DNA of 64,000 bases from Armatimonadota bacterium (GTDB lineage Bacteria > Armatimonadota > Fimbriimonadia > Fimbriimonadales > Fimbriimonadaceae). Within the stretch, counting starts at the first letter, position 1. Every line of letters starts with the position of its first letter. A program made the position numbers and the translations under genes. Shown piece by piece: positions 1 through 64,000 of the stretch. Location of the stretch: contig JBAXHT010000001.1 of assembly GCA_037138755.1 (NCBI GenBank), positions 343,805 through 407,804 of the forward strand. The letters are read 5' to 3'. The notes beneath the pieces were generated by a model. The model made no database searches. It was given only the letters and a program-made list of their open reading frames with translations, and had not been told where the DNA came from.

Positions 1-105
1 TGTTTAACCTCGGAATTCTGACTAACAACCTCAAGGTGAGGAAGGGATCACCTTCTGAACGATAGTTAGGGCAGTCTGAAAACGTTCCACACCGTGGAGT
101 CTCAG

Positions 106-225
106 ATGATGAGCTACATCGAAAGCACGCTCCGCTACGACTTCCTGACCGATAACCTAGGCTCCATCACTGCCATCATCGACGTAAGCCAGATTAGAGC
201 GTGGGACACCTGCCACTCGGCTTGA
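106..225 (+). pseudogene. RHS-repeat core domain remnant
   Basis: A short in-frame stretch of 39 codons reads LRYDFLTDNLGSITAIID, which matches the conserved RHS/YD-repeat core signature of the form Y-x-x-D-x-L-G-S-V-T-A-x-x-D. A stop codon lies in frame at 67-69 and another ends the frame at 223, so only the tip of an RHS core is present and the rest of a normally very large toxin or wall-associated protein is missing. It is most likely a decayed fragment left by recombination. The motif match is by eye, and a chance match cannot be excluded in so short a piece. Confidence 0.4.
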
Positions 226-466
226 CTTCTCGCCATTTTCTTTCCGGCTGTTAACTGCAGAATCGGCTCTTTTGTTGTCTTGTTGGTGTGCCAGACCTTT
301 TCCCCCTACGACTTTCCTTACTACAGTTGCAAGCTTGCAGATTCGGAAAGGCGCTTAAAGTGATCTTCCGAAGAAAACATCACCGCCGGTTGGACGTAAA
401 AACTTCTTCGACGGAATAAAACTGAGACCCTATTGCTGAAAGTTTATAAAAATTTACAAAAAGTGC

Positions 467-496
467 TTGACAATTTTCTGATCGCGGGTTTAGAAT
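467..496 (+). promoter_or_regulatory. Sigma70-type promoter abutting a start codon
   Basis: A perfect -35 TTGACA (467-472), an 18-bp spacer and a -10 TAGAAT (491-496) end only 5 nt before the ATG at 502. Transcription would start at or beside the start codon, and no Shine-Dalgarno sequence precedes it, so the mRNA is probably leaderless. It drives the secreted-protein/amidase pair. Confidence 0.7.
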
Positions 497-501
497 TCCG
501 C

Positions 502-1449
502 ATGAGAAGAAGTTTAGTCACGTGTCTCGCTCTTTCGGCGGGGGTGCTACCGTCGCTCGTCATCGCTCAGCAAGACGAGAGTACATCCCCTCTTGCGCTG
601 AGACTGAGGACCTCAGTTCTCGGAGAAGTTGTCTCAACTGTTCCCAGTTGCACCTCTTTATCATCGGGAGAAGTTGGCTTACATACCGCTCTTCTGGATT
701 TGTTCCGACTCGGCAGAGATAACTTTTCTAGAAGCGTAGTCGTTCGTTTTGACAAAAGCATTCCACCGGCCGCGTTCAAAAATCAAAGGGCTTCTCGTGA
801 TAAGCCGACGTACGGAGGACCCAAAGCAAACTTGTTCAACATGCTCCCTGATCGAACAGTTGACCTATTCGTTGTGTATAGAGGAACCGAGGAAGTGAAA
901 ATTGATACTGACTCAAAGTTCCAAAAGGTTGGAGATGTGTTAGACGTCTCAACGGTGGAAATTAAGGGCGAGACCAACCTAGAAGGCGTTAAGGTAGCTC
1001 ACTATCAGTGCGCCCAAGGATTGTATTACGGGGTGACGACAATCACAGTCGGCGGAAAATCTCAGTCATTCACCGTCAACGAGGCCGAGGCAATCGACGA
1101 GTTCTCCGGCTTGAAGTTGATCGCAATCTACCAAGCGGATTCCCCCGGTCGGCTGGGTTTGCGAAGTCCTATTGCAGGCATTAGTCGCTCGAGGAATCCC
1201 GCGGCTGCGTTTCTAACCTTTGACGCCATCGCGATAATCGATCCAGCGGCAAACAACCCTTCTCTGGGCGCAGGAATCACTTATAACTTCTCTTTTGGTG
1301 CAAGGCAGGATGAGAATTTGGAAGGTAGGTACGGATTCCCTCTTTTCTTCTCAGTTACTGTGGGGATCAACGGTCTTGGCTCTAGCGGTCAAGTCGGAAG
1401 TGGACGTCCCTTCATCGCCCCGGGAATCACGTTAAGATTCCGAACCTAA
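502..1449 (+). CDS. Secreted protein of unknown function
   Basis: A 315-aa protein whose family I do not recognise. It begins with Arg-Arg and a hydrophobic signal peptide (residues 1-22, cleavage near AQ), so it should be exported. The C-terminus (residues ~260-315) is rich in Gly, Phe and aromatic-ended alternating stretches and ends in Phe-Arg-Thr, which could be a small outer-membrane beta-structure, but this is weak. The ATG at 502 is chosen over one at 433 because it starts the signal peptide and sits just after a consensus promoter. Its stop is 6 nt before the amidase start, so the two are probably co-transcribed. It lies in the putative island. Confidence 0.75.
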   Translation: MRRSLVTCLALSAGVLPSLVIAQQDESTSPLALRLRTSVLGEVVSTVPSCTSLSSGEVGLHTALLDLFRLGRDNFSRSVVVRFDKSIPPAAFKNQRASRDKPTYGGPKANLFNMLPDRTVDLFVVYRGTEEVKIDTDSKFQKVGDVLDVSTVEIKGETNLEGVKVAHYQCAQGLYYGVTTITVGGKSQSFTVNEAEAIDEFSGLKLIAIYQADSPGRLGLRSPIAGISRSRNPAAAFLTFDAIAIIDPAANNPSLGAGITYNFSFGARQDENLEGRYGFPLFFSVTVGINGLGSSGQVGSGRPFIAPGITLRFRT

Positions 1450-1455
1450 AAACTC

Positions 1456-2028
1456 ATGGCAAAAAAACTATGCATTGACCCTGGACATGGTCTTGGAAAC
1501 AAGGCCCCGACCGTATTCGACCCTGGAGCAATTTCTGAAGGCGTTTCTGAAGCAGACGTCGTCCTCGCCTATGCGCTAGCGATAAAGTTTGTTGCGCTTC
1601 AGCGAGGAATTCACGTCTTTCTGACTCGCGATGAGCAAAGTGATGTAACTCCTGTTGGATCGAGAGCCGGTGCTGCGCGGCAGGCAGGTTGCGACCTTTT
1701 CATCAGCTTGCATCTGAACTCTGCCTCTCCCTCGGCAAGCGGTACAGAAACCTACTACCGAGACGCGGCCGACAAAAAGCTTGCCGAAGTAGTTCAAACT
1801 GCCGTGCTCACGGCACTGCAGTTTAAAGACCGTAGAGTGAAAAATGAGAAGCAGTCGCAACATCCGAGATTGGCGGTACTGGATTTTTCCGGACCCGCGT
1901 GCTTAGTGGAACTAGGTTTTGTGTCGAACGCAAACAACAGGCAGAAACTCCTTCTTCGTTCGTCCAGACTTGCAGTAGCTCACGCGATTCTTGATGCTGT
2001 GATCGCCGCTTACGGGCCGCTGTCGTGA
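1456..2028 (+). CDS. N-acetylmuramoyl-L-alanine amidase (Amidase_3)
   Basis: A 190-aa zinc amidase of the AmiC/CwlV type that cleaves the bond between MurNAc and the stem peptide. It is a bare catalytic domain: DPGHG at residues 8-12 gives the first zinc His, a Glu in ISEG (~residue 28) the second ligand, SLHLNS (~84-89) the third, and VELGF (~155) the catalytic Glu. There is no signal peptide and no cell-wall-binding domain, unlike housekeeping AmiA/B/C but like many phage endolysins. It follows a secreted protein by 6 nt. A stretch just downstream encodes a membrane-like segment in another frame. Family assignment is firm; a lysis role is inference. Confidence 0.9.
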   Translation: MAKKLCIDPGHGLGNKAPTVFDPGAISEGVSEADVVLAYALAIKFVALQRGIHVFLTRDEQSDVTPVGSRAGAARQAGCDLFISLHLNSASPSASGTETYYRDAADKKLAEVVQTAVLTALQFKDRRVKNEKQSQHPRLAVLDFSGPACLVELGFVSNANNRQKLLLRSSRLAVAHAILDAVIAAYGPLS

Positions 2029-2173
2029 TGCAAGCAAGTGGTCCCTCGCCGCGATTACGGATGTGCTGCTGGTTGCCACGAATATAGCTGTGTTGACTGC
2101 TATAGCACTCGGCATTTGTCGGTCACAGCACTTTCAATCGGATACTGTGTGGAGAAATGCTCTGATGCCATGA
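2003..2173 (+). other. Start-less reading frame with a membrane-like segment
   Basis: Between the amidase and the phosphoesterase, one frame reads WSLAAITDVLLVATN followed by a further hydrophobic run (IAVLTAIALGI) and a charged tail, typical of a single transmembrane helix. It has no ATG, GTG or TTG before the helix; an ATG at 2028 overlapping the amidase stop lies one frame off. It could be a small membrane protein (holin-like) reached by frameshift, a degraded gene, or chance. The rest of the 2029-2235 gap shows nothing else. Confidence 0.25.
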
Positions 2174-2235
2174 GAATCGACGACTTGGTTCAAGTTTCAT
2201 GCTCAGTAGCCCTATCGAATATATGTAACTGACTT

Positions 2236-3564
2236 ATGATCGTCTTCCTAAGCGATATTCATTTCAGCGATGGCACTGCGGGTCCACCGAACGTGCCTCC
2301 GGGGGCGTTTAGGGGTGCCTACAAGGACTTGAAGGAAATGGCACGCGATGCAAAAGCCCAGCGACTTGAAATTGTGTTTCTCGGCGATATTTTCGACCTC
2401 ATTCGGACTGCAGCTTGGCAAGACGTCGTTGAGCCGATGAGGCCCTGGGGACAACCTGATGGAGTCTGGACCTCCGATCAGGACAATGCGGCATTGAAAC
2501 TCCTCGAGTCGATTTCTGATTTGAACAACGAAGCTCTTGAAGTCCTGGCAAGCTCACCCATCGAGAACACGATCCGAACTTTCATCCCCGGCAATCACGA
2601 TCGGATCGTCAATCTTTCGCCCAAGTTAAGAACCCAAGTATGTAAGGCCCTAGACTTAGCTCACAATCCTGCCAGAAAATTCAAGCACCACTTTGCAAAC
2701 TCACAGGCTCGCACATTTGCACGACATGGGCACGAGTTCGACGCGTTTAATTTTGAGGGGAGCAAGAGTTTCGCAAAGCGAAAGTGGACCGAAATTCCTC
2801 AGCGAGACTACGACATGACTCCAATTGGTGACCTATTAGCAGCCGAGATTTCTGCCAAACTGCCAGGCGCAGTTATGAAGAAGTTGCCCGTGGGAGAAAA
2901 GAGCTACCCCGAGTTAGCCGCCAGATTACGAGATCTCTTTGACGTTCGACCAGCCACTGCGATACTCGCATTTCTTGGCTACCAGATCCAAAATTTTAAT
3001 GACCCGGAGATCACAAAGGCAATAAACAGAGGATTCCAAGAAGTCGTTTCTGAGTTTCGGGAACTCACTTATGTTCAACGGTGGATAGAGAAAAAGGATC
3101 GCTTGTACAACCCATTCGATAAAGCCGACATATTGCAATTTATTCTGTTTTTGGGTAAACACGTTGACTTAAGCCAACTCGAAGCAGCGGCGAAAGGATA
3201 CGAGTTTTTTTCGCGCTCGCGCTCGAGTGACAATTTAGCCCAAGATGCGGCCGAAGAGTTTCGACGGCTAGACCAATCATACGAGTTCAATGATCCGCCT
3301 GTGGAGTTCGTACTGTACGGACACACACATTCACCAGAACAGAGACTTATTGCCATTCAGGGCCACGAACCAAATGTCCGCCCCCGGTTCTACCTCAATA
3401 CGGGCATGTGGCGCCCAATGCACAACCAAGGACTCCTTGACGGATTCGCGTCATGGGACACGCTGTGCTACACGGTTATCTACGAACCTGGCGAGGAATG
3501 GAAAGGTAATTTCAAATGCGATAGGCCGATGTTCGAAGTTTGGACCGGCGGGCTGGAACGATGA
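2236..3564 (+). CDS. Calcineurin-like metallophosphoesterase
   Basis: A 442-aa protein with the complete metallophosphoesterase motif set: SDIHFS (residues 6-11), GDIFD (50-54), GNHDR (~119), HGHEFD (~164) and GHTH (~361). These are the di-metal ligands of the calcineurin/Mre11 superfamily. Its specific substrate (nucleic acid, nucleotide, lipid-linked phosphate) cannot be read from sequence. The ~190-residue insert between the HGHEFD and GHTH motifs is larger than in small family members. Its stop overlaps (ATGA) the start of a ~102-aa gene, which itself ends 3 nt before the STAND NTPase, so the three look like one transcription unit and may form one defence system. That functional link is inference. 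Confidence 0.85.
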   Translation: MIVFLSDIHFSDGTAGPPNVPPGAFRGAYKDLKEMARDAKAQRLEIVFLGDIFDLIRTAAWQDVVEPMRPWGQPDGVWTSDQDNAALKLLESISDLNNEALEVLASSPIENTIRTFIPGNHDRIVNLSPKLRTQVCKALDLAHNPARKFKHHFANSQARTFARHGHEFDAFNFEGSKSFAKRKWTEIPQRDYDMTPIGDLLAAEISAKLPGAVMKKLPVGEKSYPELAARLRDLFDVRPATAILAFLGYQIQNFNDPEITKAINRGFQEVVSEFRELTYVQRWIEKKDRLYNPFDKADILQFILFLGKHVDLSQLEAAAKGYEFFSRSRSSDNLAQDAAEEFRRLDQSYEFNDPPVEFVLYGHTHSPEQRLIAIQGHEPNVRPRFYLNTGMWRPMHNQGLLDGFASWDTLCYTVIYEPGEEWKGNFKCDRPMFEVWTGGLER

Positions 3565-3869
3565 CTCGCTGGAAGTCCGCTAGCGCACATCTTCAGCTGC
3601 GAAATCTAGAGAATCAGAGTCAGCATGACACCATCCACAACGTCGCCTGCTGGCCCGACCTGGTCAACCACATAGAATTCCGGTCCTGCCGTTCCAATGA
3701 CAGTTCAATAGTCTTCATGCAGCGTTCCGAATGGCACTGGGGACAAATCCTAGGTTCCACGATCCAACCCAGGCCCCCGGTAGTGGCGGTCAGTTTGGCA
3801 ATACAATCTAAGTCCAAAAAAGTGGGCCGAGGAAATCTTCGGATCGCTTTGCAGCGTTCGTTTAGTTAG
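3561..3869 (+). CDS. Small uncharacterised protein between phosphoesterase and STAND NTPase
   Basis: A 102-aa frame starting with an ATG that overlaps the phosphoesterase stop as ATGA and ending 3 nt before the ATG of the large STAND gene. Codons are C- or G-ended in much of its length, as in real genes here, and the tight fit on both sides argues that it is translated. The product is Ser/Arg/Gln-rich, with an aromatic patch (SEWHWGQI) around residue 60. No family is recognised and there is no membrane segment or signal peptide. The alternative is a non-coding 308-bp spacer. Confidence 0.45.
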   Translation: MTRWKSASAHLQLRNLENQSQHDTIHNVACWPDLVNHIEFRSCRSNDSSIVFMQRSEWHWGQILGSTIQPRPPVVAVSLAIQSKSKKVGRGNLRIALQRSFS

Positions 3870-3872
3870 GCC

Positions 3873-6800
3873 ATGAGGGGAGAGACTTCACCACCGGGGG
3901 GACCCTCAACGATACGAGGTATCGAATACCAGATTCTCGGAAGCCTTTTTGAACTCACGGAAATGCACATTGGGACTCTTCATAAAGCTCCCGATGGAGA
4001 AGTGCTTCACGCTTCTGTGACTCTCGAACCCAGTCAGCTCGGCGGAGATTGCATCTCAAGGCGAAACGAGCACCGAAAGCACATTCAATTCAAGTCTCGA
4101 AGCTTAAGGTCGCCATGGCCCTTTAAGCTCATTCTTGAGGAGGTACTACCAAACTTGCTAAAGAGCGTAGACGTTGATCTTACAGACGACTTCGTATTCA
4201 CCACAAATGGGAGGATCGGAATGTGGGCTGAAGTCGCGGATTGGATGGCCGAATTCAAGGGGCGGCAAATACCTCAAACCATGGAAGGTTTTGGAGAAGC
4301 CTGGAATCCTTCTCGCCTGATCGAACTGCCATGCCAGATCTTGCACAAGCATAAGGGCGACGTAGTAACTGAGCAAGAGTTCTTCGGGATATTAACGAAG
4401 CAACTGATAGGAATTGAACCCGAACCCAGGTTTGAATCCTATCAAAAGCTATGGCGGCTACTCTCAGGATTGGAGTTCTGCTGGAGACAAGATGACGCTT
4501 ACTGGAAAGAGGTGGTCAGCAATAGCTTGTCCAGCCTAGTTCCCGATTCTGACAAAAGGAAGAACCTGATCAATCTGATGCTGAGGAGAGTGCAGGAACT
4601 CTCCCAGCAGGGAGACCAGATTATTACGAGTGAAGACTTCTTTGCTCAATATGAGTTAAATCTGAGCGCCTGGTTCGATTGGAAGAACATCATTACTGCA
4701 TCTCAAAGTGCGCTTGGAAGAAAACTGCGAACGAGACGCTACCTTGAAACAGCTGATGCGCGAAGACTGGCCAACCCTCATGTGGATAACGAAACAGCAG
4801 GCAACCCGAGCCCTTTCGTGATACTAAAGGGACCCAGTGGTCAAGGTAAATCATGGGAGCTAAGTTCCCGTGCCATTGCCTGGTCGAAGAAAGTGCCTGT
4901 ACTTATTGAGAAGGCCTCAGGCTCCGCTGTAAATATGAAGACAGCACTTGAGAAGAGATTTGCATCTGAGGTCTGTGGAAGGACAGAGTCACTCCCGTTT
5001 GAAGCGTATCCTGAGCTTATTGGAAGGGCACATGCAGACCACAGAGATCACTGGCTTACAATCGCCATCGATCAGGTCGAATCAGCCGATTGGATTGATG
5101 ACATCTACCACCTGTTCGACCCGATTGATGGAATCCGCATTATCGTGGCTTCCCAGGATGATCCGGCGAATCAGTTTCTCACGGGCGCGCCAGATAATGT
5201 AGCAGCCTATGAAGTTGAGAGTTTTTCTGACAAGGAACTAGCATGTCTTCTAACTGACGGTGATCTGGGCAGGATTTACGGAATGGAGCCGAAGCTTCAA
5301 GAAACCCTGCGGCTACCGCTACTCGCTAGTCTCTACAAGCAAGTCGATTCGAACGAGTTTCGTCCGGAAAGCGAGTACCAACTATATGACACCTACTTCA
5401 AACAGTTTTATAAAAAGCTCAGATCAGTCGATTCAGCGGTTGTAAGAACTGCTCTGTTTAGGGCAAGCCTGGCAGTCGCTCGCAAAGAACATTATCCTTG
5501 GACTGTTTCAGACCTCACCTCGTTTGGCCTCACGCCAACGTTGATCCAAATCTTGGTCGATTCCGGTTTCCTCGTACCAACAGATCAGGGAAAGTTTGAA
5601 ATTTGGCATGATCGAATTCTTGAATGGCTGTTGGCTGAAGCCAAGGTTGATCAGCTGTCTAGGTCCGAAATCCAGACGGAGGACTTCATAGACGCGTGGA
5701 TATTCGAATTCAATCACGCTCCACAGCATCTGAATTTTTCTGGTTATTGGCTCATGGATACTCTCTGGATCCTGACATCATCACCTGCGGCCGGTCGAAA
5801 TCTTCTAAGTGACCTCTTTGCGGAATTGGAAACCAAGATTCATAACTTCCAAGCCTTTGTTGAGAACATGCTGGGGACACTCGGGAACAAGATCTCTGCG
5901 ACTGTCCTGAACAGGATCCAAGCAACTGAGGGGAATCGTCACACTCTCTGGCGACGTAGCTACGTTGATTTCTTGGCACAATTTCCCATTCCAGAGGTTG
6001 AGCCTTTCATGCTTCATAACGCAGATAGTGTCAACTCAGAAGCAAGGGTAGCCTCTTATGCCTACTTTAAGAAGGCTTCGGATACAGCGGCAATCGAAGT
6101 TCTCTGGGCAAGATATTTGAAAGTCTTGGCCGACAGCGGTATTGGATATGACAATCGCCCCGACGAAAAGCCGGACAACTACGGTGAAAGCCGAGATATT
6201 TTTGACACATTGTATCGTTGCTTACCAACGTCAACCGACTCGATTCTGACAAAACTGGCTTCGCCACAAGACCATCCGAGGGGTGTTCCGTTGCTGCTGG
6301 CCGTTTTGCGCAACATTCCAAGTGGCAAGGAACTTTGGTCGTGCTACAAAGAGCGTTTGATCGAGTTTCTGCCCGTGGACGAACGTTGGCAGCGCGCTCG
6401 AACGGCTGGAGCATTTAAGGACTCCGAAGAATTATTGTGGCTTTGCTCTGTTCTCAAAGAAGAAGATTTTGCACTCCCTGGCGAAGCATTAAAAGCATTA
6501 GTGAAGATTGATGAGCATATGGCTATCAAATCACTGCAGCATTGCGATCCTTCGAAGGTGTATATGTCCAGGAGGGAGATCATTGAGCCTCTCTGCTATC
6601 TAAGGCATCGCGAGACAATTAATGAAATTGAGCGCCTGATGACCTCAAACCCAGATCGTCTGGTTCTTTATGCTCAGTGGTTCGTTGATACACCCAACTT
6701 ACTGAGTGTTCGAGCTTTGGAGCTTATCCTCGACGGTTTAGAGGCAAAGTTAGGTGGTGGGGATCCGAATCATGTTTATCGATGGATGCAGGTGCTTGAA

Positions 6801-8510
6801 GGAATCTCCGAGCCTGAACTACTTTCAGCAATGGCGGGTCGAAGGGGCACACTGTTTGATTCTGAACTAACAAGGATGCTTTGTTCTCGAACAAGCGTGC
6901 CTTCCCGATTCTTTGACTCTGCGCGGGCTGCAAGCTCAAATGTACTCCAGAAGGTCTCACCCCAGGGGGTTGCTAAATTAGCAAATCAGTGGCTGAGGTC
7001 AAAGGACCGATTTGTGAGAATGGCGGCCTTTGATCTGATTCCTTTTGGCTATGACTCCAAAACTCTTGAGGTCATACGTGTAAACATTTTTGATTCAAAG
7101 AATGGCACTGATGAATCGCATTCGATAGGTGGAGTTCAACACGCTTTAGCGATTGTGCAAGAGTGGGCTCTGCTCATTGAATCCTTGTTGCACAGACCTT
7201 CTGATTCAACCCAAGAAATTGCAAATTTTCGTTTGGATAAGGACCCGGTAGCGGATTCTGAACTGTCCGAGGTCCTCCAGATTTGGGAGTACGACAGCAA
7301 GAGCCGTGGAGCAATCATGGCTCTTGGTTTTGCACAACGGGCTGAGTATGCGGACGACATTGCAACGATTCTCAGGAGCCAACCCGCAGAAGATCCTCTC
7401 TTCGCGAGCTGTCTATGGAGCCTGAATATGATGCCAGTAATGTCGCCATATGCCTCCGAGATCTTGGCTGAGATTGCGGTAAACAGTGGTCATTGGCTGG
7501 CAATCCGAGCACTTGAAGTGGCCGGAGACTTGGAATCAAAACGCCGACTGGTTTCGCTGATTGAGCGCGCTTACAAAAACCCGGTGAACCTCCCCATTGG
7601 GTTGGACCGAGTTCACACAATAACTAGTCTGACCGAGCACCTGCTGTTGATTCCCGAGATCGCACCTGCAGTCCAGCGACTTTGTATCGAACTTGTAGAA
7701 TCGGGCATCGAGCGAAACGTTTTCGCGAGGGAGTTGGTCAATTCTATGGGATGGTTTGCGTTGGGAACTCCACAGTTCCAGTTCCTATTTCACAATCCGG
7801 ATGTAATCGAATATTGTCGCAGAATCGCTTTCCAGGCAGATTCGAGGGTTCGATTCGTCGGCAACAAACGGAACGCAGTCCGAGGACTATCGATAACCAA
7901 TCCGGGTCTGGCGTTCAGCGCGACGTTGCACATATTGCAAACCGAATCAGCGCATGATAGAGAACTTGCGCCATTCGATCTGCTGCGATACGACGAAGCA
8001 CGAGGAATCGAAGCTCTTTTGGCACAGTTTCTATGCGTTAGTGATGAAGTCTTCCGCACCTATATAGGCGTTGCCCTCGCTCCTCATGTAGACCGATTGG
8101 TTCTTATCCAAGATCTCAACCATGCTGATGAAGCTGTAGTCAAGCGGGCGATATTCCTACTAAGTCTTCAAGGCGAATGCGAAGAGAATCTTGCGCTTCT
8201 AACTCCACTTATACGCCACACCAGCAGAGATGTAGCGCACGATGCTCTTGTTGGTGTTTCAAAGATTAATAGAAGTATGACTGCAAAGCGCCTCGTGGAC
8301 AAGTTGGCTTTGGAACAGGATCGATTTAGGCGATACATGATGATTGATTGCCTCGCCTCAACAGTTTTTCCTGAACTCGAATATTGTGGAATGCCCGATT
8401 TGCTTGACAAGGTTATCCAGCATGAAGACTATGCAATCCAAAATGCAATGCGAGAAAAAGTCAAGAAACGACAGAAAGACCTTCAGCGCGACCTGGAAAG
8501 AAAGAGCTGA
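3873..8510 (+). CDS. STAND NTPase with N-terminal PD-(D/E)XK (Cap4/DUF4297-like) nuclease and HEAT-like C-terminus
   Basis: A 1545-aa multidomain protein. Residues ~14-130 look like a Cap4/DUF4297-type nuclease: RGIEYQ (Glu18), then E52, D59 and Q72-F-K74 as the active-site set, followed by a DDFVFTTNG strand. Residues ~300-620 form an NTPase: Walker A GPSGQGKS (320-327), a Walker B-like LTIAIDQ (~394-400), a sensor strand RIIVASQ, and a winged-helix end FEIWHDRILEWLLAEA as in NACHT proteins. The last ~900 residues are helical HEAT-like repeats. This layout matches Avs-type and related STAND defence proteins, in which repeats sense a phage protein and the N-terminal nuclease degrades DNA. It is last in a probable operon after a phosphoesterase. 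Domains are read by eye; the defence role is inferred. Confidence 0.8.
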   Translation: MRGETSPPGGPSTIRGIEYQILGSLFELTEMHIGTLHKAPDGEVLHASVTLEPSQLGGDCISRRNEHRKHIQFKSRSLRSPWPFKLILEEVLPNLLKSVDVDLTDDFVFTTNGRIGMWAEVADWMAEFKGRQIPQTMEGFGEAWNPSRLIELPCQILHKHKGDVVTEQEFFGILTKQLIGIEPEPRFESYQKLWRLLSGLEFCWRQDDAYWKEVVSNSLSSLVPDSDKRKNLINLMLRRVQELSQQGDQIITSEDFFAQYELNLSAWFDWKNIITASQSALGRKLRTRRYLETADARRLANPHVDNETAGNPSPFVILKGPSGQGKSWELSSRAIAWSKKVPVLIEKASGSAVNMKTALEKRFASEVCGRTESLPFEAYPELIGRAHADHRDHWLTIAIDQVESADWIDDIYHLFDPIDGIRIIVASQDDPANQFLTGAPDNVAAYEVESFSDKELACLLTDGDLGRIYGMEPKLQETLRLPLLASLYKQVDSNEFRPESEYQLYDTYFKQFYKKLRSVDSAVVRTALFRASLAVARKEHYPWTVSDLTSFGLTPTLIQILVDSGFLVPTDQGKFEIWHDRILEWLLAEAKVDQLSRSEIQTEDFIDAWIFEFNHAPQHLNFSGYWLMDTLWILTSSPAAGRNLLSDLFAELETKIHNFQAFVENMLGTLGNKISATVLNRIQATEGNRHTLWRRSYVDFLAQFPIPEVEPFMLHNADSVNSEARVASYAYFKKASDTAAIEVLWARYLKVLADSGIGYDNRPDEKPDNYGESRDIFDTLYRCLPTSTDSILTKLASPQDHPRGVPLLLAVLRNIPSGKELWSCYKERLIEFLPVDERWQRARTAGAFKDSEELLWLCSVLKEEDFALPGEALKALVKIDEHMAIKSLQHCDPSKVYMSRREIIEPLCYLRHRETINEIERLMTSNPDRLVLYAQWFVDTPNLLSVRALELILDGLEAKLGGGDPNHVYRWMQVLEGISEPELLSAMAGRRGTLFDSELTRMLCSRTSVPSRFFDSARAASSNVLQKVSPQGVAKLANQWLRSKDRFVRMAAFDLIPFGYDSKTLEVIRVNIFDSKNGTDESHSIGGVQHALAIVQEWALLIESLLHRPSDSTQEIANFRLDKDPVADSELSEVLQIWEYDSKSRGAIMALGFAQRAEYADDIATILRSQPAEDPLFASCLWSLNMMPVMSPYASEILAEIAVNSGHWLAIRALEVAGDLESKRRLVSLIERAYKNPVNLPIGLDRVHTITSLTEHLLLIPEIAPAVQRLCIELVESGIERNVFARELVNSMGWFALGTPQFQFLFHNPDVIEYCRRIAFQADSRVRFVGNKRNAVRGLSITNPGLAFSATLHILQTESAHDRELAPFDLLRYDEARGIEALLAQFLCVSDEVFRTYIGVALAPHVDRLVLIQDLNHADEAVVKRAIFLLSLQGECEENLALLTPLIRHTSRDVAHDALVGVSKINRSMTAKRLVDKLALEQDRFRRYMMIDCLASTVFPELEYCGMPDLLDKVIQHEDYAIQNAMREKVKKRQKDLQRDLERKS

Positions 8511-8620
8511 TCCTGAACAGCGCCACTTATCTTTGCTCGCGACCGCGTAGGGGCACTTAAAGGTATGTCCATTTGAGGAGATAAGGTGATTTTTAAGTTC
8601 ATGACACGAAGATTCTCGTA

Positions 8621-9505
8621 TTAATCATTTCGGAGAGATGGATCGCTCATCAGGCTCGATATCGCCCTCTGCGTGACCGACATCGGAACCTGAGTGTTTG
8701 CTTGTTCTCGCCTTGAGCGTTCAACAAAGTCGTCTGCTTCTGAGTCGAATAAATATAGCGTGTCGAGCTCCCCAACGTATTCGAGCGGCCAGGAAATTGG
8801 TGCATCTGGAATAACGTATATGTCCAAGGCGGGAACTTGTATCGTAAGATCGTGGCAGGAACCTATTTCACGCTCTCTTTTTGCAATCAACTCGAACGCA
8901 TGACTAGTCACAATGTAAGTCGAGATTACAGATTCGGTGTATTCATCCAACCCATATTTGACTCGGTTAGGATTAACTTCCTTTAGAACGCCGATCGCCG
9001 AGAAATGTGTGTTGAGATGGGCACGATCAGGGTCGTTTAGTTTTCCGTCCTCTGCGCGACCAAACCTGATGGCAGGTTCATCCGAGTGCAGTGTGAATCT
9101 GACCTGAGGCCATCCATACAAGACGGAGGCCACTGTCCTATGGTCAATATCGGCAGTATGAGTCCAGTCGGCTACGACGAGCATGCCTGGTACAGGGCCG
9201 CATTTCCGAAACTGCTCCGACTTCCGACGAATCTTCTTCTCGAGAAATTGATAGCCTTTGCTCGGTCCGGTTCGGGTAACGCCGCCTTCGCAGTGTTCCG
9301 CCTTGGCGAAAAGCTCATCGAGGTCTCGCTTGTCCTCCTCCGTGAATAATCTGTCCGCAATCTCCCAGTAGACGATGGGTTCCCCTGAAGATGTCCAGCA
9401 ACTGAAGTCCGGCTTTGAGCCTTCAATCGGCTTTTCATGTTCAAATTCGAGCCTCCAATACTTTAAATATTGCTCAAAGACACTTTCGGAATTCTTCATC
9501 GACAT
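8621..9505 (-). CDS. Restriction-endonuclease-fold-like protein, unknown
   Basis: A 294-aa protein convergent with the STAND gene. Its N-terminus (FEQYL at 10-14, KPDF at 31-34, then YWEIAD at 46-51) resembles the Glu...PD...E core of PD-(D/E)XK nucleases, but the expected Lys of E-x-K is Ala50, so it may be inactive or use another residue. The remaining ~230 residues match nothing I recognise. There is no signal peptide. Placement beside a nuclease-STAND gene and a tRNA scar fits a defence or mobile-island gene. The start may be the first ATG or the one two codons later. Confidence 0.65.
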   Translation of the reverse strand: MSMKNSESVFEQYLKYWRLEFEHEKPIEGSKPDFSCWTSSGEPIVYWEIADRLFTEEDKRDLDELFAKAEHCEGGVTRTGPSKGYQFLEKKIRRKSEQFRKCGPVPGMLVVADWTHTADIDHRTVASVLYGWPQVRFTLHSDEPAIRFGRAEDGKLNDPDRAHLNTHFSAIGVLKEVNPNRVKYGLDEYTESVISTYIVTSHAFELIAKREREIGSCHDLTIQVPALDIYVIPDAPISWPLEYVGELDTLYLFDSEADDFVERSRREQANTQVPMSVTQRAISSLMSDPSLRND

Positions 9506-9650
9506 TTAATCTATTCAACCTCGAAGCTGCATGCCGATGTTCTACCCCGGCTTGGGAAGCAAGAGCGTCTATGGCTTGCTAGGCCCAAACGAGGTTAGCC
9601 GTACTCTGTTAGTGTGGATGATTCAGGGATGTACAATTTTGGTCTCTCGA

Positions 9651-9683
9651 ATGACTCTCAAATGACTCTCAAATGACTCTCAA
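9651..9683 (+). repeat. Tandem 11-bp repeat, three copies
   Basis: The unit ATGACTCTCAA is repeated three times without change and is followed by ATGGGG. It lies in the 419-bp gene-free stretch 9506-9924, close to the tRNA-Leu remnant, so it may be part of an attachment or excision region. It is too short and has no spacers for a CRISPR. Confidence 0.85.
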
Positions 9684-9723
9684 ATGGGGAAGAATATGAT
9701 AGATGCTCAGGCACGTAGGTAGA

Positions 9724-9743
9724 TTCAAACGAGTGAGTTTGAA
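9724..9743 (+). repeat. Short inverted repeat next to the tRNA remnant
   Basis: TTCAAAC (9724-9730) and GTTTGAA (9737-9743) form a 7-bp stem with a 6-nt loop, ending 10 nt before the tRNA-derived segment. It could be a recombinase arm site or simply a hairpin; function unknown. Confidence 0.5.
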
Positions 9744-9753
9744 CCGCCCAAAA

Positions 9754-9812
9754 CTCCCTTGAGGTGGTAGTGCTCACAAGGCGTGAAGGTTCGAGTCCTT
9801 TCCCGCGCACCA
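9754..9812 (+). pseudogene. 3' half of a tRNA-Leu(GAG) gene (island attachment scar)
   Basis: From the anticodon stem onward this reads as a class II tRNA: anticodon loop TTGAGGT (9759-9765, anticodon GAG), 3' stem GGTAG, a Leu-type variable arm (GCT/GGC stem, 9772-9782), T-arm GAAGG-TTCGAGT-CCTTT (9785-9801), acceptor strand CCCGCGC, discriminator A and encoded CCA (9810-9812). The matching 5' acceptor GCGCGGG and D-arm are absent upstream, and the 5' anticodon stem has one mismatch. Such 3' halves mark one end of elements that integrate into tRNA genes. The intact copy and the integrase are not in this window. Confidence 0.8.
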
Positions 9813-9924
9813 AATCCACTTGAAACTCTTTCCGGTAATCAGCCGTGTAGACTTGTGCTCGCTTTTGTTAAGCATTCTAGTCAGAGGTAGCTGAGCTTTC
9901 CTGGCCGCTGAGTACGATGGTTTC

Positions 9925-10722
9925 ATGAATCGCCTGTACTACTACGTCTCACAAGGCATGCACAGTGAGGTCAAAGCACTCATCGCCAGCGGAGCAGATG
10001 TCAATGGGGAGGTAGCAAACCTAACTCCGCTTGATGAAGCCGTAAACAACAACGACGTTCGGATGGTCCAGATCCTGACTGAGGCGGGGGCGAACGTGAA
10101 CCATGGCCATCCAAGAACGGGGAATACAGCCCTTTCTAGCGCCGTAACGAAAGATATTCGAATTATTGAGATGCTTCTTCAAGCAGGGGCAGATGTCGAG
10201 GGGGGCAAAACTAAAGGCACTCCGCTCTGCTTTGCTGCTGCATTTCGAAAGCGAGAAGCTTATGATCGACTCATCGCGGCGGGAGCGAATCCTCAAGCTA
10301 TGATGCACGGCCTGGCCGCTCGCGAGGAGATCGAAAAACCTTCTCTCTCAGAGGAATCCATGAAAGTTCACGAGCGCATGCAAGCCGAGAACCAGCGACC
10401 GGATCGACACGCTGACACCATTCGTCAAATGATGTCTCACCACCCTACAGCGGAGGAATACGCCGCTCATCGTGGTCGGGGCATCTATGTCTTCTCCCTG
10501 CACCAAGGAGTCTTCAATGATCCAGAGGTCGAAACCTGGGCCAAGCGTCTCGCCGAAATCATCTTTACCCCCGGATTACTGGCCCAAATGGAGGAGAAGT
10601 ATCTCGTTGGCGAAGAACTCGACGCGGCCAGAAGAGAGCGCAATCGATTGGAGCGATGGGGCGCTCGACAGGCCGCAAAAGAGCGACGAATAGCTGAGTC
10701 GAATCAAGCATGGGAGTCCTAG
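9925..10722 (+). CDS. Ankyrin-repeat protein
   Basis: A 265-aa protein with about four ankyrin repeats in residues 1-135; characteristic pieces are LIASGADVNG, TPLDEAV, LTEAGANVNHG, TALSSAV, LLQAGADVEGG and LIAAGANPQ. The C-terminal half (~136-265) is charged and helical with no domain I recognise and a Glu/Arg-rich tail. There is no signal peptide, so it is probably a cytosolic protein-protein interaction adaptor. A possible -10 (TACGAT) ends 6 nt before the ATG, in line with leaderless starts elsewhere here. It sits just outside the tRNA scar. Confidence 0.8.
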   Translation: MNRLYYYVSQGMHSEVKALIASGADVNGEVANLTPLDEAVNNNDVRMVQILTEAGANVNHGHPRTGNTALSSAVTKDIRIIEMLLQAGADVEGGKTKGTPLCFAAAFRKREAYDRLIAAGANPQAMMHGLAAREEIEKPSLSEESMKVHERMQAENQRPDRHADTIRQMMSHHPTAEEYAAHRGRGIYVFSLHQGVFNDPEVETWAKRLAEIIFTPGLLAQMEEKYLVGEELDAARRERNRLERWGARQAAKERRIAESNQAWES

Positions 10723-10805
10723 CCCACTTGATGCTCTGGAGTCCTCGACTCCGCTGGCTCAAATGACTCGTCGCCTACAATCCACAATCCACAATTCACA
10801 ATCCC

Positions 10806-10832
10806 AACCGAGAACCGAGAACCGAGAACCGA
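10806..10832 (+). repeat. Tandem 7-bp repeat (AACCGAG)
   Basis: AACCGAG occurs three times in a row plus a partial fourth copy, preceded by a looser CACAATCC-type repeat (10780-10804). It lies in the 509-bp gene-free stretch 10723-11231, which otherwise shows only a degenerate hairpin element and no convincing gene. Confidence 0.7.
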
Positions 10833-10967
10833 AATCCGACGAGAATCAATAAACAAGGTTGACAAAATGCCCGTGGCGTCGCCTATAAGTGATGACGAAG
10901 ATTTCCGTACCGCGGCTGACACTCCGCGAAGAGATCGATGCTGTTCAACGTTGCTCGAACTTCTTTT

Positions 10968-10993
10968 GAGTGTGCGCGGTTCACCGCCGCTTT
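10968..10993 (+). repeat. Possible degenerate copy of the GGAGT-hairpin-TTT element
   Basis: GAGTGT, then an imperfect hairpin (GCGCGGT/ACCGCCGC, one extra base) and TTT resemble the palindromic elements at 26703 and 27711, but the conserved left flank AGTATG is missing. Assignment is tentative. Confidence 0.3.
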
Positions 10994-11231
10994 ACACCTC
11001 CCGAGTCATCGAAAGTAGAGCTTCCAAAAACCCTAGATCGAAACCCAAAATGAGAAGCCCGGCTCAATCAATCAACTCCCAACTCAATACCATGTCCCCA
11101 CTTGTCCCCACCAAAAACACAAAATGAGCTGCCCGTTGAACCCAATTCCCCACTAAAATGCGTCGCAGTTCTTTCGAACAATGCCGACTGCCACCCGCCT
11201 TCTCAAAACCCCCGGTAACATCCACCGAGCA

Positions 11232-13181
11232 ATGTCCCACGAACTCCGTTTCCGCCAGGTCCACCTCGACTTCCACACCTCCGAGCACATCCCCGGAATT
11301 GGAAGTGAATTCGACCCAGACCAATTCGTCCATACGCTTTCGGAAGCCGCAGTTGACAGCATCACCTGCTTCAGCCGCTGCCATCACGGCTACATTTATC
11401 ACGACACCAATCTGCCCTATCAGCATCCTGATCTGAAGTGCAACATGCTCATCGAGCAAGTGAGGGCGTGCCACAAAGCTGACATCAAAGTTCCTGTCTA
11501 TATCACGGCCGGCTGGGACCACCTTCAATCGACTCTGCACCCGGAGTGGAACCAAGTCGATTCGACCGGGAAAATGCGCGGCCGAGAGCCACTCACCAAC
11601 GGCTGGGGTTGGTACTACCTCGACTTCGCCTCGCCCTACGTTGATTATTTGGAACAGCAAACCGCAGAAATCTGCGAAATGCTCGGTGACGAACTCGATG
11701 GAGTGTTCTTCGACATCATCCACCAGCTCTATGTTCACAGCGCAGCGTGCATGGCACGGTTCGACCAACTCGGCTGGGATCCCACCAGTGAAGCCGACCA
11801 AAAGCGCCTGGGATTCCTTGTGCTGAAGGAACTCACCGACCGGCTCTACGCCGTCGTACGGCGGTACAGCAAAACTGCAACCGTCTTCTTCAACGGTGGA
11901 CACATCGGTCCTGACTTCCGCGAACGTCTTGCCAACTACACCCACATGGAAGTCGAGTCGCTCCCTTCTGGTGGATGGGGCTACATGCACTTCCCGATGA
12001 CTGCGCGATACACCCGCACTTTCGGGCTCGACTTCTTGGGAATGACTGGAAAATTCAGCGAATCCTGGGGTCATTTCCAAAGCTACAAGAACCAAGCCGC
12101 CCTAGAGTTCGAATGCTTCTCCGCCCTCGCTCAAGGTGGAAAGTGCTCGGTAGGTGACCAACTTCCGCCACGAGGCGTTCTCGACTCCGAAACATACAAA
12201 CTGATCGGCTCCGTATACCGCCAAGTGCGCGATGTCGAGCCGTGGTGCATCGGAGCCAGGGCGCTCACCGAGATCGCAGTTGTTAACTCCGAAGGCTATC
12301 AAAAGACCACGGAACGCATAGACCCACGAAACCTTGGCGCCGCTCGAATCCTGATGGAAGGCCATCACCAGTTCGACTTCGTCGATCTCTCGGCCGACCT
12401 CAGCAAGTATTCCGTTTTGATTCTCACAGACGGCTTGGCGATAACCGACATGAAGCCGGTTGAAAAGTTTATGGCCCGTGGCGGCAAAGTAATCGTAGCT
12501 GCTGAAACTCTGCTAGATGAAAATGGTGCGGTTCACAAGGCGTTCCAATCAGCAGTGTCCAAGGCAAATGGTGACCTGCCGTACTCACCTGATTTCCTTA
12601 GGCTTGCTGGATCCGAGACGGACTACGTCATGTACGAGAAAGGAGTATTGCTTCAAGCTACCCCTGGAGCCGAAAGCTTGGCAACGATCTCGGAACCCTA
12701 CTTCAATCGAACCTACGCCACCTTCTGCTCCCACGCCCACACCCCGGTGAACGAGGCGACCGACAAGCCGGGAGCGATCCGTAAAGATAATCTGGTGGTC
12801 TTTGCGCACCCCGTCTTCAGCACATACGCCAAGCACAGCATGAGCTTCCACCGTGATCTCGTGCTCGGTTCTTTGAAGACACTGTTGCCGACACCACTGC
12901 TGGAAGTCGACGGGCCAACCAGCCTCCAAGCCTCGATCACCCAACAGGGCGACCGACGCATCGTTCACCTCCTGCACTACATCCCCGAGCGGCGTGGTCT
13001 GAAGTTCGACGTCGTGGAAGATCGCATGGTGATCACGTCAACCGAAGTTCGAGTTCGGGGCACGGCAAAGTCGGTGACTCTTGTCCCCTCGGGCGAAAGT
13101 TTGAGCTTCGAGCAACGCGGCGACCAAGTCGCCTTCACGATTCCCCAGAGCGACGGAAAGCTGATGGTCTGCATCGACTAA
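11232..13181 (+). CDS. Glycoside-hydrolase-like TIM-barrel protein with beta-galactosidase-trimerisation-like region
   Basis: A ~649-aa cytosolic protein. The N-terminal ~350 residues look like a (beta/alpha)8 sugar-active domain: VHLDFHTSEHI at the start, ITAGWDH, and an acidic LDGVFFDIIH strand end typical of GH catalytic or putative GH-like families. The middle (~370-560) resembles a beta-galactosidase trimerisation (glutamine-amidotransferase-like) fold, and the C-terminus (IVHLLHYIPERRG) a beta-sandwich. The true substrate is unknown; fucosidase- and galactosidase-like annotations are both possible. The start at 11232 (MSHELRFRQ) fits the fold edge; an in-frame ATG at 11181 is an alternative. 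Its stop overlaps the convergent metallo-hydrolase gene by 4 bp. Confidence 0.75.
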   Translation: MSHELRFRQVHLDFHTSEHIPGIGSEFDPDQFVHTLSEAAVDSITCFSRCHHGYIYHDTNLPYQHPDLKCNMLIEQVRACHKADIKVPVYITAGWDHLQSTLHPEWNQVDSTGKMRGREPLTNGWGWYYLDFASPYVDYLEQQTAEICEMLGDELDGVFFDIIHQLYVHSAACMARFDQLGWDPTSEADQKRLGFLVLKELTDRLYAVVRRYSKTATVFFNGGHIGPDFRERLANYTHMEVESLPSGGWGYMHFPMTARYTRTFGLDFLGMTGKFSESWGHFQSYKNQAALEFECFSALAQGGKCSVGDQLPPRGVLDSETYKLIGSVYRQVRDVEPWCIGARALTEIAVVNSEGYQKTTERIDPRNLGAARILMEGHHQFDFVDLSADLSKYSVLILTDGLAITDMKPVEKFMARGGKVIVAAETLLDENGAVHKAFQSAVSKANGDLPYSPDFLRLAGSETDYVMYEKGVLLQATPGAESLATISEPYFNRTYATFCSHAHTPVNEATDKPGAIRKDNLVVFAHPVFSTYAKHSMSFHRDLVLGSLKTLLPTPLLEVDGPTSLQASITQQGDRRIVHLLHYIPERRGLKFDVVEDRMVITSTEVRVRGTAKSVTLVPSGESLSFEQRGDQVAFTIPQSDGKLMVCID

Positions 13182-14539
13182 GCAGATTCAATCTTTCCAG
13201 GACACTTTTTGGAAACGTCGCTGAGCCCACCCGGGATTTCGGCGACGTTTTCGAACCCTGCCTTTTTGAGAATCGAGACGGCTATCGGTGACCGGTTTCC
13301 TCCTGCGCAGTGAACTACAACGCGTGAATCGCGGGGAACTTCGTCGAGTCTTTGCGAGAGGTAGCCCAACGGGATGTGGTGAGCGACTTTCATGTGTGCG
13401 TCATTCCACTCGCTCTGCCCGCGCACGTCTAGCACATACTCCTCGTTCGTCACCTGACCACAGGTCGTCAGCTTGAAAGGCTCAACCTTGTCAGGTGCTG
13501 GCATCCATCCGCTCGCAACATCGAGACCGATGGTCGCCATGTCTCGCGCCACACGATTGGCTTGGCTTTGGGAGTCTGCGATCAGCACAATCGGAACATC
13601 GTAGTTGAGGAGCCAACCCGCCCAGGTGATGAGCCCCTTATTGTCTGGTAGCGCCAACGTGCCGGAAACATAACCTTCTCGAATCGCCGAGCCCGCCCGG
13701 ACATCGACAATATCCTTGCTGCCTGCTGATTCGACACGGCGAACTACTGGCATCGCTCCAAGCACCGCCGGGCCGCGCTTGTTCCGCATCTTCATTTCTT
13801 TGAAGTAGAACGGTGGTTCGGGCTGTCCCTTGAGAACTTCCTCCACGAAATCATCCTCATTGGCTACGAGAAACGCCCAGTTCGCTTTGCGCTCATATCC
13901 GAGGGAGGTGACAGGGGAGCCACCGAGCGACTTTCCGCACGCCGAACCCGCACCGTGGGCAGGCCAAAGAAGCAAAGAATCTGGGAGCGCAGAAGTTCTC
14001 TGGATCGACTGAAAGAGAACCCGAGCCCCTTTCTCCATCGTGCCCGCAATATTCGCAGCTTTTTCGAGGAGATCGGGCCGCCCCACGTCACCAGCAAAGA
14101 TGAAATCGCCGGTAAACAGTGAATGAGGTTCTTCGCTGGCTGGGTGGTCGGTGAGCAGAAACGACATATGCTCGGGAGTGTGGCCCGGCGTGTGAATGGC
14201 CTTGAGCGACAGGTTTCCAACTCGAATGGTGTGACCATCTTTCATCAATGTCACGTTGGGATCCGTCGAGAACTCGTAGGTCCAGTCTTGGCCACCCTCG
14301 TCGCTGAGGAAGACCTTTGCTTCCGTTGCAGCAGCAAGCTCTCGAGTTCCCGAAAGGTAGTCGGCGTGAATGTGGGTTTCAGTCACGTGGGTGATGGCCA
14401 GACCTTCGGCAGCCGCCATTTCAAGATACTGGGCGATGTCGCGCAACGGATCGATCACTATGGCCTCACCAGTCTTGGCACAGCCGACGAGGTAGCTGGC
14501 TTGAGCGAGTTTGGGTTCAAAGAAGTTGCGAATGATCAT
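13178..14539 (-). CDS. Persulfide dioxygenase-like MBL-fold hydrolase fused to two rhodanese domains
   Basis: A 453-aa protein. Residues ~1-220 are an ETHE1-type metallo-beta-lactamase fold with THIHADYLSG, HTPGHTPEH and GDFIFAGDVGRPDL supplying the iron/zinc ligands. Two rhodanese-like domains follow: the first (~265-350) lacks the catalytic Cys, the second (~365-453) has it in VVVHCAGGNRS. Such fusions oxidise glutathione or low-molecular-weight persulfide to sulfite and handle sulfane sulfur in the cytosol. The start MIIRNFFEP (14539) is chosen because the family begins here; an upstream in-frame start at 14590 would add 17 unrelated residues. Confidence 0.88.
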   Translation of the reverse strand: MIIRNFFEPKLAQASYLVGCAKTGEAIVIDPLRDIAQYLEMAAAEGLAITHVTETHIHADYLSGTRELAAATEAKVFLSDEGGQDWTYEFSTDPNVTLMKDGHTIRVGNLSLKAIHTPGHTPEHMSFLLTDHPASEEPHSLFTGDFIFAGDVGRPDLLEKAANIAGTMEKGARVLFQSIQRTSALPDSLLLWPAHGAGSACGKSLGGSPVTSLGYERKANWAFLVANEDDFVEEVLKGQPEPPFYFKEMKMRNKRGPAVLGAMPVVRRVESAGSKDIVDVRAGSAIREGYVSGTLALPDNKGLITWAGWLLNYDVPIVLIADSQSQANRVARDMATIGLDVASGWMPAPDKVEPFKLTTCGQVTNEEYVLDVRGQSEWNDAHMKVAHHIPLGYLSQRLDEVPRDSRVVVHCAGGNRSPIAVSILKKAGFENVAEIPGGLSDVSKKCPGKIESA

Positions 14540-14720
14540 ATAGTCACCTTCGTCGTTGAAGCTGAGTCGGCAGGCTACGCATTGTTCCAAGAGGGCTTGG
14601 CAAGCCCGTTCGATATGCTCTAGAGATTAGTGATACCCGCGAACCTCCGTCCGTTGCCGAAGAATGTAGCAAATCATTCCAGCGCGACTGACAATGAAGA
14701 TGAGATCGAGCTGCTCAGCC

Positions 14721-15032
14721 TCAAGACTGTTTTCGAACGTTTAGCGCGATCTCGTGAATCAGGGCAGAGTGCTCTTCCATGACCCGAGTGGTGATGTCTC
14801 CGAACCGTTCCAGCGGCGGAGCGATACCGAGTTTCCAACTCTGGTCGTTAAGCTGATCCATTTCGAATTTTACGTGGGCGAGGCTGGCTGCGAGCTCTCT
14901 TTCGGAGTCTTCCCTGACTTGTTTGAAACGATCAAGTTTGGCTCTTCGAGCTGGATCTGGTTCGGACTGGATTCTCTTTTCCAACAAATCATGAAGCTGC
15001 CGTTGTAGCTTTTCGATTGGATTATCGCTCAA
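14721..15032 (-). CDS. Small coiled-coil protein (third of three coupled genes)
   Basis: A 103-aa Lys/Glu/Arg-rich helical protein of unknown function. The start is taken as TTG at 15032, since GGAGGA sits about 7 nt upstream on the coding strand, whereas an ATG at 15116 has no such signal and would add a poorly conserved-looking Ser-rich leader. It overlaps the preceding gene by 11 bp, so the two are probably translationally coupled. There is no signal peptide or membrane segment. Confidence 0.65.
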   Translation of the reverse strand: MSDNPIEKLQRQLHDLLEKRIQSEPDPARRAKLDRFKQVREDSERELAASLAHVKFEMDQLNDQSWKLGIAPPLERFGDITTRVMEEHSALIHEIALNVRKQS

Positions 15033-15336
15033 GGGTGTTCCTCCAAGAGCGTAGTGCCTCGGTCCGTGACTTGACTGCGACGAGGTCAGCGTCATATCTG
15101 GCAAGCTGCTTCGCAAGGAGCCCTAAGGAAGATTCCCGGCTTTCCTCAAGGCGTTTCGCTGATGCGATCATGTTCTCGTTCGGCTTCTTCATGATTTCAC
15201 CAACTTGGAGCTGCATGCGTTCCATTGATAGCCTCATAAACTCCTCGGAGAATTTTCGTTGCTCCCGCTTGCGCTCAAGTCTCGCGATACGATCCCGAAG
15301 CATCTCATTGACATGAATCAGGTCCCCTTCGATCAT
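15022..15336 (-). CDS. Small coiled-coil protein (second of three coupled genes)
   Basis: A 104-aa protein that is nearly all predicted amphipathic helix (residues ~10-100, rich in Glu, Arg, Leu, with heptad-like Met/Leu spacing). No family is recognised. Its ATG overlaps the upstream gene's stop by 4 bp and its 3' end overlaps the downstream gene, so all three members are likely made together and may co-assemble. Confidence 0.65.
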   Translation of the reverse strand: MIEGDLIHVNEMLRDRIARLERKREQRKFSEEFMRLSMERMQLQVGEIMKKPNENMIASAKRLEESRESSLGLLAKQLARYDADLVAVKSRTEALRSWRNTLER

Positions 15337-15641
15337 TTTTGCACCAACTCCAGAATCTCTTTGAGAAGGCGAGTTTGCTCCTGATACTCAGCCACCACCG
15401 CTGCGCGAAACTCTTCCTCTTTCTTCCTTGTCTCCTCCATTTGCGCCTTCATGCGCTCCTGAGAAGCTTTGATCGATAATTCAGCGTTTTCTGCCTCATC
15501 CTGCTTCTCAATGAGCGGTTTGGAGAATTTTTCTTCAAACTCCTTTCGTGCCCGCTCGGCCTCGGCACGTTGGTCGGCCTCAAGCTGGAGCAGTTGTTTG
15601 AGGAGGGCGTGAGTTTCTTGGAGGAGCGGACTTTCTTCCAC
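15333..15641 (-). CDS. Small coiled-coil protein (first of three coupled genes)
   Basis: A 102-aa protein, strongly helical and charged (Glu/Lys/Gln/Ala from residue ~10 to the end), unknown family. Translation starts at GTG (15641), placed 6 nt after a -10 TAGTAT with a TTGAAT -35, so the mRNA is probably leaderless. It leads a three-gene operon of similar-sized coiled-coil proteins. Confidence 0.65.
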   Translation of the reverse strand: MEESPLLQETHALLKQLLQLEADQRAEAERARKEFEEKFSKPLIEKQDEAENAELSIKASQERMKAQMEETRKKEEEFRAAVVAEYQEQTRLLKEILELVQK

Positions 15642-15647
15642 GAATTC

Positions 15648-15676
15648 ATACTAACTGAACGACTTAACGAATTCAA
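15648..15676 (-). promoter_or_regulatory. Promoter of the coiled-coil operon
   Basis: On the minus strand, -35 TTGAAT (15671-15676), a 17-bp spacer, and -10 TAGTAT (15648-15653) end 6 nt before the GTG start at 15641. No Shine-Dalgarno sequence is present. Confidence 0.65.
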
Positions 15677-15865
15677 GACATGCCAATCGAATCTAGTGTG
15701 AATACTTCCTTCGACTTGATCAGTTCCTAATCAGAACCGATCGCGCCAGGGCCACTTCGTGGGCTGATTCGGCAGCAGAAGTCGTTGTTGAGACCTTATC
15801 TAACTGCACTCAAGCGGTAGCCGAAACCCAATCTGCTAACCTCACCGTATCAGCAGGAAACGGAA

Positions 15866-17008
15866 ATGGCGATTAATACGGGCTTCAACGGGAACGAGAT
15901 ATTCTGCTTAGCGAAGAAGGGCTACACTCCGGGAGAGTTGGTGATTGGAAACTCCGTCTGGTCTCGAGGCTTTATGGGAAGTCTCGCCCAGATCGGAAAC
16001 ACTCTTGCTGGTGGCGAAGTCACCCAGATGACAACCCTGATCCACGACGGTCGCAAGGCCGCCCTTGATCGCATGGAGGCTTGGACCGGGCTCCAAGGTG
16101 CTGTGGGTATTAGCGGCGTTACCAGCGAGCTCGTCATCCACGGTGGCAATATTGAGTTCCTTAGCATCGGCTCGGCAGTGCACCGGGAGGGAGTTAACGC
16201 TCCGGCGCTCGAATTCACCTCTAGTTCCGACGGTCAGGAAATCTATTGCCAGCTCGACTGTGGCTATCGTCCCGTCTCGTTTGCGTTCGGAAATGTTGCT
16301 TATTCGATTGGCCTCGGCGGCGGCATCATGGGCGGATTCCGGTCGCTGGTTCGGGGCGAGATTCCGGAGTTCAGCGATATCTTTTATCACACTCGGCACC
16401 TTGCTCTGGAACGCATCCAGAAGGAAGCTCGGGACAAAGGCGCGAACTGCGTGATCGGGATCAAGACTAACATCATCAAGTTCCAGGCACTTCAAGAGAT
16501 GGTGATGCTCGGTACGGCCTCGCACCACGAGGCCTATGGGCCGGAATACAACGAACGGCCAGCCACCAGCGACATGACCGCCGAGGAAACTTGGAACATG
16601 ATTCACTGCGGCTATCTGCCGCTAGAGCTTGTCCTAGGGGTCAGCGTCTACTCGCTCGGCTTCGTCGGAGGAATCACCTCCGCCTTCAAGTCGCTAGTTC
16701 GCGGCGAGATCGAGGAGCTGACGACGATGGTTTACGACGCCCGCGAAAATGCTCTTCACCGCATGATGGAGCATGCCGTGGCGGCAGGTGCTGACGATGT
16801 TGTCGGAATCAAAACCTACGTCTACTCCCTGGGCTCAGGGATTATTGAGTTCTTGGCCATTGGCACTGCGGTCAAGAAGATGCCCGGTCTCAAAACCGTG
16901 AGCGATACTCTTCCTCCGCAGGCAGTGATGACCGACAAGGATACGTTCATCAACCTGGCGGACGAGCGCATCGGGATGAACCTCAACGAAGGGCGCAAGT
17001 CTCGGTAA
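15866..17008 (+). CDS. Triple YbjQ/UPF0145-domain protein
   Basis: A 380-aa cytosolic protein made of three tandem YbjQ-like (UPF0145, heavy-metal-binding domain-like) units at ~1-110, ~120-228 and ~238-345. Each has the family pattern of a Gly-rich beta strand (LVIGN/FAFGN/LVLGV followed by V-x-S), a G-E-I/V linker, an Ala-Leu-x-x-Met/Ile helix, and a GA-x-x-V-x-G-I-x strand. YbjQ proteins normally have one such unit and form pentamers, so this fusion might form a pseudo-oligomer. Function of the family is unclear. GGAAACGGAA precedes the ATG and the next gene (tyrS) starts 10 nt after the stop. Confidence 0.8.
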   Translation: MAINTGFNGNEIFCLAKKGYTPGELVIGNSVWSRGFMGSLAQIGNTLAGGEVTQMTTLIHDGRKAALDRMEAWTGLQGAVGISGVTSELVIHGGNIEFLSIGSAVHREGVNAPALEFTSSSDGQEIYCQLDCGYRPVSFAFGNVAYSIGLGGGIMGGFRSLVRGEIPEFSDIFYHTRHLALERIQKEARDKGANCVIGIKTNIIKFQALQEMVMLGTASHHEAYGPEYNERPATSDMTAEETWNMIHCGYLPLELVLGVSVYSLGFVGGITSAFKSLVRGEIEELTTMVYDARENALHRMMEHAVAAGADDVVGIKTYVYSLGSGIIEFLAIGTAVKKMPGLKTVSDTLPPQAVMTDKDTFINLADERIGMNLNEGRKSR

Positions 17009-17018
17009 ACTTGACTCC

Positions 17019-18209
17019 ATGAACCTCGACTCCCAGCTCGCAACCATCCGCCGTGGAACTACGGAAGTGATCGGGGAAGAGGAGATTCTTCGTCGGATCA
17101 AGGAAGGCAGGACGCTCCGAGTCAAGCTTGGAGTTGATCCTACGGCTAAGGATGTGACCCTTGGCTGGGCGGTTGTTTTGCGCAAGCTGAGGGACTTCCA
17201 AAAAATGGGGCACATTGCTTGCCTGATCATCGGTGACTTTACCGCCCAAATCGGCGACCCAAGCGGGAAAAGCAAGACCCGGAAGCAGCTGACAAGAGAA
17301 GAAGTTCAGGCGAACGTGGACGCAGTTTCGAGCCAAATTTACAAGATTCTCGACCCTGAGAAGACTGAGATTTACTACAACAAGGACTGGCTGGGGAAGA
17401 TGACGTTTGAAGACGTCATTCGCCTCTGCTCACGATACACAGTTGCACGAATCATGGAGCGGGACGACTTTACCAAGCGGTTCCAAACCAACCAGCCCAT
17501 CGCCATGCACGAAATCCTTTACCCGCTGTGCCAAGGCATGGACTCGGTCGAGATCAAGTGCGACATCGAGATCGGTGGAAATGACCAGAAGTTCAATAAC
17601 CTCGTCGGCCGAACCCTCATGGAACAGTACGGCCAGGAACCCCAAGCGGTCATCCTCTGCCCGCTCCTGGTTGGAACCGACGGCAAAGAGAAGATGAGCC
17701 AATCGCTGAGCAACTACATCTCGATCATGGATACGCCGAACGACATGTTCGGCAAAACGATGTCGATCCCTGATGAAATCATCGCGAACTGGTTTGAGCT
17801 CTGCACAGATGTTTCGCTGGATGAAGTGAAGGAAATGCTGTTGCCGGGCAAGAATCCACGCGATGCTAAGATTCGCCTTGCCCGCGAGATCGTCTCACTC
17901 TATCACTCACTGGAGGCTGGCGAGGAGGCCGAGCGGTTCTTTATCGAAACCTTTTCGCAACGCAAAGTTGTGACCGACGCCGAGGAAGCATCAATCCCCG
18001 AGGAGTTAGTACAGGACGGGATGGTTTCTATTCCAGCGCTAATCACATCACTCGGGCTTGCAGCCAGCAACGGGAAGGCAAAAGAGCTGATCTCGAGCGG
18101 AGCAGTGGCGTTGGACGGAGACAAAATCAGTGAACTCCGAATGAGCAGAGAAGATCTAGCCGGGAAAGTCTTGAAGGTGGGCAAGCACCAGTTTCGAACG
18201 CTTGTTTAG
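17019..18209 (+). CDS. tyrS: Tyrosyl-tRNA synthetase (TyrZ type) with atypical signature motifs
   Basis: A 396-aa class I synthetase-type protein that would charge tRNA-Tyr. The N-terminal catalytic region matches the TyrZ branch across IGDFTAQIGDPSGKSKTR, the LYPLCQGMDSVEIK strand and GGNDQKFNNLVGR, and an S4 RNA-binding domain occupies ~335-396. The ATP-binding HIGH motif, however, reads TLGW (47-50) and KMSKS reads KMSQS (225-229), so both His and the second Lys are replaced. Whether this lineage tolerates those changes or the protein is a specialised paralogue cannot be told here. It follows the YbjQ gene by 10 nt and overlaps the convergent TetR gene by 4 bp. Confidence 0.85.
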   Translation: MNLDSQLATIRRGTTEVIGEEEILRRIKEGRTLRVKLGVDPTAKDVTLGWAVVLRKLRDFQKMGHIACLIIGDFTAQIGDPSGKSKTRKQLTREEVQANVDAVSSQIYKILDPEKTEIYYNKDWLGKMTFEDVIRLCSRYTVARIMERDDFTKRFQTNQPIAMHEILYPLCQGMDSVEIKCDIEIGGNDQKFNNLVGRTLMEQYGQEPQAVILCPLLVGTDGKEKMSQSLSNYISIMDTPNDMFGKTMSIPDEIIANWFELCTDVSLDEVKEMLLPGKNPRDAKIRLAREIVSLYHSLEAGEEAERFFIETFSQRKVVTDAEEASIPEELVQDGMVSIPALITSLGLAASNGKAKELISSGAVALDGDKISELRMSREDLAGKVLKVGKHQFRTLV

Positions 18210-18808
18210 GCAGCAAACGCTGGGGAAGCTTTCATGACCGACTCAACCATCTTCCTGGCTGGGACTCGGGGCCCTGCGCCGATGGAGGCGAGGTGAGTGG
18301 CATAAAGGCCCATCAAAATCAGCATCAGTTGGGGCACAACGACCTCAGGATCCCCATTACCCGAGACTGCCACGAGAGACTTTAGGGTTTCCTCGATATC
18401 CTCGAAGTGGCGGTGAATCGCTTCGCCAATCTGCGAGTCGTCTTTTCCGAATTCAGCGACGGCGCGCATGTAAATATCATTGAGTTCGTGTCGAGACAGA
18501 CGTTCTTCGAGAACTTCAAAAATGGCACCGATGAGCTGCTTGGTGTCCTTTTCGCGGTTGACTGCCTCGCCCTGAACACCGTTCATGCATTCTGCGTGAG
18601 ACTCTTCGAGAGCGGCTACGACTAGCTCTTCCTTGTTCTTGAAGTGATAGAAGATGGTCATCTTGGAGACGCCTGCTTCCGTAGCGATCTGATCCAGACT
18701 GGTCTTTCCAAAACCTTGCGACGCGAAGACATGCCTTGCGGTGTCAAGGATATGCTGTCGTGTCGAACCAGTTCTCACAACAGCATGAGAAACGCTCATT
18801 TCTTTCAT
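18206..18808 (-). CDS. TetR-family transcriptional regulator
   Basis: A ~200-aa regulator with a classic TetR N-terminal helix-turn-helix (TSLDQIATEAGVSKMTIFYHF, read in part) and a variable ligand-binding C-terminal domain. It is a close paralogue of the next TetR gene, sharing the HTH, the KNKEELV-x-AALE stretch and the ASPAFAA end. The ATG at 18808 lies 8 nt after a -10 TACAAT; a TTG at 18817 would overlap that hexamer. Ligand and targets are unknown, but closeness to the divergent LPS operon makes that a candidate target. Confidence 0.85.
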   Translation of the reverse strand: MKEMSVSHAVVRTGSTRQHILDTARHVFASQGFGKTSLDQIATEAGVSKMTIFYHFKNKEELVVAALEESHAECMNGVQGEAVNREKDTKQLIGAIFEVLEERLSRHELNDIYMRAVAEFGKDDSQIGEAIHRHFEDIEETLKSLVAVSGNGDPEVVVPQLMLILMGLYATHLASIGAGPRVPARKMVESVMKASPAFAA

Positions 18809-18979
18809 ATTTCCCAATTGTAACCCTATCCAACGAAAGCTAGGAGGGTTTCGTTAGTCCAAGGCAAAGAAGTCTATATAACTCGGCATTATTGCGGCAA
18901 AAGGCGCAATTTCTAGTTCAACTTCGTGACGTGGAGCAGCATGATGGGAATAAACCCGGCACAGGCTAAGCACCCGCAT

Positions 18980-19582
18980 CTATGCCGCAAACGCTGGAGA
19001 CACACGGATAACGCAGTCGGCCATTTTCTTGGCGTTGATGGAATAGACGCCGCCTGCAGGGCACAACTGAGTGGCATACACAGCCCGCAGTATGGCCATT
19101 AACTGGCGCACGACATCGTGCGGATCCTGAAACCCTGCTTCGATTGCCAGTGAGGAGAATCGCATTTCGACTGAGCGAACTTGGGTTGCGATCACTTGCC
19201 GGATCGGCGAATCATCTTCGGTGAACTCCGCAGATGCTCGCATGTAAAGATTCGGGAGCTGGCCCGAACCCGAGAGAAGCTCCACGGCTCCAAAAACTGA
19301 CGAAATGTATGACTTGGCATCAGAACTCCTCTCCACTGCGTACTCACGGATGCTAGCCATGCACTTCTGATGCGTATCATCCAAAGCAGCAATCACAAGT
19401 TCTTCCTTGTTCTTGAAGTGGTAGAAGATTGTCATTTTCGAAACGCCAGCTTCGAGAGCAATGAGATCCAGACTTGTACGATGAAAGCCATTTGATGAGA
19501 ACACTCGCACTGCGGTCTCGATCAGCTGTTGCCGGGTAGAGACAGTCCTCACCACGGCTTTGTCTTGTGAATTCGTATTCAT
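18980..19582 (-). CDS. TetR-family transcriptional regulator (paralogue)
   Basis: A 200-aa TetR protein sharing the N-terminal HTH with the neighbour at 18206 (VSKMTIFYHFKNKEELV is identical), with a more diverged ligand domain and the same end (SPAFAA). This is a tandem duplication. It is transcribed away from lpxK with 67 bp between the starts, so it may control the LPS operon as well as itself. An in-frame ATG at 19600 is an alternative start. The 161-bp gap to the other TetR gene holds no gene. Confidence 0.85.
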   Translation of the reverse strand: MNTNSQDKAVVRTVSTRQQLIETAVRVFSSNGFHRTSLDLIALEAGVSKMTIFYHFKNKEELVIAALDDTHQKCMASIREYAVERSSDAKSYISSVFGAVELLSGSGQLPNLYMRASAEFTEDDSPIRQVIATQVRSVEMRFSSLAIEAGFQDPHDVVRQLMAILRAVYATQLCPAGGVYSINAKKMADCVIRVSPAFAA

Positions 19583-19649
19583 AGCTTCGCTGTGCAGCAC
19601 GTTATTGGACTGCGGTCTCGTGAATAAGGTTCAATCAAGTTCCACACGG

Positions 19650-20618
19650 ATGCGAATTGAAAACCTCTGGTTTGGGCAAGGACTGAGACCCTTCATTGGG
19701 CGAATACTGCTTCTGCCGCTCACGGCACTCTATTCACTTGCCTGGTCATTTTACCTATTGATGTATCGATATCGCATCAAGCGCTCGGTAGCCGCTCACC
19801 CCCGCGTGCTGTGCATTGGTAACCTCACGGCGGGGGGATCGGGCAAGACACCGGTGACTATTTTTGTTGTCGAGTGCTTGGTTCAACTCGGGTTCAAACC
19901 GGTGGTGAGCTGCAGTGGTTATGGAAGCCCTAAATCTGAGGCGGCGTCGGTCACTCCAAACGGGCCCCTTGATCCCATAACATGGGGTGACGAACCGGCG
20001 GAAATTCGGGACTTTAGACCTACTGATAACATTATCGTGGGGCGTGATAGGGTTATCGCGGCCTCTCTAGCCAGTAAGGAGTTTCCGGGATCGATCCTGG
20101 TTCTTGATGATGGATTTCAGCATCTTCCTCTACATAAACATATTACGATTATCCTTGATTCTTTAGACCCTTTGAACGCCCTTCCTTTCCCTTCGGGACC
20201 GTATCGGGAGCCGCGTTGGAACCGCGCACGCGCCGATCTTGTGTTGCCAAGCGACCGGTTTCGCGTGGAGTACTCGCCGCTGGAATTCACGGATATGGCA
20301 GGGAATCGGGTCGAAACTCCTCTTCGAGCCTCTATACTCAGCGCGATTGCCCGCCCGGACTTGTTCGAGGCATCGGTTCGTGAGGCCGGAGTTGAGGTGG
20401 CGAGCGTACACGTTCTGCCGGATCATGACCCACTTGATGCCTCAGATCTGTTTTCGCGCCACAATGAAGGAGCCCTCATCGTAACGATGAAGGACTGGGT
20501 GAAAATCAGAACGCGCTCCGATATTGATCGAGTTAGCATTGTCATCGCTAAGCGGAGAGCCACGATTGAGCCCAGAGAAGAGTTTTTGCAGTGGTTAAAG
20601 GAGCGAATCCCTGAATAA
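19650..20618 (+). CDS. lpxK: Tetraacyldisaccharide 4'-kinase
   Basis: A 322-aa enzyme that phosphorylates the 4' position of the lipid A disaccharide at the inner membrane. The N-terminal hydrophobic helix (~14-35) anchors it. The P-loop region reads VLCIGNLTAGGSGKTP, matching the LpxK Walker A, followed by SCSGYGS, TWGDEPAE and ILVLDDGFQH, all LpxK signatures. The start at 19650 is chosen because the anchor follows it; a farther in-frame ATG at 19560 overlaps the TetR start. It leads a five-gene operon of overlapping reading frames. Confidence 0.93.
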   Translation: MRIENLWFGQGLRPFIGRILLLPLTALYSLAWSFYLLMYRYRIKRSVAAHPRVLCIGNLTAGGSGKTPVTIFVVECLVQLGFKPVVSCSGYGSPKSEAASVTPNGPLDPITWGDEPAEIRDFRPTDNIIVGRDRVIAASLASKEFPGSILVLDDGFQHLPLHKHITIILDSLDPLNALPFPSGPYREPRWNRARADLVLPSDRFRVEYSPLEFTDMAGNRVETPLRASILSAIARPDLFEASVREAGVEVASVHVLPDHDPLDASDLFSRHNEGALIVTMKDWVKIRTRSDIDRVSIVIAKRRATIEPREEFLQWLKERIPE

Positions 20619-21492
20619 GAAAGCACTCATCCACCGCCTCGGGCTAGGTGTTCTCAACTTTGGCGAGAAGTGGTTCCGGATTCCGGACATCGCAAAGTCC
20701 GAACGGCGCGGCGCGGCGCTCGGAATGCTCCTGTGCCGCCTTGACAAGAAGCATCGAACCCAGACGGCGGATAACATTGCGCTCGCGTTTCCTGGGCTAT
20801 CGGACGCCGAACAGTCTCAGATGGCCAGAGGAATGTTTCAGCACTTCGGCAGAACGGTTGCCGACTTCCTCCGCTCCCCGCTCCGTAAAGCAAGTGAGTT
20901 TCCAACAGATACGGTCATCGAAGGTCATGAACACCTACAGGATGTTCTCAAAGAGGGCAAGGGCGTTCTCTTGATCAGCGCTCACCTTGGCAATTTCGAG
21001 AGGATGGGTCATTACATTTCGTCCGAGGGAGTCAAGGTATCGGGCATTGCCCGCGATGCCAACGAGTCAGCAATCACCGACAAGGTGAACTCTCTGAGAG
21101 GTCGATACATGGAGATCCTCAGTAGAGGCAACGCCGCCAGAGAGACGATCAAGCGCCTGAAAGCAAACCAACTCGTTGTGATCCTCCCCGATCAAAACGC
21201 CGACGAAGCTTACATCCCTTTCTTCGGCAAGCCGGCCGGCACCGTACTCGGACCGGCGGTGTTACATCTCAGAACAAAGGCCCCGATCTTGCCTTGTTGC
21301 CACCTGCGAACTGGTCCAGGCACGTACCGACACGTCTATCTTGAGCCGATTCGAGCTCGAGAAGGTGAGAAGCCGGAGGAGTTGATGACCCGAGTGAATA
21401 GCGCTATCGAGGAGATGATTCGCCTTGCTCCCGAGCAATACCTGTGGATGCATGACCGCTGGAGATACGCTCGTCGACGAGGGCTATTGTGA
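20611..21492 (+). CDS. Lipid A biosynthesis acyltransferase (LpxL/HtrB-like)
   Basis: A ~293-aa inner-membrane-associated acyltransferase that adds secondary acyl chains to lipid A. The catalytic HX4D/E motif is SAHLGNFE, followed by PDQNADE, PFFGKPA and WMHDRWR. An ATG at 20725 would cut off the conserved N-terminal part (RLGLGVLNFGEKWF...). The upstream frame opens with CTG at 20611, exactly 7 nt after AAGGAG, so a rare CTG start overlapping the lpxK end is proposed. The start remains the least certain point; the family call is firm. Confidence 0.88.
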   Translation: MNKKALIHRLGLGVLNFGEKWFRIPDIAKSERRGAALGMLLCRLDKKHRTQTADNIALAFPGLSDAEQSQMARGMFQHFGRTVADFLRSPLRKASEFPTDTVIEGHEHLQDVLKEGKGVLLISAHLGNFERMGHYISSEGVKVSGIARDANESAITDKVNSLRGRYMEILSRGNAARETIKRLKANQLVVILPDQNADEAYIPFFGKPAGTVLGPAVLHLRTKAPILPCCHLRTGPGTYRHVYLEPIRAREGEKPEELMTRVNSAIEEMIRLAPEQYLWMHDRWRYARRRGLL

Positions 21493-22424
21493 ACATTCTA
21501 ATCTCACGGCTATCAGCGCTCGGGGACTGTGTCTGCACCCTACCTGTGGCAGTGGCTCTGAAACAGGCGTTTCCGGAATCGAAGATCACATGGGCAGTTG
21601 ATCCGCGCTTTGCGGGGATTATCGAATGCTGTTCCTCGGTCGATGAGATTCAGCGAGTTAAGACAGGGTTTAAACCCGCCAGTTGGCCTTCTTTCGACAC
21701 AAAGTTTGAACTGGCTCTCGATATGCAAGGGCTCTCGAAGAGCGGGCTCGTTGTTGCACGGGCAAAAGCAGACAAGAAACTGGGATACCATTGGCAGCGG
21801 GAGTTGGCCCCGCTCTTTTCGGCGGCGGTGATGCCAGACGCAAGTAGCTTACATGTGGTAGACCAATACGTTGATGTGGCTAGGGCCGCCGGGGCCGAGT
21901 GCGATCGAGCAGAATTTGGAATGGCTCCTTTGGAGGAAGATCGTGATAAGTGCAAGTCTCTTCTTGCCGAGCATGGCGTAGAGGGACCTTTCGTAGTGAT
22001 GAACGCCGGAGCTGGTTGGGCATCCAAACGGTGGCCCTCTCTGCACTTTTCCAGACTGTCGGACATGATATCGGCGAAGGGGATTTCTCCCGTTTTTATC
22101 GGCGGAAAAGCCGAAGGTGACCAGCAGGCGTTCCGAGAAGTCGAACAGGAAGCGAAATCGGGAGTTGTTAACTTGCTCGGAAAAACCTCGGTCAGGGAGC
22201 TGGTCTCTCTCATCTCGCTTGCCAACGCGCATGTTGGCGGTGACACCGGAAGCAGCCATGTGGCTGCGGCTCTCGGGGTTCCGGCGGTTGGTTTGTATTC
22301 GATCACCAAGCCAGTTCGTTCATGCCCTTATGGGCAGATCCATCGATGCCACTACGCCGAGCGTAAGCTCGGAGATATCGAGCCAGAGACGGTTTTCCGG
22401 ACGGTTTGGGAGGCAGTTTCGTGA
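21489..22424 (+). CDS. Glycosyltransferase family 9 (heptosyltransferase-like)
   Basis: A 311-aa GT-B enzyme of the WaaC/WaaF/WaaQ type, which adds heptose to LPS core from ADP-heptose. Family hallmarks are ILISRLSALGDCVCTLP at the start, MNAGAGWASKRWP in the middle (nucleotide-sugar site), and HVGGDTGSSHVAAALGVP near the end. It starts with GTG overlapping the acyltransferase stop by 4 bp (GTGA). The rfaE2-type gene that follows makes its presumed donor, supporting a heptose role. Confidence 0.88.
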   Translation: MNILISRLSALGDCVCTLPVAVALKQAFPESKITWAVDPRFAGIIECCSSVDEIQRVKTGFKPASWPSFDTKFELALDMQGLSKSGLVVARAKADKKLGYHWQRELAPLFSAAVMPDASSLHVVDQYVDVARAAGAECDRAEFGMAPLEEDRDKCKSLLAEHGVEGPFVVMNAGAGWASKRWPSLHFSRLSDMISAKGISPVFIGGKAEGDQQAFREVEQEAKSGVVNLLGKTSVRELVSLISLANAHVGGDTGSSHVAAALGVPAVGLYSITKPVRSCPYGQIHRCHYAERKLGDIEPETVFRTVWEAVS

Positions 22425-22861
22425 CGGTTAGAGAATTGCAGTCTTGCCGAGCCGGGAAGACGGTTGTGTTTACCAATGGGGTGTTCGACATTCTGCATGC
22501 TGGGCACGTGGACTACCTGGAGAAAGCCCGGGCACTGGGGGACTACCTGGTCGTCGCGGTGAACACCGACGAGACGGTGCGACGGCTTAAGGGAGAGACT
22601 CGCCCGGTCAACCAATTGGAGGATCGAATGAGGGTGATCGGTGCGCTTCGGTGCGTTGATTGTGTCGTTTCGTTTTCGGAGCACACTCCGGAGACGATTA
22701 TCGCCGAGATTAGACCCGACGTGCATGTCAAGGGCGGAGACTATACCGAGGACGCATTGCCTGAGGCAAAGGTTGTTCGGAGCTATGGCGGCTCGGTGGT
22801 CATCATGCCCACTCTTGAGGGGCGCTCGACAACCCGCATCATTGAACGGATGCAAAAATGA
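22421..22861 (+). CDS. rfaE2: D-glycero-beta-D-manno-heptose 1-phosphate adenylyltransferase
   Basis: A 146-aa nucleotidyltransferase that makes ADP-heptose, the donor for inner-core LPS. It corresponds to the C-terminal half of HldE: VVFTNGVFDILHAGH is the cytidylyltransferase-type HxGH site, followed by RPVNQLEDRM, VKGGDY and STTRIIERM. The stand-alone kinase half is not in the window. GTG at 22421 overlaps the previous stop, with GGGAGG 6-8 nt upstream; a TTG at 22406 is less likely. The PIG-L gene that follows overlaps by 4 bp. Confidence 0.92.
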   Translation: MTVRELQSCRAGKTVVFTNGVFDILHAGHVDYLEKARALGDYLVVAVNTDETVRRLKGETRPVNQLEDRMRVIGALRCVDCVVSFSEHTPETIIAEIRPDVHVKGGDYTEDALPEAKVVRSYGGSVVIMPTLEGRSTTRIIERMQK

Positions 22862-23598
22862 GCCTGATCGATTTCAACAAGCCACAAACGTGGCTTTTCT
22901 GCATGACCCATCCAGACGACGAAATCTCGGTTTGCGCGACGATGCGTCGGCTTGTTCAGGCGGGGCATGATGTGCGGATTAGCTGGACTCACTCGCCGGA
23001 GTTTCGCCTCAAAGAAGGAGTTGCGGCTGCGGCGTTGGTCGGGATCAGGGAAGACAGACTCTACCATCACAACTCGACAGATGGCTCGACATGCGACGAG
23101 ATGGCGGATTTGCTCCCAAGTTTTAGGGCAATGATACGCCATTCGAAGCCCGACTTTGTGGTCTGTGGGGCGTTTGAGCAAGGACATCTCGATCATGACG
23201 CGACGAATTGGCTCGTTAACCAAACCTTCGGGGGCACGGTACTCGAAGTGCCGTTTTATCACACTTACATTCGCCCTCAGTTGCAACGGATCAATCAGTT
23301 TTCAGACCCAAAAGACCAAGAAGTGATCGTGTTGGATCGCGCCGAGCAAAGGTTCAAGCTCGACTTTGCAAAGCAGTTCCGAAGTCAAAACATTTGGCAG
23401 GTACTGCTGACGTTCGAGATTATCTCGGCATTGTTGCTCCAGCCCGCCAAGCTGCGAAAGCGAGAGCTAATTCGGCGACAGACTCATCGTGACTTTCGAA
23501 AGCCCAACCACCCCGAACGACTCGCACGGCGAGTCGAGAAGACACCCCAGTGGCAGCGCTGGCTGGATGCGGTTGCTAGGACCGAATCGCTACGCTGA
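22858..23598 (+). CDS. PIG-L/LmbE-family deacetylase
   Basis: A 246-aa zinc-dependent N-deacetylase-like protein with the signature THPDDE (17-22) and the second metal motif GHLDHD (~119-124). The family removes acetyl groups from GlcNAc-containing lipids and thiols. Placed last in the LPS operon, it may deacetylate an LPS or surface sugar, but the substrate is not shown. The ATG overlaps the rfaE2 stop, and its 3' end overlaps a convergent gene by 23 bp. Confidence 0.85.
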   Translation: MSLIDFNKPQTWLFCMTHPDDEISVCATMRRLVQAGHDVRISWTHSPEFRLKEGVAAAALVGIREDRLYHHNSTDGSTCDEMADLLPSFRAMIRHSKPDFVVCGAFEQGHLDHDATNWLVNQTFGGTVLEVPFYHTYIRPQLQRINQFSDPKDQEVIVLDRAEQRFKLDFAKQFRSQNIWQVLLTFEIISALLLQPAKLRKRELIRRQTHRDFRKPNHPERLARRVEKTPQWQRWLDAVARTESLR

Positions 23599-24442
23599 TG
23601 GTTCGGACTGGACCGGCGAAGAGTTTGCGATCTGTGCCCTTGATCCAATCTCCGATGTGCAATTCGTTCGTCGTCACGGTACTGGAACTCTTCGGAGTGA
23701 GAGGCGATTCAATTTCCTTTGAGCAGTAAGCGAAGGTCGGTCGACCTTCCCAAAAATCGAAGTCGATCACATGCCCAAAGAGCACTCTAGGCTTCTTCTT
23801 GGACTCCAAAATTAGAATCGACTTCAAATCCCCATTGGTCTGGTCTTCCCTCGCCGTCGCAAGTAAGAAGAGCCGCTTAGTGCCGGAAGTCGAGTGCCAG
23901 CCTCGGTGAAAGAGGAACTGTCGCTTATCTTCCCTGCTCATGCCCGGTACAACAATCTGCTTTCCACTTTCCAGAACGAGTGGTGCTCCATCAGGATCCG
24001 TTGTCGTGTATTTGTCGTCTTTCCAGTCCAAAAACTTTGGTGTTTTGGAGAAATCGATCGGCTGAAGTTTCATCGTCCTCGGGTTCAGCACGGCACCTTC
24101 GCCATCTTCGTACTTCGAAAGTGACAGTGTGCCTGGAGCGGTGATTCGGCTAGTCGCATCCGAAATTTCGTAATACGCGGTGGCGTCGATCAATTCTGGT
24201 TTCCAGTTTTTGACCGAACCGACATACACCCCGACCTGAGTTTGTACGGCTAGTCGATCTTTGCCGAGCCAAGCAACGCGGGTGGGCAGCTGCTCAAGGG
24301 GCAGCCGACGGCGCTTGGTGCCATCCAGCGCACTCAGATAAAGCTCAAGCTTGCTAGAAGCCGTCCCCGGCTTGTAAAACCGGGAAACAAATGCGAGCTC
24401 GTCCGGTTGAGCGGCGGCCAGGAGAACAAGAGCTGAGATCAT
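23576..24442 (-). CDS. Secreted protein, tandem paralogue A
   Basis: A 288-aa protein with a short N-terminal hydrophobic signal (MISALVLLAAAQ) and a beta-rich body with repeated short strands such as LAFVSRFYKP, KLELYLSALDG and YVGSVKNWKPELI, suggesting a propeller-like fold. No known family is recognised. It is clearly homologous to the gene immediately upstream at 24491 (shared RFYKP, ELYL, WKPxLI, and a matching end V-x-S-V/I-x-x-R-S/P), so the two arose by tandem duplication. They are probably periplasmic or secreted and co-transcribed, with 48 nt between them. Confidence 0.7.
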   Translation of the reverse strand: MISALVLLAAAQPDELAFVSRFYKPGTASSKLELYLSALDGTKRRRLPLEQLPTRVAWLGKDRLAVQTQVGVYVGSVKNWKPELIDATAYYEISDATSRITAPGTLSLSKYEDGEGAVLNPRTMKLQPIDFSKTPKFLDWKDDKYTTTDPDGAPLVLESGKQIVVPGMSREDKRQFLFHRGWHSTSGTKRLFLLATAREDQTNGDLKSILILESKKKPRVLFGHVIDFDFWEGRPTFAYCSKEIESPLTPKSSSTVTTNELHIGDWIKGTDRKLFAGPVRTISVAIRS

Positions 24443-24490
24443 CTGCCTTTCAGACGGAGTTTCTGGACGATTCGATTCAGATTAACGATG

Positions 24491-25378
24491 TTAAGGTCGG
24501 ATGGAAACACTGGCCACGTGGACTGCTCCAATGTAAAGACGTTTCTGCGGAGTTGTCTGGGAGAGCCAGTTTCCCGCAACAAGCTCGCTCGACCAGACCT
24601 GGATGGAGTTCGGATTCTTGGGGTCGAGAGGCGAAGTTGTTCGCGGTGTGCAATAGGCAAAGTAGCCCCTTGACTCATGAAAATCGATGTTGTTGGCTTC
24701 AGAGATAAGGGTCCTCGGAGGTTGAGACTTCTCGAAGAGCAAGAGCGAATTGATCGATCCGGACGTGGAACTGTGCGTTCCCGTCATTACAAAAAGTCGA
24801 TTGTTGTCACGCCATGCCCGTTGGAACTCGTATTCCGACTCCACTTCCTTTGATCTCGCGTGGTAGCTGAAGGACTGAAACGGCTCGACTTTCAGCTTGC
24901 TGCCATTCGGCTCGTCGATGTCCGTTGGGCCTTCCTCAGCAAGCTTGACGTCGTGATTCGTCGAAATCTTTTGCGTCTTGAATTGAGATGCTGCCGGGTC
25001 AAAAATGAAGTAGCCAGGCTTCTCATCGATAGAGAACTCTGGCTCTCCGGGCTTCCAAGTTCGATTCCTCGACTCGATCAAATTGTAGTCACCTGAGTCT
25101 TTGATGAGCTTTGGCTTCCAAGACTTCACGTTTCCTAGGTACCAACCTAAGTCGGTCTGTACGAGGAGGGCGAACGGACTTGCCCACACCGCCCGATGAG
25201 GTTCCTTTGGCATCGAGAGCAACCGTCGTTTCCCGCCAAACTCGCCATCTAGATACAGCTCAAATCGACTCGCGGCTTTTCTGGGCTTGTAGAAACGTGC
25301 GACGACGGCCAGATGATCTGCTGAACTCTGGGTATTGGGATGGGTGGCTGGAAGTGCTAACGACAGAAGCATATTCAC
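24491..25378 (-). CDS. Secreted protein, tandem paralogue B
   Basis: A 295-aa protein starting with GTG (an ATG two codons later is possible), with a short signal-like N-terminus (MLLSLALPA), then the same layout as its neighbour at 23576: VVARFYKPRKAASRFELYLDG, LVQTDLGWYLGNVKSWKPKLI and a C-terminal VASVSIRP. Function unknown. The in-frame ATG seen upstream at 25401 is in a different frame and cannot be the start. It leads a two-gene unit. Confidence 0.7.
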   Translation of the reverse strand: MNMLLSLALPATHPNTQSSADHLAVVARFYKPRKAASRFELYLDGEFGGKRRLLSMPKEPHRAVWASPFALLVQTDLGWYLGNVKSWKPKLIKDSGDYNLIESRNRTWKPGEPEFSIDEKPGYFIFDPAASQFKTQKISTNHDVKLAEEGPTDIDEPNGSKLKVEPFQSFSYHARSKEVESEYEFQRAWRDNNRLFVMTGTHSSTSGSINSLLLFEKSQPPRTLISEANNIDFHESRGYFAYCTPRTTSPLDPKNPNSIQVWSSELVAGNWLSQTTPQKRLYIGAVHVASVSIRP

Positions 25379-25489
25379 TCTCTGACGCGTTTGTTCATCG
25401 TAACGATTCTACGAAAGTTGTGGGCTGACAGCTGAGGGCGTCTGTTCTTAAGTCCAAGATCACACGCACGATCCCTTGATCGAATACAA

Positions 25490-26347
25490 CTAACGCTTGA
25501 GAATAGCGTCCAGAGCATTACTCGTATTCGCTACGCGCACCATTGGATAGCGAGGATAGTGAGGGATCATCTCGGCTACGAGAGCCCCATCGAACCCGAT
25601 CTCACCCAAAGCCTTCACGACTTCCTCAAAGTTCACATCCCCTTCGCAAAGGTCGCAGAACCCCTCGGCCGTACCCACAGCGCGTTTGAAGTCTTTCACA
25701 TGAACCGCAACGATTCGATGCTCTAAAGCTCGAATCCACATCTCGGGGTACCCAAAGGGGAGGATATTCCCGACGTCGAAAAGACACCCGACGAACGGAG
25801 AATTGAACTGGTCGATGAATGCCTTCATCTCACCAATCGTGATGAGCATCTTGTTCCAAACGTTCTCGATCCCCATTGTCACCCCGCACGCCTCGGCGTG
25901 GGGAATCAGGGCCGCCATGCCTTCTGCGCCCCACTTCAGGCAGTCTTCATAGTTCTGAACAGGTCGGTCGGGCAGAAAGAAAACATCCACTGCCGCCGGA
26001 ATCGTGAGGTGAACTTTCGCCCCGAGCCAACTGCTAATCTGGAGCATCTTCTTAAGATCGTCCGAAGCCGCTTGCCGAACCTTCGGGTCCGGATCGCCCA
26101 GCGAGCGACCCCAATAAAGCCCGCTCGCCGTGGTCTTGAGCAGAATCCCCTCGTTTTTAGCCGCATCCAAAAGGCTCTTACACTTCGCCTCAGTCGCGTC
26201 CGTCCCAAACTGCGTCCCTGGTTCCCCGATGCAAAGCTCCAAAGCCTCATACCGGTGCTCCTTCGCGAGTTTGATGGCGTCAAACGGATCGACCTTATCC
26301 TCGAATGAACCCGGAAACGACCAATAGTTAATGCCTTTGAGCAACAT
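25490..26347 (-). CDS. Sugar phosphate isomerase/epimerase (xylose-isomerase-like TIM barrel)
   Basis: A 285-aa AP-endonuclease-2-type TIM barrel. Metal-binding features of the family are visible: EALELCIGEPG near residue 35, MGIENVWN (~155, catalytic Glu), GCLFDVGN (~185), HVKDF (~218) and LVAEMIPHYPR (~266). Such enzymes epimerise or isomerise sugars and inositols; the actual substrate is unknown. There is no signal peptide. It is a single gene in the gap between the secreted pair and cinA, and a second, distant homologue is at 33911. Confidence 0.82.
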   Translation of the reverse strand: MLLKGINYWSFPGSFEDKVDPFDAIKLAKEHRYEALELCIGEPGTQFGTDATEAKCKSLLDAAKNEGILLKTTASGLYWGRSLGDPDPKVRQAASDDLKKMLQISSWLGAKVHLTIPAAVDVFFLPDRPVQNYEDCLKWGAEGMAALIPHAEACGVTMGIENVWNKMLITIGEMKAFIDQFNSPFVGCLFDVGNILPFGYPEMWIRALEHRIVAVHVKDFKRAVGTAEGFCDLCEGDVNFEEVVKALGEIGFDGALVAEMIPHYPRYPMVRVANTSNALDAILKR

Positions 26348-26431
26348 GCTGCCGAGTTTATCTTGTGCTGGCTATGCGTTTGCCGCTCATCGCTTTTAGG
26401 AGATCAGTCAAACGATTGCGAGCTGCACCGG

Positions 26432-27703
26432 TCACAACAGTTGCTCACGTAAAAGCCGCAACGCAGTCTGCTCCGCTCTTGCTCGAATATCCTCGCGGAT
26501 TCCTCTGAACTTGCACTCCTCAACTGAAGTTCCATCGGGCGACGCAATCGCGATGTAGACCAACCCAACCGGCTTCCCGTCGACATCGGCGGTTGGACCG
26601 GCATTGCCAGTGATGGCAACCGAGTAAGTGGTTCGTAATGCGAGCCGAATCGACTCCGCCATCCAGGACGCGGTTTCGGGAGAAACTGGTCCGTTCTCTC
26701 GGAGTATGGAGTGCGCGGTAGAAGCCGCGCTTTCGCTTCCGTATTCTGAAACATTTGGGGTCGAAAGGAGGGCCGCTTTTGCATCTACCGAGTAAGTGAC
26801 CACACCGCCCACATAAGCAGCACTCGCTCCCGGAACCATCGTCAGCCGCGAACCCAAGCCGCCTCCGGTAATCGACTCCGCTGTCGAAACTGTCTCTCCC
26901 CTGGAAATCAACAAAGCCAACACGGCTTCCTCCAAAGTCGTCTTGTTAAGCCCGTACACCGCCGAGCCCAACTCGGCTCGAATCGCGGCTTCAACGGGGT
27001 CAAGCAATCCCTCTGCATCAGAAAGCGAAGAAGCCTTGGCGGTCAACCGAAGATGAACCTCGCTTGGCTGAGCGTAAGGCGCAACCGTTGGATTCTCGTT
27101 CTCCATCAGGTGCTTGATCCGCTCCTCGACCGCGCTCTCGCCAACCCCCGTTATCCGTAAGACCCGCGAGTGGATCACCACACCGCCGCCCAAGGTCTCT
27201 AGCATCGGCTTCACCGAGTCGTACGCCATCGGGTCAAACTCCCCGCGGGGTCCAGGGAGCGCAAAGACCGTCTTGCCGTTCTTCCGCGCGACCAGCCCCG
27301 GCGCGGTGCCGTTCGGGTTTGGGATGATCTCGGCGCAGGTCGGCTTTTGCGCTTGCCTCGCGTTGGATTCGACCCAGGTGTAGTTCCTCGCGGCGAACCA
27401 GCGGCGGAGGCGCGTTTCGATCTCCGGCACCGTCTCCAACGTGTCGTCAAGGGCCAAAGCAATCGCGTCCCGGGTGAGGTCATCCGCTGTTGGCCCAAGA
27501 CCACCAATGCAAACCACCACATCCGCCCGGCTCAGGGCCTGGCGAAGCACCTCGACAATCCGGTCCAAATTGTCGCCCACCGTCTGTCGGTGCCGACACC
27601 CAATGCCGCATTCGGCCAGAATCCGCGCCATCGTCGCCGAATGCGTGTCCGTTATCTGCCCCAATAGCAGCTCAGTTCCGATGGCAACGATTTCGGCGTT
27701 CAC
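26432..27703 (-). CDS. cinA: CinA-family protein (nicotinamide-nucleotide amidohydrolase / competence-damage protein)
   Basis: A 423-aa two-domain protein: an N-terminal MoaB/MogA-like COG1058 domain (AIGTELLLGQITDTH at 7-21, CIGGLGPTADDLT at ~66-78) and a C-terminal PncC domain that deamidates NMN (TAESITGGGLG, VAITGNAGPTAD). In PncC, between the YSVDAKAALL strand and LRENGPVSPETA, there is an extra ~14-residue stretch (TPNVSEYGSESAASTAHSI) coinciding with a palindromic DNA repeat at 26703-26735, so the repeat seems to have inserted in frame. The start is GTG; another copy of the repeat ends 7 nt upstream. Confidence 0.9.
   Translation of the reverse strand: MNAEIVAIGTELLLGQITDTHSATMARILAECGIGCRHRQTVGDNLDRIVEVLRQALSRADVVVCIGGLGPTADDLTRDAIALALDDTLETVPEIETRLRRWFAARNYTWVESNARQAQKPTCAEIIPNPNGTAPGLVARKNGKTVFALPGPRGEFDPMAYDSVKPMLETLGGGVVIHSRVLRITGVGESAVEERIKHLMENENPTVAPYAQPSEVHLRLTAKASSLSDAEGLLDPVEAAIRAELGSAVYGLNKTTLEEAVLALLISRGETVSTAESITGGGLGSRLTMVPGASAAYVGGVVTYSVDAKAALLSTPNVSEYGSESAASTAHSILRENGPVSPETASWMAESIRLALRTTYSVAITGNAGPTADVDGKPVGLVYIAIASPDGTSVEECKFRGIREDIRARAEQTALRLLREQLL
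26703..26735 (+). repeat. Palindromic element, copy inside cinA
   Basis: AGTATGGAGT, then an 18-nt hairpin (GCGCGG/CCGCGC stem) and TTT. The left 13 bases (AGTATGGAGTGCG) are identical to the copy at 27711. It lies within cinA and is read as part of the protein. Confidence 0.7.
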
Positions 27704-27710
27704 AGCATCT

Positions 27711-27741
27711 AGTATGGAGTGCGGAGTTTTAACTCCGCTTT
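27711..27741 (+). repeat. Palindromic element, intergenic copy
   Basis: AGTATGGAGT, an 18-nt hairpin (GCGGAGTT/AACTCCGC, 2-nt loop) and TTT. Its layout and flanks match the cinA copy, but the stem bases differ and remain complementary, which points to a family of small mobile or structured elements rather than chance. It sits between cinA and the gene at 27829. Confidence 0.75.
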
Positions 27742-27748
27742 AAATGCG

Positions 27749-27774
27749 ACGAGCTCTGCTCGAGCAGAGCTCGT
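27749..27774. repeat. 26-bp perfect palindrome
   Basis: A perfect self-complementary stretch (ACGAGCTCTGCTC and its reverse complement) directly beside the palindromic element at 27711, in the 125-bp divergent region between cinA and the H-X9-DG-like gene. It could be a dimeric operator or a second repeat type. Confidence 0.7.
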
Positions 27775-27828
27775 AATCCTGGCACCAAACTGCTGAGCGA
27801 TCCGTTACAATGCCAAGAGGTCGAAAGC

Positions 27829-28413
27829 GTGACAAAGATTGCCAAGATAGGAATTGCCTCTCTCTTTTTCGTCTTGCTAGGTGCGTTCTTGTGGCCTGTT
27901 TGTGCCTGCGGTTCACCTCGAACAGCGTGCATGAGCCGACTCAAACAAATCGGAAACGCGGTCTCGCTGTACGCGGCCGATAACGAAGAGAAGCTGCCGT
28001 CGATTTACTCGTTCGACCCAGACCCAAAGTCAGGTGAACGTTTCATTCAAGCAGTTAGCGGCTACTCCAAGTATCCAAATTCCTCAAAGGAGTTCACTTG
28101 CACTGAAGACAAAGCGGACGTACACCAAACCAGATTGGCCCAAGTTGAAGGCTCGGGACCGCTTGGGTTCGAGCACGATCTAGAACTCCGTTCGAGCTAT
28201 CGGCCGCATACCAAAACTATTGACTTACAACAGATCGAAGACCCACAAAGTCGCATCTACTTGCGGGACCCGATTCGAAGCGTGGCGGTGGAAAGGGGGC
28301 GCACAGTCATGAACTCACCTCACGGCGAGGCATTCGTGATTCTGTTTCTCGACAACCACGTGCGCGCCCTCCACCTCGGACCGAACGGCTTCTACAAGCC
28401 GAATCCGAAGTAG
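27829..28413 (+). CDS. Secreted/anchored prepilin-like (DUF1559-type) protein lacking the pilin leader
   Basis: A 194-aa protein starting with GTG after AAGAGG. A hydrophobic N-terminus (residues 6-24) is followed by CMSRLKQIGNAVSLYAADNEEKLP, which matches the region just after the pilin helix in H-X9-DG/DUF1559 proteins, and it ends near ILFLDNHVRALHLGPNG, like the H-x-DG end motif. The canonical GFTLIE cleavage site is missing, so it would not be processed as a pilin and instead is probably membrane-anchored. A relative with an intact leader is at 36096. Confidence 0.7.
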   Translation: MTKIAKIGIASLFFVLLGAFLWPVCACGSPRTACMSRLKQIGNAVSLYAADNEEKLPSIYSFDPDPKSGERFIQAVSGYSKYPNSSKEFTCTEDKADVHQTRLAQVEGSGPLGFEHDLELRSSYRPHTKTIDLQQIEDPQSRIYLRDPIRSVAVERGRTVMNSPHGEAFVILFLDNHVRALHLGPNGFYKPNPK

Positions 28414-28476
28414 CGCTCGTTGATCTGTCCCAGAGCCTTGTATTGCAGTTGATCAATTCAATGAAGTGTCAATCTA

Positions 28477-28764
28477 TTACACCGAGTAGGGTAATTCATG
28501 GTGCAAGTACCGCCATTCGCTTGGGTGTTGGTCGTCAACCAACAGCGTCGGCTTCGGCAGAAATCCTTTGAACAACTGAGCAATCCCCAGTTGCTCTGCT
28601 ACCTCACGGGCGTAGACCGAACCACCGCTACTCCATAAGTACATCTCAACCGACTCCGCTGCAAGTTCCTTCACTCTTGCAACCATGCGTGGCATCGGGA
28701 TGCGTTTACTGCCAACGGTTCGAATGATAGTGTCGTCAACGTCGACGAAAACGATCTTGTCCAA
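28477..28764 (-). CDS. Small HAD-like phosphatase
   Basis: A 95-aa protein starting with TTG immediately downstream of the threonine aldolase stop. The N-terminal VFVDVDDTIIRTVG is a HAD motif I (D-x-D-x-T), and LPKPTLLVDDQ matches the motif IV acidic pair. The cap and motif III are short, so it is a minimal HAD domain, perhaps a phosphatase or nucleotidase. A longer frame reaching upstream to 28905 overlaps the aldolase and is not supported. Confidence 0.65.
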   Translation of the reverse strand: MDKIVFVDVDDTIIRTVGSKRIPMPRMVARVKELAAESVEMYLWSSGGSVYAREVAEQLGIAQLFKGFLPKPTLLVDDQHPSEWRYLHHELPYSV

Positions 28765-28766
28765 TG

Positions 28767-29789
28767 CTAAACCGCCACCGACCGAAAGACTCCTAGCGCG
28801 AACTCCAAGTGCTCGTCGGCAAAGTCTGCGTGAGTCACGAGGCGAAGACGGTGAGTCGCCGCTGGCATCGCCCAGACTCCCTTCTCGTGCAAAGCGGTCG
28901 CCCACGTCGCTGCAGGCTTCTCGGTGTTCAACATCACCAAGTTCGTCGGATTCGCGTCTGGATCACATGAAATCCCGGGTAGTAAACCCAGCTCCAAAGC
29001 CAACCGACGAGCTCGAGCGTGATCCTCAGCGAGCCGATCCACCATCTTCGTCAACGAGACAATCCCACAAGCTGCGAGCAGACCCGCCTGACGCATCCCG
29101 CCGCCCAGCCGCTTGCGCCAGAAACGAGCCGCGTCGATGAACTCGGCAGGACCTGCCAAAATCGATCCGACGGGCGCCCTAAGTCCTTTCGACAAGCAGA
29201 AATTCACTGTGTCCACATGCTTCGTAATCTCCGAAACATGCACGCCCTGGGCCACCGCAGCGTTAAAAATCCGCGCTCCGTCAACGTGAATCTTGATCCC
29301 AAACTCGTCCGCAACTCTACGATACTCAGCGAGAACATCCAAAGGAATGACGGTTCCGCCTGCCCGGTTATGGGTGTCTTCAATGCAGATCAGGGTCGTT
29401 CCCGGAGTGTGGAGGCTTTGCTTTGTCATCCGCCGTCGAATCTCTGATGGAGCCATTACACCCCGATCCGAAGGTAGGGTCCAGGTAAGAACATTGGCAA
29501 AAACCGCTGGAGCACCGACTTCATAGAAGATCACGTGCGCCTCCTCCTCGACGATGATTGCATCCCCTGGCTTGGTGTGCGTGGCAATCGCCATCTGGTT
29601 CCCCATTGTTCCGCTGGGAACAAACACCGCCGCTTCTTTGCCGACCATCTTCGCGGCAAGCTGTTCGAGTTCGATGACAGTAGGGTCGTCTCCCAGAACG
29701 TCATCGCCCAGGGCCGCCGCCTGCATCGCCTCAAACATTTCGGGGGTTGGCTTGGTGACGGTGTCGCTGCGAAGGTCGGCGATAAGCAT
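28767..29789 (-). CDS. ltaE: Low-specificity L-threonine aldolase
   Basis: A 340-aa PLP enzyme that splits L-threonine or allo-threonine into glycine and acetaldehyde. It starts with IADLRSDTVTKPTPEM and GDDVLGDDPT, the family hallmarks, has VPSGTMGNQ for phosphate binding, IHVDGARIFNA for PLP stacking, and the Schiff-base Lys in CLSKGLRAPVGS. The length is typical. The start is 25 bp from the divergent oxidoreductase gene, and the HAD gene follows with 2 nt between. Confidence 0.92.
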   Translation of the reverse strand: MLIADLRSDTVTKPTPEMFEAMQAAALGDDVLGDDPTVIELEQLAAKMVGKEAAVFVPSGTMGNQMAIATHTKPGDAIIVEEEAHVIFYEVGAPAVFANVLTWTLPSDRGVMAPSEIRRRMTKQSLHTPGTTLICIEDTHNRAGGTVIPLDVLAEYRRVADEFGIKIHVDGARIFNAAVAQGVHVSEITKHVDTVNFCLSKGLRAPVGSILAGPAEFIDAARFWRKRLGGGMRQAGLLAACGIVSLTKMVDRLAEDHARARRLALELGLLPGISCDPDANPTNLVMLNTEKPAATWATALHEKGVWAMPAATHRLRLVTHADFADEHLEFALGVFRSVAV

Positions 29790-29814
29790 GGTCTCTAGGT
29801 TACACTCTGCAGCA

Positions 29815-30828
29815 ATGAAGCGAGCGATTCTGGTCGGTGCAGGCGGAATGGGCCGAGCCTGGGCGAAGAACCTTTTAGACCATCCGGAAATCGAGATTGC
29901 AGCCTGGGTCGACGTGATGCAAGGTCAAGCTGCCCGCTCGGCTCAGGAACTGAATCTTCAAGTTCCGTGTTTAGAGAATCTCGGTGATGCCTTGCGAGCA
30001 GGAGGGGATTTTGTGGTTGATGTCACGATTCCCGAAGCTCATGAGGCGGTGACTTTGGAAGCCCTTGCGGCAGGTTTCCCTGTTCTTGGCGAAAAGCCGA
30101 TGACGATTTCGATGGAGTCAGCTCGCCGGTTGGTGAAGGCATCTGAAGACGCGGGGAAGCTCTACATGGTTTCGCAGAGTCGCCGTTATGACGGTCGTCA
30201 AACCGCTTTCAAGTCTCTTGTAGAACAGCTTGGAGCGGTCGGAATTCTCAATGCTGACTTCTACATTGGCGCCCATTTTGGAGGTTTTCGGGATGTGATG
30301 GATCACGTTCTGATCCTTGATATGGCGATCCACACCTTCGACCAAGCCCGCCACATCTCGGGCCTTGACCCAGTCAGCGTCTACGCCGAAGAATTCAATC
30401 CGGACTGGTCGTGGTACAAAAACGGCTCGTCGGCAACCTGTCTGTTCGAGATGGAAGGCGGGGCAAAGTTCAACTATCGAGGCTCCTGGTGCGCCGACGG
30501 CCTCCACACGAGCTGGGAAGGCGAATGGCGCGCTTGCGGCCCAAACGGGACGGCCAAATGGGATGGGCATAGTTCGATTCAGGCCGAGCTGATCGAAAGT
30601 AACGAAGGCTTCCACCGCCCCGTCCGTCACATTGATGTAGAACCTATCGATGAACCCAGCGGCATAGCAGGTTCCCTGCGCGAATTCCTGTGGGCTATCG
30701 AAACCGGCGGAATTCCGAAGGGTGAGTGCCACGACAACATTAAGTCGCTAGCGATGGTTTTCGGCGCCATAGAGAGCGCGAAGCGCGGTGCTAGGGTGCA
30801 AATAGCCGAGTTACTCAGCCGACCATAG
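29815..30828 (+). CDS. Gfo/Idh/MocA-family oxidoreductase
   Basis: A 337-aa NAD(P)-dependent dehydrogenase. An N-terminal Rossmann motif (VGAGGMGRAWAKN) and the GEKPMTIS (EKP) signature mark the family; the C-terminal half is the beta-sheet substrate domain with HILDMAIHTFDQ-like metal-site region. The substrate is probably a sugar or inositol derivative. The ATG at 29815 is chosen since the Rossmann strand follows it; a possible -10 (TACACT) ends 8 nt upstream. The 3' end overlaps the convergent YCII gene by 14 bp. Confidence 0.85.
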   Translation: MKRAILVGAGGMGRAWAKNLLDHPEIEIAAWVDVMQGQAARSAQELNLQVPCLENLGDALRAGGDFVVDVTIPEAHEAVTLEALAAGFPVLGEKPMTISMESARRLVKASEDAGKLYMVSQSRRYDGRQTAFKSLVEQLGAVGILNADFYIGAHFGGFRDVMDHVLILDMAIHTFDQARHISGLDPVSVYAEEFNPDWSWYKNGSSATCLFEMEGGAKFNYRGSWCADGLHTSWEGEWRACGPNGTAKWDGHSSIQAELIESNEGFHRPVRHIDVEPIDEPSGIAGSLREFLWAIETGGIPKGECHDNIKSLAMVFGAIESAKRGARVQIAELLSRP

Positions 30829-31168
30829 CGCCCGCGAAAGGGCGAACTTCAACTGAGCCTCGACAGGCAAGGGCAGCCTTGCGCCCCCACTCAACTGCTT
30901 CCTCCTGACTCTCGCACGCGAGCACCCAGAATCCATCCACGTATTGGTCCGTCTTCAAAAACGGACCTTCGGCGATTTCAGTGGAGCCGTCTGCCATCAG
31001 CAAAACCGACGTTGACAACGAAAGGGATTGCAGCCCTCCGACAAAGATTCGAACACCGGCGGCAACCATTTCGTCGTTAACCTGATCGATGGCCACTCTA
31101 ACGGATGGGCCAAGTTCCTTGTCATGGTCAAAGTCCGTCGGCCGGTGGATGGAAACTAGAAACTTCAT
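30815..31168 (-). CDS. YCII-related (DGPF-type) protein
   Basis: A 117-aa ferredoxin-like alpha/beta protein. MKFLVSIHRP, ADGSTEIAEGPFLKTDQYVDGFWVL and the AxEWGRKAA helix match the YCII/DGPF family (here GPF is retained). Family members often occur near sigma-70 ECF genes, but none is adjacent here. Function unknown. The start is at MKFLVS; an upstream in-frame start at 31213 would add 15 residues with no homology. Confidence 0.8.
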   Translation of the reverse strand: MKFLVSIHRPTDFDHDKELGPSVRVAIDQVNDEMVAAGVRIFVGGLQSLSLSTSVLLMADGSTEIAEGPFLKTDQYVDGFWVLACESQEEAVEWGRKAALACRGSVEVRPFAGAMVG

Positions 31169-31197
31169 TTGACTCGCCGGACAGATACTACTTCTCT

Positions 31198-32418
31198 TTA
31201 GAACAAATCGCAAGGCATTCCCGATTCCTCTAGATGGGCGATCAGCTCCGAGGCGTGGGTTTTGTCCTTTGTCTCAACGATACAGGAGATCGTGACTTTG
31301 CTGAAGTTGGGCTGACCGAAGGTCCGCTCGTGCGAGATTTGTTTGACACTGGCTTTTTGTTCGGCGATGGCGCGTGTGAATTTTTCGAGACCTCCAGGTC
31401 GGTCAGAAATTACGGTCCGGAATCGCACAAGACGCCAGTCACAGCGGAGGCCATAGTTGATCACCCGTCCGAGGACGGCCGGATCGATGTTTCCGCCGCA
31501 GAGGACAATCACGACAGTTTTGCCTCGTAGCTCTGGAAGCTTGTCTCCGACCAAGGCGGCTAGACCGGCGGCTCCGGCGCCTTCAACGACGCCTTTCTCA
31601 ACTTCAAGAACCCGCAGGATCGCGAGGGCGATGTCTTGCTCGGAAACAGTGACGACTTTGTCAACATGTTCGCGAGCCAGCGCGAAGGCGTTGTCACCTA
31701 CCCGAGGCACCGCGAGGCCATCGCCTAGCGAGTCTCCCATCTCGATCATCACTGGTTCGCCCTTCGCTTGGGCGGCGAGGTATGAAGCGCACTGGTCAGG
31801 TTCGACACCAATCACTTTGACCCCTGGGGCCTTGGTTTTGACGGCAAGCGCGAGACCGGCGATGAGACCTCCTCCGCCAACGGGAAGAACGATGGCATCG
31901 GGAACGATCTCCATCTGCTCCAGAATTTCTAACCCCATCGACCCAGCTCCGGCGATGACATCGATGCCGTCGAAGCCGTGGATGTAAGTCATTCCGTCTC
32001 GTGCGACGTACTCATCCGCACGAGTCTTGGCTTCCGCAATGTTTGCCCCAAAGAGCTCCACTTCTGCCCCGAATTGCCTGGCTCGTTCCTGCTTGACGAG
32101 GGGTGCGATTGTTGGCATGACAACCCGGACCGGAATCCCGAGGAGCTTTCCGTGGTAGGCGAGGGCAAGGGCGTGGTTCCCAGCCGAGGCGGCGATGACG
32201 CCTTTCTGCTGTTGCTCTTCGTTAAGCAAAAGTAGCGCATTCCGCGCACCGCGTTCTTTGAAGGAACCCGTCTCCTGCAAGTACTCCATCTTGGTGTAAA
32301 CCCGGCAGCCAAACATCTGGGAGAGAATAGGCGAGTGGCTACAGGGGGTGCGCACGATGCCGTCCGAGATGCGGGCGGCGGCGGCAACTACTTCGTCGTA
32401 AGTTGGCCGTAGAGACAT
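31198..32418 (-). CDS. ilvA: Threonine dehydratase (ilvA/tdcB type, with ACT-like domain)
   Basis: A 406-aa fold-type II PLP enzyme deaminating threonine to 2-oxobutyrate, the first step to isoleucine. The PLP Lys lies in ETGSFKERGA, the Gly-rich phosphate loop is VGGGGLIAG, and the Ser/Asn regions (SAGNHA) follow family rules. The C-terminal ~80 residues (RFRTVISDRPGGLEKFTRAIAE...) form an ACT domain, so it may be feedback regulated. The ATG at 32418 is chosen over a more distant in-frame start at 32493. It is divergent from maf by 15 bp. Confidence 0.9.
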   Translation of the reverse strand: MSLRPTYDEVVAAAARISDGIVRTPCSHSPILSQMFGCRVYTKMEYLQETGSFKERGARNALLLLNEEQQQKGVIAASAGNHALALAYHGKLLGIPVRVVMPTIAPLVKQERARQFGAEVELFGANIAEAKTRADEYVARDGMTYIHGFDGIDVIAGAGSMGLEILEQMEIVPDAIVLPVGGGGLIAGLALAVKTKAPGVKVIGVEPDQCASYLAAQAKGEPVMIEMGDSLGDGLAVPRVGDNAFALAREHVDKVVTVSEQDIALAILRVLEVEKGVVEGAGAAGLAALVGDKLPELRGKTVVIVLCGGNIDPAVLGRVINYGLRCDWRLVRFRTVISDRPGGLEKFTRAIAEQKASVKQISHERTFGQPNFSKVTISCIVETKDKTHASELIAHLEESGMPCDLF

Positions 32419-32433
32419 GGCGAACAGTTTACT

Positions 32434-33039
32434 GTGCCAGAATTTCGTGTGGCCCACCGTATCGTATTGGCCAGTGCTTCGCCCCGGCGACATGAGCTAT
32501 TGAAGAAGGTTGTAGCCGAGTTTGTCGTCGATCCGGCGGATCTGGATGAGGACGCTCTGACTCTGGACGATCCGTTTCAGACTGCTGAGAAACTCGCCTT
32601 GGCGAAGGCTGAGTGCGTTGCCGGAAGACATCCTGGTGACTGGATGATCGGGAGCGATACGGTCGTTGCTTTGCCTTTGGGTGATGGGATTTTCAGGCAG
32701 TTCGGGAAGCCCAAAGACTCTGATGAGGCGTTCGAGTTCTTGAACGAGTTATGTGGGAAAACCCACCTGGTGATCACCGGGGTCGCAATCGTCACACCGT
32801 CCAAGTCGGTATGCGCTCACGCTGTTGCAGAGGTTGAGTTCAACGTCGTGAGTCAGGCACAGCTCAATGACTATGTTCATACCCAGGAACCGATGGACAA
32901 AGCGGGCGCCTACGGCGCGCAAGGGATGGGTGCGTTTTTGGTGAAGGAGCTTCGCGGAGACTTTCAAACGGTTGTTGGCCTACCGACTTTCCTAGTCCGG
33001 CAGATGCTTCAGGAGTTAGACTATCCGTTCGAGCCATGA
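32434..33039 (+). CDS. maf: Maf-like nucleotide pyrophosphatase
   Basis: A 201-aa Maf/YhdE protein that hydrolyses non-canonical nucleoside triphosphates or dTTP/UTP. It has SASPRR, the GSDTVV substrate loop, KPKDSDEAFEFL and DKAGAYGAQG, all family motifs. Starts with GTG. The next gene ispE starts at an ATGA overlap with its stop, so they are co-translated. Typical length. Confidence 0.92.
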   Translation: MPEFRVAHRIVLASASPRRHELLKKVVAEFVVDPADLDEDALTLDDPFQTAEKLALAKAECVAGRHPGDWMIGSDTVVALPLGDGIFRQFGKPKDSDEAFEFLNELCGKTHLVITGVAIVTPSKSVCAHAVAEVEFNVVSQAQLNDYVHTQEPMDKAGAYGAQGMGAFLVKELRGDFQTVVGLPTFLVRQMLQELDYPFEP

Positions 33040-33818
33040 TAATCCTTTGCCCCGCCAAGCTGAATCTGTTCCTCTCGGTCGGGCCAATCGACCACCGCAA
33101 ATACCATCCTATCCGTTCGATCTTTCAGGCTATTTCGCTGTACGACGAGTTGGAACTGACTCCGTCTTCCACGCTAACTTTTGAGTGCAATGACTCCTCG
33201 GTACCGGCGGAGAACACCGTCACCAAAGCTTGCCGGCTATTGATGGAGGTTGTAGATTTTCCTCCAGTTCACGCGAAGTTGACGAAGCGAATTCCCAGTG
33301 AAGCCGGCTTGGGCGGCGGGAGCAGCGATGCGGCGGGGGTGCTCCGTGCTTCGAAGCACTTGATGACGATGGCGATGCCGGCTTACGAGCAGAAGGCGAT
33401 TGCCAAGGCCATCGGCGCGGATGTGACGTTCTTCCTCACCGGAGGACGCGCCAGGGTCGAGGGTTATGGCGAGCAAGTGACCAAGATCGGTTCTCCTATT
33501 ACACTCGAATGGTACGTGGTGGCCCAGCCTCCAGATCGGTGCTCGACAGCTGAGGCTTATGCCAAATTGGACTCGTTGTCTTATGAGTGGTTAGATTTTC
33601 CCACCGAGGATGTTTTGTATAACGATTTCGAGCGCGCGGCTCCTTGTGGTTCGCTTGAGCTGATGGAACGGCTAATGGTTCATGGAGCGAGAGACTCGGG
33701 TCTGACGGGTTCCGGATCGGCGGTTTTCGGTCGCTTTGCCTCGGAAGAAGCCGCAACTATCGCGGCGGGGAAGCTAGAATCTGAGGCTCCTTTCGTGGCA
33801 GTTGCGCACGGCTTGTAA
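33036..33818 (+). CDS. ispE: 4-diphosphocytidyl-2-C-methyl-D-erythritol kinase
   Basis: A 260-aa GHMP kinase in the MEP isoprenoid pathway. It has CPAKLNLFLSVG, the phosphate-binding loop IPSEAGLGGGSSDAA, GADVTFFLTGG, and the C-terminal GLTGSGSAVFG motif. Overlaps maf by 4 bp. Slightly shorter than E. coli IspE but complete. Confidence 0.94.
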   Translation: MIILCPAKLNLFLSVGPIDHRKYHPIRSIFQAISLYDELELTPSSTLTFECNDSSVPAENTVTKACRLLMEVVDFPPVHAKLTKRIPSEAGLGGGSSDAAGVLRASKHLMTMAMPAYEQKAIAKAIGADVTFFLTGGRARVEGYGEQVTKIGSPITLEWYVVAQPPDRCSTAEAYAKLDSLSYEWLDFPTEDVLYNDFERAAPCGSLELMERLMVHGARDSGLTGSGSAVFGRFASEEAATIAAGKLESEAPFVAVAHGL

Positions 33819-33910
33819 GTTCCCTGTACTCGGTGGGCGAGTAGCTTCATTCTGCATAACCTCCTAACTGCGCAACTCCAGGGTGTTGGGAGGGTAAAAC
33901 TTCCTGGTCC

Positions 33911-34651
33911 ATGAGCCTCCCCATCAGCCTCCAACTCTACTCCCTGCGCGACGATGCCCCGAAAGACTTCCCCGGAATCCTTACAAAGGTTGCCGAGATG
34001 GGTTACGAGGCAGTTGAGTTCGCTGGTTATCACGGGCATTCCGCCGCTGATTTACGGTCGGTATTGGATTCAAACGGGCTCAAGTGCTCGGGAACTCATA
34101 CGATGCTCAAGGCACTTGAAGATGACTTTGATGGCACGCTCGAGATTCATGCGACTCTGGGAACCAAAAACGTGATCATCCCATGGCTTCCTTTAGAGCT
34201 TCACTCGACTGCCGAAGCGACTTTAGAGCTTTCAAAGGTTCTCACCGAAATGACTCACAAGGTCGAAGCAGCCGGTTTCCGCCTCGGATTCCACGCTCAC
34301 GACGCCGACATGAAGCCGCTCGACGACGGACGCTCAACTTGGTACATCCTTGGTGAAAACACGCCTTCGACGTTTATTCTACAGTTCGATACCGCGAACT
34401 CGATGCACGGCGGAAGTGACCCTGTCCAGCCTTTGCTAGATTGGCCGGGTCGAGGCGTGACCGTTCACCTCAAGGAGTATCCATTTGACGGTTCCGCTCT
34501 AGGTGAGGGCCAGGTACCGTTCGCTGAAGTCTTAAAGGCTCTGCCGACGGCCGGAGCTGAGTGGATCGTGGTTGAGCAAGAGCAGTACGGCAGTCGGACT
34601 CCGCTCGAGAGTTGCTCGGTGAGCTTGGCGAACCTGAAAGGTCTGCTTTGA
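33911..34651 (+). CDS. Sugar phosphate isomerase/epimerase (TIM barrel)
   Basis: A 246-aa xylose-isomerase-like TIM barrel of the IolE/hydroxypyruvate isomerase type. The strand SLQLYSLRDDAPKDF, AEMGYEAVEFAG, the Glu/His region FHAHDADM, FDTANSMHGGSDP and VHLKEYP fit metal ligands of the family. The substrate is unknown. It is followed by a strong terminator hairpin. Confidence 0.83.
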   Translation: MSLPISLQLYSLRDDAPKDFPGILTKVAEMGYEAVEFAGYHGHSAADLRSVLDSNGLKCSGTHTMLKALEDDFDGTLEIHATLGTKNVIIPWLPLELHSTAEATLELSKVLTEMTHKVEAAGFRLGFHAHDADMKPLDDGRSTWYILGENTPSTFILQFDTANSMHGGSDPVQPLLDWPGRGVTVHLKEYPFDGSALGEGQVPFAEVLKALPTAGAEWIVVEQEQYGSRTPLESCSVSLANLKGLL

Positions 34652-34668
34652 GCTTTCCGCTAAATGAC

Positions 34669-34701
34669 TGCGCCCCGAAAGACAAATCTTTTTGGGGCGC
34701 A
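34669..34701. terminator. Bidirectional rho-independent terminator
   Basis: TGCGCCCC (34669-34676) pairs with GGGGCGCA (34694-34701), with AAAGA/TCTTT extending the stem, between two convergent genes (sugar isomerase and ndk). A T-run lies on the loop side on each strand, so it probably serves both. Confidence 0.8.
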
Positions 34702-34722
34702 ATTGATGATTGGTCGAAGAAC

Positions 34723-35133
34723 TTAAACTGTTCCTTCAGGGAACCAGAGCTTTAGCTCATTAGCAGCCGCATCGGGGTCGCTGGAGCTGTGGACGAGGTT
34801 GTCATCAATGGTCAGCGCGAGGTCTCCGCGAACCGTTCCGGGGGTGGCGTCGATGGGGTTGGTTGCGCCCATCATGGCTCGGATAGCTTTAGTCGCATTG
34901 GTACCGCTGACCGCCATGGCGACGATCGGGCCGCTGACGAGGTAGTCGCAGACATCCTTGAAGAAAGGTCGCTCGCTGTGCTCGGCGTAGTGTGCCTCGA
35001 CGGTTGCGCGCTCGGCGTTGATGAGCTTCAGTCCAGTGACTTTGAGGCCGCGTGCCTCGACTCGGCGAGTGATCTCACCGATCAGATTTCGGCTTACTCC
35101 GCCTGGCTTAATGAGTACAAGTGTCGTCTCCAT
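34723..35133 (-). CDS. ndk: Nucleoside diphosphate kinase
   Basis: A 136-aa enzyme transferring the terminal phosphate of NTPs to NDPs. It has ETTLVLIKPGGVSRNLIGEI, MAVSGTNATKAIRAMMGATNP, and the phospho-His region in NLVHSSSDP. Normal length. It ends at the bidirectional terminator, and thyX lies 20 bp upstream on the same strand, so they may form a nucleotide-metabolism pair. Confidence 0.95.
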   Translation of the reverse strand: METTLVLIKPGGVSRNLIGEITRRVEARGLKVTGLKLINAERATVEAHYAEHSERPFFKDVCDYLVSGPIVAMAVSGTNATKAIRAMMGATNPIDATPGTVRGDLALTIDDNLVHSSSDPDAAANELKLWFPEGTV

Positions 35134-35153
35134 TTTCCCTTAAAGGGTACCCG

Positions 35154-36029
35154 CTATGCCGTCGGCGGAACGAAGTCATCCGGAGCTTCCGCCGGGGCGG
35201 CTGCCTGCAGTTTTGCAAGTTTCTCCTCGAAAATCTTCATTGGCCTTTCGTCCAACCCAGCCTCGCCGCCAGCGAGCATCCTTGCCAAAGCTGCGGATTC
35301 TGCACGGGAGAAGGAGATTGAACCCACGATATGCTCCTCAAAGGCCTCGTATGCCATCGGCGCAACCGCCTTGGCGCACTGCGCCAGAGCCTCGGCGTAG
35401 GCCCGAATCTCGTACTGAGCGTGTGAATCAGCGCGCAGTCGGATGAAGTGAAAGAGGTTGTGCAAATCAATCTGCCAGTACCACTCGGTGTACAGCGACA
35501 GTGGCAAGTTGGTTCTGGCCAGTTCTCGCGCTACCCCCTTATCAAGCATTTCTGTGTAGCCAGCGTAGGCTTCCTTTTGCTCGCGTTCGAGCTGGGCAAT
35601 CACGCTCATGGCTTCGTCTAACGGCAACACACCGCCCCGACCCTGCTTGTTGTCCGAGCTTTGATACGACACCTTTTCTGGTTCCGGGACGTAAAACTCA
35701 TCCTTCATCACTGAGTAGCGGCCACTGATTTCGTTGAGCCGCGCCGTTCGGTGACGAATCCATTGCCGGGCGATGAAGATTGGCATCTTGCAATGGAAGG
35801 TTAGCTGCACCTGCTCGAATGGAGAGGTGTGCCAGTTGCGGAGAAGATAGTGGATTAAAGCCCGGTCTTGACGGACCGTCTTAGTCCCTTCGCCGTAGCT
35901 CACGCGGGCTGACTGGACGATCCGCTGATCGCCGCCCATGTAGTCCACAAGTCTCACAAACCCCTTATCAAGAACCTTGATCTCTTGGTCAAGCAGGGCA
36001 TCGGCTTCGGGAACTGTGGTGCGTGGCAT
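35154..36029 (-). CDS. thyX: Flavin-dependent thymidylate synthase
   Basis: A 291-aa enzyme that makes dTMP using FAD and methylene-THF. The ThyX motif RHR-x7-S is present as RHRTARLNEISGRYS, and LRADSHAQYEIRAYA supplies the C-terminal Arg/His region. It replaces ThyA. MPRTTVPEAD (36029) is chosen as the start; an in-frame ATG at 36068 adds 13 residues. A ~30-residue Ala/Glu-rich C-terminal tail extends beyond the usual core. Confidence 0.92.
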   Translation of the reverse strand: MPRTTVPEADALLDQEIKVLDKGFVRLVDYMGGDQRIVQSARVSYGEGTKTVRQDRALIHYLLRNWHTSPFEQVQLTFHCKMPIFIARQWIRHRTARLNEISGRYSVMKDEFYVPEPEKVSYQSSDNKQGRGGVLPLDEAMSVIAQLEREQKEAYAGYTEMLDKGVARELARTNLPLSLYTEWYWQIDLHNLFHFIRLRADSHAQYEIRAYAEALAQCAKAVAPMAYEAFEEHIVGSISFSRAESAALARMLAGGEAGLDERPMKIFEEKLAKLQAAAPAEAPDDFVPPTA

Positions 36030-36095
36030 AGGAACTGCTAATTTTACTGAGTCCACAATGAGGTTCATCGAATTGTCTGAATGTTGGGTTAATAT

Positions 36096-36956
36096 ATGGG
36101 CGTGCGCCGTGCCTTTACTCTCATCGAACTGCTCGTGGTGATTGCTATCATCGCGATTCTCGCCGCTATCCTTTTCCCGGTTTTTTCACAAGCGAAGGAA
36201 GCCGCCAAGAAGACGAAGGCTCTCGCTCAAATGAAGCAGCTCGGCACTTCGCTGTTTATCTACGCAGCAGATTCTGATGACTTCCTGGTTCCAGCTTCTC
36301 TTCGAGACGGAACTGCGGCTAATCCGATCATCTGGACCCAAGGGCTGTTTCCCTACGTGAAGAACACGGAAATTTTTGTCGCTCCTGATGCCCAAGGCTC
36401 CACATTTGCCATCGATTGGAACGGTCGCCGCAACCAGAGCATCGGCTACTCGGACGCAACCGGAGTCGATCCGCTCAGCACTGCAGTTCCTGGGGCAGCC
36501 GCACCGGGAACCGAGGGCTTCACTTCTGCCGCAAACTTCTCTGCCGCCGAAGAGTCGGCGCGAACCGGACTGATCGTCACTACTCCGAACTCGGCGATCA
36601 CTTCTGACAAGGAAAGGGGTTACGTTTTCAATCCTTACAACGGCGCAAAGCCGACCACGACCGATCCCGCCGCAGACTACACAAACGGTCTGCCTTTGAT
36701 CGCAGATCGAAACTTGGTTAAAGAGGCCGGAATCGTTCCTCAGCCAGTTGCTGGATGCACATCAGTGCCCACTCAGCCTGGCTACTTCAACTGCACAACC
36801 CTTGCTGCGGGAGCATTGAAGCCGGTTTACGCACGCTACAGCCGAACCGGTCGGAACGACGGCTCAACGCCCGTCGTCTTTGCTGACAGCCACGCCAAGT
36901 CGTTCACCGCGGCTTCGCTCAACAGTTTCGGCAAAGTCATTTGGCGATTCCGCTAA
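36096..36956 (+). CDS. Prepilin-like H-X9-DG (DUF1559-type) protein
   Basis: A 286-aa protein with a canonical type IV pilin-like N-terminus ([19 protein letters not shown]) cleaved after the basic leader by PilD-type peptidase, and a hydrophobic helix. The ~36-286 domain has the family's [23 protein letters not shown] and ends in [16 protein letters not shown], matching the H-x-DG type end. These are secreted or pilus-like proteins expanded in Planctomycetota, Verrucomicrobiota and Armatimonadota. Start is ATG at 36096 or GTG at 36102, which sits 6 nt after a possible -10 TAATAT. Confidence 0.85.
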
Positions 36957-36975
36957 GCGTATCAGCTGGCGCATA

Positions 36976-39000
36976 ATGGGAAGCATGGTCGCCGCCATGC
37001 TTCTCGCCTTTTCACCCTCATGGACCCCAATGTTCATGATTTCGGACGAGATGCTCGCCCGAGGAGTCAAGGGCGGGGAAGGTGGTCAGTGGCCGAGAAC
37101 AATAGCCGCTTCTGGAGACGGGAAAACGATGTTTCTCGGAATCGATGTGGGAGGAATTTTTCGTTCGCTTGATGGTGGCGAGTCCTGGCATCAAGCATCG
37201 GTCGGATTTTCTCCACGAGGCGCTGTATCGATCGCAATCGACCCAAAAAACTCCGATCGAGTGATCGTTATCGGAGCGAACTCTCTTCCCATGGACCACC
37301 ATGGGGTTTGGCTCTCGACAAATCGCGGCGCGAGTTGGAAGTCGGTCCATCCGGTTCGTATGAGCGGACTCTCCGACTTTCGAGATCAGATCGCGTTCGA
37401 CCCTAACTCTTTCGATACAATCACCAAGCGATGCAAACGGGTCATCTGGTCGCGCATCGGTTTCGATAAGCCGAATTGGGGCGATACGATCGATAAGCCG
37501 GCTCTTTATGAGTCGAATGATGGCGGGGATACGTGGGCTGAACTTCCGAATTCAGGCAAGTATGCCGATGGTTTCGTCCGGTTTTCCCCCGGGATCAAAG
37601 GGGTGCTAATTATTGGTAACAAGCACGGGCTTTTCTGGCAATCTAACAGCAAATGGAATCAGACATCGACCGACGGAGTCACCGGATTGGATGTCTCCGA
37701 CTCGGCGGTAATTGCCACTACGCGGGATGAGATTCGCACTTATGCGGTTTCAGCTTTGGGGTTAAAGTTACTCGGAAGCTCTAAGAGCCCGGCTCCGACC
37801 AACTATGAACTTCGGAACATCAAAGTATCGCCTCGGGAGCCGAATCGAATGGTCATGTGGACTGAGCCGGTTCCAAACAACTGGGACTGGCGACGCTACT
37901 CTTCAGATGATGGAGGCAAAACTTGGCAACAAGCCACCCTGTCTCAAGCCGATTCTTTTCTTCCAGGTAATGCTCGACAAGGGTTGTTTGCTTGGAATCC
38001 GGTTAACCCCAAAGTCGTGTTCTCACTGGGCGGAGATTGGATTACGAAGTCCACAGATGGAGGACTCACCTTCAAACGATCGAACGCGGGTCAAGGCGGA
38101 ATTCTCGCCGGAGGATCTTTTCAGTTCTGTGCGAATGATCCCGATGTCTGCTTCTTCGGTTCGCAGGACTATAACGGAGCGATGACAACGAATGGTGGAA
38201 AGTCTTGGAAGTATTTGAACCCGAGCGGGAACGGCTGGGGTGGATTCACCTACGGAGGATACGCGCTTGACAAGTCAACCCTTTGGGTGGGTGATGCCCC
38301 AGGTTGGGGTGGGCCCAGAAGATTGAAAGTCTCCAAGGACAGTGGAAAAACTTGGACAGACACGGGACTCGACTTGAAAGGGATGGACATTTCTAACGGA
38401 ATTCCCGGATCGGCCGAGATTGGGTTTGCAAGCGATCTTCGAACCGGAGACGCCGGGAAGACCTGGAGCCGGATGGTTGGTTGCCAAGGCGTCGTGAGTT
38501 ACTCCGCAGCAACTAAGCAGGCCGTGGGGATCAATAAAACCGGGGACAGTTACGAGGTCGTAGTATCCTCCGACCAAGGCAAGACCTGGAAAGTTGCGGC
38601 TTCCACCACGGCCCAGATCTACGATGCGTTGATCCACCCGACGACCAAAGAACTGCTCATCGCCGCTGGCGATCTCTACCGCCTCAGTGGCTCTCAGCTG
38701 GTCAAAGTCGAAACTCCGAAAGATGAATTCGGCAATCGCAACGTGAAAACCGTCGCGGTCGATCCAGCGAATCCTAACCTGATCTACATCGGAAACAACG
38801 CAAACGTTTACAGTCCCAACAATGCCGTCTGCCGATCCGTTGACGGCGGCAAGAGCTGGTCCGTTATCTCTCGCCGAACTGCCCTGGAAGCCGGGGAGCA
38901 AGACGGAGGAAGAGAGACATTCTGGATCCGGATCCACCCCAAAACGCGCGAAGCGTGGTGTGCCACAAGCTGCTACGGTTGGTGGAAAACTGGGCCCTAG
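36976..39000 (+). CDS. Secreted BNR/Asp-box beta-propeller (GH74/sortilin-like)
   Basis: A 674-aa protein with an N-terminal hydrophobic signal (MVAAMLLAFSPSW) and about nine Asp-box motifs (e.g. LDGGESWHQA, SDDGGKTWQQA, KDSGKTWTDT, SSDQGKTWKV, VDGGKSWSVI), giving a GH74/sortilin-type propeller pair. Such proteins are exo-acting glucanases, sialidases or simple carbohydrate/protein binders; no catalytic residue can be fixed by eye. The ATG at 36976 or 36985 fits the signal; an earlier ATG at 36880 overlaps the pilin gene. The last 30 residues may be cell-attached. Confidence 0.82.
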   Translation: MGSMVAAMLLAFSPSWTPMFMISDEMLARGVKGGEGGQWPRTIAASGDGKTMFLGIDVGGIFRSLDGGESWHQASVGFSPRGAVSIAIDPKNSDRVIVIGANSLPMDHHGVWLSTNRGASWKSVHPVRMSGLSDFRDQIAFDPNSFDTITKRCKRVIWSRIGFDKPNWGDTIDKPALYESNDGGDTWAELPNSGKYADGFVRFSPGIKGVLIIGNKHGLFWQSNSKWNQTSTDGVTGLDVSDSAVIATTRDEIRTYAVSALGLKLLGSSKSPAPTNYELRNIKVSPREPNRMVMWTEPVPNNWDWRRYSSDDGGKTWQQATLSQADSFLPGNARQGLFAWNPVNPKVVFSLGGDWITKSTDGGLTFKRSNAGQGGILAGGSFQFCANDPDVCFFGSQDYNGAMTTNGGKSWKYLNPSGNGWGGFTYGGYALDKSTLWVGDAPGWGGPRRLKVSKDSGKTWTDTGLDLKGMDISNGIPGSAEIGFASDLRTGDAGKTWSRMVGCQGVVSYSAATKQAVGINKTGDSYEVVVSSDQGKTWKVAASTTAQIYDALIHPTTKELLIAAGDLYRLSGSQLVKVETPKDEFGNRNVKTVAVDPANPNLIYIGNNANVYSPNNAVCRSVDGGKSWSVISRRTALEAGEQDGGRETFWIRIHPKTREAWCATSCYGWWKTGP

Positions 39001-39064
39001 ACGTGCCCATCCTGGCAATCTGACGGTATTTCAGAAGCATCCATCTTGGAATAGTCCATGTGGG

Positions 39065-39517
39065 ATGGAGCGAATTCGCGCTAGGGGATTCTCGTTGGTA
39101 GAGCTTCTCATCGTGATCATTTTGATTGCGGTGCTCGCCGCGATTGCCATTCCCAAAATCGGAGATCGATGGAGGTTTACCAGCGAACTCCGTTGGAAAG
39201 CCCAACTTGATGTTCGTAGAAACGCTATCGAACGGTTTCACGCTGACACAGGACTGTGGCCTGTAGCGTACGATGATGTGAGGAAAACTTCAGCTCCACC
39301 CAATGGTTTGGACGATTTGGGAAACATCGTCGCCATAAAAGCCTCAGAGTGGAGAGGGCCATACCAAGGAACCGCGGATAGTAATAACTCAAGCGTTCTC
39401 CACCCTTACGTTCGCAGCCTAGGATACACATACACGATCCAGCCCCCAGGAGTCGGGACGCTCAGGTTAAACACTTCGAAACGAACCATTGACGGCTCCA
39501 ATATGGGTGCGTGGTAG
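39065..39517 (+). CDS. Type II secretion/type IV pilin-like prepilin
   Basis: A 150-aa pseudopilin. ARGFSLVELLIVIILIAVL is the class III signal and transmembrane helix with Gly-Phe and Glu+5; the mature part is a short globular domain (DTGLWPVAYDDVRK ... GLDDLGNIVA), similar to GspG-like pilins that carry a C-terminal calcium site. It begins 65 nt after the propeller gene and could be transcribed with it. Length is normal. Confidence 0.83.
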   Translation: MERIRARGFSLVELLIVIILIAVLAAIAIPKIGDRWRFTSELRWKAQLDVRRNAIERFHADTGLWPVAYDDVRKTSAPPNGLDDLGNIVAIKASEWRGPYQGTADSNNSSVLHPYVRSLGYTYTIQPPGVGTLRLNTSKRTIDGSNMGAW

Positions 39518-39680
39518 GCCGCCGAGGTCGGAAGCAATGACTTCCCTTTCTCGTGCCTTCAACATCGCGAATTTTAGTGCCTCTCCGGAAATAAAAATTC
39601 ATCGAGGAGTGCACGTCAGTTTCCAACTACCCGTTGACCCTCTTAACTTCTGATTGGCTTCGGCGTAAAATAGCTCTGCA

Positions 39681-40202
39681 TTGAAGGCTTCACCTTTTGT
39701 TTTTGCCGCATTACTCGCCGCCATCATCGGCTGCGGAGGTGGCGGAGGGACCTCGGCGGCGGCGACCAGCGGTGGAATAACGAGCACGGCGAGCACGACT
39801 GGCTCAACGGCAGGCGGCGGATCGTTCGCCTCTCATCAACTCGAAATCGCATCGACATCTGCCCGGATGGAAGATGGAGCCTATTACGGTGAGTCAACAT
39901 TTACCGCCACGAAGACTGGAATGGCTTCCATCGAGGTCAGTTCGACAGATATTGATCCTATGGCGACAGTCGAATTCTCAGGTTCGGGAGGTGAAGTTGA
40001 GACACTTGTGGAGGACGATGACGCTGGCGGGGGCACGACAGCGAAGGTCAACTTCTCAGCAGTGGCGGGACAGAAATACAAACTGATCACCTGTGATCAA
40101 GTCGCAATTGCCACCGGAAAAGTGACTGTCAAGTACAGTTCGGATGTGCTCACCCTCGACCTCCCTAAAGTATGGGTTCCCGCGAAGGAGTCTTCAAAGT
40201 GA
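39681..40202 (+). CDS. Lipoprotein of unknown function
   Basis: A 173-aa protein starting with TTG 9 nt after a -10 TAAAAT. The lipobox AAIIGC (~13-18) predicts acylation at Cys18, followed by a Gly/Ser/Thr-rich linker and a beta-rich domain (~55-165) without known family. It is an envelope protein. The stop overlaps the GTG of the GH25 gene by 4 bp, so they should be co-translated. Confidence 0.7.
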   Translation: MKASPFVFAALLAAIIGCGGGGGTSAAATSGGITSTASTTGSTAGGGSFASHQLEIASTSARMEDGAYYGESTFTATKTGMASIEVSSTDIDPMATVEFSGSGGEVETLVEDDDAGGGTTAKVNFSAVAGQKYKLITCDQVAIATGKVTVKYSSDVLTLDLPKVWVPAKESSK

Positions 40203-41845
40203 GAGTGCCTCGGCTTCTTTACATTCTGGTTGGGCTTTTCGCAACGCGCACGGCAACGGCTCAGCTACCGGACACCGGATACATGGGGCATAACAAGCAG
40301 TTTGGGGTCTCGGATCCGAAGGACAATGTGGGATCCACCCGTGCGGTAAAGATATGGGGAATCGACATTTCTCAATGGCAGGGGAATGTTGACTTTAACC
40401 AAGTCAAGACAGCTGCCTCATTTGTCGTGATTAGGGTTACTCGCGGGGCACCCGATCAAGGGCAAACCAGCCAGCAATACGTTGACACGAAGTATTTGGT
40501 GAATCGTCAGCGAGGGGAAGCTGCCGGAATTCCGCTCGGTTTCTACCACTTCGCCTATCCAGAGTTTAACTCTCCGGTTCTGGAGGCGAATAACTTCTGC
40601 GACAACGTTGGGACGCTCAAACCGGGCCAGTTTGTGGTTCTGGACTATGAATCGCCTTGGACCGGAGACCCAGTCGCTTGGTCGAAAGCATTCTTGGATC
40701 ATGCTACACAGCGACTCGGAATTAAGCCACTCATTTATCTCAACCTTTCGACGGCGCGTGGCTACAACTGGTCACCAGTGATCAACGCCGGATACGGCTT
40801 GTGGCTGGCTCGCTGGGACTATGATAAGAATGCTGCCGCTCCGACCACTCCCTGGCCATTTGTAGCAATGCGCCAGTATAGCGACCGCGAAACAATTCCC
40901 GGAATCACCGGCGCGGTGGATGGCAACGTTTTCTACGGTGACCTTCAAAGTCTGCTCTCATACGGTTACAGTAGCCCGGCAGCGGTAATTTGGGCAAGTC
41001 CCCTTCCAACTCAAAATCGCTGGTACCGCTCGAACGAGCGAGTACCTTACAGTGTTTCTGGCGGAAGACCAAACGTGGTGAAGGAGTACATCGACGGCTC
41101 ACTAACCGCGACCAAGGATACTGACACCGGATTTTTTGATTTGAACCTAACCCAACCCGGCTGGCATAACTTCGAAGTCACCGCCTCTAACACTAGTAAC
41201 CCTAACTCACCCAGTACCACGGGCAAGTGGACAGGGGGATGGGACCCTGTGCCGCCAACCGTCGCGCGAACCGGTGGAGCGTCGCCTAATACTTGGTACA
41301 CGACTGCTGCCAGTGTCGACTTGCTTTGTTCGGACACACATTCAGGTGTGAGGCATTATCGGTTCAAATGGGGCCAGGTTGGGACATTCAGCGACTGGAT
41401 AACGGGGACAACCGCATCTCTCGCGCTACCGGAGGGCAAGAATCGGCTGTTCGTCGAAGTCGAAGACGATGCATACCAAACAACAACAGCGAGCGGGAAC
41501 ACTGCCACAATCGACTTGGGAGAGTTTTGGAAGGACTCCACACCTCCCGCGATACAGGCTTCAAATCGATTCATCTCGACAAATGCAACTTCGACCAGTA
41601 TTGAGTTTGCATTAACAAATCCAGGCTCGGCTCCTGTGACAAATGTAGCGGTCGATTCCGCTCAATTCGGAAGCGCGAAATCAGCCGAAATCTGGTCGCC
41701 GGGTCCGATCGGAGGACTCGTGACAGTCCGCAAGACATTCGTCTTCCCCGTTGGAATGGCAAATCGAAAAGTGATGCTGCTGTCGGTGAACTATCGGTTA
41801 GGGGACAAGAAGTTCCGTTATCGGGCTCGGATCCTAAAGCCCTGA
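40199..41845 (+). CDS. Secreted GH25 lysozyme-like muramidase with C-terminal beta domains
   Basis: A 548-aa protein with a signal peptide (RLLYILVGLFATRTATAQ). Residues ~45-250 form a GH25 (Chalaropsis-type) lysozyme: GIDISQWQGNVDF, VIRVTRG, GFYHFAYPEF and the catalytic VLDYES. The C-terminal ~270-548 has Ig- or bacterial 'Asp-box'-like beta domains for wall binding. GTG (40199) is chosen: AAGGAG lies 8 nt upstream. It could cleave peptidoglycan of self or competitors; paired with the lipoprotein. Confidence 0.85.
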   Translation: MRVPRLLYILVGLFATRTATAQLPDTGYMGHNKQFGVSDPKDNVGSTRAVKIWGIDISQWQGNVDFNQVKTAASFVVIRVTRGAPDQGQTSQQYVDTKYLVNRQRGEAAGIPLGFYHFAYPEFNSPVLEANNFCDNVGTLKPGQFVVLDYESPWTGDPVAWSKAFLDHATQRLGIKPLIYLNLSTARGYNWSPVINAGYGLWLARWDYDKNAAAPTTPWPFVAMRQYSDRETIPGITGAVDGNVFYGDLQSLLSYGYSSPAAVIWASPLPTQNRWYRSNERVPYSVSGGRPNVVKEYIDGSLTATKDTDTGFFDLNLTQPGWHNFEVTASNTSNPNSPSTTGKWTGGWDPVPPTVARTGGASPNTWYTTAASVDLLCSDTHSGVRHYRFKWGQVGTFSDWITGTTASLALPEGKNRLFVEVEDDAYQTTTASGNTATIDLGEFWKDSTPPAIQASNRFISTNATSTSIEFALTNPGSAPVTNVAVDSAQFGSAKSAEIWSPGPIGGLVTVRKTFVFPVGMANRKVMLLSVNYRLGDKKFRYRARILKP

Positions 41846-41851
41846 TATGAG

Positions 41852-44359
41852 CTAGTCTCGTTCAACCAACAATTCAGGAAACAGCCCGCTACGTCCGCCT
41901 TTAGGTCGTTGCGTGTTTGCACCCCGGATAGCTCCCCACAGGATATCGTTCAGGTGTTCGTCGATCTCACTCTCCTCAGCGTCGATGGAGACGAGGCTTG
42001 AGTCTTTTGAGCGATATGCAGAACGTGTGTTTGCTTGGCACACAATTTCTCTCGCCGGCTTGATCGCTTTGTAGGGCTCCATATTCGAGGCAACTGTGCC
42101 GAAGAACTTGAACGGCGGCGCAACCGCATCGAACTGGCTCATGGGAGGCATTCCGAGTAAGAGCTCCATCGTGCGAAGCATCGAGTCCGTGTTGTAGAAG
42201 TTAGAGTCAACGGTCCCCTTCTTAATGTATGGCGAAATCACGTAGGCCGTCGAGCGGTGGGAATCGACGTGATCGTAACCGGCCTGGCTGTCATCCTCTA
42301 AGATACAGATCGCGGTATCTTTCCAAAACGGGCTGTTGGAGATCAGTTCGACTAGTTGGCCGACAGCGTAGTCGTTGTCCGCAACCATCGACTGAGGGGT
42401 CGGCTGGCCATTGGAAGTTCCCGATGTGTGGTCGTTTCCGAGTCGAACCATCATGAATTCTGGCATCTCGCCTCGCGTCACGAATTCAGAAAACTCCTTC
42501 TTGAACTCGCCAATTCGGCTTGTCGAACCTTTCGATCCGTAGTTCTTTCTACGTCGAGGCGAACTCCACCCGTACTCGTCGTAAATCTCTGAATCGGCGT
42601 AGGTCAGGTCGTAGCGCAAAAAGTCGATATCTGAGTTTCCTTCGAGTAACTTCTTCGTCGGCCGGCTATCAACCGTTGAAGGTAGCGGGTTGAATCGCTT
42701 GTCCTCTGGATCGGCGAACTGCATGAACATGCCGTAATTCCGGTAAGTAACTCCGTGCTTGGCGCAGTGCTCCCAAATGTAGCCACTCGGTGGGCGGGTC
42801 ACGTCGTTCATTCCGAGAAGGTCAATCGGGACTCCGTTATTCGAACCTTCAGTATCATAGGCTCGTCCTCGACCCGAATAGTTGGTCGGGGTGTTCCTCG
42901 AGGCATAAGCATTCACCATTCCGGCCGTCGACCATGACCAGCCGTCCTGGCTGCACTCCGCGCACACATAGAAGTTATCCATTAAAACGAACCGCTCTGC
43001 CAGGGCGTGCTGGTTCGGGGTAATTTCGCGGGGAAACAGGCAGACACCTTTGTCGCCGTTCCCTTGCGGAAGATCGGCTAGAACATTATCGTACGTCCGG
43101 TTTTCCTTTACGACGTAGATGACGTGCTTGATGCCCGGATTCTTGAAGTTCGGGTGATTCTCTGTGCTCAGACTCGATCTTAAGAAGTTGTTCTTTGCCA
43201 CTTGAGCGGATAGCTTCTTGATGTCCTTTAGCATTACCATCGGGATGCGGGTCAGACTTCCGTCGATAATGTCCTGCCCGTACTGTCCCCACGTGCCGAC
43301 GGGCTTGTGATTCGGATTCATTGCCTTCACACCTTTGGCGCAGGTGATATAGAGGTCAGTGTTCGTGGCGACTGCTTTGGTGGGAAGCCAGCCGGTGGGG
43401 ACCAGTCCCCTGAGGGAGTTGGTCTGAGTATCCACTACGGCCACTGCGTTCATGTCCATCAACGTGGCATAGAGCGTCTTCCCGTCTGGGCTGATCGATA
43501 CGGAGTTGGGACCTGCCCCGGGTAGCCCGCGCATCTCGTTAGGTCTCAAAACAATAGTGTCCACAACCGAGTCGGTTCGAGTGTTGATGACCGAGATAGT
43601 ATCGCTGCCGTAATTGCTAGCGTACAACTTTCCCTGGTCAGGGCTAAGTACCAACCCATTTGGATTAGCCCCGGTGTGGATCGTTCGAATGACGGTTTTG
43701 CGATCCAAGTCGATAACCGAGACCTCATCGTCCCGCTCGTTTGTCACATACGCGATCTTGTCTTTCTGAGGTCCTTTCGTCAGAGTGGCGACGGCAAGCG
43801 GGAATCCGCCGACTTCAATCTTTGATTCAGACTCGCCGGTCCCGGTATTGAAAATGCTCAAAGAGCCTCGGTAGTTGGTCGCCGTCGTCGTTTGGTTGTT
43901 CACCACCAGCAACTTGGAACCCGTTGAGTTGAATGCTAGTCCCGCCGGATAGGCTTTGGGATCGGTCTTAATCGTGTCTCCAGCTTCTGAAAGTAGACCC
44001 GATGAGCCAACACCGTGGACCGATATCATGTCCTGATTACCTCGGCTGACGAACAGCTTTGCTGCCGTCGGATGGTAAGCGAGGCCGTAGTACAAAGCCT
44101 CCTTAGGCGTCGAATTCTTCTTGCCGAAATCTAGGTCACTCAGCACTTTTCCAGTGACGGCATCAACTGTTGTGAGGTGCTGCCGATAGCCCGAATCCGT
44201 GATCGTGATCGCCTTCCCGTCCGGCGAAAGAACCATATTCACCGGGTAGCTGCCGACCGATGTGTGCTCTCCAATCGGGGTAATGAGCTTTCCGTTGACC
44301 AACTGCTGCGGTGTTGCCATCTGCAGGGCGAGCATTGTGCTAAGAGCGGTGACGATCAT
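41852..44359 (-). CDS. YncE-like beta-propeller fused to phosphoesterase-family (alkaline-phosphatase-like) domain
   Basis: An 835-aa secreted protein: signal peptide (MIVTALSTMLALQMA), a seven-bladed YVTN-type propeller (~40-380; blades contain LVLSPDQGKLYASNYGSDTISVI and VSISPDGKTLYATLMD), then a PF04185-type phosphoesterase (~410-800) starting VIYVVKENRTYDNVLADLP. Members are periplasmic phospholipases or phosphatases. The ATG at 44359 is chosen because it begins the signal peptide; a -10 TATGCT sits 6 nt upstream. It converges with the GH25 gene at 6 bp. Confidence 0.87.
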   Translation of the reverse strand: MIVTALSTMLALQMATPQQLVNGKLITPIGEHTSVGSYPVNMVLSPDGKAITITDSGYRQHLTTVDAVTGKVLSDLDFGKKNSTPKEALYYGLAYHPTAAKLFVSRGNQDMISVHGVGSSGLLSEAGDTIKTDPKAYPAGLAFNSTGSKLLVVNNQTTTATNYRGSLSIFNTGTGESESKIEVGGFPLAVATLTKGPQKDKIAYVTNERDDEVSVIDLDRKTVIRTIHTGANPNGLVLSPDQGKLYASNYGSDTISVINTRTDSVVDTIVLRPNEMRGLPGAGPNSVSISPDGKTLYATLMDMNAVAVVDTQTNSLRGLVPTGWLPTKAVATNTDLYITCAKGVKAMNPNHKPVGTWGQYGQDIIDGSLTRIPMVMLKDIKKLSAQVAKNNFLRSSLSTENHPNFKNPGIKHVIYVVKENRTYDNVLADLPQGNGDKGVCLFPREITPNQHALAERFVLMDNFYVCAECSQDGWSWSTAGMVNAYASRNTPTNYSGRGRAYDTEGSNNGVPIDLLGMNDVTRPPSGYIWEHCAKHGVTYRNYGMFMQFADPEDKRFNPLPSTVDSRPTKKLLEGNSDIDFLRYDLTYADSEIYDEYGWSSPRRRKNYGSKGSTSRIGEFKKEFSEFVTRGEMPEFMMVRLGNDHTSGTSNGQPTPQSMVADNDYAVGQLVELISNSPFWKDTAICILEDDSQAGYDHVDSHRSTAYVISPYIKKGTVDSNFYNTDSMLRTMELLLGMPPMSQFDAVAPPFKFFGTVASNMEPYKAIKPAREIVCQANTRSAYRSKDSSLVSIDAEESEIDEHLNDILWGAIRGANTQRPKGGRSGLFPELLVERD

Positions 44360-44388
44360 GTTGCCAGCATATCTGACCGTAACGCTAG

Positions 44389-45042
44389 TTAAAGGATTCT
44401 TGACAAACTTAACCCGTCTCCGATCGGCAACATCACCGTTTCGACCCTGGGGTCCGCAAAGAGCTTCATGTTGTAGGCGCGAATCACTTCGGTATCGGCG
44501 TCCTGTTCCGTAGGGTCGATCACTCTTCCTGCCCAAAGGACGTTATCGCTCATGATAACTCCTCCACGCCGAACGAGCTTGAGGCACCGCTCGAAGTAGT
44601 GCGGCATGTTCGGTTTGTCAGGGTCGATGAAGGCAAGATCGAATGGTTCAACTTTGGCTTCGATGAGCGCGTCAAGAGTTTCCAGCGCTGGGGCAATGGT
44701 GAGGTTCACTCGATCATGGAGACCAGCCTCGACCCAATACTTTCTTGCGACGGACGTGTATTCTTCGCTCACATCGCACGCAAGTGTGAATCCACCTTCA
44801 CCCATCCCGAGCATCACACTGAGGGACGAGTATCCGGTAAACACTCCGATTTCGAGATACCGCTTTGCCCCAATCATTGCGGCAAACTGTCGCATGAACC
44901 AACCCTGATCTGTGCTGATTTGATATCTAGATTGTTCATGAGACGCAGTCTCTTCCCGAAGGCGGCGCAGGATATCGGCTTCTTTTACAGAATGAGAAGA
45001 AACATAGGACTGTAGTTCGTGTGAAATGAATGATTTGGACAT
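44389..45042 (-). CDS. SAM-dependent O-methyltransferase (CCoAOMT-like)
   Basis: A 217-aa class I methyltransferase. Motif I reads YLEIGVFTGYSSLSVML, the SAM acidic residue follows in LACDVSEEY, and FDLAFIDPDKPN and GGVIMSDNVLWAGRV give the metal-binding residues of catechol-type O-methyltransferases. The substrate is unknown. It follows the YcxB-like gene by 13 nt on the same strand. Confidence 0.88.
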   Translation of the reverse strand: MSKSFISHELQSYVSSHSVKEADILRRLREETASHEQSRYQISTDQGWFMRQFAAMIGAKRYLEIGVFTGYSSLSVMLGMGEGGFTLACDVSEEYTSVARKYWVEAGLHDRVNLTIAPALETLDALIEAKVEPFDLAFIDPDKPNMPHYFERCLKLVRRGGVIMSDNVLWAGRVIDPTEQDADTEVIRAYNMKLFADPRVETVMLPIGDGLSLSRIL

Positions 45043-45055
45043 TTGATGGTCTCGT

Positions 45056-45616
45056 TTAAAGTGCCTTTTCGATGCCTTCAACGCGGGCGAACTCTTGAAG
45101 TTCTTCTCTTAGCGCGAGCGACGGCATCGCGTCGTTTGGAATAACAAAAAACATTCCTGCAGTGAACCAGAGTTCTACCCAGTTTGGCTTCAACGAAATC
45201 CGTTGGATCAAGTTCCACGGAACAAACGACTCGATTCCTGATGTCAATGTCTGTCGCAAGCCCTCATGAGTTGAGACCACGATTCGATCATCCTCGAATA
45301 CGTATCGATTGGACTTCTTTCGGGCATTCGCGTAGTTTCGATAGCCGATGAGAAGCAAGATGAAGGCGAAGTAAATCAAGACTCCAATGACTGAGAACGG
45401 GAGCCTTGCCAGTGCTCGATCCGGGCGACCTAATGCGATTTCCAGCCCAGGGATGAGCAAGGCAATCACGGCGACGATGAGTGTGAGCCGACCCCACTTC
45501 AAGTTTCGGAACACGAGTCCCTGCTGTAATTTGGAATCGAGCAGAAAAGGCCTCGTCACAAACTCAGGGGGCCGTGCCGTCAAAACTCTTCCTCTTGGAT
45601 AGTTGGACTGTCTCAT
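45056..45616 (-). CDS. YcxB-like membrane protein
   Basis: A 186-aa protein with two transmembrane segments (~42-62 and ~72-94) and a C-terminal ~80-residue PH-like domain (YVFEDDRIVVSTHEGL, FVPWNLIQRISLKPNWVELWF), as in YcxB/YcxB-like family. Function unknown. The ATG is 6 nt after a -10 TAGAAT, so it is probably leaderless, and its divergent neighbour at 45691 has the same arrangement. Confidence 0.75.
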   Translation of the reverse strand: MRQSNYPRGRVLTARPPEFVTRPFLLDSKLQQGLVFRNLKWGRLTLIVAVIALLIPGLEIALGRPDRALARLPFSVIGVLIYFAFILLLIGYRNYANARKKSNRYVFEDDRIVVSTHEGLRQTLTSGIESFVPWNLIQRISLKPNWVELWFTAGMFFVIPNDAMPSLALREELQEFARVEGIEKAL

Positions 45617-45690
45617 CTTTGAATTCTACAGGAAACCTTCAAGACCCTGATCCGTCTTGAATGACTGATATGTGCGATAGAATTCTGAGT

Positions 45691-46422
45691 ATGAAACGAT
45701 ACTCCTTGGCGATGCTTTGCCTTTGCGTTGCGGCTACGGCCCTTCCACAAGAATCGATGCCCAAGACGAGCAAGGCAAGCGAGGTTTACCGGGCGCATCG
45801 AGAATCTCTCACGATGCCGAGCTATGGTTTGAGCAAGGTCAAAGCCCTTATCAAGAAATACAAACTCCGCGATAAAGAAGAGGGGGTTCTGCCTCCTGGC
45901 GAGTACAAGAAGTTAAGCACAGGCGAGAGGTTCACCTATCACATGATCTATGGCGAGGTGTCTTCACAAAACTGTGACGCCATGCCCACTTTTGTTGACG
46001 AGGAGAAGCACATCTATGCCTACCCTCCGGGCGCATTCCAAGATGAGCGCGGCTGGAGCGACTCGCAGATGGCGACGATCAAGAAGAACCGTGCGGTATT
46101 TATACCTCTGCTCAAGCAAACGATCCTCATGGGGAAAATAGGATGCAACCTCAAGCAGGCAATCCTTGAGCTCAACGCAGTCGAACTGATCCCAACGATC
46201 TGTGAGGTTTACAAAAGGAAGCGATACGATCACGACATCCTCTCGGTCCTAATGATCCTGATGAAAGAAGGCAAGTACGCGCCTTTCCTGGAGTCTGCAT
46301 CGTACAAGAAGCTCTACGCAGATGAGAACGCCTCTTACCAATCCTTCCTAGTTGCGAACAAGGAGAACCAAGACCTAATCATGTCGCGGGCGATGGCTTA
46401 CCACGCGTCAAAGAAGAAATGA
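45691..46422 (+). CDS. Secreted protein of unknown function
   Basis: A 243-aa protein with an N-terminal signal peptide (KRYSLAMLCLCVAATALPQ). The mature part is Lys/Tyr/Glu-rich and mainly helical, with no known domain. TAGAAT ends 7 nt before the ATG, as in other leaderless genes here. Its stop overlaps (ATGA) the FGE-like gene. Confidence 0.7.
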   Translation: MKRYSLAMLCLCVAATALPQESMPKTSKASEVYRAHRESLTMPSYGLSKVKALIKKYKLRDKEEGVLPPGEYKKLSTGERFTYHMIYGEVSSQNCDAMPTFVDEEKHIYAYPPGAFQDERGWSDSQMATIKKNRAVFIPLLKQTILMGKIGCNLKQAILELNAVELIPTICEVYKRKRYDHDILSVLMILMKEGKYAPFLESASYKKLYADENASYQSFLVANKENQDLIMSRAMAYHASKKK

Positions 46423-47186
46423 TCTCGTGGGTGGCGATTCCGGCGGGGAGCTATCAGGTCGGGGCGACCGAGCTGATTGATAACCCCCGACGCACCGTTG
46501 CAGTTGCGGCGTTCGAAGTCTCGAAGTACGAGGTGACGAACCAACAGTTCTACGAATTCGCCCGCGCAACAGGTTACATTACGGACGCAGAACGCGCCCA
46601 TAACGGTCGTGTTTTTGAGCCGGGTCTGAAGGAGTTCCGCTGGATCAGCGACCAGACCGCCAACTGGCACTTCCCAAACGGCCGTTCGCGAGGCGGCATT
46701 CAGGGCAAGATGAACCACCCCGTCACTTGCATCTCGTTCCGCGATGCTCTCGCCTATTGCTCATGGGCAGGAGTCAGGATGCCCACCTTGGATGAGTGGG
46801 AGGTCGCCGCCCGGGGAGGCACCGACGGACGATACTTCTGCGATCCTACCTCACTCCGCCAGTACGCCAACATCTGGGGCGGGCGCGACCACCTCAAGCC
46901 AGACGATACCGATCCGTTCCTCACCACCGCCCCCGTAGGCTCGTTTAAACCCAACCCAATCGGCCTTTATGATGTTTACGGAAACGTCTTCGAGTTCTGC
47001 ACCGGCCGATTGCGCTCCGATTCTCGTGCTACCCAACGCCACTCCCGCGGCGGCTCCTGGTGGTGCAGCAAGAACTCCTGTTGCTTCTTCAACTCGGTGG
47101 ATGTTGGAACGGTAAACGTAAATGCGAGCTTTAGCAACCAAGGCTTCCGCGTCGCTCGCTCACAGCAACGAGCATCGCTAACCTAG
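46419..47186 (+). CDS. Formylglycine-generating-enzyme-like (SUMF1/EgtB) protein
   Basis: A 255-aa FGE-sulfatase-fold protein: WVAIPAGSYQVGA, FEVSKYEVTNQQFYEF, HPVTCISFRDALAYCSWAGVRMPTLDEWE, and RGGSWWCSKNSCCFFNS at the C-terminus, where the two Cys correspond to the copper-type active-site pair in FGE. No sulfatase is next to it. It may be a true FGE, an EgtB-like or non-enzymatic member. There is no signal peptide. Co-translated with the preceding secreted protein. Confidence 0.83.
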   Translation: MISWVAIPAGSYQVGATELIDNPRRTVAVAAFEVSKYEVTNQQFYEFARATGYITDAERAHNGRVFEPGLKEFRWISDQTANWHFPNGRSRGGIQGKMNHPVTCISFRDALAYCSWAGVRMPTLDEWEVAARGGTDGRYFCDPTSLRQYANIWGGRDHLKPDDTDPFLTTAPVGSFKPNPIGLYDVYGNVFEFCTGRLRSDSRATQRHSRGGSWWCSKNSCCFFNSVDVGTVNVNASFSNQGFRVARSQQRASLT

Positions 47187-47225
47187 GGTGGGTCCCTCCT
47201 AACTTTCTGCGGTAATAATGGGCAA

Positions 47226-47504
47226 ATGATCGAACATATCAAGTGCGACCTCGCGGGCTCCAAATTTGACGATGTGAACATGAAAGGCTCACTCTTCAAT
47301 AACATCAACCTTTCCGAGTCAGCCCTTACCGACAACAACCTGAGCGACACCCGCATCAAAAATGTGAACGCAAGCAACGTCACATTTCACTACGTCAAAT
47401 TCACCGGAGCGGCAATTGATCGCTGTCTCTTGGAAGGAATGACGATCGACGGAGTTTTGGTCACCGATCTTATCGCGGCTTATCAACAGTTGACCAGCGG
47501 CTGA
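47226..47504 (+). CDS. Pentapeptide-repeat-like small protein
   Basis: A 92-aa protein whose first ~70 residues show an A/L/F-x-x-x-N/D-L/I-like five-residue rhythm (SKFDDVNMKGSLFNNINLSE, then ALTDNNLSDTRIKNV), typical of pentapeptide-repeat quadrilateral beta helices, though short. Function unknown. A 13-bp hairpin overlaps its stop. Confidence 0.65.
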   Translation: MIEHIKCDLAGSKFDDVNMKGSLFNNINLSESALTDNNLSDTRIKNVNASNVTFHYVKFTGAAIDRCLLEGMTIDGVLVTDLIAAYQQLTSG

Positions 47505-47521
47505 GCCTCTGGTCAACTGTT
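47485..47521. terminator. Hairpin between two convergent genes
   Basis: AACAGTTGACCAG (47485-47497) pairs perfectly with CTGGTCAACTGTT (47509-47521) over an 11-nt loop. It starts in the last codons of the pentapeptide gene and ends 22 nt before the end of the convergent secreted-protein gene. No long T-run follows, so the terminator call is moderate. Confidence 0.6.
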
Positions 47522-47543
47522 CAAATTCCCTGAATTTGTGAAA

Positions 47544-49619
47544 TCAAAGACTCCAAGCTTCTTGGATCTTTTTTGTTGTTGTCCGACCACCGATTTGCCA
47601 AGTCACGGGCAAACCGAGACTCGTTGCCCGATTAAGCCAATAATCGTCTGTAGCAGATACCGGCACTGAAAAGTTAAATGTCTCTCCATCCTTCATACTC
47701 GGTACCGGAAGATTCTTGTAAAAGAGCTTTTCGGTCGAAGGATAAAGTGTCCCCAAGTTTGAGGGATCGGGCGTGAATGCTGCTGAGGCAATAACATCGA
47801 GATCAAACGCCTTCGAAGGTACGGGGGACATGTTGGAGCCGAAGCCATTCCACTTCGATTTTAGCGAGAATTTCAGGAACCCTGGTTTGTAATCAAAATC
47901 ACGATCAGGAATGTAGTAAGGCGCACCGGGAGGCGGATCGCTCAGCATTTTCCCCATTTCCTTCAAGCCATCTTTCATCGTATCTTTGACGAAATCGCTG
48001 TCTGGTAGCCCTGCTGCTTGCACGGCCTGAGTCACCATGTAGTCGAGGCCCTGATTCATCAGCTGATCAAAGTTGGGAATTTGCGGTGGCAATCCCACGG
48101 CACTCATTGCGCACTGGAGCGCAAAGTTCACCACGCTAGGAGGCAATCCAGTTGCATCGGCAACTGCAGAGACTAACGCGACCTGCAATTTGGCGTACTG
48201 CTCGCTTGCATAGTCAACGATCGTCTTCAAGACGTCAATCGCAGTCTTGATCGCCTCTGTGACCGTTTCCACCCAGTCCTTCTCAGCGTTACCAGAGTTC
48301 GCGAAGAACACTTTGGTGCCCGCAGGATACTTAAAGTTTGCCGGGCAGGGTTTGCCTGGATTTAAATAATTCCATAGCACAACCGTCTCGAGCGGTCCGG
48401 ATTCACGGCTCGTGACCATGTGCCGTTCGAAATCCGCCGCACGTGGTACGGGCGGAATGTATGTAACATTCCAACTGACCTCCATCTTTGGAGTTGGTGG
48501 CATTGACTGGCTAGGCGACTTGCCCTCCGAGCCAGAAACCACGATAGGATTTCCTGGCCCGCCAACCCTTACAACAACAGCATTCGACGGGGCTCCGATC
48601 AGGCCACCGGTTGCGTCGAGAATCACCGTTCGCAGGTAGAGTGACTGTTCTTTCGGTCCGCTTTTCTGGAAGAGTCCGTTCAGGTCGATTGATTGCTCAA
48701 GATAAGCGCTCGGAGCCGTACTCTTGGCTGGCGAAATCTTGATGGGCATCGCGTACCACCTCTTATTGAAGACTGGCGCCAACCAACGTGACGAGTTTTC
48801 CGGGAAGGGTGATCTGGAAGCTTGGATCCCCACCCTCTTTGCAGTTCCAGAGGTCGTGTAGTATCGGACGGTTAGGTTCTTCGGCGGCTCGACATAGAAC
48901 TTTTCAGTGGGAAAATCCTCGAATTTCAGCTCACCTCCGCCGCCTCGATGAACCAGACTGAATGTAGCGACTTGTGTGGTTGGAACCGCTTCTAATAGTC
49001 TTAATCGAATGGAGTTAGACCGATTGAGTACATTGCCTTTCGCGTCCAGCGCCAAGTAGCGAATGTATAACGTTGCCGAACCCGTATCAAAAATCTGCTG
49101 ATTTAGCAACTTCGTTGGATCACTCTTCTCCGGCTTGGTTCCTGAAGCACGTTGAAGATTAAGCGCCCTTCTCGGCTGAGCTTTCGTAATAAACGGTGAA
49201 GTGAATGGCTCCTGGATTTCGGAGGGGTCTGGAAGGTTTGGCCAACAACCAGAGAACGAAATGCTTTGTTTTCCGTTGAGGACTGTTCCAGAGGCGAAGA
49301 CAACGCCCGGTAGCTTTTCTGCTCGCACCGAATTGCTTAGCGGTACGAGGCTGACCTGATATTCGTAAACCGTAGCCTTCGGCGAGTTTGGCTGAACGTA
49401 GACCAAAATCGATTGCTGGTTTCGTGCGCTTATCGTTGCATCGAATTTATCGTATGGTGGCGCGAATTGAAGCCGGTCCATCAGCTTCATTTCTTGAGCA
49501 AAATCAGGTGTCTTGGGGGCGGCTACCTTGTTCGGATCGAACTTGATGAGTTGACCATCGCCAATTGAGACAACGGCAAGTAGGGTTGTCAACCAAGCAA
49601 AAGTGCGTGCTGAGCGCAT
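47544..49619 (-). CDS. Large secreted protein of unknown function
   Basis: A 691-aa protein with a signal peptide (RTFAWLTTLLAVVSIGDGQ) and a mostly beta-rich body with Pro/Ser-rich linkers, plus a central helical stretch (~480-570: VTEAIKTAIDVLKTIVDYASEQYAKLQVALVSAVAD, given only in part). No known domain is recognised. ATG at 49619 follows a TACACT -10 by 6 nt; a longer frame to 49793 overlaps rpsI. It is probably envelope-associated. Confidence 0.75.
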   Translation of the reverse strand: MRSARTFAWLTTLLAVVSIGDGQLIKFDPNKVAAPKTPDFAQEMKLMDRLQFAPPYDKFDATISARNQQSILVYVQPNSPKATVYEYQVSLVPLSNSVRAEKLPGVVFASGTVLNGKQSISFSGCWPNLPDPSEIQEPFTSPFITKAQPRRALNLQRASGTKPEKSDPTKLLNQQIFDTGSATLYIRYLALDAKGNVLNRSNSIRLRLLEAVPTTQVATFSLVHRGGGGELKFEDFPTEKFYVEPPKNLTVRYYTTSGTAKRVGIQASRSPFPENSSRWLAPVFNKRWYAMPIKISPAKSTAPSAYLEQSIDLNGLFQKSGPKEQSLYLRTVILDATGGLIGAPSNAVVVRVGGPGNPIVVSGSEGKSPSQSMPPTPKMEVSWNVTYIPPVPRAADFERHMVTSRESGPLETVVLWNYLNPGKPCPANFKYPAGTKVFFANSGNAEKDWVETVTEAIKTAIDVLKTIVDYASEQYAKLQVALVSAVADATGLPPSVVNFALQCAMSAVGLPPQIPNFDQLMNQGLDYMVTQAVQAAGLPDSDFVKDTMKDGLKEMGKMLSDPPPGAPYYIPDRDFDYKPGFLKFSLKSKWNGFGSNMSPVPSKAFDLDVIASAAFTPDPSNLGTLYPSTEKLFYKNLPVPSMKDGETFNFSVPVSATDDYWLNRATSLGLPVTWQIGGRTTTKKIQEAWSL

Positions 49620-49625
49620 AGACAG

Positions 49626-49654
49626 AGTGTAACCATCCACACATATTCTTTCAA
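49626..49654 (-). promoter_or_regulatory. Promoter of the large secreted-protein gene
   Basis: On the minus strand, TTGAAA (49649-49654), a 17-bp spacer and TACACT (49626-49631) end 6 nt before the ATG at 49619. No ribosome-binding site follows, so the transcript should be leaderless. Confidence 0.7.
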
Positions 49655-49717
49655 GTGGGGCTCGTTTGATATGTATCTCTTTTTTGGCGCGAGAACCCGA
49701 ATCCTGAGAAATAAGAA

Positions 49718-49746
49718 AAGCCCGCCGGAGAATATCCAACGGGCTT
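49718..49746 (-). terminator. Rho-independent terminator after rpsI
   Basis: On the minus strand, AAGCCCG (49740-49746 complement) pairs with CGGGCTT (49718-49724 complement), followed by TTTCTTATTT. It ends the ribosomal-protein cluster, 22 nt past rpsI. Confidence 0.8.
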
Positions 49747-49767
49747 CGGAAAACGGAGATTGAGTTC

Positions 49768-50160
49768 TCAGCGCTTAACGAACTGGAAGCCACGTCGTGC
49801 TTTCTTGCGACCGTACTTCTTGCGTTCCTTAACTCGAGAGTCTCGGGTCATGTACCCGGCTGCTCGGAGTTCTTTCTTGAACTCTTCGTCTACGGTGACC
49901 AACGCTCGTGAGATGCCGAGTCGGACTGCGCCGGCTTGACCGGTGATTCCGCCACCCTTGGTGGTAGCAACCACGTCGTACTTGCCTTCAAGGCCAAGCG
50001 CGACGAACGGGCTCATGACGAGAATCTCAAGGACAGGTCGTCCGAGGTATCCCTTGAAGTCCTTGCCGTTGATGGTGATCTTTCCTTCGCCTGGCTTGAG
50101 CCATACGCGAGCGATCGCACATTTGCGGCGACCTGTTCCATAGTTTTGACTTGTAGCCAT
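49768..50160 (-). CDS. rpsI: 30S ribosomal protein S9
   Basis: A 130-aa S9, ending in the basic GRKKARRGFQFVKR tail that reaches the P-site tRNA. GTGRRKCAIARVWLKPG at the start and GGGITGQAGAVRLGISRAL in the middle are invariant. It lies 3 nt after rplM, and a terminator follows it. Confidence 0.97.
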   Translation of the reverse strand: MATSQNYGTGRRKCAIARVWLKPGEGKITINGKDFKGYLGRPVLEILVMSPFVALGLEGKYDVVATTKGGGITGQAGAVRLGISRALVTVDEEFKKELRAAGYMTRDSRVKERKKYGRKKARRGFQFVKR

Positions 50161-50163
50161 GCG

Positions 50164-50607
50164 TTATTTCTTCTCCTTCGTAATGTCGTAAGGGGCTGGG
50201 TTCTGCGCCTCGTGCGGATGTGAGGAACCGGCGTAGACCTTGCACTTACTGAAAATCTGCTTGCCCAGCTTAGTCTTTGGGCACATTCCCCAAATCGCCT
50301 TTTCGACGAGCTTAGCTGGATCTTTCTCGAGCATTTCGCCTCGAGCAACGTTTCGGAGTCCGCCGGGCCACATGGTGTGCCAGTAAATCAGCTCATCCTT
50401 CTTGTTACCGGTAAGGACGGCCTGTTCGGCGTTGATAACGATGACGAAGTCACCGCAGTCTCGGTTGTATTCAAATGTGGGCTTATTCTTCCCACGTAGA
50501 AGCTGTGCGACTTGAGCAGCGAGGCGGCCTACTGGGATGCCTGCAGCATCCACAACATACCACTTGTGATCAAGCGAGTCTCCTTTATTCGTAAATGTTC
50601 GGTTCAT
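50164..50607 (-). CDS. rplM: 50S ribosomal protein L13
   Basis: A 147-aa L13 with WYVVDAAGIPVGRLAAQVAQLLRGK and VINAEQAVLTGNKK, HTMWPGGLR and AIWGMCPK. The ATG at 50607 (MNRTFTNKG) is chosen; an in-frame start at 50715 reaches into truA. It pairs with rpsI in the usual order. Confidence 0.97.
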   Translation of the reverse strand: MNRTFTNKGDSLDHKWYVVDAAGIPVGRLAAQVAQLLRGKNKPTFEYNRDCGDFVIVINAEQAVLTGNKKDELIYWHTMWPGGLRNVARGEMLEKDPAKLVEKAIWGMCPKTKLGKQIFSKCKVYAGSSHPHEAQNPAPYDITKEKK

Positions 50608-50668
50608 TATCTTGTTCCTATCTTTATTAAAATCGTCTTTCTTGATCGAAGCTGTTAACATGGCACAC

Positions 50669-51448
50669 CTACTCCCCATCTTGGGTGAGCCGGTGATCCC
50701 GAGGGTGTCTTCCATAGCGAATTTTCATGAGACAAAGTCCCTTCGCCGGTAGCACCTCTGGCCACTGGTACTTGAGCCGCTCCTCTGGTTGGAGGAGTCT
50801 ACTGACCTCTACGACATCACGGCTTCCACGTCCTACTTCTAGGATCGCACCCGACATTCTTCGCATCATTCCGCGCATGAACGCCGTACCCACAATGTCC
50901 ACCCACACCTCGTTTCGTACTTCCTTCACACCAACACTGAATAGAATTCGTGTGGTGTTAGTTACCGTAGGCTCCAACTCCTCGGTAAAGGCTCGAAAAT
51001 CGTGTTCACCTTGAAGGATGCTTGCCGCTTCCTGCATTTTTTCCAAGTCGAGCTTCACTCCGCAGAAGTGCGCGAAGCGCTCCTTTTGGGGATCTCGTTG
51101 TTTGGTAACGAAGCGGTAGCGGTAGTAACGATCCAAAACGCAGAATCGCGAATTGAAGTCGTCGCTTACCCTTTGAGCTTTCATCACGGCGATGTCGTGT
51201 GGCAGTCTGCGGTTCAGAGCGTATGGCAACCTCTCGATGGGAATCTTACAATCCCAATCCAAGTGGCAAACCTGCCCTTTCGCATGTGCCCCGCTATCGG
51301 TGCGGCTGGCTCCGGTGATTTCGATTTCCTCGCCCGAAACTAGGCGAACAGCTTCTGTCAATGTGCTTCGGACAGTTCTCTGTCCTTTTTGTAAGGCCCA
51401 ACCTCTGAAGTCCGTGCCATCGTAGGCAACGGTGAGTTTGATCCTCAT
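50669..51448 (-). CDS. truA: tRNA pseudouridine synthase A
   Basis: A 259-aa enzyme making pseudouridine at positions 38-40 of tRNA. The catalytic Asp is in ASRTDSGAHAKGQV, and the start MRIKLTVAYDGTDFRGWA is characteristic. It sits between rplQ and rplM, as in Firmicutes-type clusters. A start seven codons upstream (51469) is less likely. Confidence 0.95.
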   Translation of the reverse strand: MRIKLTVAYDGTDFRGWALQKGQRTVRSTLTEAVRLVSGEEIEITGASRTDSGAHAKGQVCHLDWDCKIPIERLPYALNRRLPHDIAVMKAQRVSDDFNSRFCVLDRYYRYRFVTKQRDPQKERFAHFCGVKLDLEKMQEAASILQGEHDFRAFTEELEPTVTNTTRILFSVGVKEVRNEVWVDIVGTAFMRGMMRRMSGAILEVGRGSRDVVEVSRLLQPEERLKYQWPEVLPAKGLCLMKIRYGRHPRDHRLTQDGE

Positions 51449-51486
51449 TTTTCTTGATCCCCGACCCATGTCGGGGAGAAAATCGT

Positions 51487-51936
51487 TTAGACGAGTTCGA
51501 TGACGGCGGTTTGGGCTCCGTCGCCACGTCGGTTACCGGTCTTCACAACCCGAGTGTATCCGCCGTTTCGGTCCTTGTAGCGTGGGCCGATGTTGTCGAA
51601 CAGGTGCTTCACCAGGTCTTCGCCGGTTAGCTTGTTGAACTGGGCTTTGAGCTGAGTGACTTCGAGTTCGGTCTTGCCAGCGGTCAGTTTCGCCGAAACA
51701 AGGTTGCTGCTGCTGTGGCCGACAAGAATCTTGCGGGCTCGGCGGCGTGCCTCAATTCCGTCCTCAAGCTTGGTGAGGGTGATGAGCTTCTCAACCATGC
51801 GTTGCACTTCTTTTGCCCGTCCGAAGGTCGTTCGCACATAACCGTGCGTGACGAACTGCCGTGAAAGGTTCGTGAGAAGGTGCATCCGCTGATCGGATGG
51901 CAGGCCAAGTTTACGATGGTCTACTTTATGTCGCAT
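51487..51936 (-). CDS. rplQ: 50S ribosomal protein L17
   Basis: A 149-aa L17 starting RHKVDHRKLGLPSDQRMHLLTNL, with TTFGRAKEVQRMVEKLITL. The ~25 C-terminal residues are a normal extension. AAGGAT lies 8 nt before the ATG. It follows rpoA by 12 nt, as expected. Confidence 0.97.
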   Translation of the reverse strand: MRHKVDHRKLGLPSDQRMHLLTNLSRQFVTHGYVRTTFGRAKEVQRMVEKLITLTKLEDGIEARRRARKILVGHSSSNLVSAKLTAGKTELEVTQLKAQFNKLTGEDLVKHLFDNIGPRYKDRNGGYTRVVKTGNRRGDGAQTAVIELV

Positions 51937-51948
51937 GGTTTTGTATCC

Positions 51949-52938
51949 TTAGAAATCGTCGTCGTCGTCATCGAGCAGGTCGATGGATCGGTAGCCGCCC
52001 TTGCTCGGCTTCATCTCGAGGCCGTGCTCTTGCAGCTTGTCTCGCACCTCAAGGAGGGACTTCTTACCGAATCCTCGGATTGCAGTAAGGTCAGCCTCGG
52101 TAACGAGGGCGAGGGCGCGGAGGTTGAGAATTCCGGCTCGGCGAAGGCAGTTGAATGTTCGTTGAGAGAAGTCGAGCTCTTCGATCTTCACGTCAGGAAC
52201 GTTCTTAAGAATTTCGTCAGTGCTCTGCTCTTCGGTTCCAATTTCGGCCTGGAAGCCAGCGGCTCCGAGTTCGAAGAAGAGTCGGAAATACTTATCAAGA
52301 ATGTGAGCGGACTGCGAAAGCGCATCATTCGGAGCAATCGAACCGTTGGTTTCGATTTCGATAACCAGTCGCTCGTAGTCGGTTCGAGTTCCGACGCGGG
52401 TTGCTTCGACGGTGTAATTCACCTTTCGAACTGGGGTGAACTGTGAGCCAACCGGAAGAAGTCCAATCACGCCTCGATATCGCTCTTGCTTGTCAGGAAG
52501 AACGTATCCGACGCCCCAGTTGACAAACAGTTCAATCGAAAGGGTGGCTTTCGGATCAGACAAGGTTGCGATGTAAGCCTCAGGATTGACGATTTCGACG
52601 CCTTCGGGGCAGACAATGTCGGCTCCGGTAACTCGGCCTGGGCCGGTGGCTTCGATCTTAAGCACGATCTCATCAATCGGCTCTTCGCTGGTCACCTTGA
52701 CCGCGATGTCCTTGAGGTTAAGAATGAGCTGGGTGGTGTCTTCCTTCACTCCGACGATTGGAGCGAACTCATGGAACACCTTGTCGATTCGGATTGCGGC
52801 GATTGCTGCACCTTGAATCGAGCTGAGAAGAACGCGGCGAAGCGCGTTACCGACAGTCTGTCCGTAACCGCGATCAAGCGGCTCGAAAACAAACTTTCCG
52901 TAATCGGCAGAGAGTTGAAGAGAGGAAATAGCAGGCAT
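51949..52938 (-). CDS. rpoA: DNA-directed RNA polymerase subunit alpha
   Basis: A 329-aa alpha subunit. The N-terminal domain has FEPLDRGYGQTVGNALRRVLLSS for dimerisation and beta contact; the C-terminal domain (~245-310) has RTFNCLRRAGI and IRGFGKKSLLEVRDKL for UP-element/activator binding. It ends with an acidic run of Asp residues not present in E. coli. rpsD, normally just upstream, is missing. Confidence 0.97.
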   Translation of the reverse strand: MPAISSLQLSADYGKFVFEPLDRGYGQTVGNALRRVLLSSIQGAAIAAIRIDKVFHEFAPIVGVKEDTTQLILNLKDIAVKVTSEEPIDEIVLKIEATGPGRVTGADIVCPEGVEIVNPEAYIATLSDPKATLSIELFVNWGVGYVLPDKQERYRGVIGLLPVGSQFTPVRKVNYTVEATRVGTRTDYERLVIEIETNGSIAPNDALSQSAHILDKYFRLFFELGAAGFQAEIGTEEQSTDEILKNVPDVKIEELDFSQRTFNCLRRAGILNLRALALVTEADLTAIRGFGKKSLLEVRDKLQEHGLEMKPSKGGYRSIDLLDDDDDDF

Positions 52939-52947
52939 GGGTGATTC

Positions 52948-53340
52948 TTAGACTCGGCGTCGCTTTGGAGGTCGGCATCCGTTGTGCGGAAGCGGGGTCA
53001 CGTCAACGATGTGGGTGACTTCGAGGCCGGAAGCAGCGAGGGCGCGCATTGCGGTTTCTCGACCCGATCCCGGACCGTTAACCTGAATGCTGATCTGCTT
53101 AAGACCGTGCTCCTGAGCGATTCGCGATGCTTTATCAGCAGCGACTTGCGCGGCGAACGGGGTGCCCTTTCGGCTGCCCTTGAAGTTCACATTGCCAGCG
53201 CTAGCCCAGCTAATCGTGTTACCGTTTGGATCGGTGATCGTAATGATCGTGTTGTTGAATGAAGCATGAACGTGAGCCACTCCAATCGGAATGTTTTTCT
53301 TCTCTTTCTGCTTTCCTCGGGTCGTTGTTTTGCGTGCCAT
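52948..53340 (-). CDS. rpsK: 30S ribosomal protein S11
   Basis: A 130-aa S11 with [43 protein letters not shown] and [19 protein letters not shown]. It lies 10 nt after rpsM and 9 nt before rpoA (no rpsD in between). Confidence 0.97.
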
Positions 53341-53350
53341 TCTTTAACTC

Positions 53351-53728
53351 TTACTTCTTGGCCTTCTTCTTTCCGGCAACGGTCTTTGCCTTACCCTTTC
53401 GAGTTCGGGCGTTGCTTCGGGTTCGCTGGCCACGGGTCGGCAGGCCTCGCGAGTGGCGGATACCGCGATAGCAGCGGATTTCCATCAGTCGGCGAATGTT
53501 GGTTTGGACTTCTCGGCGCAGGTCGCCTTCGATTTGGTAGTCCGCATCGAGAACTTCTCGAAGTCTCTGAATCTCGTTTTCGTCGAGATCCTTGATCTTC
53601 TTTCGAGGATCAATTTGTGTCTTCTCCAAAAGCTCAATAACGTTGTGCTTACCAATCCCATAGAGTACGGGAAGGGCATACTGCGCCATCTTTTCGCGCG
53701 GAAGGTCGATACCTGCAATACGTGCCAT
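53351..53728 (-). CDS. rpsM: 30S ribosomal protein S13
   Basis: A 125-aa S13: [25 protein letters not shown] at the start, [25 protein letters not shown] and a Lys-rich C-terminus contacting tRNAs. 11 nt after rpmJ. Confidence 0.97.
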
Positions 53729-53739
53729 AAATTCTCTTC

Positions 53740-53853
53740 TTAACCCTGTCGTTGCTTGTGCTTAGGAACACTACAAATCACGCGAACGACTCCGTTTCGC
53801 TTGATGATCTTGCATTTATCGCAGATCTTTTTAACGCTTGCTCTCACTTTCAT
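53740..53853 (-). CDS. rpmJ: 50S ribosomal protein L36
   Basis: A 37-aa L36: [17 protein letters not shown], then [11 protein letters not shown], with the zinc-binding C-x2-C...C...H pattern of the C+ form. A longer upstream frame (to 53976) is not real. The preceding 53854-54099 stretch holds no infA or other gene that I can see. Confidence 0.95.
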
Positions 53854-54099
53854 GATCTGAATGTCCATCGTCGGTCGTCTATGATGAATACGGGTCGCCG
53901 AAACGGCGGATTGCTTCACCATCAACCAAGGCTGACGCAATAGAGAATGATACTCAAGTGTTGCACCGTTTTGCAACCTCCAACCGTCTTTGTCTGTTTC
54001 GGGAGCGATTCAGCGATGCGTCTGTTCATCTCAAACCGCCCCTACTCGTCGATTCCACCGGATGCGCTTGGTCTTCAAACTCACTTGTGTTTCACTTTA

Positions 54100-55224
54100 T
54101 CAGTAGGAAACTTTGTAGGGCTGAGTTCCGAACACCGCGTATGCGCCATCCTTGGTAAGACGAACTTTGTACGCCTTCTTTCGAGTGAGTAGCAGAGTTT
54201 CATCGAGTTTCAACGGCCCTAGAGCCAGGTTGGTTATGGGTGAGAATCCCATTTGGGGCCGCCTAGATTTTTTCCCCTTCGCCTCTAGAGTTACCTCGTT
54301 CAGCGTAGCTGGCAAAGTGGGCGAGCTACGCCGGACACTGCTACCACCTGGTCCTCCTTTTAGGGTCGCTATCACAGAACCGTCTGTGGCACTGATGAGG
54401 TAGGCAGAAAGCGGTCGCGATTGGGTTGAGTCGTTGATCTGGGCATCCTCATGTTCAATGAAGACTTCGTAAGTAACTTCTCCAGTATCCAGCTTAACTA
54501 GCCTTTGTACGGCTGGATTCGACTTCTCGAATGCGTAAACCATCTGACTACCGTTCCCGGTGATCCACTTTTTCGGTGGACGATTGACCGCGACCAAGCT
54601 CGATTTACCAGATCTGAGGGTCTTGGACATTGCGACCGAAACTGCCTCATCGGGGGTGAGCCTAGAAGAACGCAAGTTGCGAACATCAAACATCCGCCTG
54701 GCCGTCACGTAATTGCAAATCCCCGTGCTTCCTTCCAACGTAACTTGGCCAATCCCACCGGGACCGACGGGTACGTTTCGATGTATCGGACGAAAAAACC
54801 TGTGCCAGCCACCATCCTTAAGATTCCAGAACATTCCGGACTCAAACTCACCTTCCAGGCCGCTCAAACTTGGCTCGAAGGCCGCTAGGAACTTGAGCGC
54901 GGAAGAACGTAGGCTTGCTTCAGGCAAAAAGGGCTTCTTAGGATCTAGGCTAACAAAGTGAAAAAAGCTATGCACGACACCGTTTGGAGAAATGTCTACG
55001 GAATCTCCCAACGCACTGTCAATCATGTACACATCTTCACCCGAACTCTTCAAAAGCCTATACGGCTTGAGGGATTGCACGGCACTGCTCTTCGCCTGAG
55101 GGCTCAAAGCGCGAGCCATTCGCTCATGTGTTGCACTGGCAAGTTCGATAAGTTTCGGTTCAGATAACCTGCCGAGGTTGCTTTGCAGGTTCTGTGCGGC
55201 GACTAGGAGAACAGAGTGAATCAT
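54100..55224 (-). CDS. Uncharacterised envelope protein, second gene of the inserted pair
   Basis: A 374-aa protein with a short hydrophobic N-terminus (MIHSVLLVAAQN) that could be a signal peptide. The middle (~195-300) has strands such as SLVAVNRPPKKWITGNG and QRLVKLDTGEVTYEVFIEHEDAQI, giving a PepSY- or sheet-like look; no family is assigned. It starts 2 nt after the stop of the caspase-like gene, so the pair is co-transcribed. The ATG at 55224 is chosen over 55260, which overlaps the previous gene. Confidence 0.65.
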   Translation of the reverse strand: MIHSVLLVAAQNLQSNLGRLSEPKLIELASATHERMARALSPQAKSSAVQSLKPYRLLKSSGEDVYMIDSALGDSVDISPNGVVHSFFHFVSLDPKKPFLPEASLRSSALKFLAAFEPSLSGLEGEFESGMFWNLKDGGWHRFFRPIHRNVPVGPGGIGQVTLEGSTGICNYVTARRMFDVRNLRSSRLTPDEAVSVAMSKTLRSGKSSLVAVNRPPKKWITGNGSQMVYAFEKSNPAVQRLVKLDTGEVTYEVFIEHEDAQINDSTQSRPLSAYLISATDGSVIATLKGGPGGSSVRRSSPTLPATLNEVTLEAKGKKSRRPQMGFSPITNLALGPLKLDETLLLTRKKAYKVRLTKDGAYAVFGTQPYKVSY

Positions 55225-55226
55225 TT

Positions 55227-56837
55227 TTATGGTCTCGATGCAGGGTAGACCCAATACCAACTAGTTGGATGGGGAGTGTTGAATAGTTGGCTTTCGGAGG
55301 CATCCCTTAGATACACACCTCTAGCCGTGAATCGTTGATCGCCGACCATCAGTAACGGATTTGCCGAAATCGGCGAGTTTGAAGTCGGCGAAAACGAGGC
55401 GCAAGTGAACGGACGGTAAGCCTGATTAGCTTGCTGAATGGCGCGTTGCAACGATTCCCCAGAGGTAAGGAGATCCTTAACTCTCTGATAATGTAGCGTC
55501 AAGTGCTTCGCAGAATCGATTTCTCCGTAAGTTGCAGGCAACACATTGACCCCGACCGTCGAGTACACATCATGAGCGAATCCGGCATAGGCTCGACCCG
55601 TTCCATCGGAAATCAGCTTTGCGCCTTCAGGCAAGTCGGAGGACGCCTTGAGGGTTGAGCATGCGTACATCAGAAACAGGTTTGGTTCGTTGGGAACCGA
55701 GGGCATCGTCAGTCTGTTGTTTATGCGGCTCGATATTGGAATTCGAGCCCAGGTAGGGTTTTGCCCTTCGCCGCCCGAGACGGTTCCCGTCAAAGCGATG
55801 TTACTATTGCCGTAAAAGAAACTGGAAGGCCAGAATTTTCCAGGAGCACCGTGTGTAGCGAAGACATACAGACTCGCAGTCGTCATAGAGTCGAGTACAT
55901 TGACATCCGACTGGCTCGAAGGATCTCCACTCGTCACCTTGGTGCAGGAGAACCCAGTGAGTGTTGAAGTCAGAAGCGCGTCTAATGAAATCTCCGAAGC
56001 GACTGCGGGGTAATCCGTACTGTAGTAGGGCGTGTAGCCTGTTGAAGTCACTTGAGTTGACATTGCATAAAGTCGGTTGAACACATTCCTCTCGACTGGC
56101 ATTGAATCAATTGATTTACCGACCGGCTGACCTCCACCGGGAGGCGTGACTTGAATCCCCAACCTGAGCTTCATCGATACTTTGGGGTTACCTGCACTCA
56201 AGCTGTCTGCAAAATGAGTTGAATCCAATCGAATCTCCCATCCACCGTTACCAGCCTTGGTCGGGTTGAGCAGGATTCCAGGCTCAGAGTTGACTAAGAG
56301 CTTCACCTGCGTCACCAAATAGGTTGCACCCTCAGGTGGTGTGACTTGAGCATCGAACTTGATCTCATTTTTCGTCCCCGACAAGATCTTTGGCGCATCT
56401 AAACCCACCATCGAAACCGTGGGATCGGGAAGCGGATCTGGCTCAGGATCAGGGTTTGGACCGCCAGTTGAACCTCCAGCGGTGCTTCCCGAGTTGCCGC
56501 CACCCGTGATTCCTACTCCCGTTGTCGAGCCCGTTGTGGTGCCTGTGGTTGTACCGGTAGTTGTGCCTGTAGTTGTACCCGTCGTCGTGCCAGTCGTGGT
56601 TCCTGTGTTGGTCGTTCCAGTGGTAGTGTTGTTCGTGGTGCCGGTTGTGGTACTCGTCGTCCCGGTCGAAGCAGTGGTTCCTATACCGCAGTCGCCGATC
56701 ATGATGATCTCGCCGGTATCCGGGTCAAAGACAAATGTACAGGGGAGCTTCGGATTATTCCGAACCTTGATTGAACCACCGCTCGACAGAATTCCCATCG
56801 CCGCCGCCAAGACCACCGCATAACTCACCCACTTCAT
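55227..56837 (-). CDS. Secreted Thr/Gly-repeat protein with a clan CD (caspase/CHAT-like) peptidase candidate domain
   Basis: A 536-aa protein. Residues 1-20 form a signal peptide, ~54-108 a TGTT-type tetrapeptide repeat linker, ~112-140 a Gly/Pro/Asp linker, ~140-255 an Ig-like beta domain, and ~255-500 a domain in which VFATHGAPG (His329) and LFLMYACST (Cys393) match the His-Gly and Ala-Cys motifs of clan CD peptidases (gingipain, caspase, CHAT). It may be a secreted or surface protease. The promoter contains a G11 tract. It sits between map and rpmJ, an unusual site. Confidence 0.7.
   Translation of the reverse strand: MKWVSYAVVLAAAMGILSSGGSIKVRNNPKLPCTFVFDPDTGEIIMIGDCGIGTTASTGTTSTTTGTTNNTTTGTTNTGTTTGTTTGTTTGTTTGTTTGTTTGSTTGVGITGGGNSGSTAGGSTGGPNPDPEPDPLPDPTVSMVGLDAPKILSGTKNEIKFDAQVTPPEGATYLVTQVKLLVNSEPGILLNPTKAGNGGWEIRLDSTHFADSLSAGNPKVSMKLRLGIQVTPPGGGQPVGKSIDSMPVERNVFNRLYAMSTQVTSTGYTPYYSTDYPAVASEISLDALLTSTLTGFSCTKVTSGDPSSQSDVNVLDSMTTASLYVFATHGAPGKFWPSSFFYGNSNIALTGTVSGGEGQNPTWARIPISSRINNRLTMPSVPNEPNLFLMYACSTLKASSDLPEGAKLISDGTGRAYAGFAHDVYSTVGVNVLPATYGEIDSAKHLTLHYQRVKDLLTSGESLQRAIQQANQAYRPFTCASFSPTSNSPISANPLLMVGDQRFTARGVYLRDASESQLFNTPHPTSWYWVYPASRP
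56517..56660 (-). repeat. 12-bp coding repeat (Thr-Gly-Thr-Thr units)
   Basis: A run of near-identical 12-bp units (plus-strand pattern GTNGTNCCNGTN) encodes residues ~60-107. Such coding minisatellites change copy number by slippage and would lengthen or shorten the linker in steps of four residues without a frameshift. Confidence 0.75.
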
Positions 56838-56848
56838 GACTTTTGAAC

Positions 56849-56878
56849 ATCATAAGCCCCCCCCCCCGAAAATGTCAA
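56849..56878 (-). promoter_or_regulatory. Promoter with G11 tract in the spacer (putative phase-variable)
   Basis: On the minus strand, a perfect -35 TTGACA (56873-56878) and -10 TATGAT (56849-56854) are separated by 18 bp, of which 11 are consecutive G (56857-56867 complement). The ATG is 11 nt past the -10. One base lost gives the optimal 17-bp spacing and each further change weakens it, so slippage could tune expression. Confidence 0.75.
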
Positions 56879-56898
56879 GACACTTTTTGAAAGAACTT

Positions 56899-57654
56899 TT
56901 AGTCTTCTGTGGTAAGAATCTCGGGCCCAGACTTTAGGATGGCAACCGTGTGCTCGAAATGCGCGGCGAGCTTGTCGTCGGCGGTGACGACTGTCCAGCC
57001 GTCATCCAGAGTATTGACCTTGTAAGTACCCTCGTTGATCATCGGCTCGATGCAGATGCACATGCCTTCGCGTAGCTTGTCACCTCGGCCAGGTTTGCCG
57101 AAGTTTGGGACGTTGGAGGGCTCGTCGTGGAGTTTCTCGCCGATTCCATGCCCGACTAGCTCGCGCACGACGCCAAAGCCGTGGCTCTCAACGTATTTCT
57201 GCACTGCGTGACCGATGTCGCCAGTGTAGTTCCCCGGGCGAGCTTTGGCGATGCCTTGGTAGAGTCCTTCTCGAGTGACGTTAAGCAGCTTTTGGGCGAT
57301 CGGTGAGATTTTTCCGACCGGGTAGGTCCAGGCGCTGTCTGCGTGCCAGCCATCTTTATAGACCCCGAAGTCCAGGGTGACGATGTCGCCTTCCTGCAGG
57401 ATGTCGTTGGTGGGGATTCCGTGGACTACGACGTTGTTGATGGCGATACAAGTCGCGTTTGGGTATCCCCGGTAACCAAGGAACGACGGAACCCCACTTT
57501 CTTCGCGGATCAGTCGTTCAGCCAACTCATCGAGCTGCTTTGGAGTGGACTTTCCGGGCACGATCGTCTCGGAAACGAGACGGAGCGTTCGGGCGACAAT
57601 ACGTCCCGACTCCTTGATCTTAGCGATTTCCGATGCTTTCTTGATAGTTGCCAT
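56899..57654 (-). CDS. map: Methionine aminopeptidase type I
   Basis: A 251-aa enzyme that removes the initiator Met. The di-metal ligands sit in VTLDFGVYKDGWHADSAWT, GDIGHAVQKYVESH, GHGIGEKLHDEP, and CICIEPMINEG. It starts one base after the adk stop, in canonical secY-adk-map order. infA, which normally follows, is absent here and the clan CD gene lies instead. Confidence 0.96.
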   Translation of the reverse strand: MATIKKASEIAKIKESGRIVARTLRLVSETIVPGKSTPKQLDELAERLIREESGVPSFLGYRGYPNATCIAINNVVVHGIPTNDILQEGDIVTLDFGVYKDGWHADSAWTYPVGKISPIAQKLLNVTREGLYQGIAKARPGNYTGDIGHAVQKYVESHGFGVVRELVGHGIGEKLHDEPSNVPNFGKPGRGDKLREGMCICIEPMINEGTYKVNTLDDGWTVVTADDKLAAHFEHTVAILKSGPEILTTED

Positions 57655-58299
57655 TTACTGAATGCTCTTCAAAATGTCTTGGTAGACCTGCTCGGGGTCA
57701 CGGCTGGAATCGACCCTTCGAAGCAGACCAAGCTTCTCATAAAAGTCCACGACCGGGGCCGTCTCGGCGCGGAAGCTCTCAAGCCGGTTGCGAATCGCCT
57801 CCGGCTGGTCGTCCGCCCGAACCATGAGGGGACTGTTGCACTTGTCGCAGAAACCGTCCCGGGTTGGTGGCTTGGACTTGCTATTGTAGTTCTCACCGCA
57901 CTTCGTGCAGCCCAGCCGATCCTTCAGTCGATTGACAATGAGTTCAACATCGACTTCGAGCGAGACAACGGACTCGATAGGCATATCAAGCTCAGCCAAG
58001 ATTTCTTCTATTGCCTCGGCCTGACGGATCGTTCGCGGGAAGCCATCGAGGATGAATCCCTTCTTGCGGACCTCGGGTTCCCGAAGTCGCTTTGCCATCA
58101 TCTCGATGGTGACTCCGTTAGGCACAAGGTCACCGTGCTTGATATAGCTTTGGGCAAGGCGGCCAAGGTCGGTCTGAGCCTCGATTTCCTTTCGGAAGAT
58201 TTCGCCGGATGACAAAGTGAAAATCCCCATTCGACTAGCGAACAGGGCACTTTGGGTTCCTTTCCCGACTCCGGGGGGGCCAATAAAGATCAGTCTCAT
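57655..58299 (-). CDS. adk: Adenylate kinase
   Basis: A 214-aa kinase: P-loop GPPGVGKGTQ, GFPRTIRQAEA and a zinc LID with C-x2-C...C-x2-C (CTKCGENYN and CDKCNSPL), typical of Gram-positive and many thermophile lineages. It balances AMP, ADP and ATP. The gap of 63 nt to secY contains a hairpin. Confidence 0.96.
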   Translation of the reverse strand: MRLIFIGPPGVGKGTQSALFASRMGIFTLSSGEIFRKEIEAQTDLGRLAQSYIKHGDLVPNGVTIEMMAKRLREPEVRKKGFILDGFPRTIRQAEAIEEILAELDMPIESVVSLEVDVELIVNRLKDRLGCTKCGENYNSKSKPPTRDGFCDKCNSPLMVRADDQPEAIRNRLESFRAETAPVVDFYEKLGLLRRVDSSRDPEQVYQDILKSIQ

Positions 58300-58315
58300 C
58301 GTTGAGCTTCCTAGT

Positions 58316-58350
58316 CCTATAAGTCTTATAGGATCTACAAGACTTATAGG
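58316..58350. repeat. Inverted repeat in the secY-adk gap
   Basis: CCTATAAGTCTT (58316-58327) pairs perfectly with AAGACTTATAGG (58339-58350), and the first arm extends into a nested palindrome (CCTATAAG-T-CTTATAGG). It lies between two co-oriented genes, so it may attenuate, stabilise or be a repeat element insertion. Confidence 0.7.
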
Positions 58351-58362
58351 CTCTGATTATGA

Positions 58363-59766
58363 TTAGTCGTACTGCTTCATCAGCAGGTTCGCTTCAATTT
58401 GCCGCATAGTCTCAAGGGCAACGCTGACCAGAATCAGAAGCGACGTGCCGCCGACCATGCCGACTCCGTAGCGGTAGTCCAGCTTGGTCACCGCAGGGGT
58501 GATGTACTGTAGCAGAGCGACCAGCGAAATAAATCCTGCTCCAACGATGGTGATCTTGGAGATCACGTCGTCAAGGAAGTCCTTCGTCTGCTTGCCGGGT
58601 CGGACGCCAGGGATGATAGAACCGCCTCGTTTGAGGTTATTGCTGATGTCTTCAACGTTGTACTGGATCGCAGTCCAGAAGTAGCTGAAGAAGAAGATCA
58701 TTGCGACGTACACCAAGCACCCGATTGGGTTGATGATGAAGTTGATCCCGAACAGTGGTCCGTTAGGAGAAGGATTGATGTAGTGCCCAAGCGAAATCAA
58801 CATCGAGCCTAGTTTCCCAAGCCCTTGCGGATCCTTCACTTCCCCACCAAGCATCGTTCCAAACTGCTGTGGCAGATAGATGATTGCCGATGCAAAGATG
58901 ATTGGAATCACGCCTGCCATAAGAAGCGAGAACGGTAGATAGCTGGTCTTTCCGCCGACAGCCTTCGTGCCGACCATCCGTCGCATGTGCTGAACCGGAA
59001 TCCGGCGCTGCGCTGCAGTGAAGTGGACAATGAGCCAAGTGGAAGCAAGGAACAAAGCGACCAGGGTGATAACACTAAATGGAGACACCGCTCCATCCTT
59101 CAGACCATGATAGAGTTTCCCGCCTTGGTAGGGCAGAGCGATCATGATTCCCGCGAAGATCATCAATGAAACACCGTTTCCGATTCCGCGCTCAGAAATC
59201 TGCTCGCCGAGCCAGAGCGTGAACATGGAACCTGCCGTCCAGAAGGTGAGGATCATCAGCTTCGAACCGAGCGGAAGACCTTGAACTGCTTGCTCCAGCA
59301 TCGTGATGTAGCCCCAACCTTGGAGGATACACATGATGACCGTCAGTCCACGGGTGCGTTGGTTCTGCTTCTTTCGAGCGTACTCACCACCCTCTTCCAT
59401 CTCTTTCTTCATCTGCGGGAAAGCAGTGGTCAGGATTTGGATGATGATGGACGCCGTGATGTACGGGTTCATACCGAGCGCGAAGATGGAGAGCCGGCGC
59501 AGAGCACCACCGCCAAACGCGTCGATCAGTTGGAAAACTTGGCTCTTTTCAAGAGCTTCGAGCATTCGCTCTTCGGAAAACCCAGGAACGGGCACCGGAA
59601 TGTGAACGCCTAGGGCGAACACCGCAAACATGAGAAGGACGAACTTTAGGCGGGCGCGAAGATCCTCGTCCTCCCAAGCAAGCTTAAAGATTTGCGTCAA
59701 AGGCAGCGAAAGGGATTTATCCCCTCCGCCGCCTGAGTAGCCGCCGCCAAAGCCGCCGAAGCTCAC
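58363..59766 (-). CDS. secY: Preprotein translocase subunit SecY
   Basis: A 467-aa inner-membrane channel with ten predicted helices. Visible hallmarks are FGGGALRRLSIFALGMNPYITASIIIQ (read in part), QRTRGLTVIM, GLPLGSK and the C-terminal tail TMRQIEANLLMKQYD. It starts with a Gly-rich stretch (SFGGFGGGYSGGGGD), a longer than usual cytosolic lead. The rplO stop overlaps its start by 4 bp. Confidence 0.96.
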   Translation of the reverse strand: MSFGGFGGGYSGGGGDKSLSLPLTQIFKLAWEDEDLRARLKFVLLMFAVFALGVHIPVPVPGFSEERMLEALEKSQVFQLIDAFGGGALRRLSIFALGMNPYITASIIIQILTTAFPQMKKEMEEGGEYARKKQNQRTRGLTVIMCILQGWGYITMLEQAVQGLPLGSKLMILTFWTAGSMFTLWLGEQISERGIGNGVSLMIFAGIMIALPYQGGKLYHGLKDGAVSPFSVITLVALFLASTWLIVHFTAAQRRIPVQHMRRMVGTKAVGGKTSYLPFSLLMAGVIPIIFASAIIYLPQQFGTMLGGEVKDPQGLGKLGSMLISLGHYINPSPNGPLFGINFIINPIGCLVYVAMIFFFSYFWTAIQYNVEDISNNLKRGGSIIPGVRPGKQTKDFLDDVISKITIVGAGFISLVALLQYITPAVTKLDYRYGVGMVGGTSLLILVSVALETMRQIEANLLMKQYD

Positions 59767-60206
59767 AGTGAGACTGCCTGGCCTCCGTTGGCCTCAATCG
59801 CTTCCTTTGCTTTCGCGCTGAAGCGATGTGCCTTGACCGTCAGCTTTTTGCTAAGCGTGCCGAAGGCAAGGACTTTAACTCCGTCGACCTTTGCGAGCGA
59901 AACGACGCCCTTAGCGATCAACGCTTCGATGGTGACTTCGTCACCCGCGCTGAAATGCTTCTCAAGATCGTCCAGGTTCACCACCGAGAACTCGAGGTGA
60001 TTGACGTTGCGGAAGCCCTTCTTCACCGGAAGTCGGCGAAAAATTGGGCTTTGTCCACCCTCGAAATTAGGGTGAATCTGGCGTCGAGCCTTCTGTCCCT
60101 TGGTACCTCGGGTCGCGGTTTTACCCATGCCCGAGCCGATGCCACGAGCTACACGTCGCTTTGGGCGAGTGGAGCCAGGGCTTGGTGAAAAGTTATGCAG
60201 ACCCAT
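59763..60206 (-). CDS. rplO: 50S ribosomal protein L15
   Basis: A 147-aa L15: GLHNFSPSPGSTRPKRRVARGIGSGMGKTATRGTKGQK (read in part), FEGGQSPIFRRLPVKKGF, and the C-terminal HRFSAKAKEAIEANGG. Overlaps secY by 4 bp (ATGA). Confidence 0.97.
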   Translation of the reverse strand: MGLHNFSPSPGSTRPKRRVARGIGSGMGKTATRGTKGQKARRQIHPNFEGGQSPIFRRLPVKKGFRNVNHLEFSVVNLDDLEKHFSAGDEVTIEALIAKGVVSLAKVDGVKVLAFGTLSKKLTVKAHRFSAKAKEAIEANGGQAVSL

Positions 60207-60208
60207 GT

Positions 60209-60547
60209 TTACTTGTCCTCCGTCTTCTTGGTTGCCTTCTTTTTAGGCTTTTCTTCCGACGCCGGAGCTTCTGCAACTGTTGCCTCTTTCTTTGCCGGAG
60301 CCTTCTTAGCGGGCTTTTCGGCGACTGAAGCGGCAGCCATTTGCTTAGGAGCTTTCTTCTTGGTCGGGGTTCCTTCTACTTCTTCGACATGAAGGAGTTC
60401 CTTCACGCGGTGGATCATGCCTCGGATCACTGCGGTGTCGTCGTGCTCAACCACTTGGTTGACCTTTCGGAGACCGAGCGATTCGACCACGCGGCGGGTT
60501 CGCCACTGGTGAGCCACGGTGGATCGAATGAGTTTAATGCGAAGCAT
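60209..60547 (-). CDS. rpmD: 50S ribosomal protein L30 with a long Lys/Ala-rich tail
   Basis: A 112-aa protein. Residues 1-58 are a normal L30 (LRIKLIRSTVAHQWRTRRVVESLGLRKVN..., read in part). The remaining ~52 residues (KKKAPKQMAAASVAEKP...KKKATKKTED) are Lys/Ala/Glu-rich and disordered, roughly doubling the protein. The start overlaps rpsE by 14 bp. A longer frame to 60850 is a shadow of rpsE. Confidence 0.93.
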   Translation of the reverse strand: MLRIKLIRSTVAHQWRTRRVVESLGLRKVNQVVEHDDTAVIRGMIHRVKELLHVEEVEGTPTKKKAPKQMAAASVAEKPAKKAPAKKEATVAEAPASEEKPKKKATKKTEDK

Positions 60548-61109
60548 TGAATTCTTCCTCCTTGCGAGCTTTCTCAAGCCACGGGACGAGCTGCTTGGTT
60601 TCGATACCACGTCGAGCCGCGATGTCTTCTGGGTTCGCCAGAGACTTGAAGGCTTCGATGGTGGCATACGCCATGTTGATGGCGTTTCGACTACCGAGCG
60701 ACTTTGCGAGAACGTTGTGAATTCCGCAAGCTTCAAGGCAAGCTCGAACTGCACCGCCGGCCTTAACACCGGTACCCGGTGCGGCTGGTCGAAGCATGAC
60801 CTGAGCAGTTCCGCTGACGGCGACGATCTCGTGAGGAATCGTATCGCCAATCATCGGGACCTTGAACATTGCTTTTCGCGCAGCTTCTTCGGCCTTTCGA
60901 ATGGCGTCGGGGATTCCCCGAGCCTTTCCGAGACCAACGCCAACGCTGCCTTTGTTGTCTCCAACAACGACGAGGATCGACCAGCTAGCGGTTTTTCCAC
61001 CTTTATGGGTCTTAAAGACCTTGTTTGTTCGGATAACTCGAACGTCAAGCTGAGGGCCTTCGGTATTCCGGCTTTCTCGCTTTCCGCTGAGTCGGTTCAT
61101 CATTCTCAT
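60534..61109 (-). CDS. rpsE: 30S ribosomal protein S5
   Basis: A 191-aa S5 with RVIRTNKVFKTHKGGKTASWSILVVVGD, VGVGLGKARGIPDAIRKAEEAA, GTGVKAGGAVRACLEACGI and ending with a charged tail. It assists decoding fidelity. Its 3' end overlaps the rpmD start by 14 bp. Confidence 0.97.
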   Translation of the reverse strand: MRMMNRLSGKRESRNTEGPQLDVRVIRTNKVFKTHKGGKTASWSILVVVGDNKGSVGVGLGKARGIPDAIRKAEEAARKAMFKVPMIGDTIPHEIVAVSGTAQVMLRPAAPGTGVKAGGAVRACLEACGIHNVLAKSLGSRNAINMAYATIEAFKSLANPEDIAARRGIETKQLVPWLEKARKEEEFNASH

Positions 61110-61112
61110 GGT

Positions 61113-61466
61113 TTAGAACTCCAACCCGGCTTCACGAGCGCCGTCCGCAAGGGATGCAACTCGGCCGTGGTACTTGAAGCCTCCACGGTCAAAGATAACG
61201 GTTGAGAGACCGGCCTTCTTGGCTCGCTCGGCAATTGCCTGACCCACCAGCTTGGCACCCTCGATGTTCCCTGTAGCCTTGAGATCCTTTTCCAAGGAGC
61301 TTGCGGCGACCAGAGTCTTACCCGTCGTGTCGTCGATAATCTGCGCTGAAATGTGCTTCAGGCTGCGATAAACGCTCAGGCGCGGCTTTTCCGGAGTACC
61401 GGTGATACGCTTGCGAAGGCGAGCGTGCCGTGCGAGGCGAAGTTCTTGTCTTGTTTGCTTTGCCAT
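61113..61466 (-). CDS. rplR: 50S ribosomal protein L18
   Basis: A 117-aa 5S rRNA-binding L18: [27 protein letters not shown] and [26 protein letters not shown]. 10 nt after rplF. Confidence 0.97.
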
Positions 61467-61476
61467 TGCTTACTCC

Positions 61477-62043
61477 TTACTTCTTAGCCGAGGCCCTCTT
61501 ACCAGCCTTGAGCTTGATCACTTCACCCTGGTAGCGAATTCCCTTGCCCTTGTATGGCTCTGGCTTTCGTACCTTTCGGATGTCGGCGGCGACCTGACCA
61601 ACGAGGGCCTTGTCGATACCGGTAACGATGATGCTTTGGGTTCGAGCCTTGTCGTCAGCCTTGATCTCAAGGGTGATTCCCTCAGGAGCTTCGACCTTAA
61701 CCGGGTGCGAGTAACCCATTGCAAGGTTGAGACCTCGACCTTCCATGGTTGCGCGGTAACCAACACCGATGATGTCGAGCTGCTTGGTGTGACCCTTGGT
61801 CACGCCTTCAACCATGTTTGCAACCAGCGTTCGAGCAAGGCCGTGCTGGCTTCGAGCTTCTCGCAAGTTGTTTGGACGCTCAAGATTGACCTTTCCGTCT
61901 TCTTGCTTTACAGAGAGAAGGCGGGAGATTGGTTGCTTCAGTTCACCCTTAGGTCCCTTGACGATGACTGTATTGGTTGCTTCTTCAACCGTGATGGTCA
62001 CTCCGCCCGGGACTTCGATTGGCTTAATTCCGATTCGTGACAT
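61477..62043 (-). CDS. rplF: 50S ribosomal protein L6
   Basis: A 188-aa L6: SRIGIKPIEVPGGVTITVE, VEGVTKGHTKQLDIIGVGYRA, and PEPYKGKGIRYQGEVIKLKAGKRA. Lies 2 nt after rpsH. Confidence 0.97.
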   Translation of the reverse strand: MSRIGIKPIEVPGGVTITVEEATNTVIVKGPKGELKQPISRLLSVKQEDGKVNLERPNNLREARSQHGLARTLVANMVEGVTKGHTKQLDIIGVGYRATMEGRGLNLAMGYSHPVKVEAPEGITLEIKADDKARTQSIIVTGIDKALVGQVAADIRKVRKPEPYKGKGIRYQGEVIKLKAGKRASAKK

Positions 62044-62045
62044 GG

Positions 62046-62441
62046 TTAGTACACCTCACAGAGGACTTCGCCACCGATCTTGCGTCGGCGCGCCTCGCGG
62101 TCAGTCATCAATCCCATGTTCGTGGTCAGAATGCGCGTGGCAAGACCGTTTCGGATGGGCTTGAGTTCGGTGACGTCCGAGTAGACGCGAAGGCCGGGCT
62201 TGGAAACCCGCTTCAGCTCATGAATGAGCGGTCGTCGTCGGTTGTCATATTTGAGAACAACACGAATGTTGGGAAACTTGGATTCAGTCGTGACTTCGTA
62301 GCTTTCGACGTAGCCCTCCGCTTGAAGAAGTTTGACAATTTCAACTTTGATCTTCGAGTGAGGAACATCGACGCTAATCATCCGCGCCTGGCATCCGTTT
62401 CGAATTCGCGTGAGGAGATCTGCAATTGGATCGCTGTGCAT
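62046..62441 (-). CDS. rpsH: 30S ribosomal protein S8
   Basis: A 131-aa S8: HSDPIADLLTRIRNGCQAR, the 16S-binding C-terminus with STNMGLMTD-like region (here ILTTNMGLMTDREARRRKIGGEVLC). 18 nt after rpsN. Confidence 0.97.
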   Translation of the reverse strand: MHSDPIADLLTRIRNGCQARMISVDVPHSKIKVEIVKLLQAEGYVESYEVTTESKFPNIRVVLKYDNRRRPLIHELKRVSKPGLRVYSDVTELKPIRNGLATRILTTNMGLMTDREARRRKIGGEVLCEVY

Positions 62442-62459
62442 AATTTGAAACCTTGCTGA

Positions 62460-62753
62460 TTACCAGCTGGACTTAGTGATGCCCGGAAGTTCACCGCGGT
62501 GAGCCTTCTCCCGGAAGGACTGTCGGCAGAGGCCGAAGAAGCCGATGTAACCGTGTGCTCGACCGGTGAGGTTGCATCGGTTGTAGCGGCGAGTCTTGAA
62601 CATGCGGTTCTTGATTCGCTTCGCTTTGAAAGCAGCCAAAGCCTCTTCTCGCTTCTCTTTGGGAAGTTCAAGGATAGCCTTTTCTTCCGCAATGAGCCGC
62701 GCCCATTGGGCTTGCTGCACTCTGTGCTTTTGGATTAATGATTCTTTCGCCAT
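62460..62753 (-). CDS. rpsN: 30S ribosomal protein S14 (long form)
   Basis: A 97-aa S14 lacking the zinc CxxC...CxxC set of the short form: [33 protein letters not shown] is the conserved end. First gene of this cluster part; rplE and other upstream spc genes are not found before it, and 125 bp separate it from a XRE-cupin gene on the same strand. Confidence 0.95.
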
Positions 62754-62878
62754 ACGTGACCACCGTTGTCGAGTAGGTACAAGTCGCGGCGGCGAACCGG
62801 CCTTGCGGTACTCGGGGTTAGGTTTTAGCGACTGCCGAGGCAGCCAACGAGAAATGATACCTCAAAAGGTTGCGACTT

Positions 62879-63634
62879 TTACTCTTCGTCATCCGTCGGC
62901 TTTGGCTTGCCGAGATGCAACCGAACAGCCTGCCCGGGGAAGGGGTCGATGATGATCGAGAGCACCTTGACGGCCTGTCCTTCGACCGCAGGCTCGTAGT
63001 GATGCATCTCAGCCGCCCAAAACATGCAACTTTCCTCCTCGTCGAGGGTGATTTCTTGATCGTCAAAGACGACTCGAAGCTTGCCTGAAATGACCCAAAC
63101 GAACTCGTCGCCACGGTGCGATCTCCTGGGTGTGGGCTGAGTAAGAAGAATAACGTTGGGGTTGAACACCCCATCCTTCATCTTCGATTGAAGGATGGCA
63201 AATGGTGTCACCTCTGGCCCAAGCGCGTTTTGTGCAACTTTCTCAGAATCAAGCGGCTGATCGAGCCCAGATCCTATGAAGTTGTTCATATCCATCCACA
63301 CATAGTCATCCTTCATATGGCAGGCCCGTATGGATGCGTGAGGAGTTTCGGGCCCAACAATCGAGCTCGGCTTGGCCTTGAGAGCTTTGCAGACCGCCAC
63401 GATTGTGCTGAGATGAGTGGGATGCCCTTGTTCCAACCGTAAAAGAGTGTTCTTGCTGACTTGGGCGACGTCCGCAAGATCTCTGATTGAGTAGTTCTGG
63501 CGAGCTCGCAGGCGGCGGATCCGATGCCCGATGACATCAAGACCCGCTTGATCAACTAACTCCTGTAACGTCGGCTTCCTGCCTTTGCGTTGACTCATCA
63601 GAGGTGAGATTATGCGTCGCTTAGCCTTCAACAT
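62879..63634 (-). CDS. XRE-family regulator with C-terminal cupin
   Basis: A 251-aa protein: an HTH_XRE at ~30-85 (RIRRLRARQNYSIRDLADVAQVSKNTLLRLEQG, read in part) and a cupin sensor at ~165-235 (SHRGDEFVWVISGKLRVVFD, EESCMFWAAEMHHYEPAV). Such regulators sense a small molecule and control nearby catabolic or transport genes. A second possible start is ATG at 63598. It precedes rpsN on the same strand but is likely separate. Confidence 0.83.
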   Translation of the reverse strand: MLKAKRRIISPLMSQRKGRKPTLQELVDQAGLDVIGHRIRRLRARQNYSIRDLADVAQVSKNTLLRLEQGHPTHLSTIVAVCKALKAKPSSIVGPETPHASIRACHMKDDYVWMDMNNFIGSGLDQPLDSEKVAQNALGPEVTPFAILQSKMKDGVFNPNVILLTQPTPRRSHRGDEFVWVISGKLRVVFDDQEITLDEEESCMFWAAEMHHYEPAVEGQAVKVLSIIIDPFPGQAVRLHLGKPKPTDDEE

Positions 63635-63694
63635 TCACCACATCTCATTGATATGTTAAGAATAACCTCCAACTTTGGGACTAAGAACTTAGAG

Positions 63695-63754
63695 AAAATG
63701 GGACAGTGCCATCCTTTAACCTGCGAAGTGCCAGATCATGGACTGTCCCATTTT
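63695..63754. repeat. Inverted repeat between divergent genes (REP/MITE-like)
   Basis: AAAATGGGACAGT (63695-63707) and ACTGTCCCATTTT (63742-63754) are perfect 13-bp arms spaced by 34 nt, and a third partial copy (TGTCCCAATTT) follows at 63767-63777. It lies between divergent starts, so it is not a terminator; it resembles small palindromic repeat elements. Confidence 0.7.
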
Positions 63755-63827
63755 TCAGACCTTGCCTGTCCCAATTTATGTATGGAAACTAGTCACTGAA
63801 ATCCCAACTCTTTGGAAAGTTGAAAAC

Positions 63828-64000
63828 ATGATTACGACCCTAATCTCAGCAATTGCTCTTAAGGCAACGTTGTCCCCACGCCCCGCTCCAATGTCCGATC
63901 TTGACCACGGAGCAGAAGTCCGCGTGATGCGAATTTTTGACGGCAAAGTCTACGTCGGTGGCCGGTTTGAACGAGCCAACCGTAAACTAGCCAACAATAT
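63828..64000 (+). CDS. Secreted beta-propeller-like protein, partial
   Basis: The 5' end of a gene running off the window. It begins with a hydrophobic leader (ITTLISAIALKATLSP) and then the repeat-like unit VMRIFDGKVYVGGRFERANRK, similar to delta-60/propeller repeats in secreted Armatimonadota-type proteins. At least 57 codons are seen. Product unknown. Confidence 0.6.
   Translation, partial: MITTLISAIALKATLSPRPAPMSDLDHGAEVRVMRIFDGKVYVGGRFERANRKLANN

What the first reader, a model, noticed from the sequence alone, without database searches (positions are those of the whole stretch)
2236..8510. Candidate three-gene defence operon: phosphoesterase, small protein, nuclease-STAND-HEAT protein
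The calcineurin-like phosphoesterase, the ~102-aa protein (ATGA overlap) and the 1545-aa STAND protein (3-nt gap) are packed as one unit. The STAND protein reads as PD-(D/E)XK nuclease (E52, D59, Q72-x-K74), NTPase (GPSGQGKS at 320-327) and ~900 residues of HEAT-like repeats, the layout of known Avs-type phage sensors. I know of no described system with a dedicated calcineurin-like phosphoesterase in this order. The partners could modify or remove a nucleotide signal, or process DNA ends.
Basis: partly seen in the sequence, partly recalled or inferred. Interest (0 to 1): 0.8.

Follow-up and report, generated by a model that had tools for sequence, protein, structure and literature searches.

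The report
Lone Avs-like STAND gene, not operon
The window holds a real gene for a large protein built like known bacterial phage sensors (DNA-cutting domain, switch domain, HEAT repeats), but the proposed three-gene system is not supported: the neighbouring phosphoesterase belongs to a widespread family never seen next to this sensor elsewhere, and the small middle gene looks non-coding.

Summary
Coordinates, motifs and spacings in the finding are exact. The 1545-aa protein is a credible Avs-like sensor: N-terminal motif E52/D59/Q72-x-K74 and Walker A invariant in six relatives, N-terminus profile-matched to Cap4 nucleases, HEAT repeats at the C-terminus. None of Pfam, NCBIfam or PADLOC recognises the nuclease or STAND part. 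Its five relatives found elsewhere (64% to ~20% identity) lie on plasmids or beside integrase/recombinase/TIR/ArdC/NACHT genes, and none has a phosphoesterase nearby. Conversely, none of the 83 phosphoesterase loci read, and none of 40 phosphoesterase-bearing genomes, has a relative of the STAND protein. The 102-aa ORF scores as non-coding with two codon models, has no relatives in 40 related genomes, and is merely the in-frame upstream extension of the STAND frame. So the real spacing between phosphoesterase and STAND gene is 308 bp, not an overlap plus 3 nt. Best reading: a solitary, horizontally moving nuclease-STAND-HEAT gene next to an unrelated stand-alone phosphoesterase. The STAND family is a modestly interesting uncatalogued variant of a known kind; the three-gene system is not supported. 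Co-transcription is not excluded.

The parts
3873..8510 (+). 1545-aa Avs-like protein: Cap4-like PD-(D/E)XK nuclease (~1-200), STAND NTPase (~270-600; Walker A 320-327, candidate Walker B around D400, HDRxLxW motif 579-585), HEAT-like repeats (~640-1500)
4026..4094 (+). nuclease motif region E52-P53 ... G58-D59 ... Q72-x-K74
   Evidence: invariant in six relatives; matches the Cap4 motif pattern in profile comparison
4830..4853 (+). Walker A GPSGQGKS (residues 320-327)
   Evidence: invariant GxSGxGK in six relatives
2236..3564 (+). 442-aa calcineurin-like metallophosphoesterase with a ~170-residue helical insert; a widespread stand-alone family, probably not part of the STAND system
3561..3869 (+). 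102-aa ORF, most likely not a gene; in-frame extension upstream of the STAND start
1456..2028 (+). Amidase_3 (endolysin-like) gene upstream of the phosphoesterase; conserved in some genomes of the genus without phosphoesterase or STAND

Best explanation
The locus holds a self-sufficient, horizontally mobile single-gene defence protein (3873-8510) next to an unrelated stand-alone metallophosphoesterase gene. The protein probably works as Avs proteins do: the C-terminal HEAT-like repeats bind a phage product, the STAND NTPase switches and oligomerises, and the N-terminal Cap4-like nuclease then cuts DNA and stops the infection. Shown here: the domains and motifs, their conservation across distant relatives, the solitary and mobile context. 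Inferred: phage sensing, oligomerisation, DNA cleavage. The phosphoesterase is an intact enzyme family with its own wide distribution and no fixed neighbour.
For: Six relatives keep LEP...GD...QxK, GxSGxGK and HDRxLxW. N-terminal profile vs two Cap4 (PF14130) proteins scores 32.8 against at most 18.3 for 60 shuffled decoys. HEAT repeats by Pfam and PDB profile search. Relatives: G084 in an island with ArdC, a NACHT-HEAT protein, MBL and other nuclease-like genes; G559 beside a TIR protein and a phage integrase, G511 beside a serine recombinase; two on alphaproteobacterial plasmids. No phosphoesterase in any of these five loci. 0 of 83 phosphoesterase loci hold a STAND relative; 0 of 40 such genomes do. 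Patchy presence: 2 of 291 phylum genomes at full length. The Avs1-4 nuclease-effector mechanism is taken from PMC12931631.
Against: Only five other STAND loci were found, so a rare pairing could be missed; the metagenome collection was not searchable. No terminator-like or promoter-like site was found in the 308-bp gap, so co-transcription is possible. The nuclease fold was not confirmed by structure: the single-sequence model failed, pLDDT 41. Defence activity is untested.
Confidence: 0.72

Rival explanations
1. A recently formed two-gene system: the phosphoesterase was recruited in this lineage as an accessory enzyme of the STAND nuclease, for example to trim DNA ends or degrade a nucleotide signal, as MBL nucleases were recruited by Avs1, Lamassu and Hachiman.
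For: Same strand, 308-bp gap without predicted terminator, both of lower GC than the downstream genes. The sister STAND in G084 has another metallohydrolase, an MBL-fold protein, 116 bp downstream. Recurrent recruitment of MBL nucleases is documented (PMC12799240).
Against: No second instance in five STAND loci or 83 phosphoesterase loci. Same-strand adjacency of two genes is common by chance.
Confidence: 0.12
2. A conserved three-gene defence operon including the 102-aa protein.
For: ORF order and spacing.
Against: The small ORF scores as non-coding and has no relatives in 40 related genomes; no co-occurrence of the other two genes.
Confidence: 0.03
3. The phosphoesterase belongs with the upstream amidase (1456-2028), a cell-wall or phage-lysis-like hydrolase pair, and the STAND gene is separate.
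For: An Amidase_3 gene lies directly 5' of the phosphoesterase in L024 and L032 (Desulfobacterota), as in the window.
Against: Only 2 of about 80 loci, and those two look related. In three other genomes of the genus the amidase orthologue (68-77% identity) stands without a phosphoesterase.
Confidence: 0.08
4. The STAND protein is a regulatory or other conflict protein whose N-terminal domain no longer cuts DNA.
For: No curated family recognises the N-terminus; no confident structure.
Against: The catalytic-type residues are among the few invariant positions of six divergent relatives.
Confidence: 0.05

Closest known systems
Avs (AVAST) types 2-4: nuclease-STAND-repeat phage sensors
   Same: Order nuclease, STAND NTPase, long C-terminal repeats; a single large gene; mobile/defence context
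   Different: No PADLOC Avs model matches at E<=1; the C-terminal repeats here are HEAT-like; trigger and activity unknown
Cap4-type nuclease (DUF4297, PF14130) as in CBASS Cap4 and HerA-DUF4297
   Same: N-terminal motif pattern G..IRGI.YQ.L..L, LE...D, QxK...W; profile match above all decoys
   Different: Pfam PF14130 itself gives no hit even at E 10; a distinct subfamily
Avs1 / MBL-trypsin modules (PMC12799240)
   Same: A STAND gene next to a metallohydrolase gene, seen in sister genome G084 (MBL)
   Different: The window has no MBL and no fused trypsin; the phosphoesterase is not a recurring partner
Calcineurin-like phosphoesterase effector domains of bDLD/TRADD-N/STAND conflict systems (PMC8195603, PMC7159879)
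   Same: Same superfamily of enzyme in predicted conflict proteins
   Different: Those are fused or fixed effector-position domains; here it is a separate gene of a broadly distributed family without fixed partner

Membership tests
Avs (AVAST) | N-terminal effector, central STAND NTPase, C-terminal repeat sensor in one protein | tested here: met
   motifs and HEAT repeats
Avs (AVAST) | match to catalogued Avs1-5 profiles | tested here: not met
   PADLOC no hit at E<=1 for the window protein, none at E<=0.1 for two relatives
Avs (AVAST) | activation by a conserved phage protein (terminase, portal or other) | not testable with these tools
   needs infection or co-expression experiments
Avs (AVAST) | DNA cleavage after activation | not testable with these tools
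   needs biochemistry
Cap4 nuclease (PF14130) | curated profile match | tested here: not met
   no hit up to E 10 for six N-termini
Cap4 nuclease (PF14130) | shared core motif E, D, QxK in an aligned region | tested here: met
   hhalign 32.8 vs decoy maximum 18.3; invariant residues
Calcineurin-like metallophosphoesterase (PF00149) | profile match and intact metal ligands (DxH, GD, GNHD, H, GHxH) | tested here: met
   (E 6.3e-8); invariant D7, H9, D51, H121, D122, H164, H363, H365 in 53 sequences, N120 nearly invariant
Dedicated phosphoesterase-small protein-STAND defence operon | recurrent co-occurrence in independent genomes | tested here: not met
   0 of 5 STAND loci, 0 of 83 phosphoesterase loci, 0 of 40 genomes
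Dedicated phosphoesterase-small protein-STAND defence operon | the small ORF is a gene | tested here: not met
   codon scores; no relatives
Dedicated phosphoesterase-small protein-STAND defence operon | one transcript | tested here: inconclusive
   no promoter or terminator consensus in the 308-bp gap; no expression data

The most novel reading that the evidence does not exclude
A lineage-specific two-component system in which a stand-alone calcineurin-like phosphoesterase with a large helical insert cooperates with an uncatalogued Cap4-like nuclease-STAND-HEAT sensor, parallel to the MBL partner of its sister in G084: different metallohydrolases swapped in as accessory enzymes of one STAND family.
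Probability: 0.1. Interest if true: 0.6.

Novelty: new variant of a known kind. Interest (0 to 1): 0.28.

Why it matters
The result removes a proposed new defence operon, and leaves a sparse, mobile family of nuclease-STAND-HEAT proteins in Armatimonadota and Proteobacteria that current defence catalogues miss. It widens the range of Avs-like sensors and gives six sequences from which a detection profile could be built.

Tried and rejected
Viral contigs: no STAND relative; the phosphoesterase gave only three distant loci with no STAND. Phages: none. Sequence search of the PDB: only designed or ordinary HEAT proteins for the STAND profile, nothing useful for the phosphoesterase. Single-sequence AF2 model of the nuclease domain: pLDDT 41, discarded. 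Fold search of the phosphoesterase: top hits include GpdQ, SbcD/Mre11, Rv0805 and PolD but none with E below 0.001, so it supports the superfamily only, not the substrate. Rfam in 1400-9800: none. Direct or inverted repeats marking an insertion: none except a small 11-nt tandem array at 9644. tRNA insertion site: none. Synteny with sister genomes: the amidase orthologues lie in other contexts, so insertion boundaries could not be set. The 294-aa convergent gene (8621-9505): no hit in plasmids or family libraries.

Full report
What is there. The window lies in G000 contig C1:343805-407804, a 3.27-Mb genome. Its phylum is probably Armatimonadota: a same-phylum genome, G249, has a 16,132-bp contig carrying a relative of the phosphoesterase that matches in length and position WJIW01000618.1, an Armatimonadia MAG. 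That assignment is an inference.

The 1545-aa protein. Pfam sees only HEAT repeats (best stretch 1410-1494). PADLOC finds nothing at E<=1, and NCBIfam finds only a far sub-threshold HEAT-type match. A full-length relative of 64% identity exists in one of the 19 other genomes of the genus (G084). Distant relatives (about 20%) lie on plasmids of Sphingomonas parapaucimobilis and Rhizobium indigoferae and in two genomes found by a profile search in the phylum of a Proteobacteria MAG (G559, G511). In the alignment of all six, E52, D59, Q72 and K74 are invariant, as are GxSGxGK (320-326), D400 and HDRxLxW (579-585). The N-terminus compared with two Cap4-nuclease proteins (PF14130, found) scores 32.8 by hhalign, against a maximum of 18.3 for 60 column-shuffled decoys; GG..IRGI.YQIL, LE...D and QxK...W line up. 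HMMER against PF14130 itself gives nothing up to E 10, so this is a separate subfamily. Avs1-4 use nuclease effectors activated by phage proteins (PMC12931631), and the layout fits that mode of action.

Context of the STAND family. G084: an island with an ArdC antirestriction gene, a NACHT-HEAT protein, an MBL-fold gene 116 bp downstream of the STAND, and CARF/PDDEXK-like and PD-T7-5-like genes upstream. G559: a TIR protein and a phage integrase follow the STAND gene. G511: a serine recombinase follows it and a Transposase_31 gene lies upstream. Two further members are plasmid-borne. This is the context expected of a mobile defence gene. None of the five loci has a phosphoesterase relative: tblastn gave only E>0.1 noise, and a whole-genome search of G084 found none at E<=1e-5.

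The phosphoesterase. It is an intact metallophosphoesterase: the catalytic motifs are conserved in 53 relatives, and the model has pLDDT 91.5 with a helical insert around residues 170-350. Fold search places it near GpdQ, SbcD/Mre11 and Rv0805, weakly. A scan of one genome per species found 203 relatives, in Bacillaceae, Desulfobacterota, Chloroflexi, Nitrospirota, Planctomycetota and others. In the best 80 loci plus three viral contigs, no neighbouring ORF matches the STAND or the small protein. None of the nine large Walker-A ORFs near it carries the HDR motif; 67 of the 83 loci hold at least 2 kb downstream and 55 at least 5 kb, so some loci could not be read far, and in five the automatic ORF call failed. 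A profile search of 40 whole genomes carrying it found no STAND relative; the same profile does find the family in G000, G084, G559 and G511, which serves as the positive control. Its neighbours vary: GMC oxidoreductases (L017, L063, L088), caspase, Amidase_3, LCAT-type and patatin hydrolases, and once a KAP NTPase. It is a stand-alone family without a fixed partner.

The small ORF. Its codon log-odds (-0.13) is lower than every 102-codon stretch of true genes in the window and typical of wrong frames. A model trained on the locus itself gives the same picture. It has no relatives in 40 related genomes. It shares the STAND reading frame and ends at the TAG two codons before the STAND start, so an open upstream extension of one frame was read as a gene. 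Without it, the phosphoesterase stop (3564) and the STAND start (3873) are 308 bp apart.

Upstream. The amidase gene has orthologues of 68-77% in three other genomes of the genus, without phosphoesterase or STAND beside them. It is therefore not evidence for a longer operon, although two Desulfobacterota loci repeat the amidase-phosphoesterase order.

Verdict. The STAND gene is real and probably a solitary Avs-like defence gene of an uncatalogued family. Limits: few STAND relatives, no metagenome scan, no transcript data, no confident nuclease structure. Calcineurin-like phosphoesterases are already described as effector domains in predicted STAND conflict systems (PMC8195603, PMC7159879), so even a confirmed pairing would extend a known theme.

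Noticed in passing
L014:5846-7117 (-), G084: MBL-fold protein (PADLOC LmuA, PDC-M48B, RTasMBL and Avs1a-like at low score) 116 bp downstream of the sister STAND, with a trypsin-like gene 4.5 kb upstream of the STAND gene: resembles the MBL-protease modules of PMC12799240 but unfused.
   Followed up: partly
L014:11903-15277 (-), G084: Two nuclease-like genes (735 aa, CARF/PDDEXK-like; 386 aa, PD-T7-5-like), 6 bp apart and ending 25 bp before the sister STAND gene, possibly one operon with it.
   Followed up: partly
L024:7822-11296, L031:1166-5779, L032:2096-6535: In Desulfobacterota the phosphoesterase clusters with caspase and Amidase_3 genes, and in related loci (L023, L026, L028) with LCAT-type hydrolases: a recurring set of hydrolase genes of unknown function.
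   Followed up: partly
L017, L063, L088: The phosphoesterase family lies beside a ~1140-aa GMC-oxidoreductase-like protein in unrelated bacteria.
   Followed up: no
L059:5505-10429: In an Anaerolineae MAG the phosphoesterase is followed 137 bp later by a KAP-family NTPase with a weak ThsA-macro match.
   Followed up: no
window 8621-9505 (-): 294-aa protein convergent with the STAND gene, with a possible PD-(D/E)XK-like KPDF...YWEIA motif; no hit in any library or in plasmids.
   Followed up: partly
window 9644-9686: Tandem 11-nt repeat (CTCTCAAATGA) between the 294-aa gene and the ankyrin gene.
   Followed up: no
L142:1417-3204, G244: A Cap4-nuclease protein with an open frame of 1313 aa in another genome of the phylum, perhaps another nuclease-STAND protein.
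   Followed up: no

Follow-up and report, generated by a model that had tools for sequence, protein, structure and literature searches.

A family of short palindromic repeats bearing a GGAGT tag is dispersed in the genome studied here (G000; 3.27 Mb in 20 contigs, a relative of Fimbriimonas), and our analyses indicate, with a probability of about 0.87, that it constitutes a REP/REPIN-like family spread by the RAYT of the same genome, one solo REP of which entered the cinA gene and has been tolerated there as approximately 14 loop residues. On the best reading, the family is a variant of the REP/REPIN-RAYT system distinguished by its GGAGT tag, and not a Rickettsia palindromic element (RPE). 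The window, that is, the whole stretch of 64,000 nt that was analysed, corresponds to C1:343805-407804.

The repeat family and its copies in the window

Both window copies are located on the + strand and, as claimed in the earlier note, begin with a shared sequence (the 10-nt AGTATGGAGT), which is followed by an 18-nt hairpin and TTT; the stem of the hairpin measures 7 bp. Copy 1, inside cinA, occupies 26703..26741 (AGTATGGAGT at 26703-26712, with GGAGT at 26708-26712; hairpin at 26713-26730; TTT at 26731-26733; tail CGCTTCC). Copy 2 occupies 27711..27749 (AGTATGGAGT at 27711-27720, with GGAGT at 27716-27720; hairpin at 27721-27738; TTT at 27739-27741), 7 nt upstream of the GTG start codon of cinA (27701-27703), beside which it had correctly been placed. 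When folded as single-stranded DNA, each copy forms just the 18-nt hairpin. Folding also identified a second palindrome with an 11-bp stem adjoining copy 2 (27749..27774, + strand), and inner hairpins similar to this one come after the REPs both in the pairs described below and at the RAYT gene.

The exact pattern TGGAGTGC-N14-GCTTT was matched 35 times across G000, as against about 0.1 matches expected by arithmetic from its 13 fixed bases, and a genome-wide search with a covariance model (R1, built from 45 copies) recovered 46 copies, so that the absence of copies beyond those in the window is ruled out. According to column counts, the family consensus is TNTGGAGT-GCG...CGC-TTT, that is, TNTGGAGT followed by the 18-nt hairpin and TTT, with GGAGT as its tag. 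The 5' sequence that had been noted as shared is present in both window copies, but only TNTGGAGT is conserved in the family, and the 'AGTA' that the two have in common is therefore partly coincidental. The base preceding TGG varies (T22 A10 C9 G4), and thus GTGG is not conserved; a CGCTT tail is common to several solo copies, including the one in cinA. The inner four stem pairs are variable yet complementary, with 90.5% of cells paired versus 70.7% in shuffles and compensatory double changes in 65 cells versus 23.5, which bears out the suggestion that the stems differ while remaining complementary. Reading frames are open in the REPs in a mean of 4.84 of 6 cases versus 4.20 of 6 in random 36-mers of the window, an excess so modest that the idea of a repeat stop-free beyond expectation was set aside.

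With a second covariance model, which left out both window copies and the copy in dapF, the window copies scored 39.9 and 40.3 bits (E ~3e-7 in a search space of ~85 kb), versus 10.6 bits for the best other match in the window; further matches were obtained in dapF (22.2 bits) and upstream of cinA in the sister genome G017 (19.9 bits), and the rest remained below 11 bits. The degenerate third copy that had been proposed at 10968 is unsupported by its sequence (9.3 bits, E = 2.5). This site is near another dispersed repeat (AAAATGCGTCGCAGTTCT, 11155-11172), of which the window holds one exact copy and locus L056 three; the repeat is also present in L229, and its wider unit contains TACCCAACCCTACCCAACTTT.

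Inverted pairs, movement and the copy upstream of cinA

Around 11 copies of an inverted arrangement were recognized, each a REPIN/BIME-like pair of about 120 bp, whose inner hairpins are CCGAGC..GCTCGG and GCGA..TCGC; folding of one of these pairs gave a single long, branched hairpin (z = -10). The 121-bp pair at C1:1903517-1903637 has no counterpart at the orthologous site of G017 and G023, two sister genomes that display a clean empty site, with about 30 nt versus 153 between matching flanks and no evident target duplication. Its clean absence in two sisters indicates that the family has moved. The same comparison for one solo REP (L058) yielded no empty site, as the locus falls in a larger difference of ~1.15 kb.

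Judging from the sequences, copy 2 was probably inserted before the split of G000 and G017, since a decayed REP is found at the same place upstream of cinA in G017. The CCATACT end of copy 2, which lies directly next to the start codon, falls on a possible -10 element that shortly precedes this codon, a disposition that would suit repeats with a mainly regulatory role, acting as RNA hairpins in termination or mRNA stability, with copy 2 tuning the expression of cinA. This explanation appears unlikely to us: scans for promoters and terminators around copy 2 detected neither a sigma-70-like nor a terminator-like site, an Rfam search with the repeat gave no match, copies also occur inside genes, and the presence of the element in some sisters and its absence from others speaks for mobility. 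Copy 2 may nonetheless affect cinA as a side effect. As a separate observation, a candidate leaderless cinA promoter at 27704-27716 of the window (- strand) reads CATACT in G000 and G017 and TATACT in G023, and AT-rich equivalents of this candidate -10 element are present in G011, G012 and G024.

The RAYT gene and its relatives

In the favoured reading of a REP/REPIN-like family, the transposase would be the RAYT encoded at C1:1543437-1543961, one of four Y1-type ORFs in G000, which is situated between two inverted copies of the GGAGT family. Its product matches NF047646 (REP-associated tyrosine transposase) with 91.3 bits (cut-off, 80), and its structure model (mean pLDDT, 90.1) has as best fold match 4er8, a complex of the E. 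coli RAYT with a REP hairpin, which is also its sole sequence match in the PDB. The HUH and Y...NP catalytic motifs are present, as NHYH, WY and YVHRNP (YVHnNP), and residues N62, H63, H65, Y124 and N128 are invariant, and the NHYH motif nearly or fully so, in 22 RAYT sequences. By analogy with E. coli TnpA-REP, this HUH tyrosine transposase would bind the tag and hairpin on single-stranded DNA and cleave near the hairpin through its catalytic tyrosine, after which single REPs or inverted REP pairs would be inserted at other sites. We infer that this RAYT moves the copies described here.

Some RAYT match was obtained in 45 of the 85 genomes of the family. Inverted REPs also flank the RAYT in the sister G017, whose RAYT sequence is the same as that in a MAG named Fimbriimonas sp. 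(L139; 95% identical to the RAYT of G000), which places the window in a relative of Fimbriimonas (Armatimonadota), and orthologues were found in MAGs named Hydrogenedentes, Chloroflexi, Lentisphaerae, Gallionellales, Nitrosomonadales, Anaerolineales and Neomarinimicrobiota. In these other genera and phyla, the orthologous genes are mostly flanked by GGAGT and a hairpin of 17-20 nt, usually followed by TTT, with differing stems. Within the genus, 8 genomes possess this RAYT subfamily, and 7 of them bear at least 8 copies of the repeat, versus 1 of the 12 genomes that lack it (Fisher p = 0.0008); in G009, the RAYT is present with few matches to the model and hairpins of 19 nt, and G021 carries 25 copies without the subfamily.

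These observations bear on the alternative of an RPE-like family devoid of a transposase, located beside a RAYT gene by chance, to which the in-frame insertions in cinA and dapF would be congenial. We consider it extremely improbable, as the same tag and hairpin anatomy flanks RAYT orthologues in numerous genomes across genera and phyla, with stems that vary between genomes.

Several other RAYTs were observed. Two genomes of the same genus, G012 and G024, contain 16 and 19 RAYT matches, respectively, versus 0 to 5 in most others. At C1:1832279-1833796 (L077, 780-2297), PrmC and a RAYT domain form a single frame of 505 aa, the RAYT part scoring 78.9 bits (cut-off, 80), with direct copies of the TACCCCCGGCGTCTCGCCGGGAAATCC repeat on either side of that part. 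Two more RAYTs of G000, on C1 (L073, ~182700-183500) and on C3 (L076, ~65000-65900), have their own different palindromes nearby, namely 35-nt inverted repeats and an array of GCCTCCACAGT-n-ACTGTGGAGGC, which is consistent with one REP family per RAYT. In Gallionella relatives (L147, L148 and L150), two different GGAGT hairpins are arranged head to head, nested in compact units around the RAYT.

The insert in cinA

The cinA gene (26432..27703, - strand) encodes 423 aa from a GTG start, with MoCF_biosynth, CinA_KH and CinA/PncC domains, and bears an in-frame insert of about 42 nt, or 14 codons (26703..26744, - strand; residues ~321-334, ...GSESAASTAHSI...), the ends of which are approximate, CinA being diverged. 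In an alignment of 30 CinA sequences, the insert has no counterpart in the 28 relatives (0/28) and is thus not conserved, in agreement with the earlier attribution of some 14 extra residues to the copy at 26703. Extra residues after the TYSVDAK helix are displayed only by G000 and G023, and REP-derived ones only by G000, whose CinA is 14 residues longer than that of G017; full-length CinA matches in other genomes of the family do not exceed 415 codons. In a structure model, for which the closest solved fold is Thermus thermophilus CinA, the insert overlaps and adjoins the loop separating helices 306-313 and 326-337, and the low confidence with which part of this loop was modelled (pLDDT < 50 at residues 317-323) suggests that it is flexible.

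In the CinA of G023 (90% identical), this loop likewise holds an insert, but one of other sequence and greater length. It is a copy of a dispersed palindrome, CTCACCCC-N-CCCTCTCC, present in 3 copies in G023, 7 in G000 and 6 in G017, with none for a reversed control; the covariance model found no copy of the REP family in G023. That two unrelated palindrome families are found in frame in one loop, in G000 and G023, could be understood as the outcome of selection, the loop residues of the PncC domain being useful and having been gained independently by two sisters from different palindromes. This seems very improbable, given that the peptides differ in sequence and length, that the loop is partly of low confidence, that 28 relatives are without the insert, and that a permissive loop suffices to explain two different palindromes at one cinA site, with a parallel in recB of two Xanthomonas species (PMC3733652). 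The REP-derived insert is most likely tolerated rather than selected, since its length is a multiple of three, no stop occurs in frame, and the loop is variable among relatives; we infer that it is neutral for CinA. As to the order of events, copy 2 would have entered upstream of cinA first, before the split from G017, and the solo REP that is now part of the open frame would have entered cinA itself.

A second intragenic copy in dapF

Only two of the ~46 copies were found within conserved genes, the second being that in dapF (diaminopimelate epimerase, PF01678), which is more decayed, as its 22.2 bits reflect. It shares its codon phase with the cinA copy (NESASGTAHSI in DapF versus SESAASTAHSI in CinA). 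Over the matched region, the DapF of G017 falls short by 12 codons, but its loop has diverged, so the dapF case is weaker than that of cinA. The dapF loop also carries a GGCGTCTCGCC palindrome, like one that flanks another RAYT. Other ORFs overlapping copies (L036, L065, L058, L068 and L039) had no Pfam match and were treated as spurious, and a MutS_V ORF (L044) was discarded as an intragenic case, its copy being near the N-terminus and probably upstream of the true start.

Comparison with known systems

REPs have been defined by a GT[AG]G tag (PMC3686654, PMC6006769), whereas the tag here is GGAGT; by this strict definition, the elements are not canonical REPs, and they are REP-like in anatomy, transposase and movement. 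In common with REP/REPIN families and their RAYTs (TnpA-REP, REPtrons), they constitute a short palindrome dispersed in many copies (46, with covariation), with a constant tag at the 5' foot of the hairpin, variable compensatory stems and about 11 inverted pairs, together with a RAYT that has the catalytic motifs, the family profile and a 4er8-like fold and whose gene lies between two inverted REPs belonging to its family; movement is seen in the pair absent from two sisters, this RAYT being its putative agent. Unlike those systems, GGAGT stands in place of GT[AG]G, the GCG...CGC base of the stem is fixed, TTT follows the hairpin, and the copy number of 46 is modest. In a comparison of motif tables, NHYH, W[YH] and YIHYNP of TnpA-Y1 subclass 2.8 resemble NHYH, WY and YVHnNP of the present RAYT, although that subclass is reported with GT[AG]G REPs and mainly in Cyanobacteria (PMC6006769).

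The resemblance to Rickettsia palindromic elements that the earlier note had drawn stands with regard to the effect on the protein, as in both cases a palindrome is inserted in frame in a gene (here cinA and dapF) and adds peptide. Beyond this it is only an analogy, since the present family has a RAYT flanked by its copies, inverted pairs and a GGAGT tag, whereas RPE-4 and RPE-6 are CGTC-tagged, CGTC elements are without a known dedicated transposase (PMC3733652), and the lineage is another. In-frame REPs in conserved genes, and RPEs as intragenic CGTC repeats, have already been described, including REPs that differ between X. campestris and X. oryzae while occupying nearly the same position in recB (PMC3733652). 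The cinA case is alike in that elements lie in frame within a conserved gene, different ones at one site; it is unlike in that two differently built palindrome families share one loop, and in that the tag differs from both GTAG and CGTC.

A search for GGAG at word start gave no occurrence in the main text of PMC2817692, PMC3686654, PMC3733652, PMC6006769 and PMC8266576, and other publications may already have described the GGAGT tag. A search of one literature collection found no REP paper on this bacterial group. Two points are new in this work, namely a GGAGT tag associated with a RAYT clade that spans several phyla, and the entry of two palindromic families into a single cinA loop in sister species.

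Biological meaning

We tentatively propose, giving it slightly less than an even chance, that a RAYT clade with the motifs NHYH, WY and YVHxNP, present across many phyla, uses a GGAGT guide and not GT[AG]G, a change of guide that the REP literature consulted does not describe, and that its hairpins repeatedly enter genes where loops are permissive, conserved enzymes thereby acquiring new segments that derive from two or more palindrome families. A REP/RAYT pair with an altered tag makes the guide-recognition model of the E. coli RAYT testable by comparison. Furthermore, the cinA locus constitutes a natural experiment, in which two sister species acquired different palindromes in a single loop of a conserved protein, and it bears on how small insertions enter proteins.

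Follow-up and report, generated by a model that had tools for sequence, protein, structure and literature searches.

Poly-G tracts in promoter spacers are known as phase-variation devices mainly from a few host-adapted pathogens, and the usual explanation for them is immune escape. The switching of opa genes is translational, and the poly-C tract of fim sits elsewhere in its promoter. In the porA promoter of Neisseria meningitidis, a tract of 11 Gs lies between the -35 and -10 elements, and surface expression of the protein is about twofold lower with 10 Gs and about thirteenfold lower with 9 Gs (PMC3639595). Similarly, tp0126 of Treponema pallidum carries a poly-G tract between -35 and -10 and is transcribed best at a spacing of 17 bp (PMC7864442). 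The initial annotation of the DNA studied here, a 64-kb stretch of an Armatimonadota genome (hereafter the window), had named fim and opacity-type genes as precedents for a G tract in a promoter spacer; the comparison with slippage-controlled promoters stands, but the closest matches are porA (PMC3639595) and tp0126 (PMC7864442). A search of mainly open-access literature found no publication that mentions both Armatimonadetes and phase variation.

The promoter and its two-gene cassette

On the minus strand, the promoter region reads TTGACA-TTTTC-GGGGGGGGGGG-CT-TATGAT-GTTCAAAAGTC-ATG (Table 1). The two hexamers had been described as lying 18 bp apart, with G at 11 of these 18 positions, and direct reading of the sequence confirms this to the base; in a promoter scan, the hexamers contain 11 of the 12 sigma-70 consensus bases. 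As in promoters of the porA type, the homopolymer separates -35 and -10 elements that can both be recognised, and their spacing of 18 bp is close to the optimum. The G11 length at 56857-56867 is one assembled value. The ATG of the 536-aa ORF, at 56837, follows 11 nt past the -10 element, and transcription is expected to start near 56842, which would make the mRNA nearly leaderless, with about 5 nt ahead of the start codon.

Table 1. Positions of the promoter elements, genes and associated features within the window
Feature	Position	Strand	Basis
-35 element TTGACA	56873-56878	minus	sequence; promoter scan (11/12)
G11 homopolymer, proposed site of slippage, in the 18-bp spacer	56857-56867	minus	sequence; reversed-pattern controls
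-10 element TATGAT	56849-56854	minus	sequence; promoter scan
Interval between -10 element and ATG, 11 nt	56838-56848	minus	sequence; family-wide spacing
Protein of 536 aa: signal-peptide-like N-terminus, linker rich in Thr and Gly, HG/C motif in the C-terminal domain	55227-56837	minus	ORF; profile search; alignment
Degenerate in-frame 12/24-bp repeat coding for TTTGT-type linker	56530-56610	minus	repeat analysis
Codon for the invariant His, H329 in THG (putative caspase-like dyad)	55851-55853	minus	alignment
Codon for the invariant Cys, C393 in YACSTL (putative caspase-like dyad)	55659-55661	minus	alignment
Second cassette gene, directly after the first, likely co-transcribed, no Pfam family	54100-55224	minus	ORF list; Pfam
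Two-gene cassette with its own G-tract promoter, missing in sister genome G016	54012-56898	minus	genome comparison
Separate promoter TTGCAA-18-TATCAT before rpmJ-rpsM, kept in G016	53947-53976	minus	promoter scan; comparison

The initial annotation had called the product of the first gene a secreted surface protein with a caspase-like fold. The first part of this description reaches as far as the signal-peptide-like N-terminus, MKWVSYAVVLAAAMGILSSGG, which provides the predicted export signal expected of a porA-type target. For the second part, a profile search across the phylum returned matches in 12 genomes, including the window's own, and in an alignment of 12 sequences (A2), the window protein among them, H60-G61, C124, G150 and D231 (alignment numbering) are invariant. 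The conserved motifs THG and (Y/H)AC-x-T-L resemble the catalytic dyad of caspase and CHAT peptidases, and one relative has a CHAT match below the family cut-off (E = 0.024). The invariant HG and C residues recall those of the caspase-like clan CD cysteine peptidases. In contrast to these enzymes, the window protein has no significant match in Pfam, profile searches of the PDB with alignments A1 and A2 returned none, and AlphaFold2, run on the single sequence without an alignment, gave a pLDDT of 35 and no usable fold. Based on the HG/C motif, a caspase-like fold is at most a reasonable guess. A poly-G spacer promoter, TTGACA-TTCCA-G12-AG-TAGGAT with a spacer of 19 bp, also precedes the gene of a homologue with 25% identity (L060) in another genus of the family (genome G065). 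Another relative (L306, G075:C1:2292082) has a poly-glycine stretch directly past its signal peptide.

A coding minisatellite in the same gene had been proposed as a second layer of variation. The array can be read as six copies of a 12-bp unit (73% matches, score 60) or, overlapping, as 2.6 copies of a 24-bp unit (81%, score 82), both in frame, and is not a high-identity tandem repeat able to slip. As the repeat is degenerate and in frame, hypervariability is unlikely, and the minisatellite was rejected as a second switch.

The cassette sits between map and rpmJ-rpsM, and the start codon of its second gene is an ATG within the listed ORF 54100-55260 that comes just after the stop codon of the first gene. 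The Map protein encoded in the window is 52% identical to that of an Armatimonadetes MAG, which is suggestive of the phylum. In G016, whose Map protein is 93% identical, map is directly followed by rpmJ-rpsM and homology to the window restarts at 54011, so that the predicted switch is part of a cassette that has been inserted or lost. Since the cassette is missing from G016 and rpmJ has its own promoter in both genomes, the switch need not affect the ribosomal genes. On the same two grounds, a conserved core-gene promoter was rejected and switching of the ribosomal operon itself was found to be unsupported. Elsewhere in the window, about two copies of an 18-bp unit, CTACAAGACTTATAGGAT, are present at 58317-58354, between adk and secY.

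Recurrence and length of G-tract promoters in related genomes

A Markov model based on the local value of P(G|GGG), 0.21, predicts 0.003 G or C runs of at least 11 in 64 kb and 0.15 in the 3.27-Mb genome; pattern searches of the genome found four. For runs of at least 9, 3.8 are expected in the genome and seven were found, and the 64-kb window has no other G or C run longer than 7. Two of the other runs in the genome also lie near the start of genes for secreted proteins. A G12 run at C1:938362-938373 (L009:363-374) falls within the stretch coding for the signal peptide of a secreted protein that has distant relatives in four other genomes. As assembled, with G12, the frame stops after 22 codons, and with G11 it would stop after 38, while it would be open for about 510 codons with G10 or G13; this run is likely a translational contingency locus. 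At C1:1906821-1906829 (L012:422-430), a TATAAT-like element is followed by a C9 run, which is separated by 3 nt from the ATG of a gene for a further secreted protein. Counting the G11 spacer, secreted-protein genes thus have three of the seven long runs at their 5' ends, each placed differently.

Searches for G tracts between promoter hexamers were controlled by running each pattern backwards without complementing it, which leaves the composition identical. The pattern TTGAC-N3-9-G8+-N0-7-TANNNT gave 16 sites in nine of 61 family genomes, and none when reversed. With the wider TTGAC-N3-12-G8+-N0-8-TANNNT, we found 30 sites in 14 of the 85 genomes of the taxonomic family (reversed, 0) and, across the phylum, 94 distinct sites, counted after overlapping rows had been merged by hand, in 48 of 291 genomes (reversed, 5). 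Even without the -35 requirement, G8-N0-6-TANNNT-N3-9-ATG matched in 19 of 85 genomes, against 3 for the controls. As the reversed patterns matched far less often, G runs occur between promoter hexamers well above chance, and their placement is non-random. In the genus of the window species, a G-tract spacer promoter is present in only one of 19 other genomes, and such a scattered occurrence among close relatives counts against phase variation. In related drafts, an unusually large share of the long G runs is located at the ends of contigs (for example G016:C20:11-21, G017:C73:3-13 and G005:C132:7-17), which may reflect breaks in the assembly at these tracts.

Among the 30 family sites, L056 and L108 lack a clear gene downstream and were excluded from what follows. 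A hydrophobic, signal-like N-terminus, defined by a 9-residue mean hydropathy of at least 2.0 as a crude stand-in for a signal-peptide predictor, is present in all 28 assigned downstream proteins and in 8 of 34 background ORFs from the same loci, a ratio that should not be over-read as start codons were picked partly by closeness. These proteins are mostly small (90-180 aa), and none of the ten that were scanned, the larger homologue L060 included, has a significant Pfam match. In 24 of the 28 promoters, the start codon lies 4-9 nt past the -10 element, most commonly 6 or 7, and the mRNAs are therefore probably leaderless. The gap of 11 nt in the window is longer than the 6-7 nt of most family members, which is a point against phase variation.

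Tract lengths differ among close relatives. Between G184 (G11) and G185 (G10), orthologous promoters differ in the tract and are identical over the rest of the 221-nt query, in 2.9-kb loci that are 94% identical overall. In the genus of these two genomes, a multi-copy promoter with the constant 3' flank ACAGAGTAGAAT occurs with G7, G8, G9, G10 and G11, giving spacers of 14 to 18 bp; its copies (L284-L291 and L315-L329, in G184, G185 and relatives) precede different exported proteins and form a natural spacer-length series. Near-identical promoters with G9 and G17 (16 and 24 bp) are found at the neighbouring paralogues L062 and L109 of G090:C4, and both G192 and G180 have one promoter copy with G8 and one with G9. 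Length variation with constant flanks, as in porA-type promoters, is thus seen at other poly-G promoters in related genomes, and the pattern across near-identical promoters is what strand slippage would be expected to leave behind. Individual cases might be due to homopolymer assembly errors, but such errors can hardly account for the pattern as a whole. Across the relatives, spacers span 14 to 24 bp, and some copies may be silent promoters, which again counts against phase variation.

Phase variation and alternative explanations

The recurrence of the arrangement, the bias towards secreted proteins and the length differences between near-identical promoters argue for phase variation. The exact promoter anatomy, the excess of long G or C runs in the genome, the G12 spacer before the L060 gene, the likely contingency locus at C1:938362-938373 and the measured effects at porA and tp0126 also speak for it. 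We consider it highly probable that G11 is a slippage-controlled, phase-variable spacer of a sigma-70-type promoter of the porA kind, and the most likely role of the window promoter is to turn expression on and off, or up and down, at random, as switches best known from pathogens do. Of the phase-variable switch put forward in the initial annotation, the slippage-prone spacer in front of a secreted-protein gene is upheld by the recurrence and by the tract lengths in relatives, and from these we infer switching in the window species itself. We propose that single Gs are added to or dropped from the run during replication and that each step would shift the distance between -35 and -10 by one base, with 18 bp at G11, 17 bp at G10 and 16 bp at G9. 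As RNA polymerase prefers about 17 bp, transcription would go up or down with the length of the tract. The secreted protein and its downstream partner would then vary together, and the change would be random, heritable and reversible. The benefit might be a variable display of the exported protein across the cell population.

The most serious alternative is an ordinary promoter, constitutive or regulated, with a fixed G run in its spacer whose length is too constant to matter. A spacer of 18 bp is near optimal and such a promoter can work as it is, but G-tract spacers occur far above the control level and almost solely before genes for secreted proteins, and the tract is the part that differs among otherwise identical promoters in relatives; we therefore regard this explanation as unlikely. 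Much less probable still is an effect of the structure of the run itself or of a protein bound to it, for example as four-stranded DNA, a stiff spacer or a regulator site, instead of an effect of the distance between -35 and -10. The poly-G tract of Treponema tprL does affect transcription without altering this spacing (PMC7864442), yet the runs described here fall between recognisable hexamers with spacings of mostly 15-20 bp, as control by spacing would predict. Homopolymer assembly errors are common, and G runs often lie at contig ends in the related drafts; however, the G11 tract is located midway in a 2-Mb contig and the arrangement recurs in many independent genomes, with no reversed-pattern match in the family. 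We consider a chance tract or an assembly artefact the least probable explanation, with very little weight.

If the window promoter is a phase-variable switch, it adds one case to a kind of poly-G spacer promoter that is already known. Of greater interest than this switch alone are the lineage-wide, near-leaderless poly-G promoters of secreted orphan proteins. With confidence a little above even, we suggest that, in this apparently non-pathogenic lineage, many unrelated small secreted orphan proteins share a slippage-prone poly-G promoter placed immediately ahead of the start codon and are translated from leaderless mRNAs, so that clonal cells would randomly express differing combinations of the secretome, a porA-like system outside host-adapted pathogens. 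Should such promoters recur before secreted-protein genes in a lineage that is probably environmental, factors other than animal immunity, such as phage, predators, neighbours or surfaces, would be selecting for the random exposure of exported proteins. The range from G7 to G17 across promoters offers ready natural variants for studying how spacing sets output, and near-leaderless starts would couple promoter and start codon unusually tightly.

Comparison with described poly-G promoters

Poly-G spacers are also widespread outside the phylum. In a scan of one genome per species, TTGACA-G10+-TATNAT was found in at least 119 stretches and in many other phyla, and 44 of 63 ORFs downstream have hydrophobic N-termini among the matches listed. 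Poly-G spacers of at least 10 Gs, often in Clostridia and Bacilli MAGs from the gut, precede signal-peptide or lipoprotein-like ORFs (L110-L189); a Candidatus Ancillula and a Streptococcaceae MAG have several such sites. Among the matches listed, promoters from Clostridia MAGs, Helicobacter, Ca. Ancillula and Saccharibacteria have the same poly-G spacer layout as the window promoter. Their starts, however, mostly lie 20-130 nt downstream, with ordinary leaders, whereas in the window's family the distance is usually 4-9 nt.

With tp0126, the window promoter shares the poly-G tract between -35 and -10 and the exported product, and the 17-bp optimum assumed here is that of tp0126 (PMC7864442). 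The proteins differ, as tp0126 is a reported OmpW homologue (PMC7864442) and the window protein is without any Pfam match. The likeness to porA lies in the G tract within the -35/-10 spacer, the reference state of 11 Gs, the exported protein and the one-base steps in spacing (PMC3639595). Unlike porA, the window promoter belongs to another lineage, would have a near-leaderless start and precedes an unrelated target.
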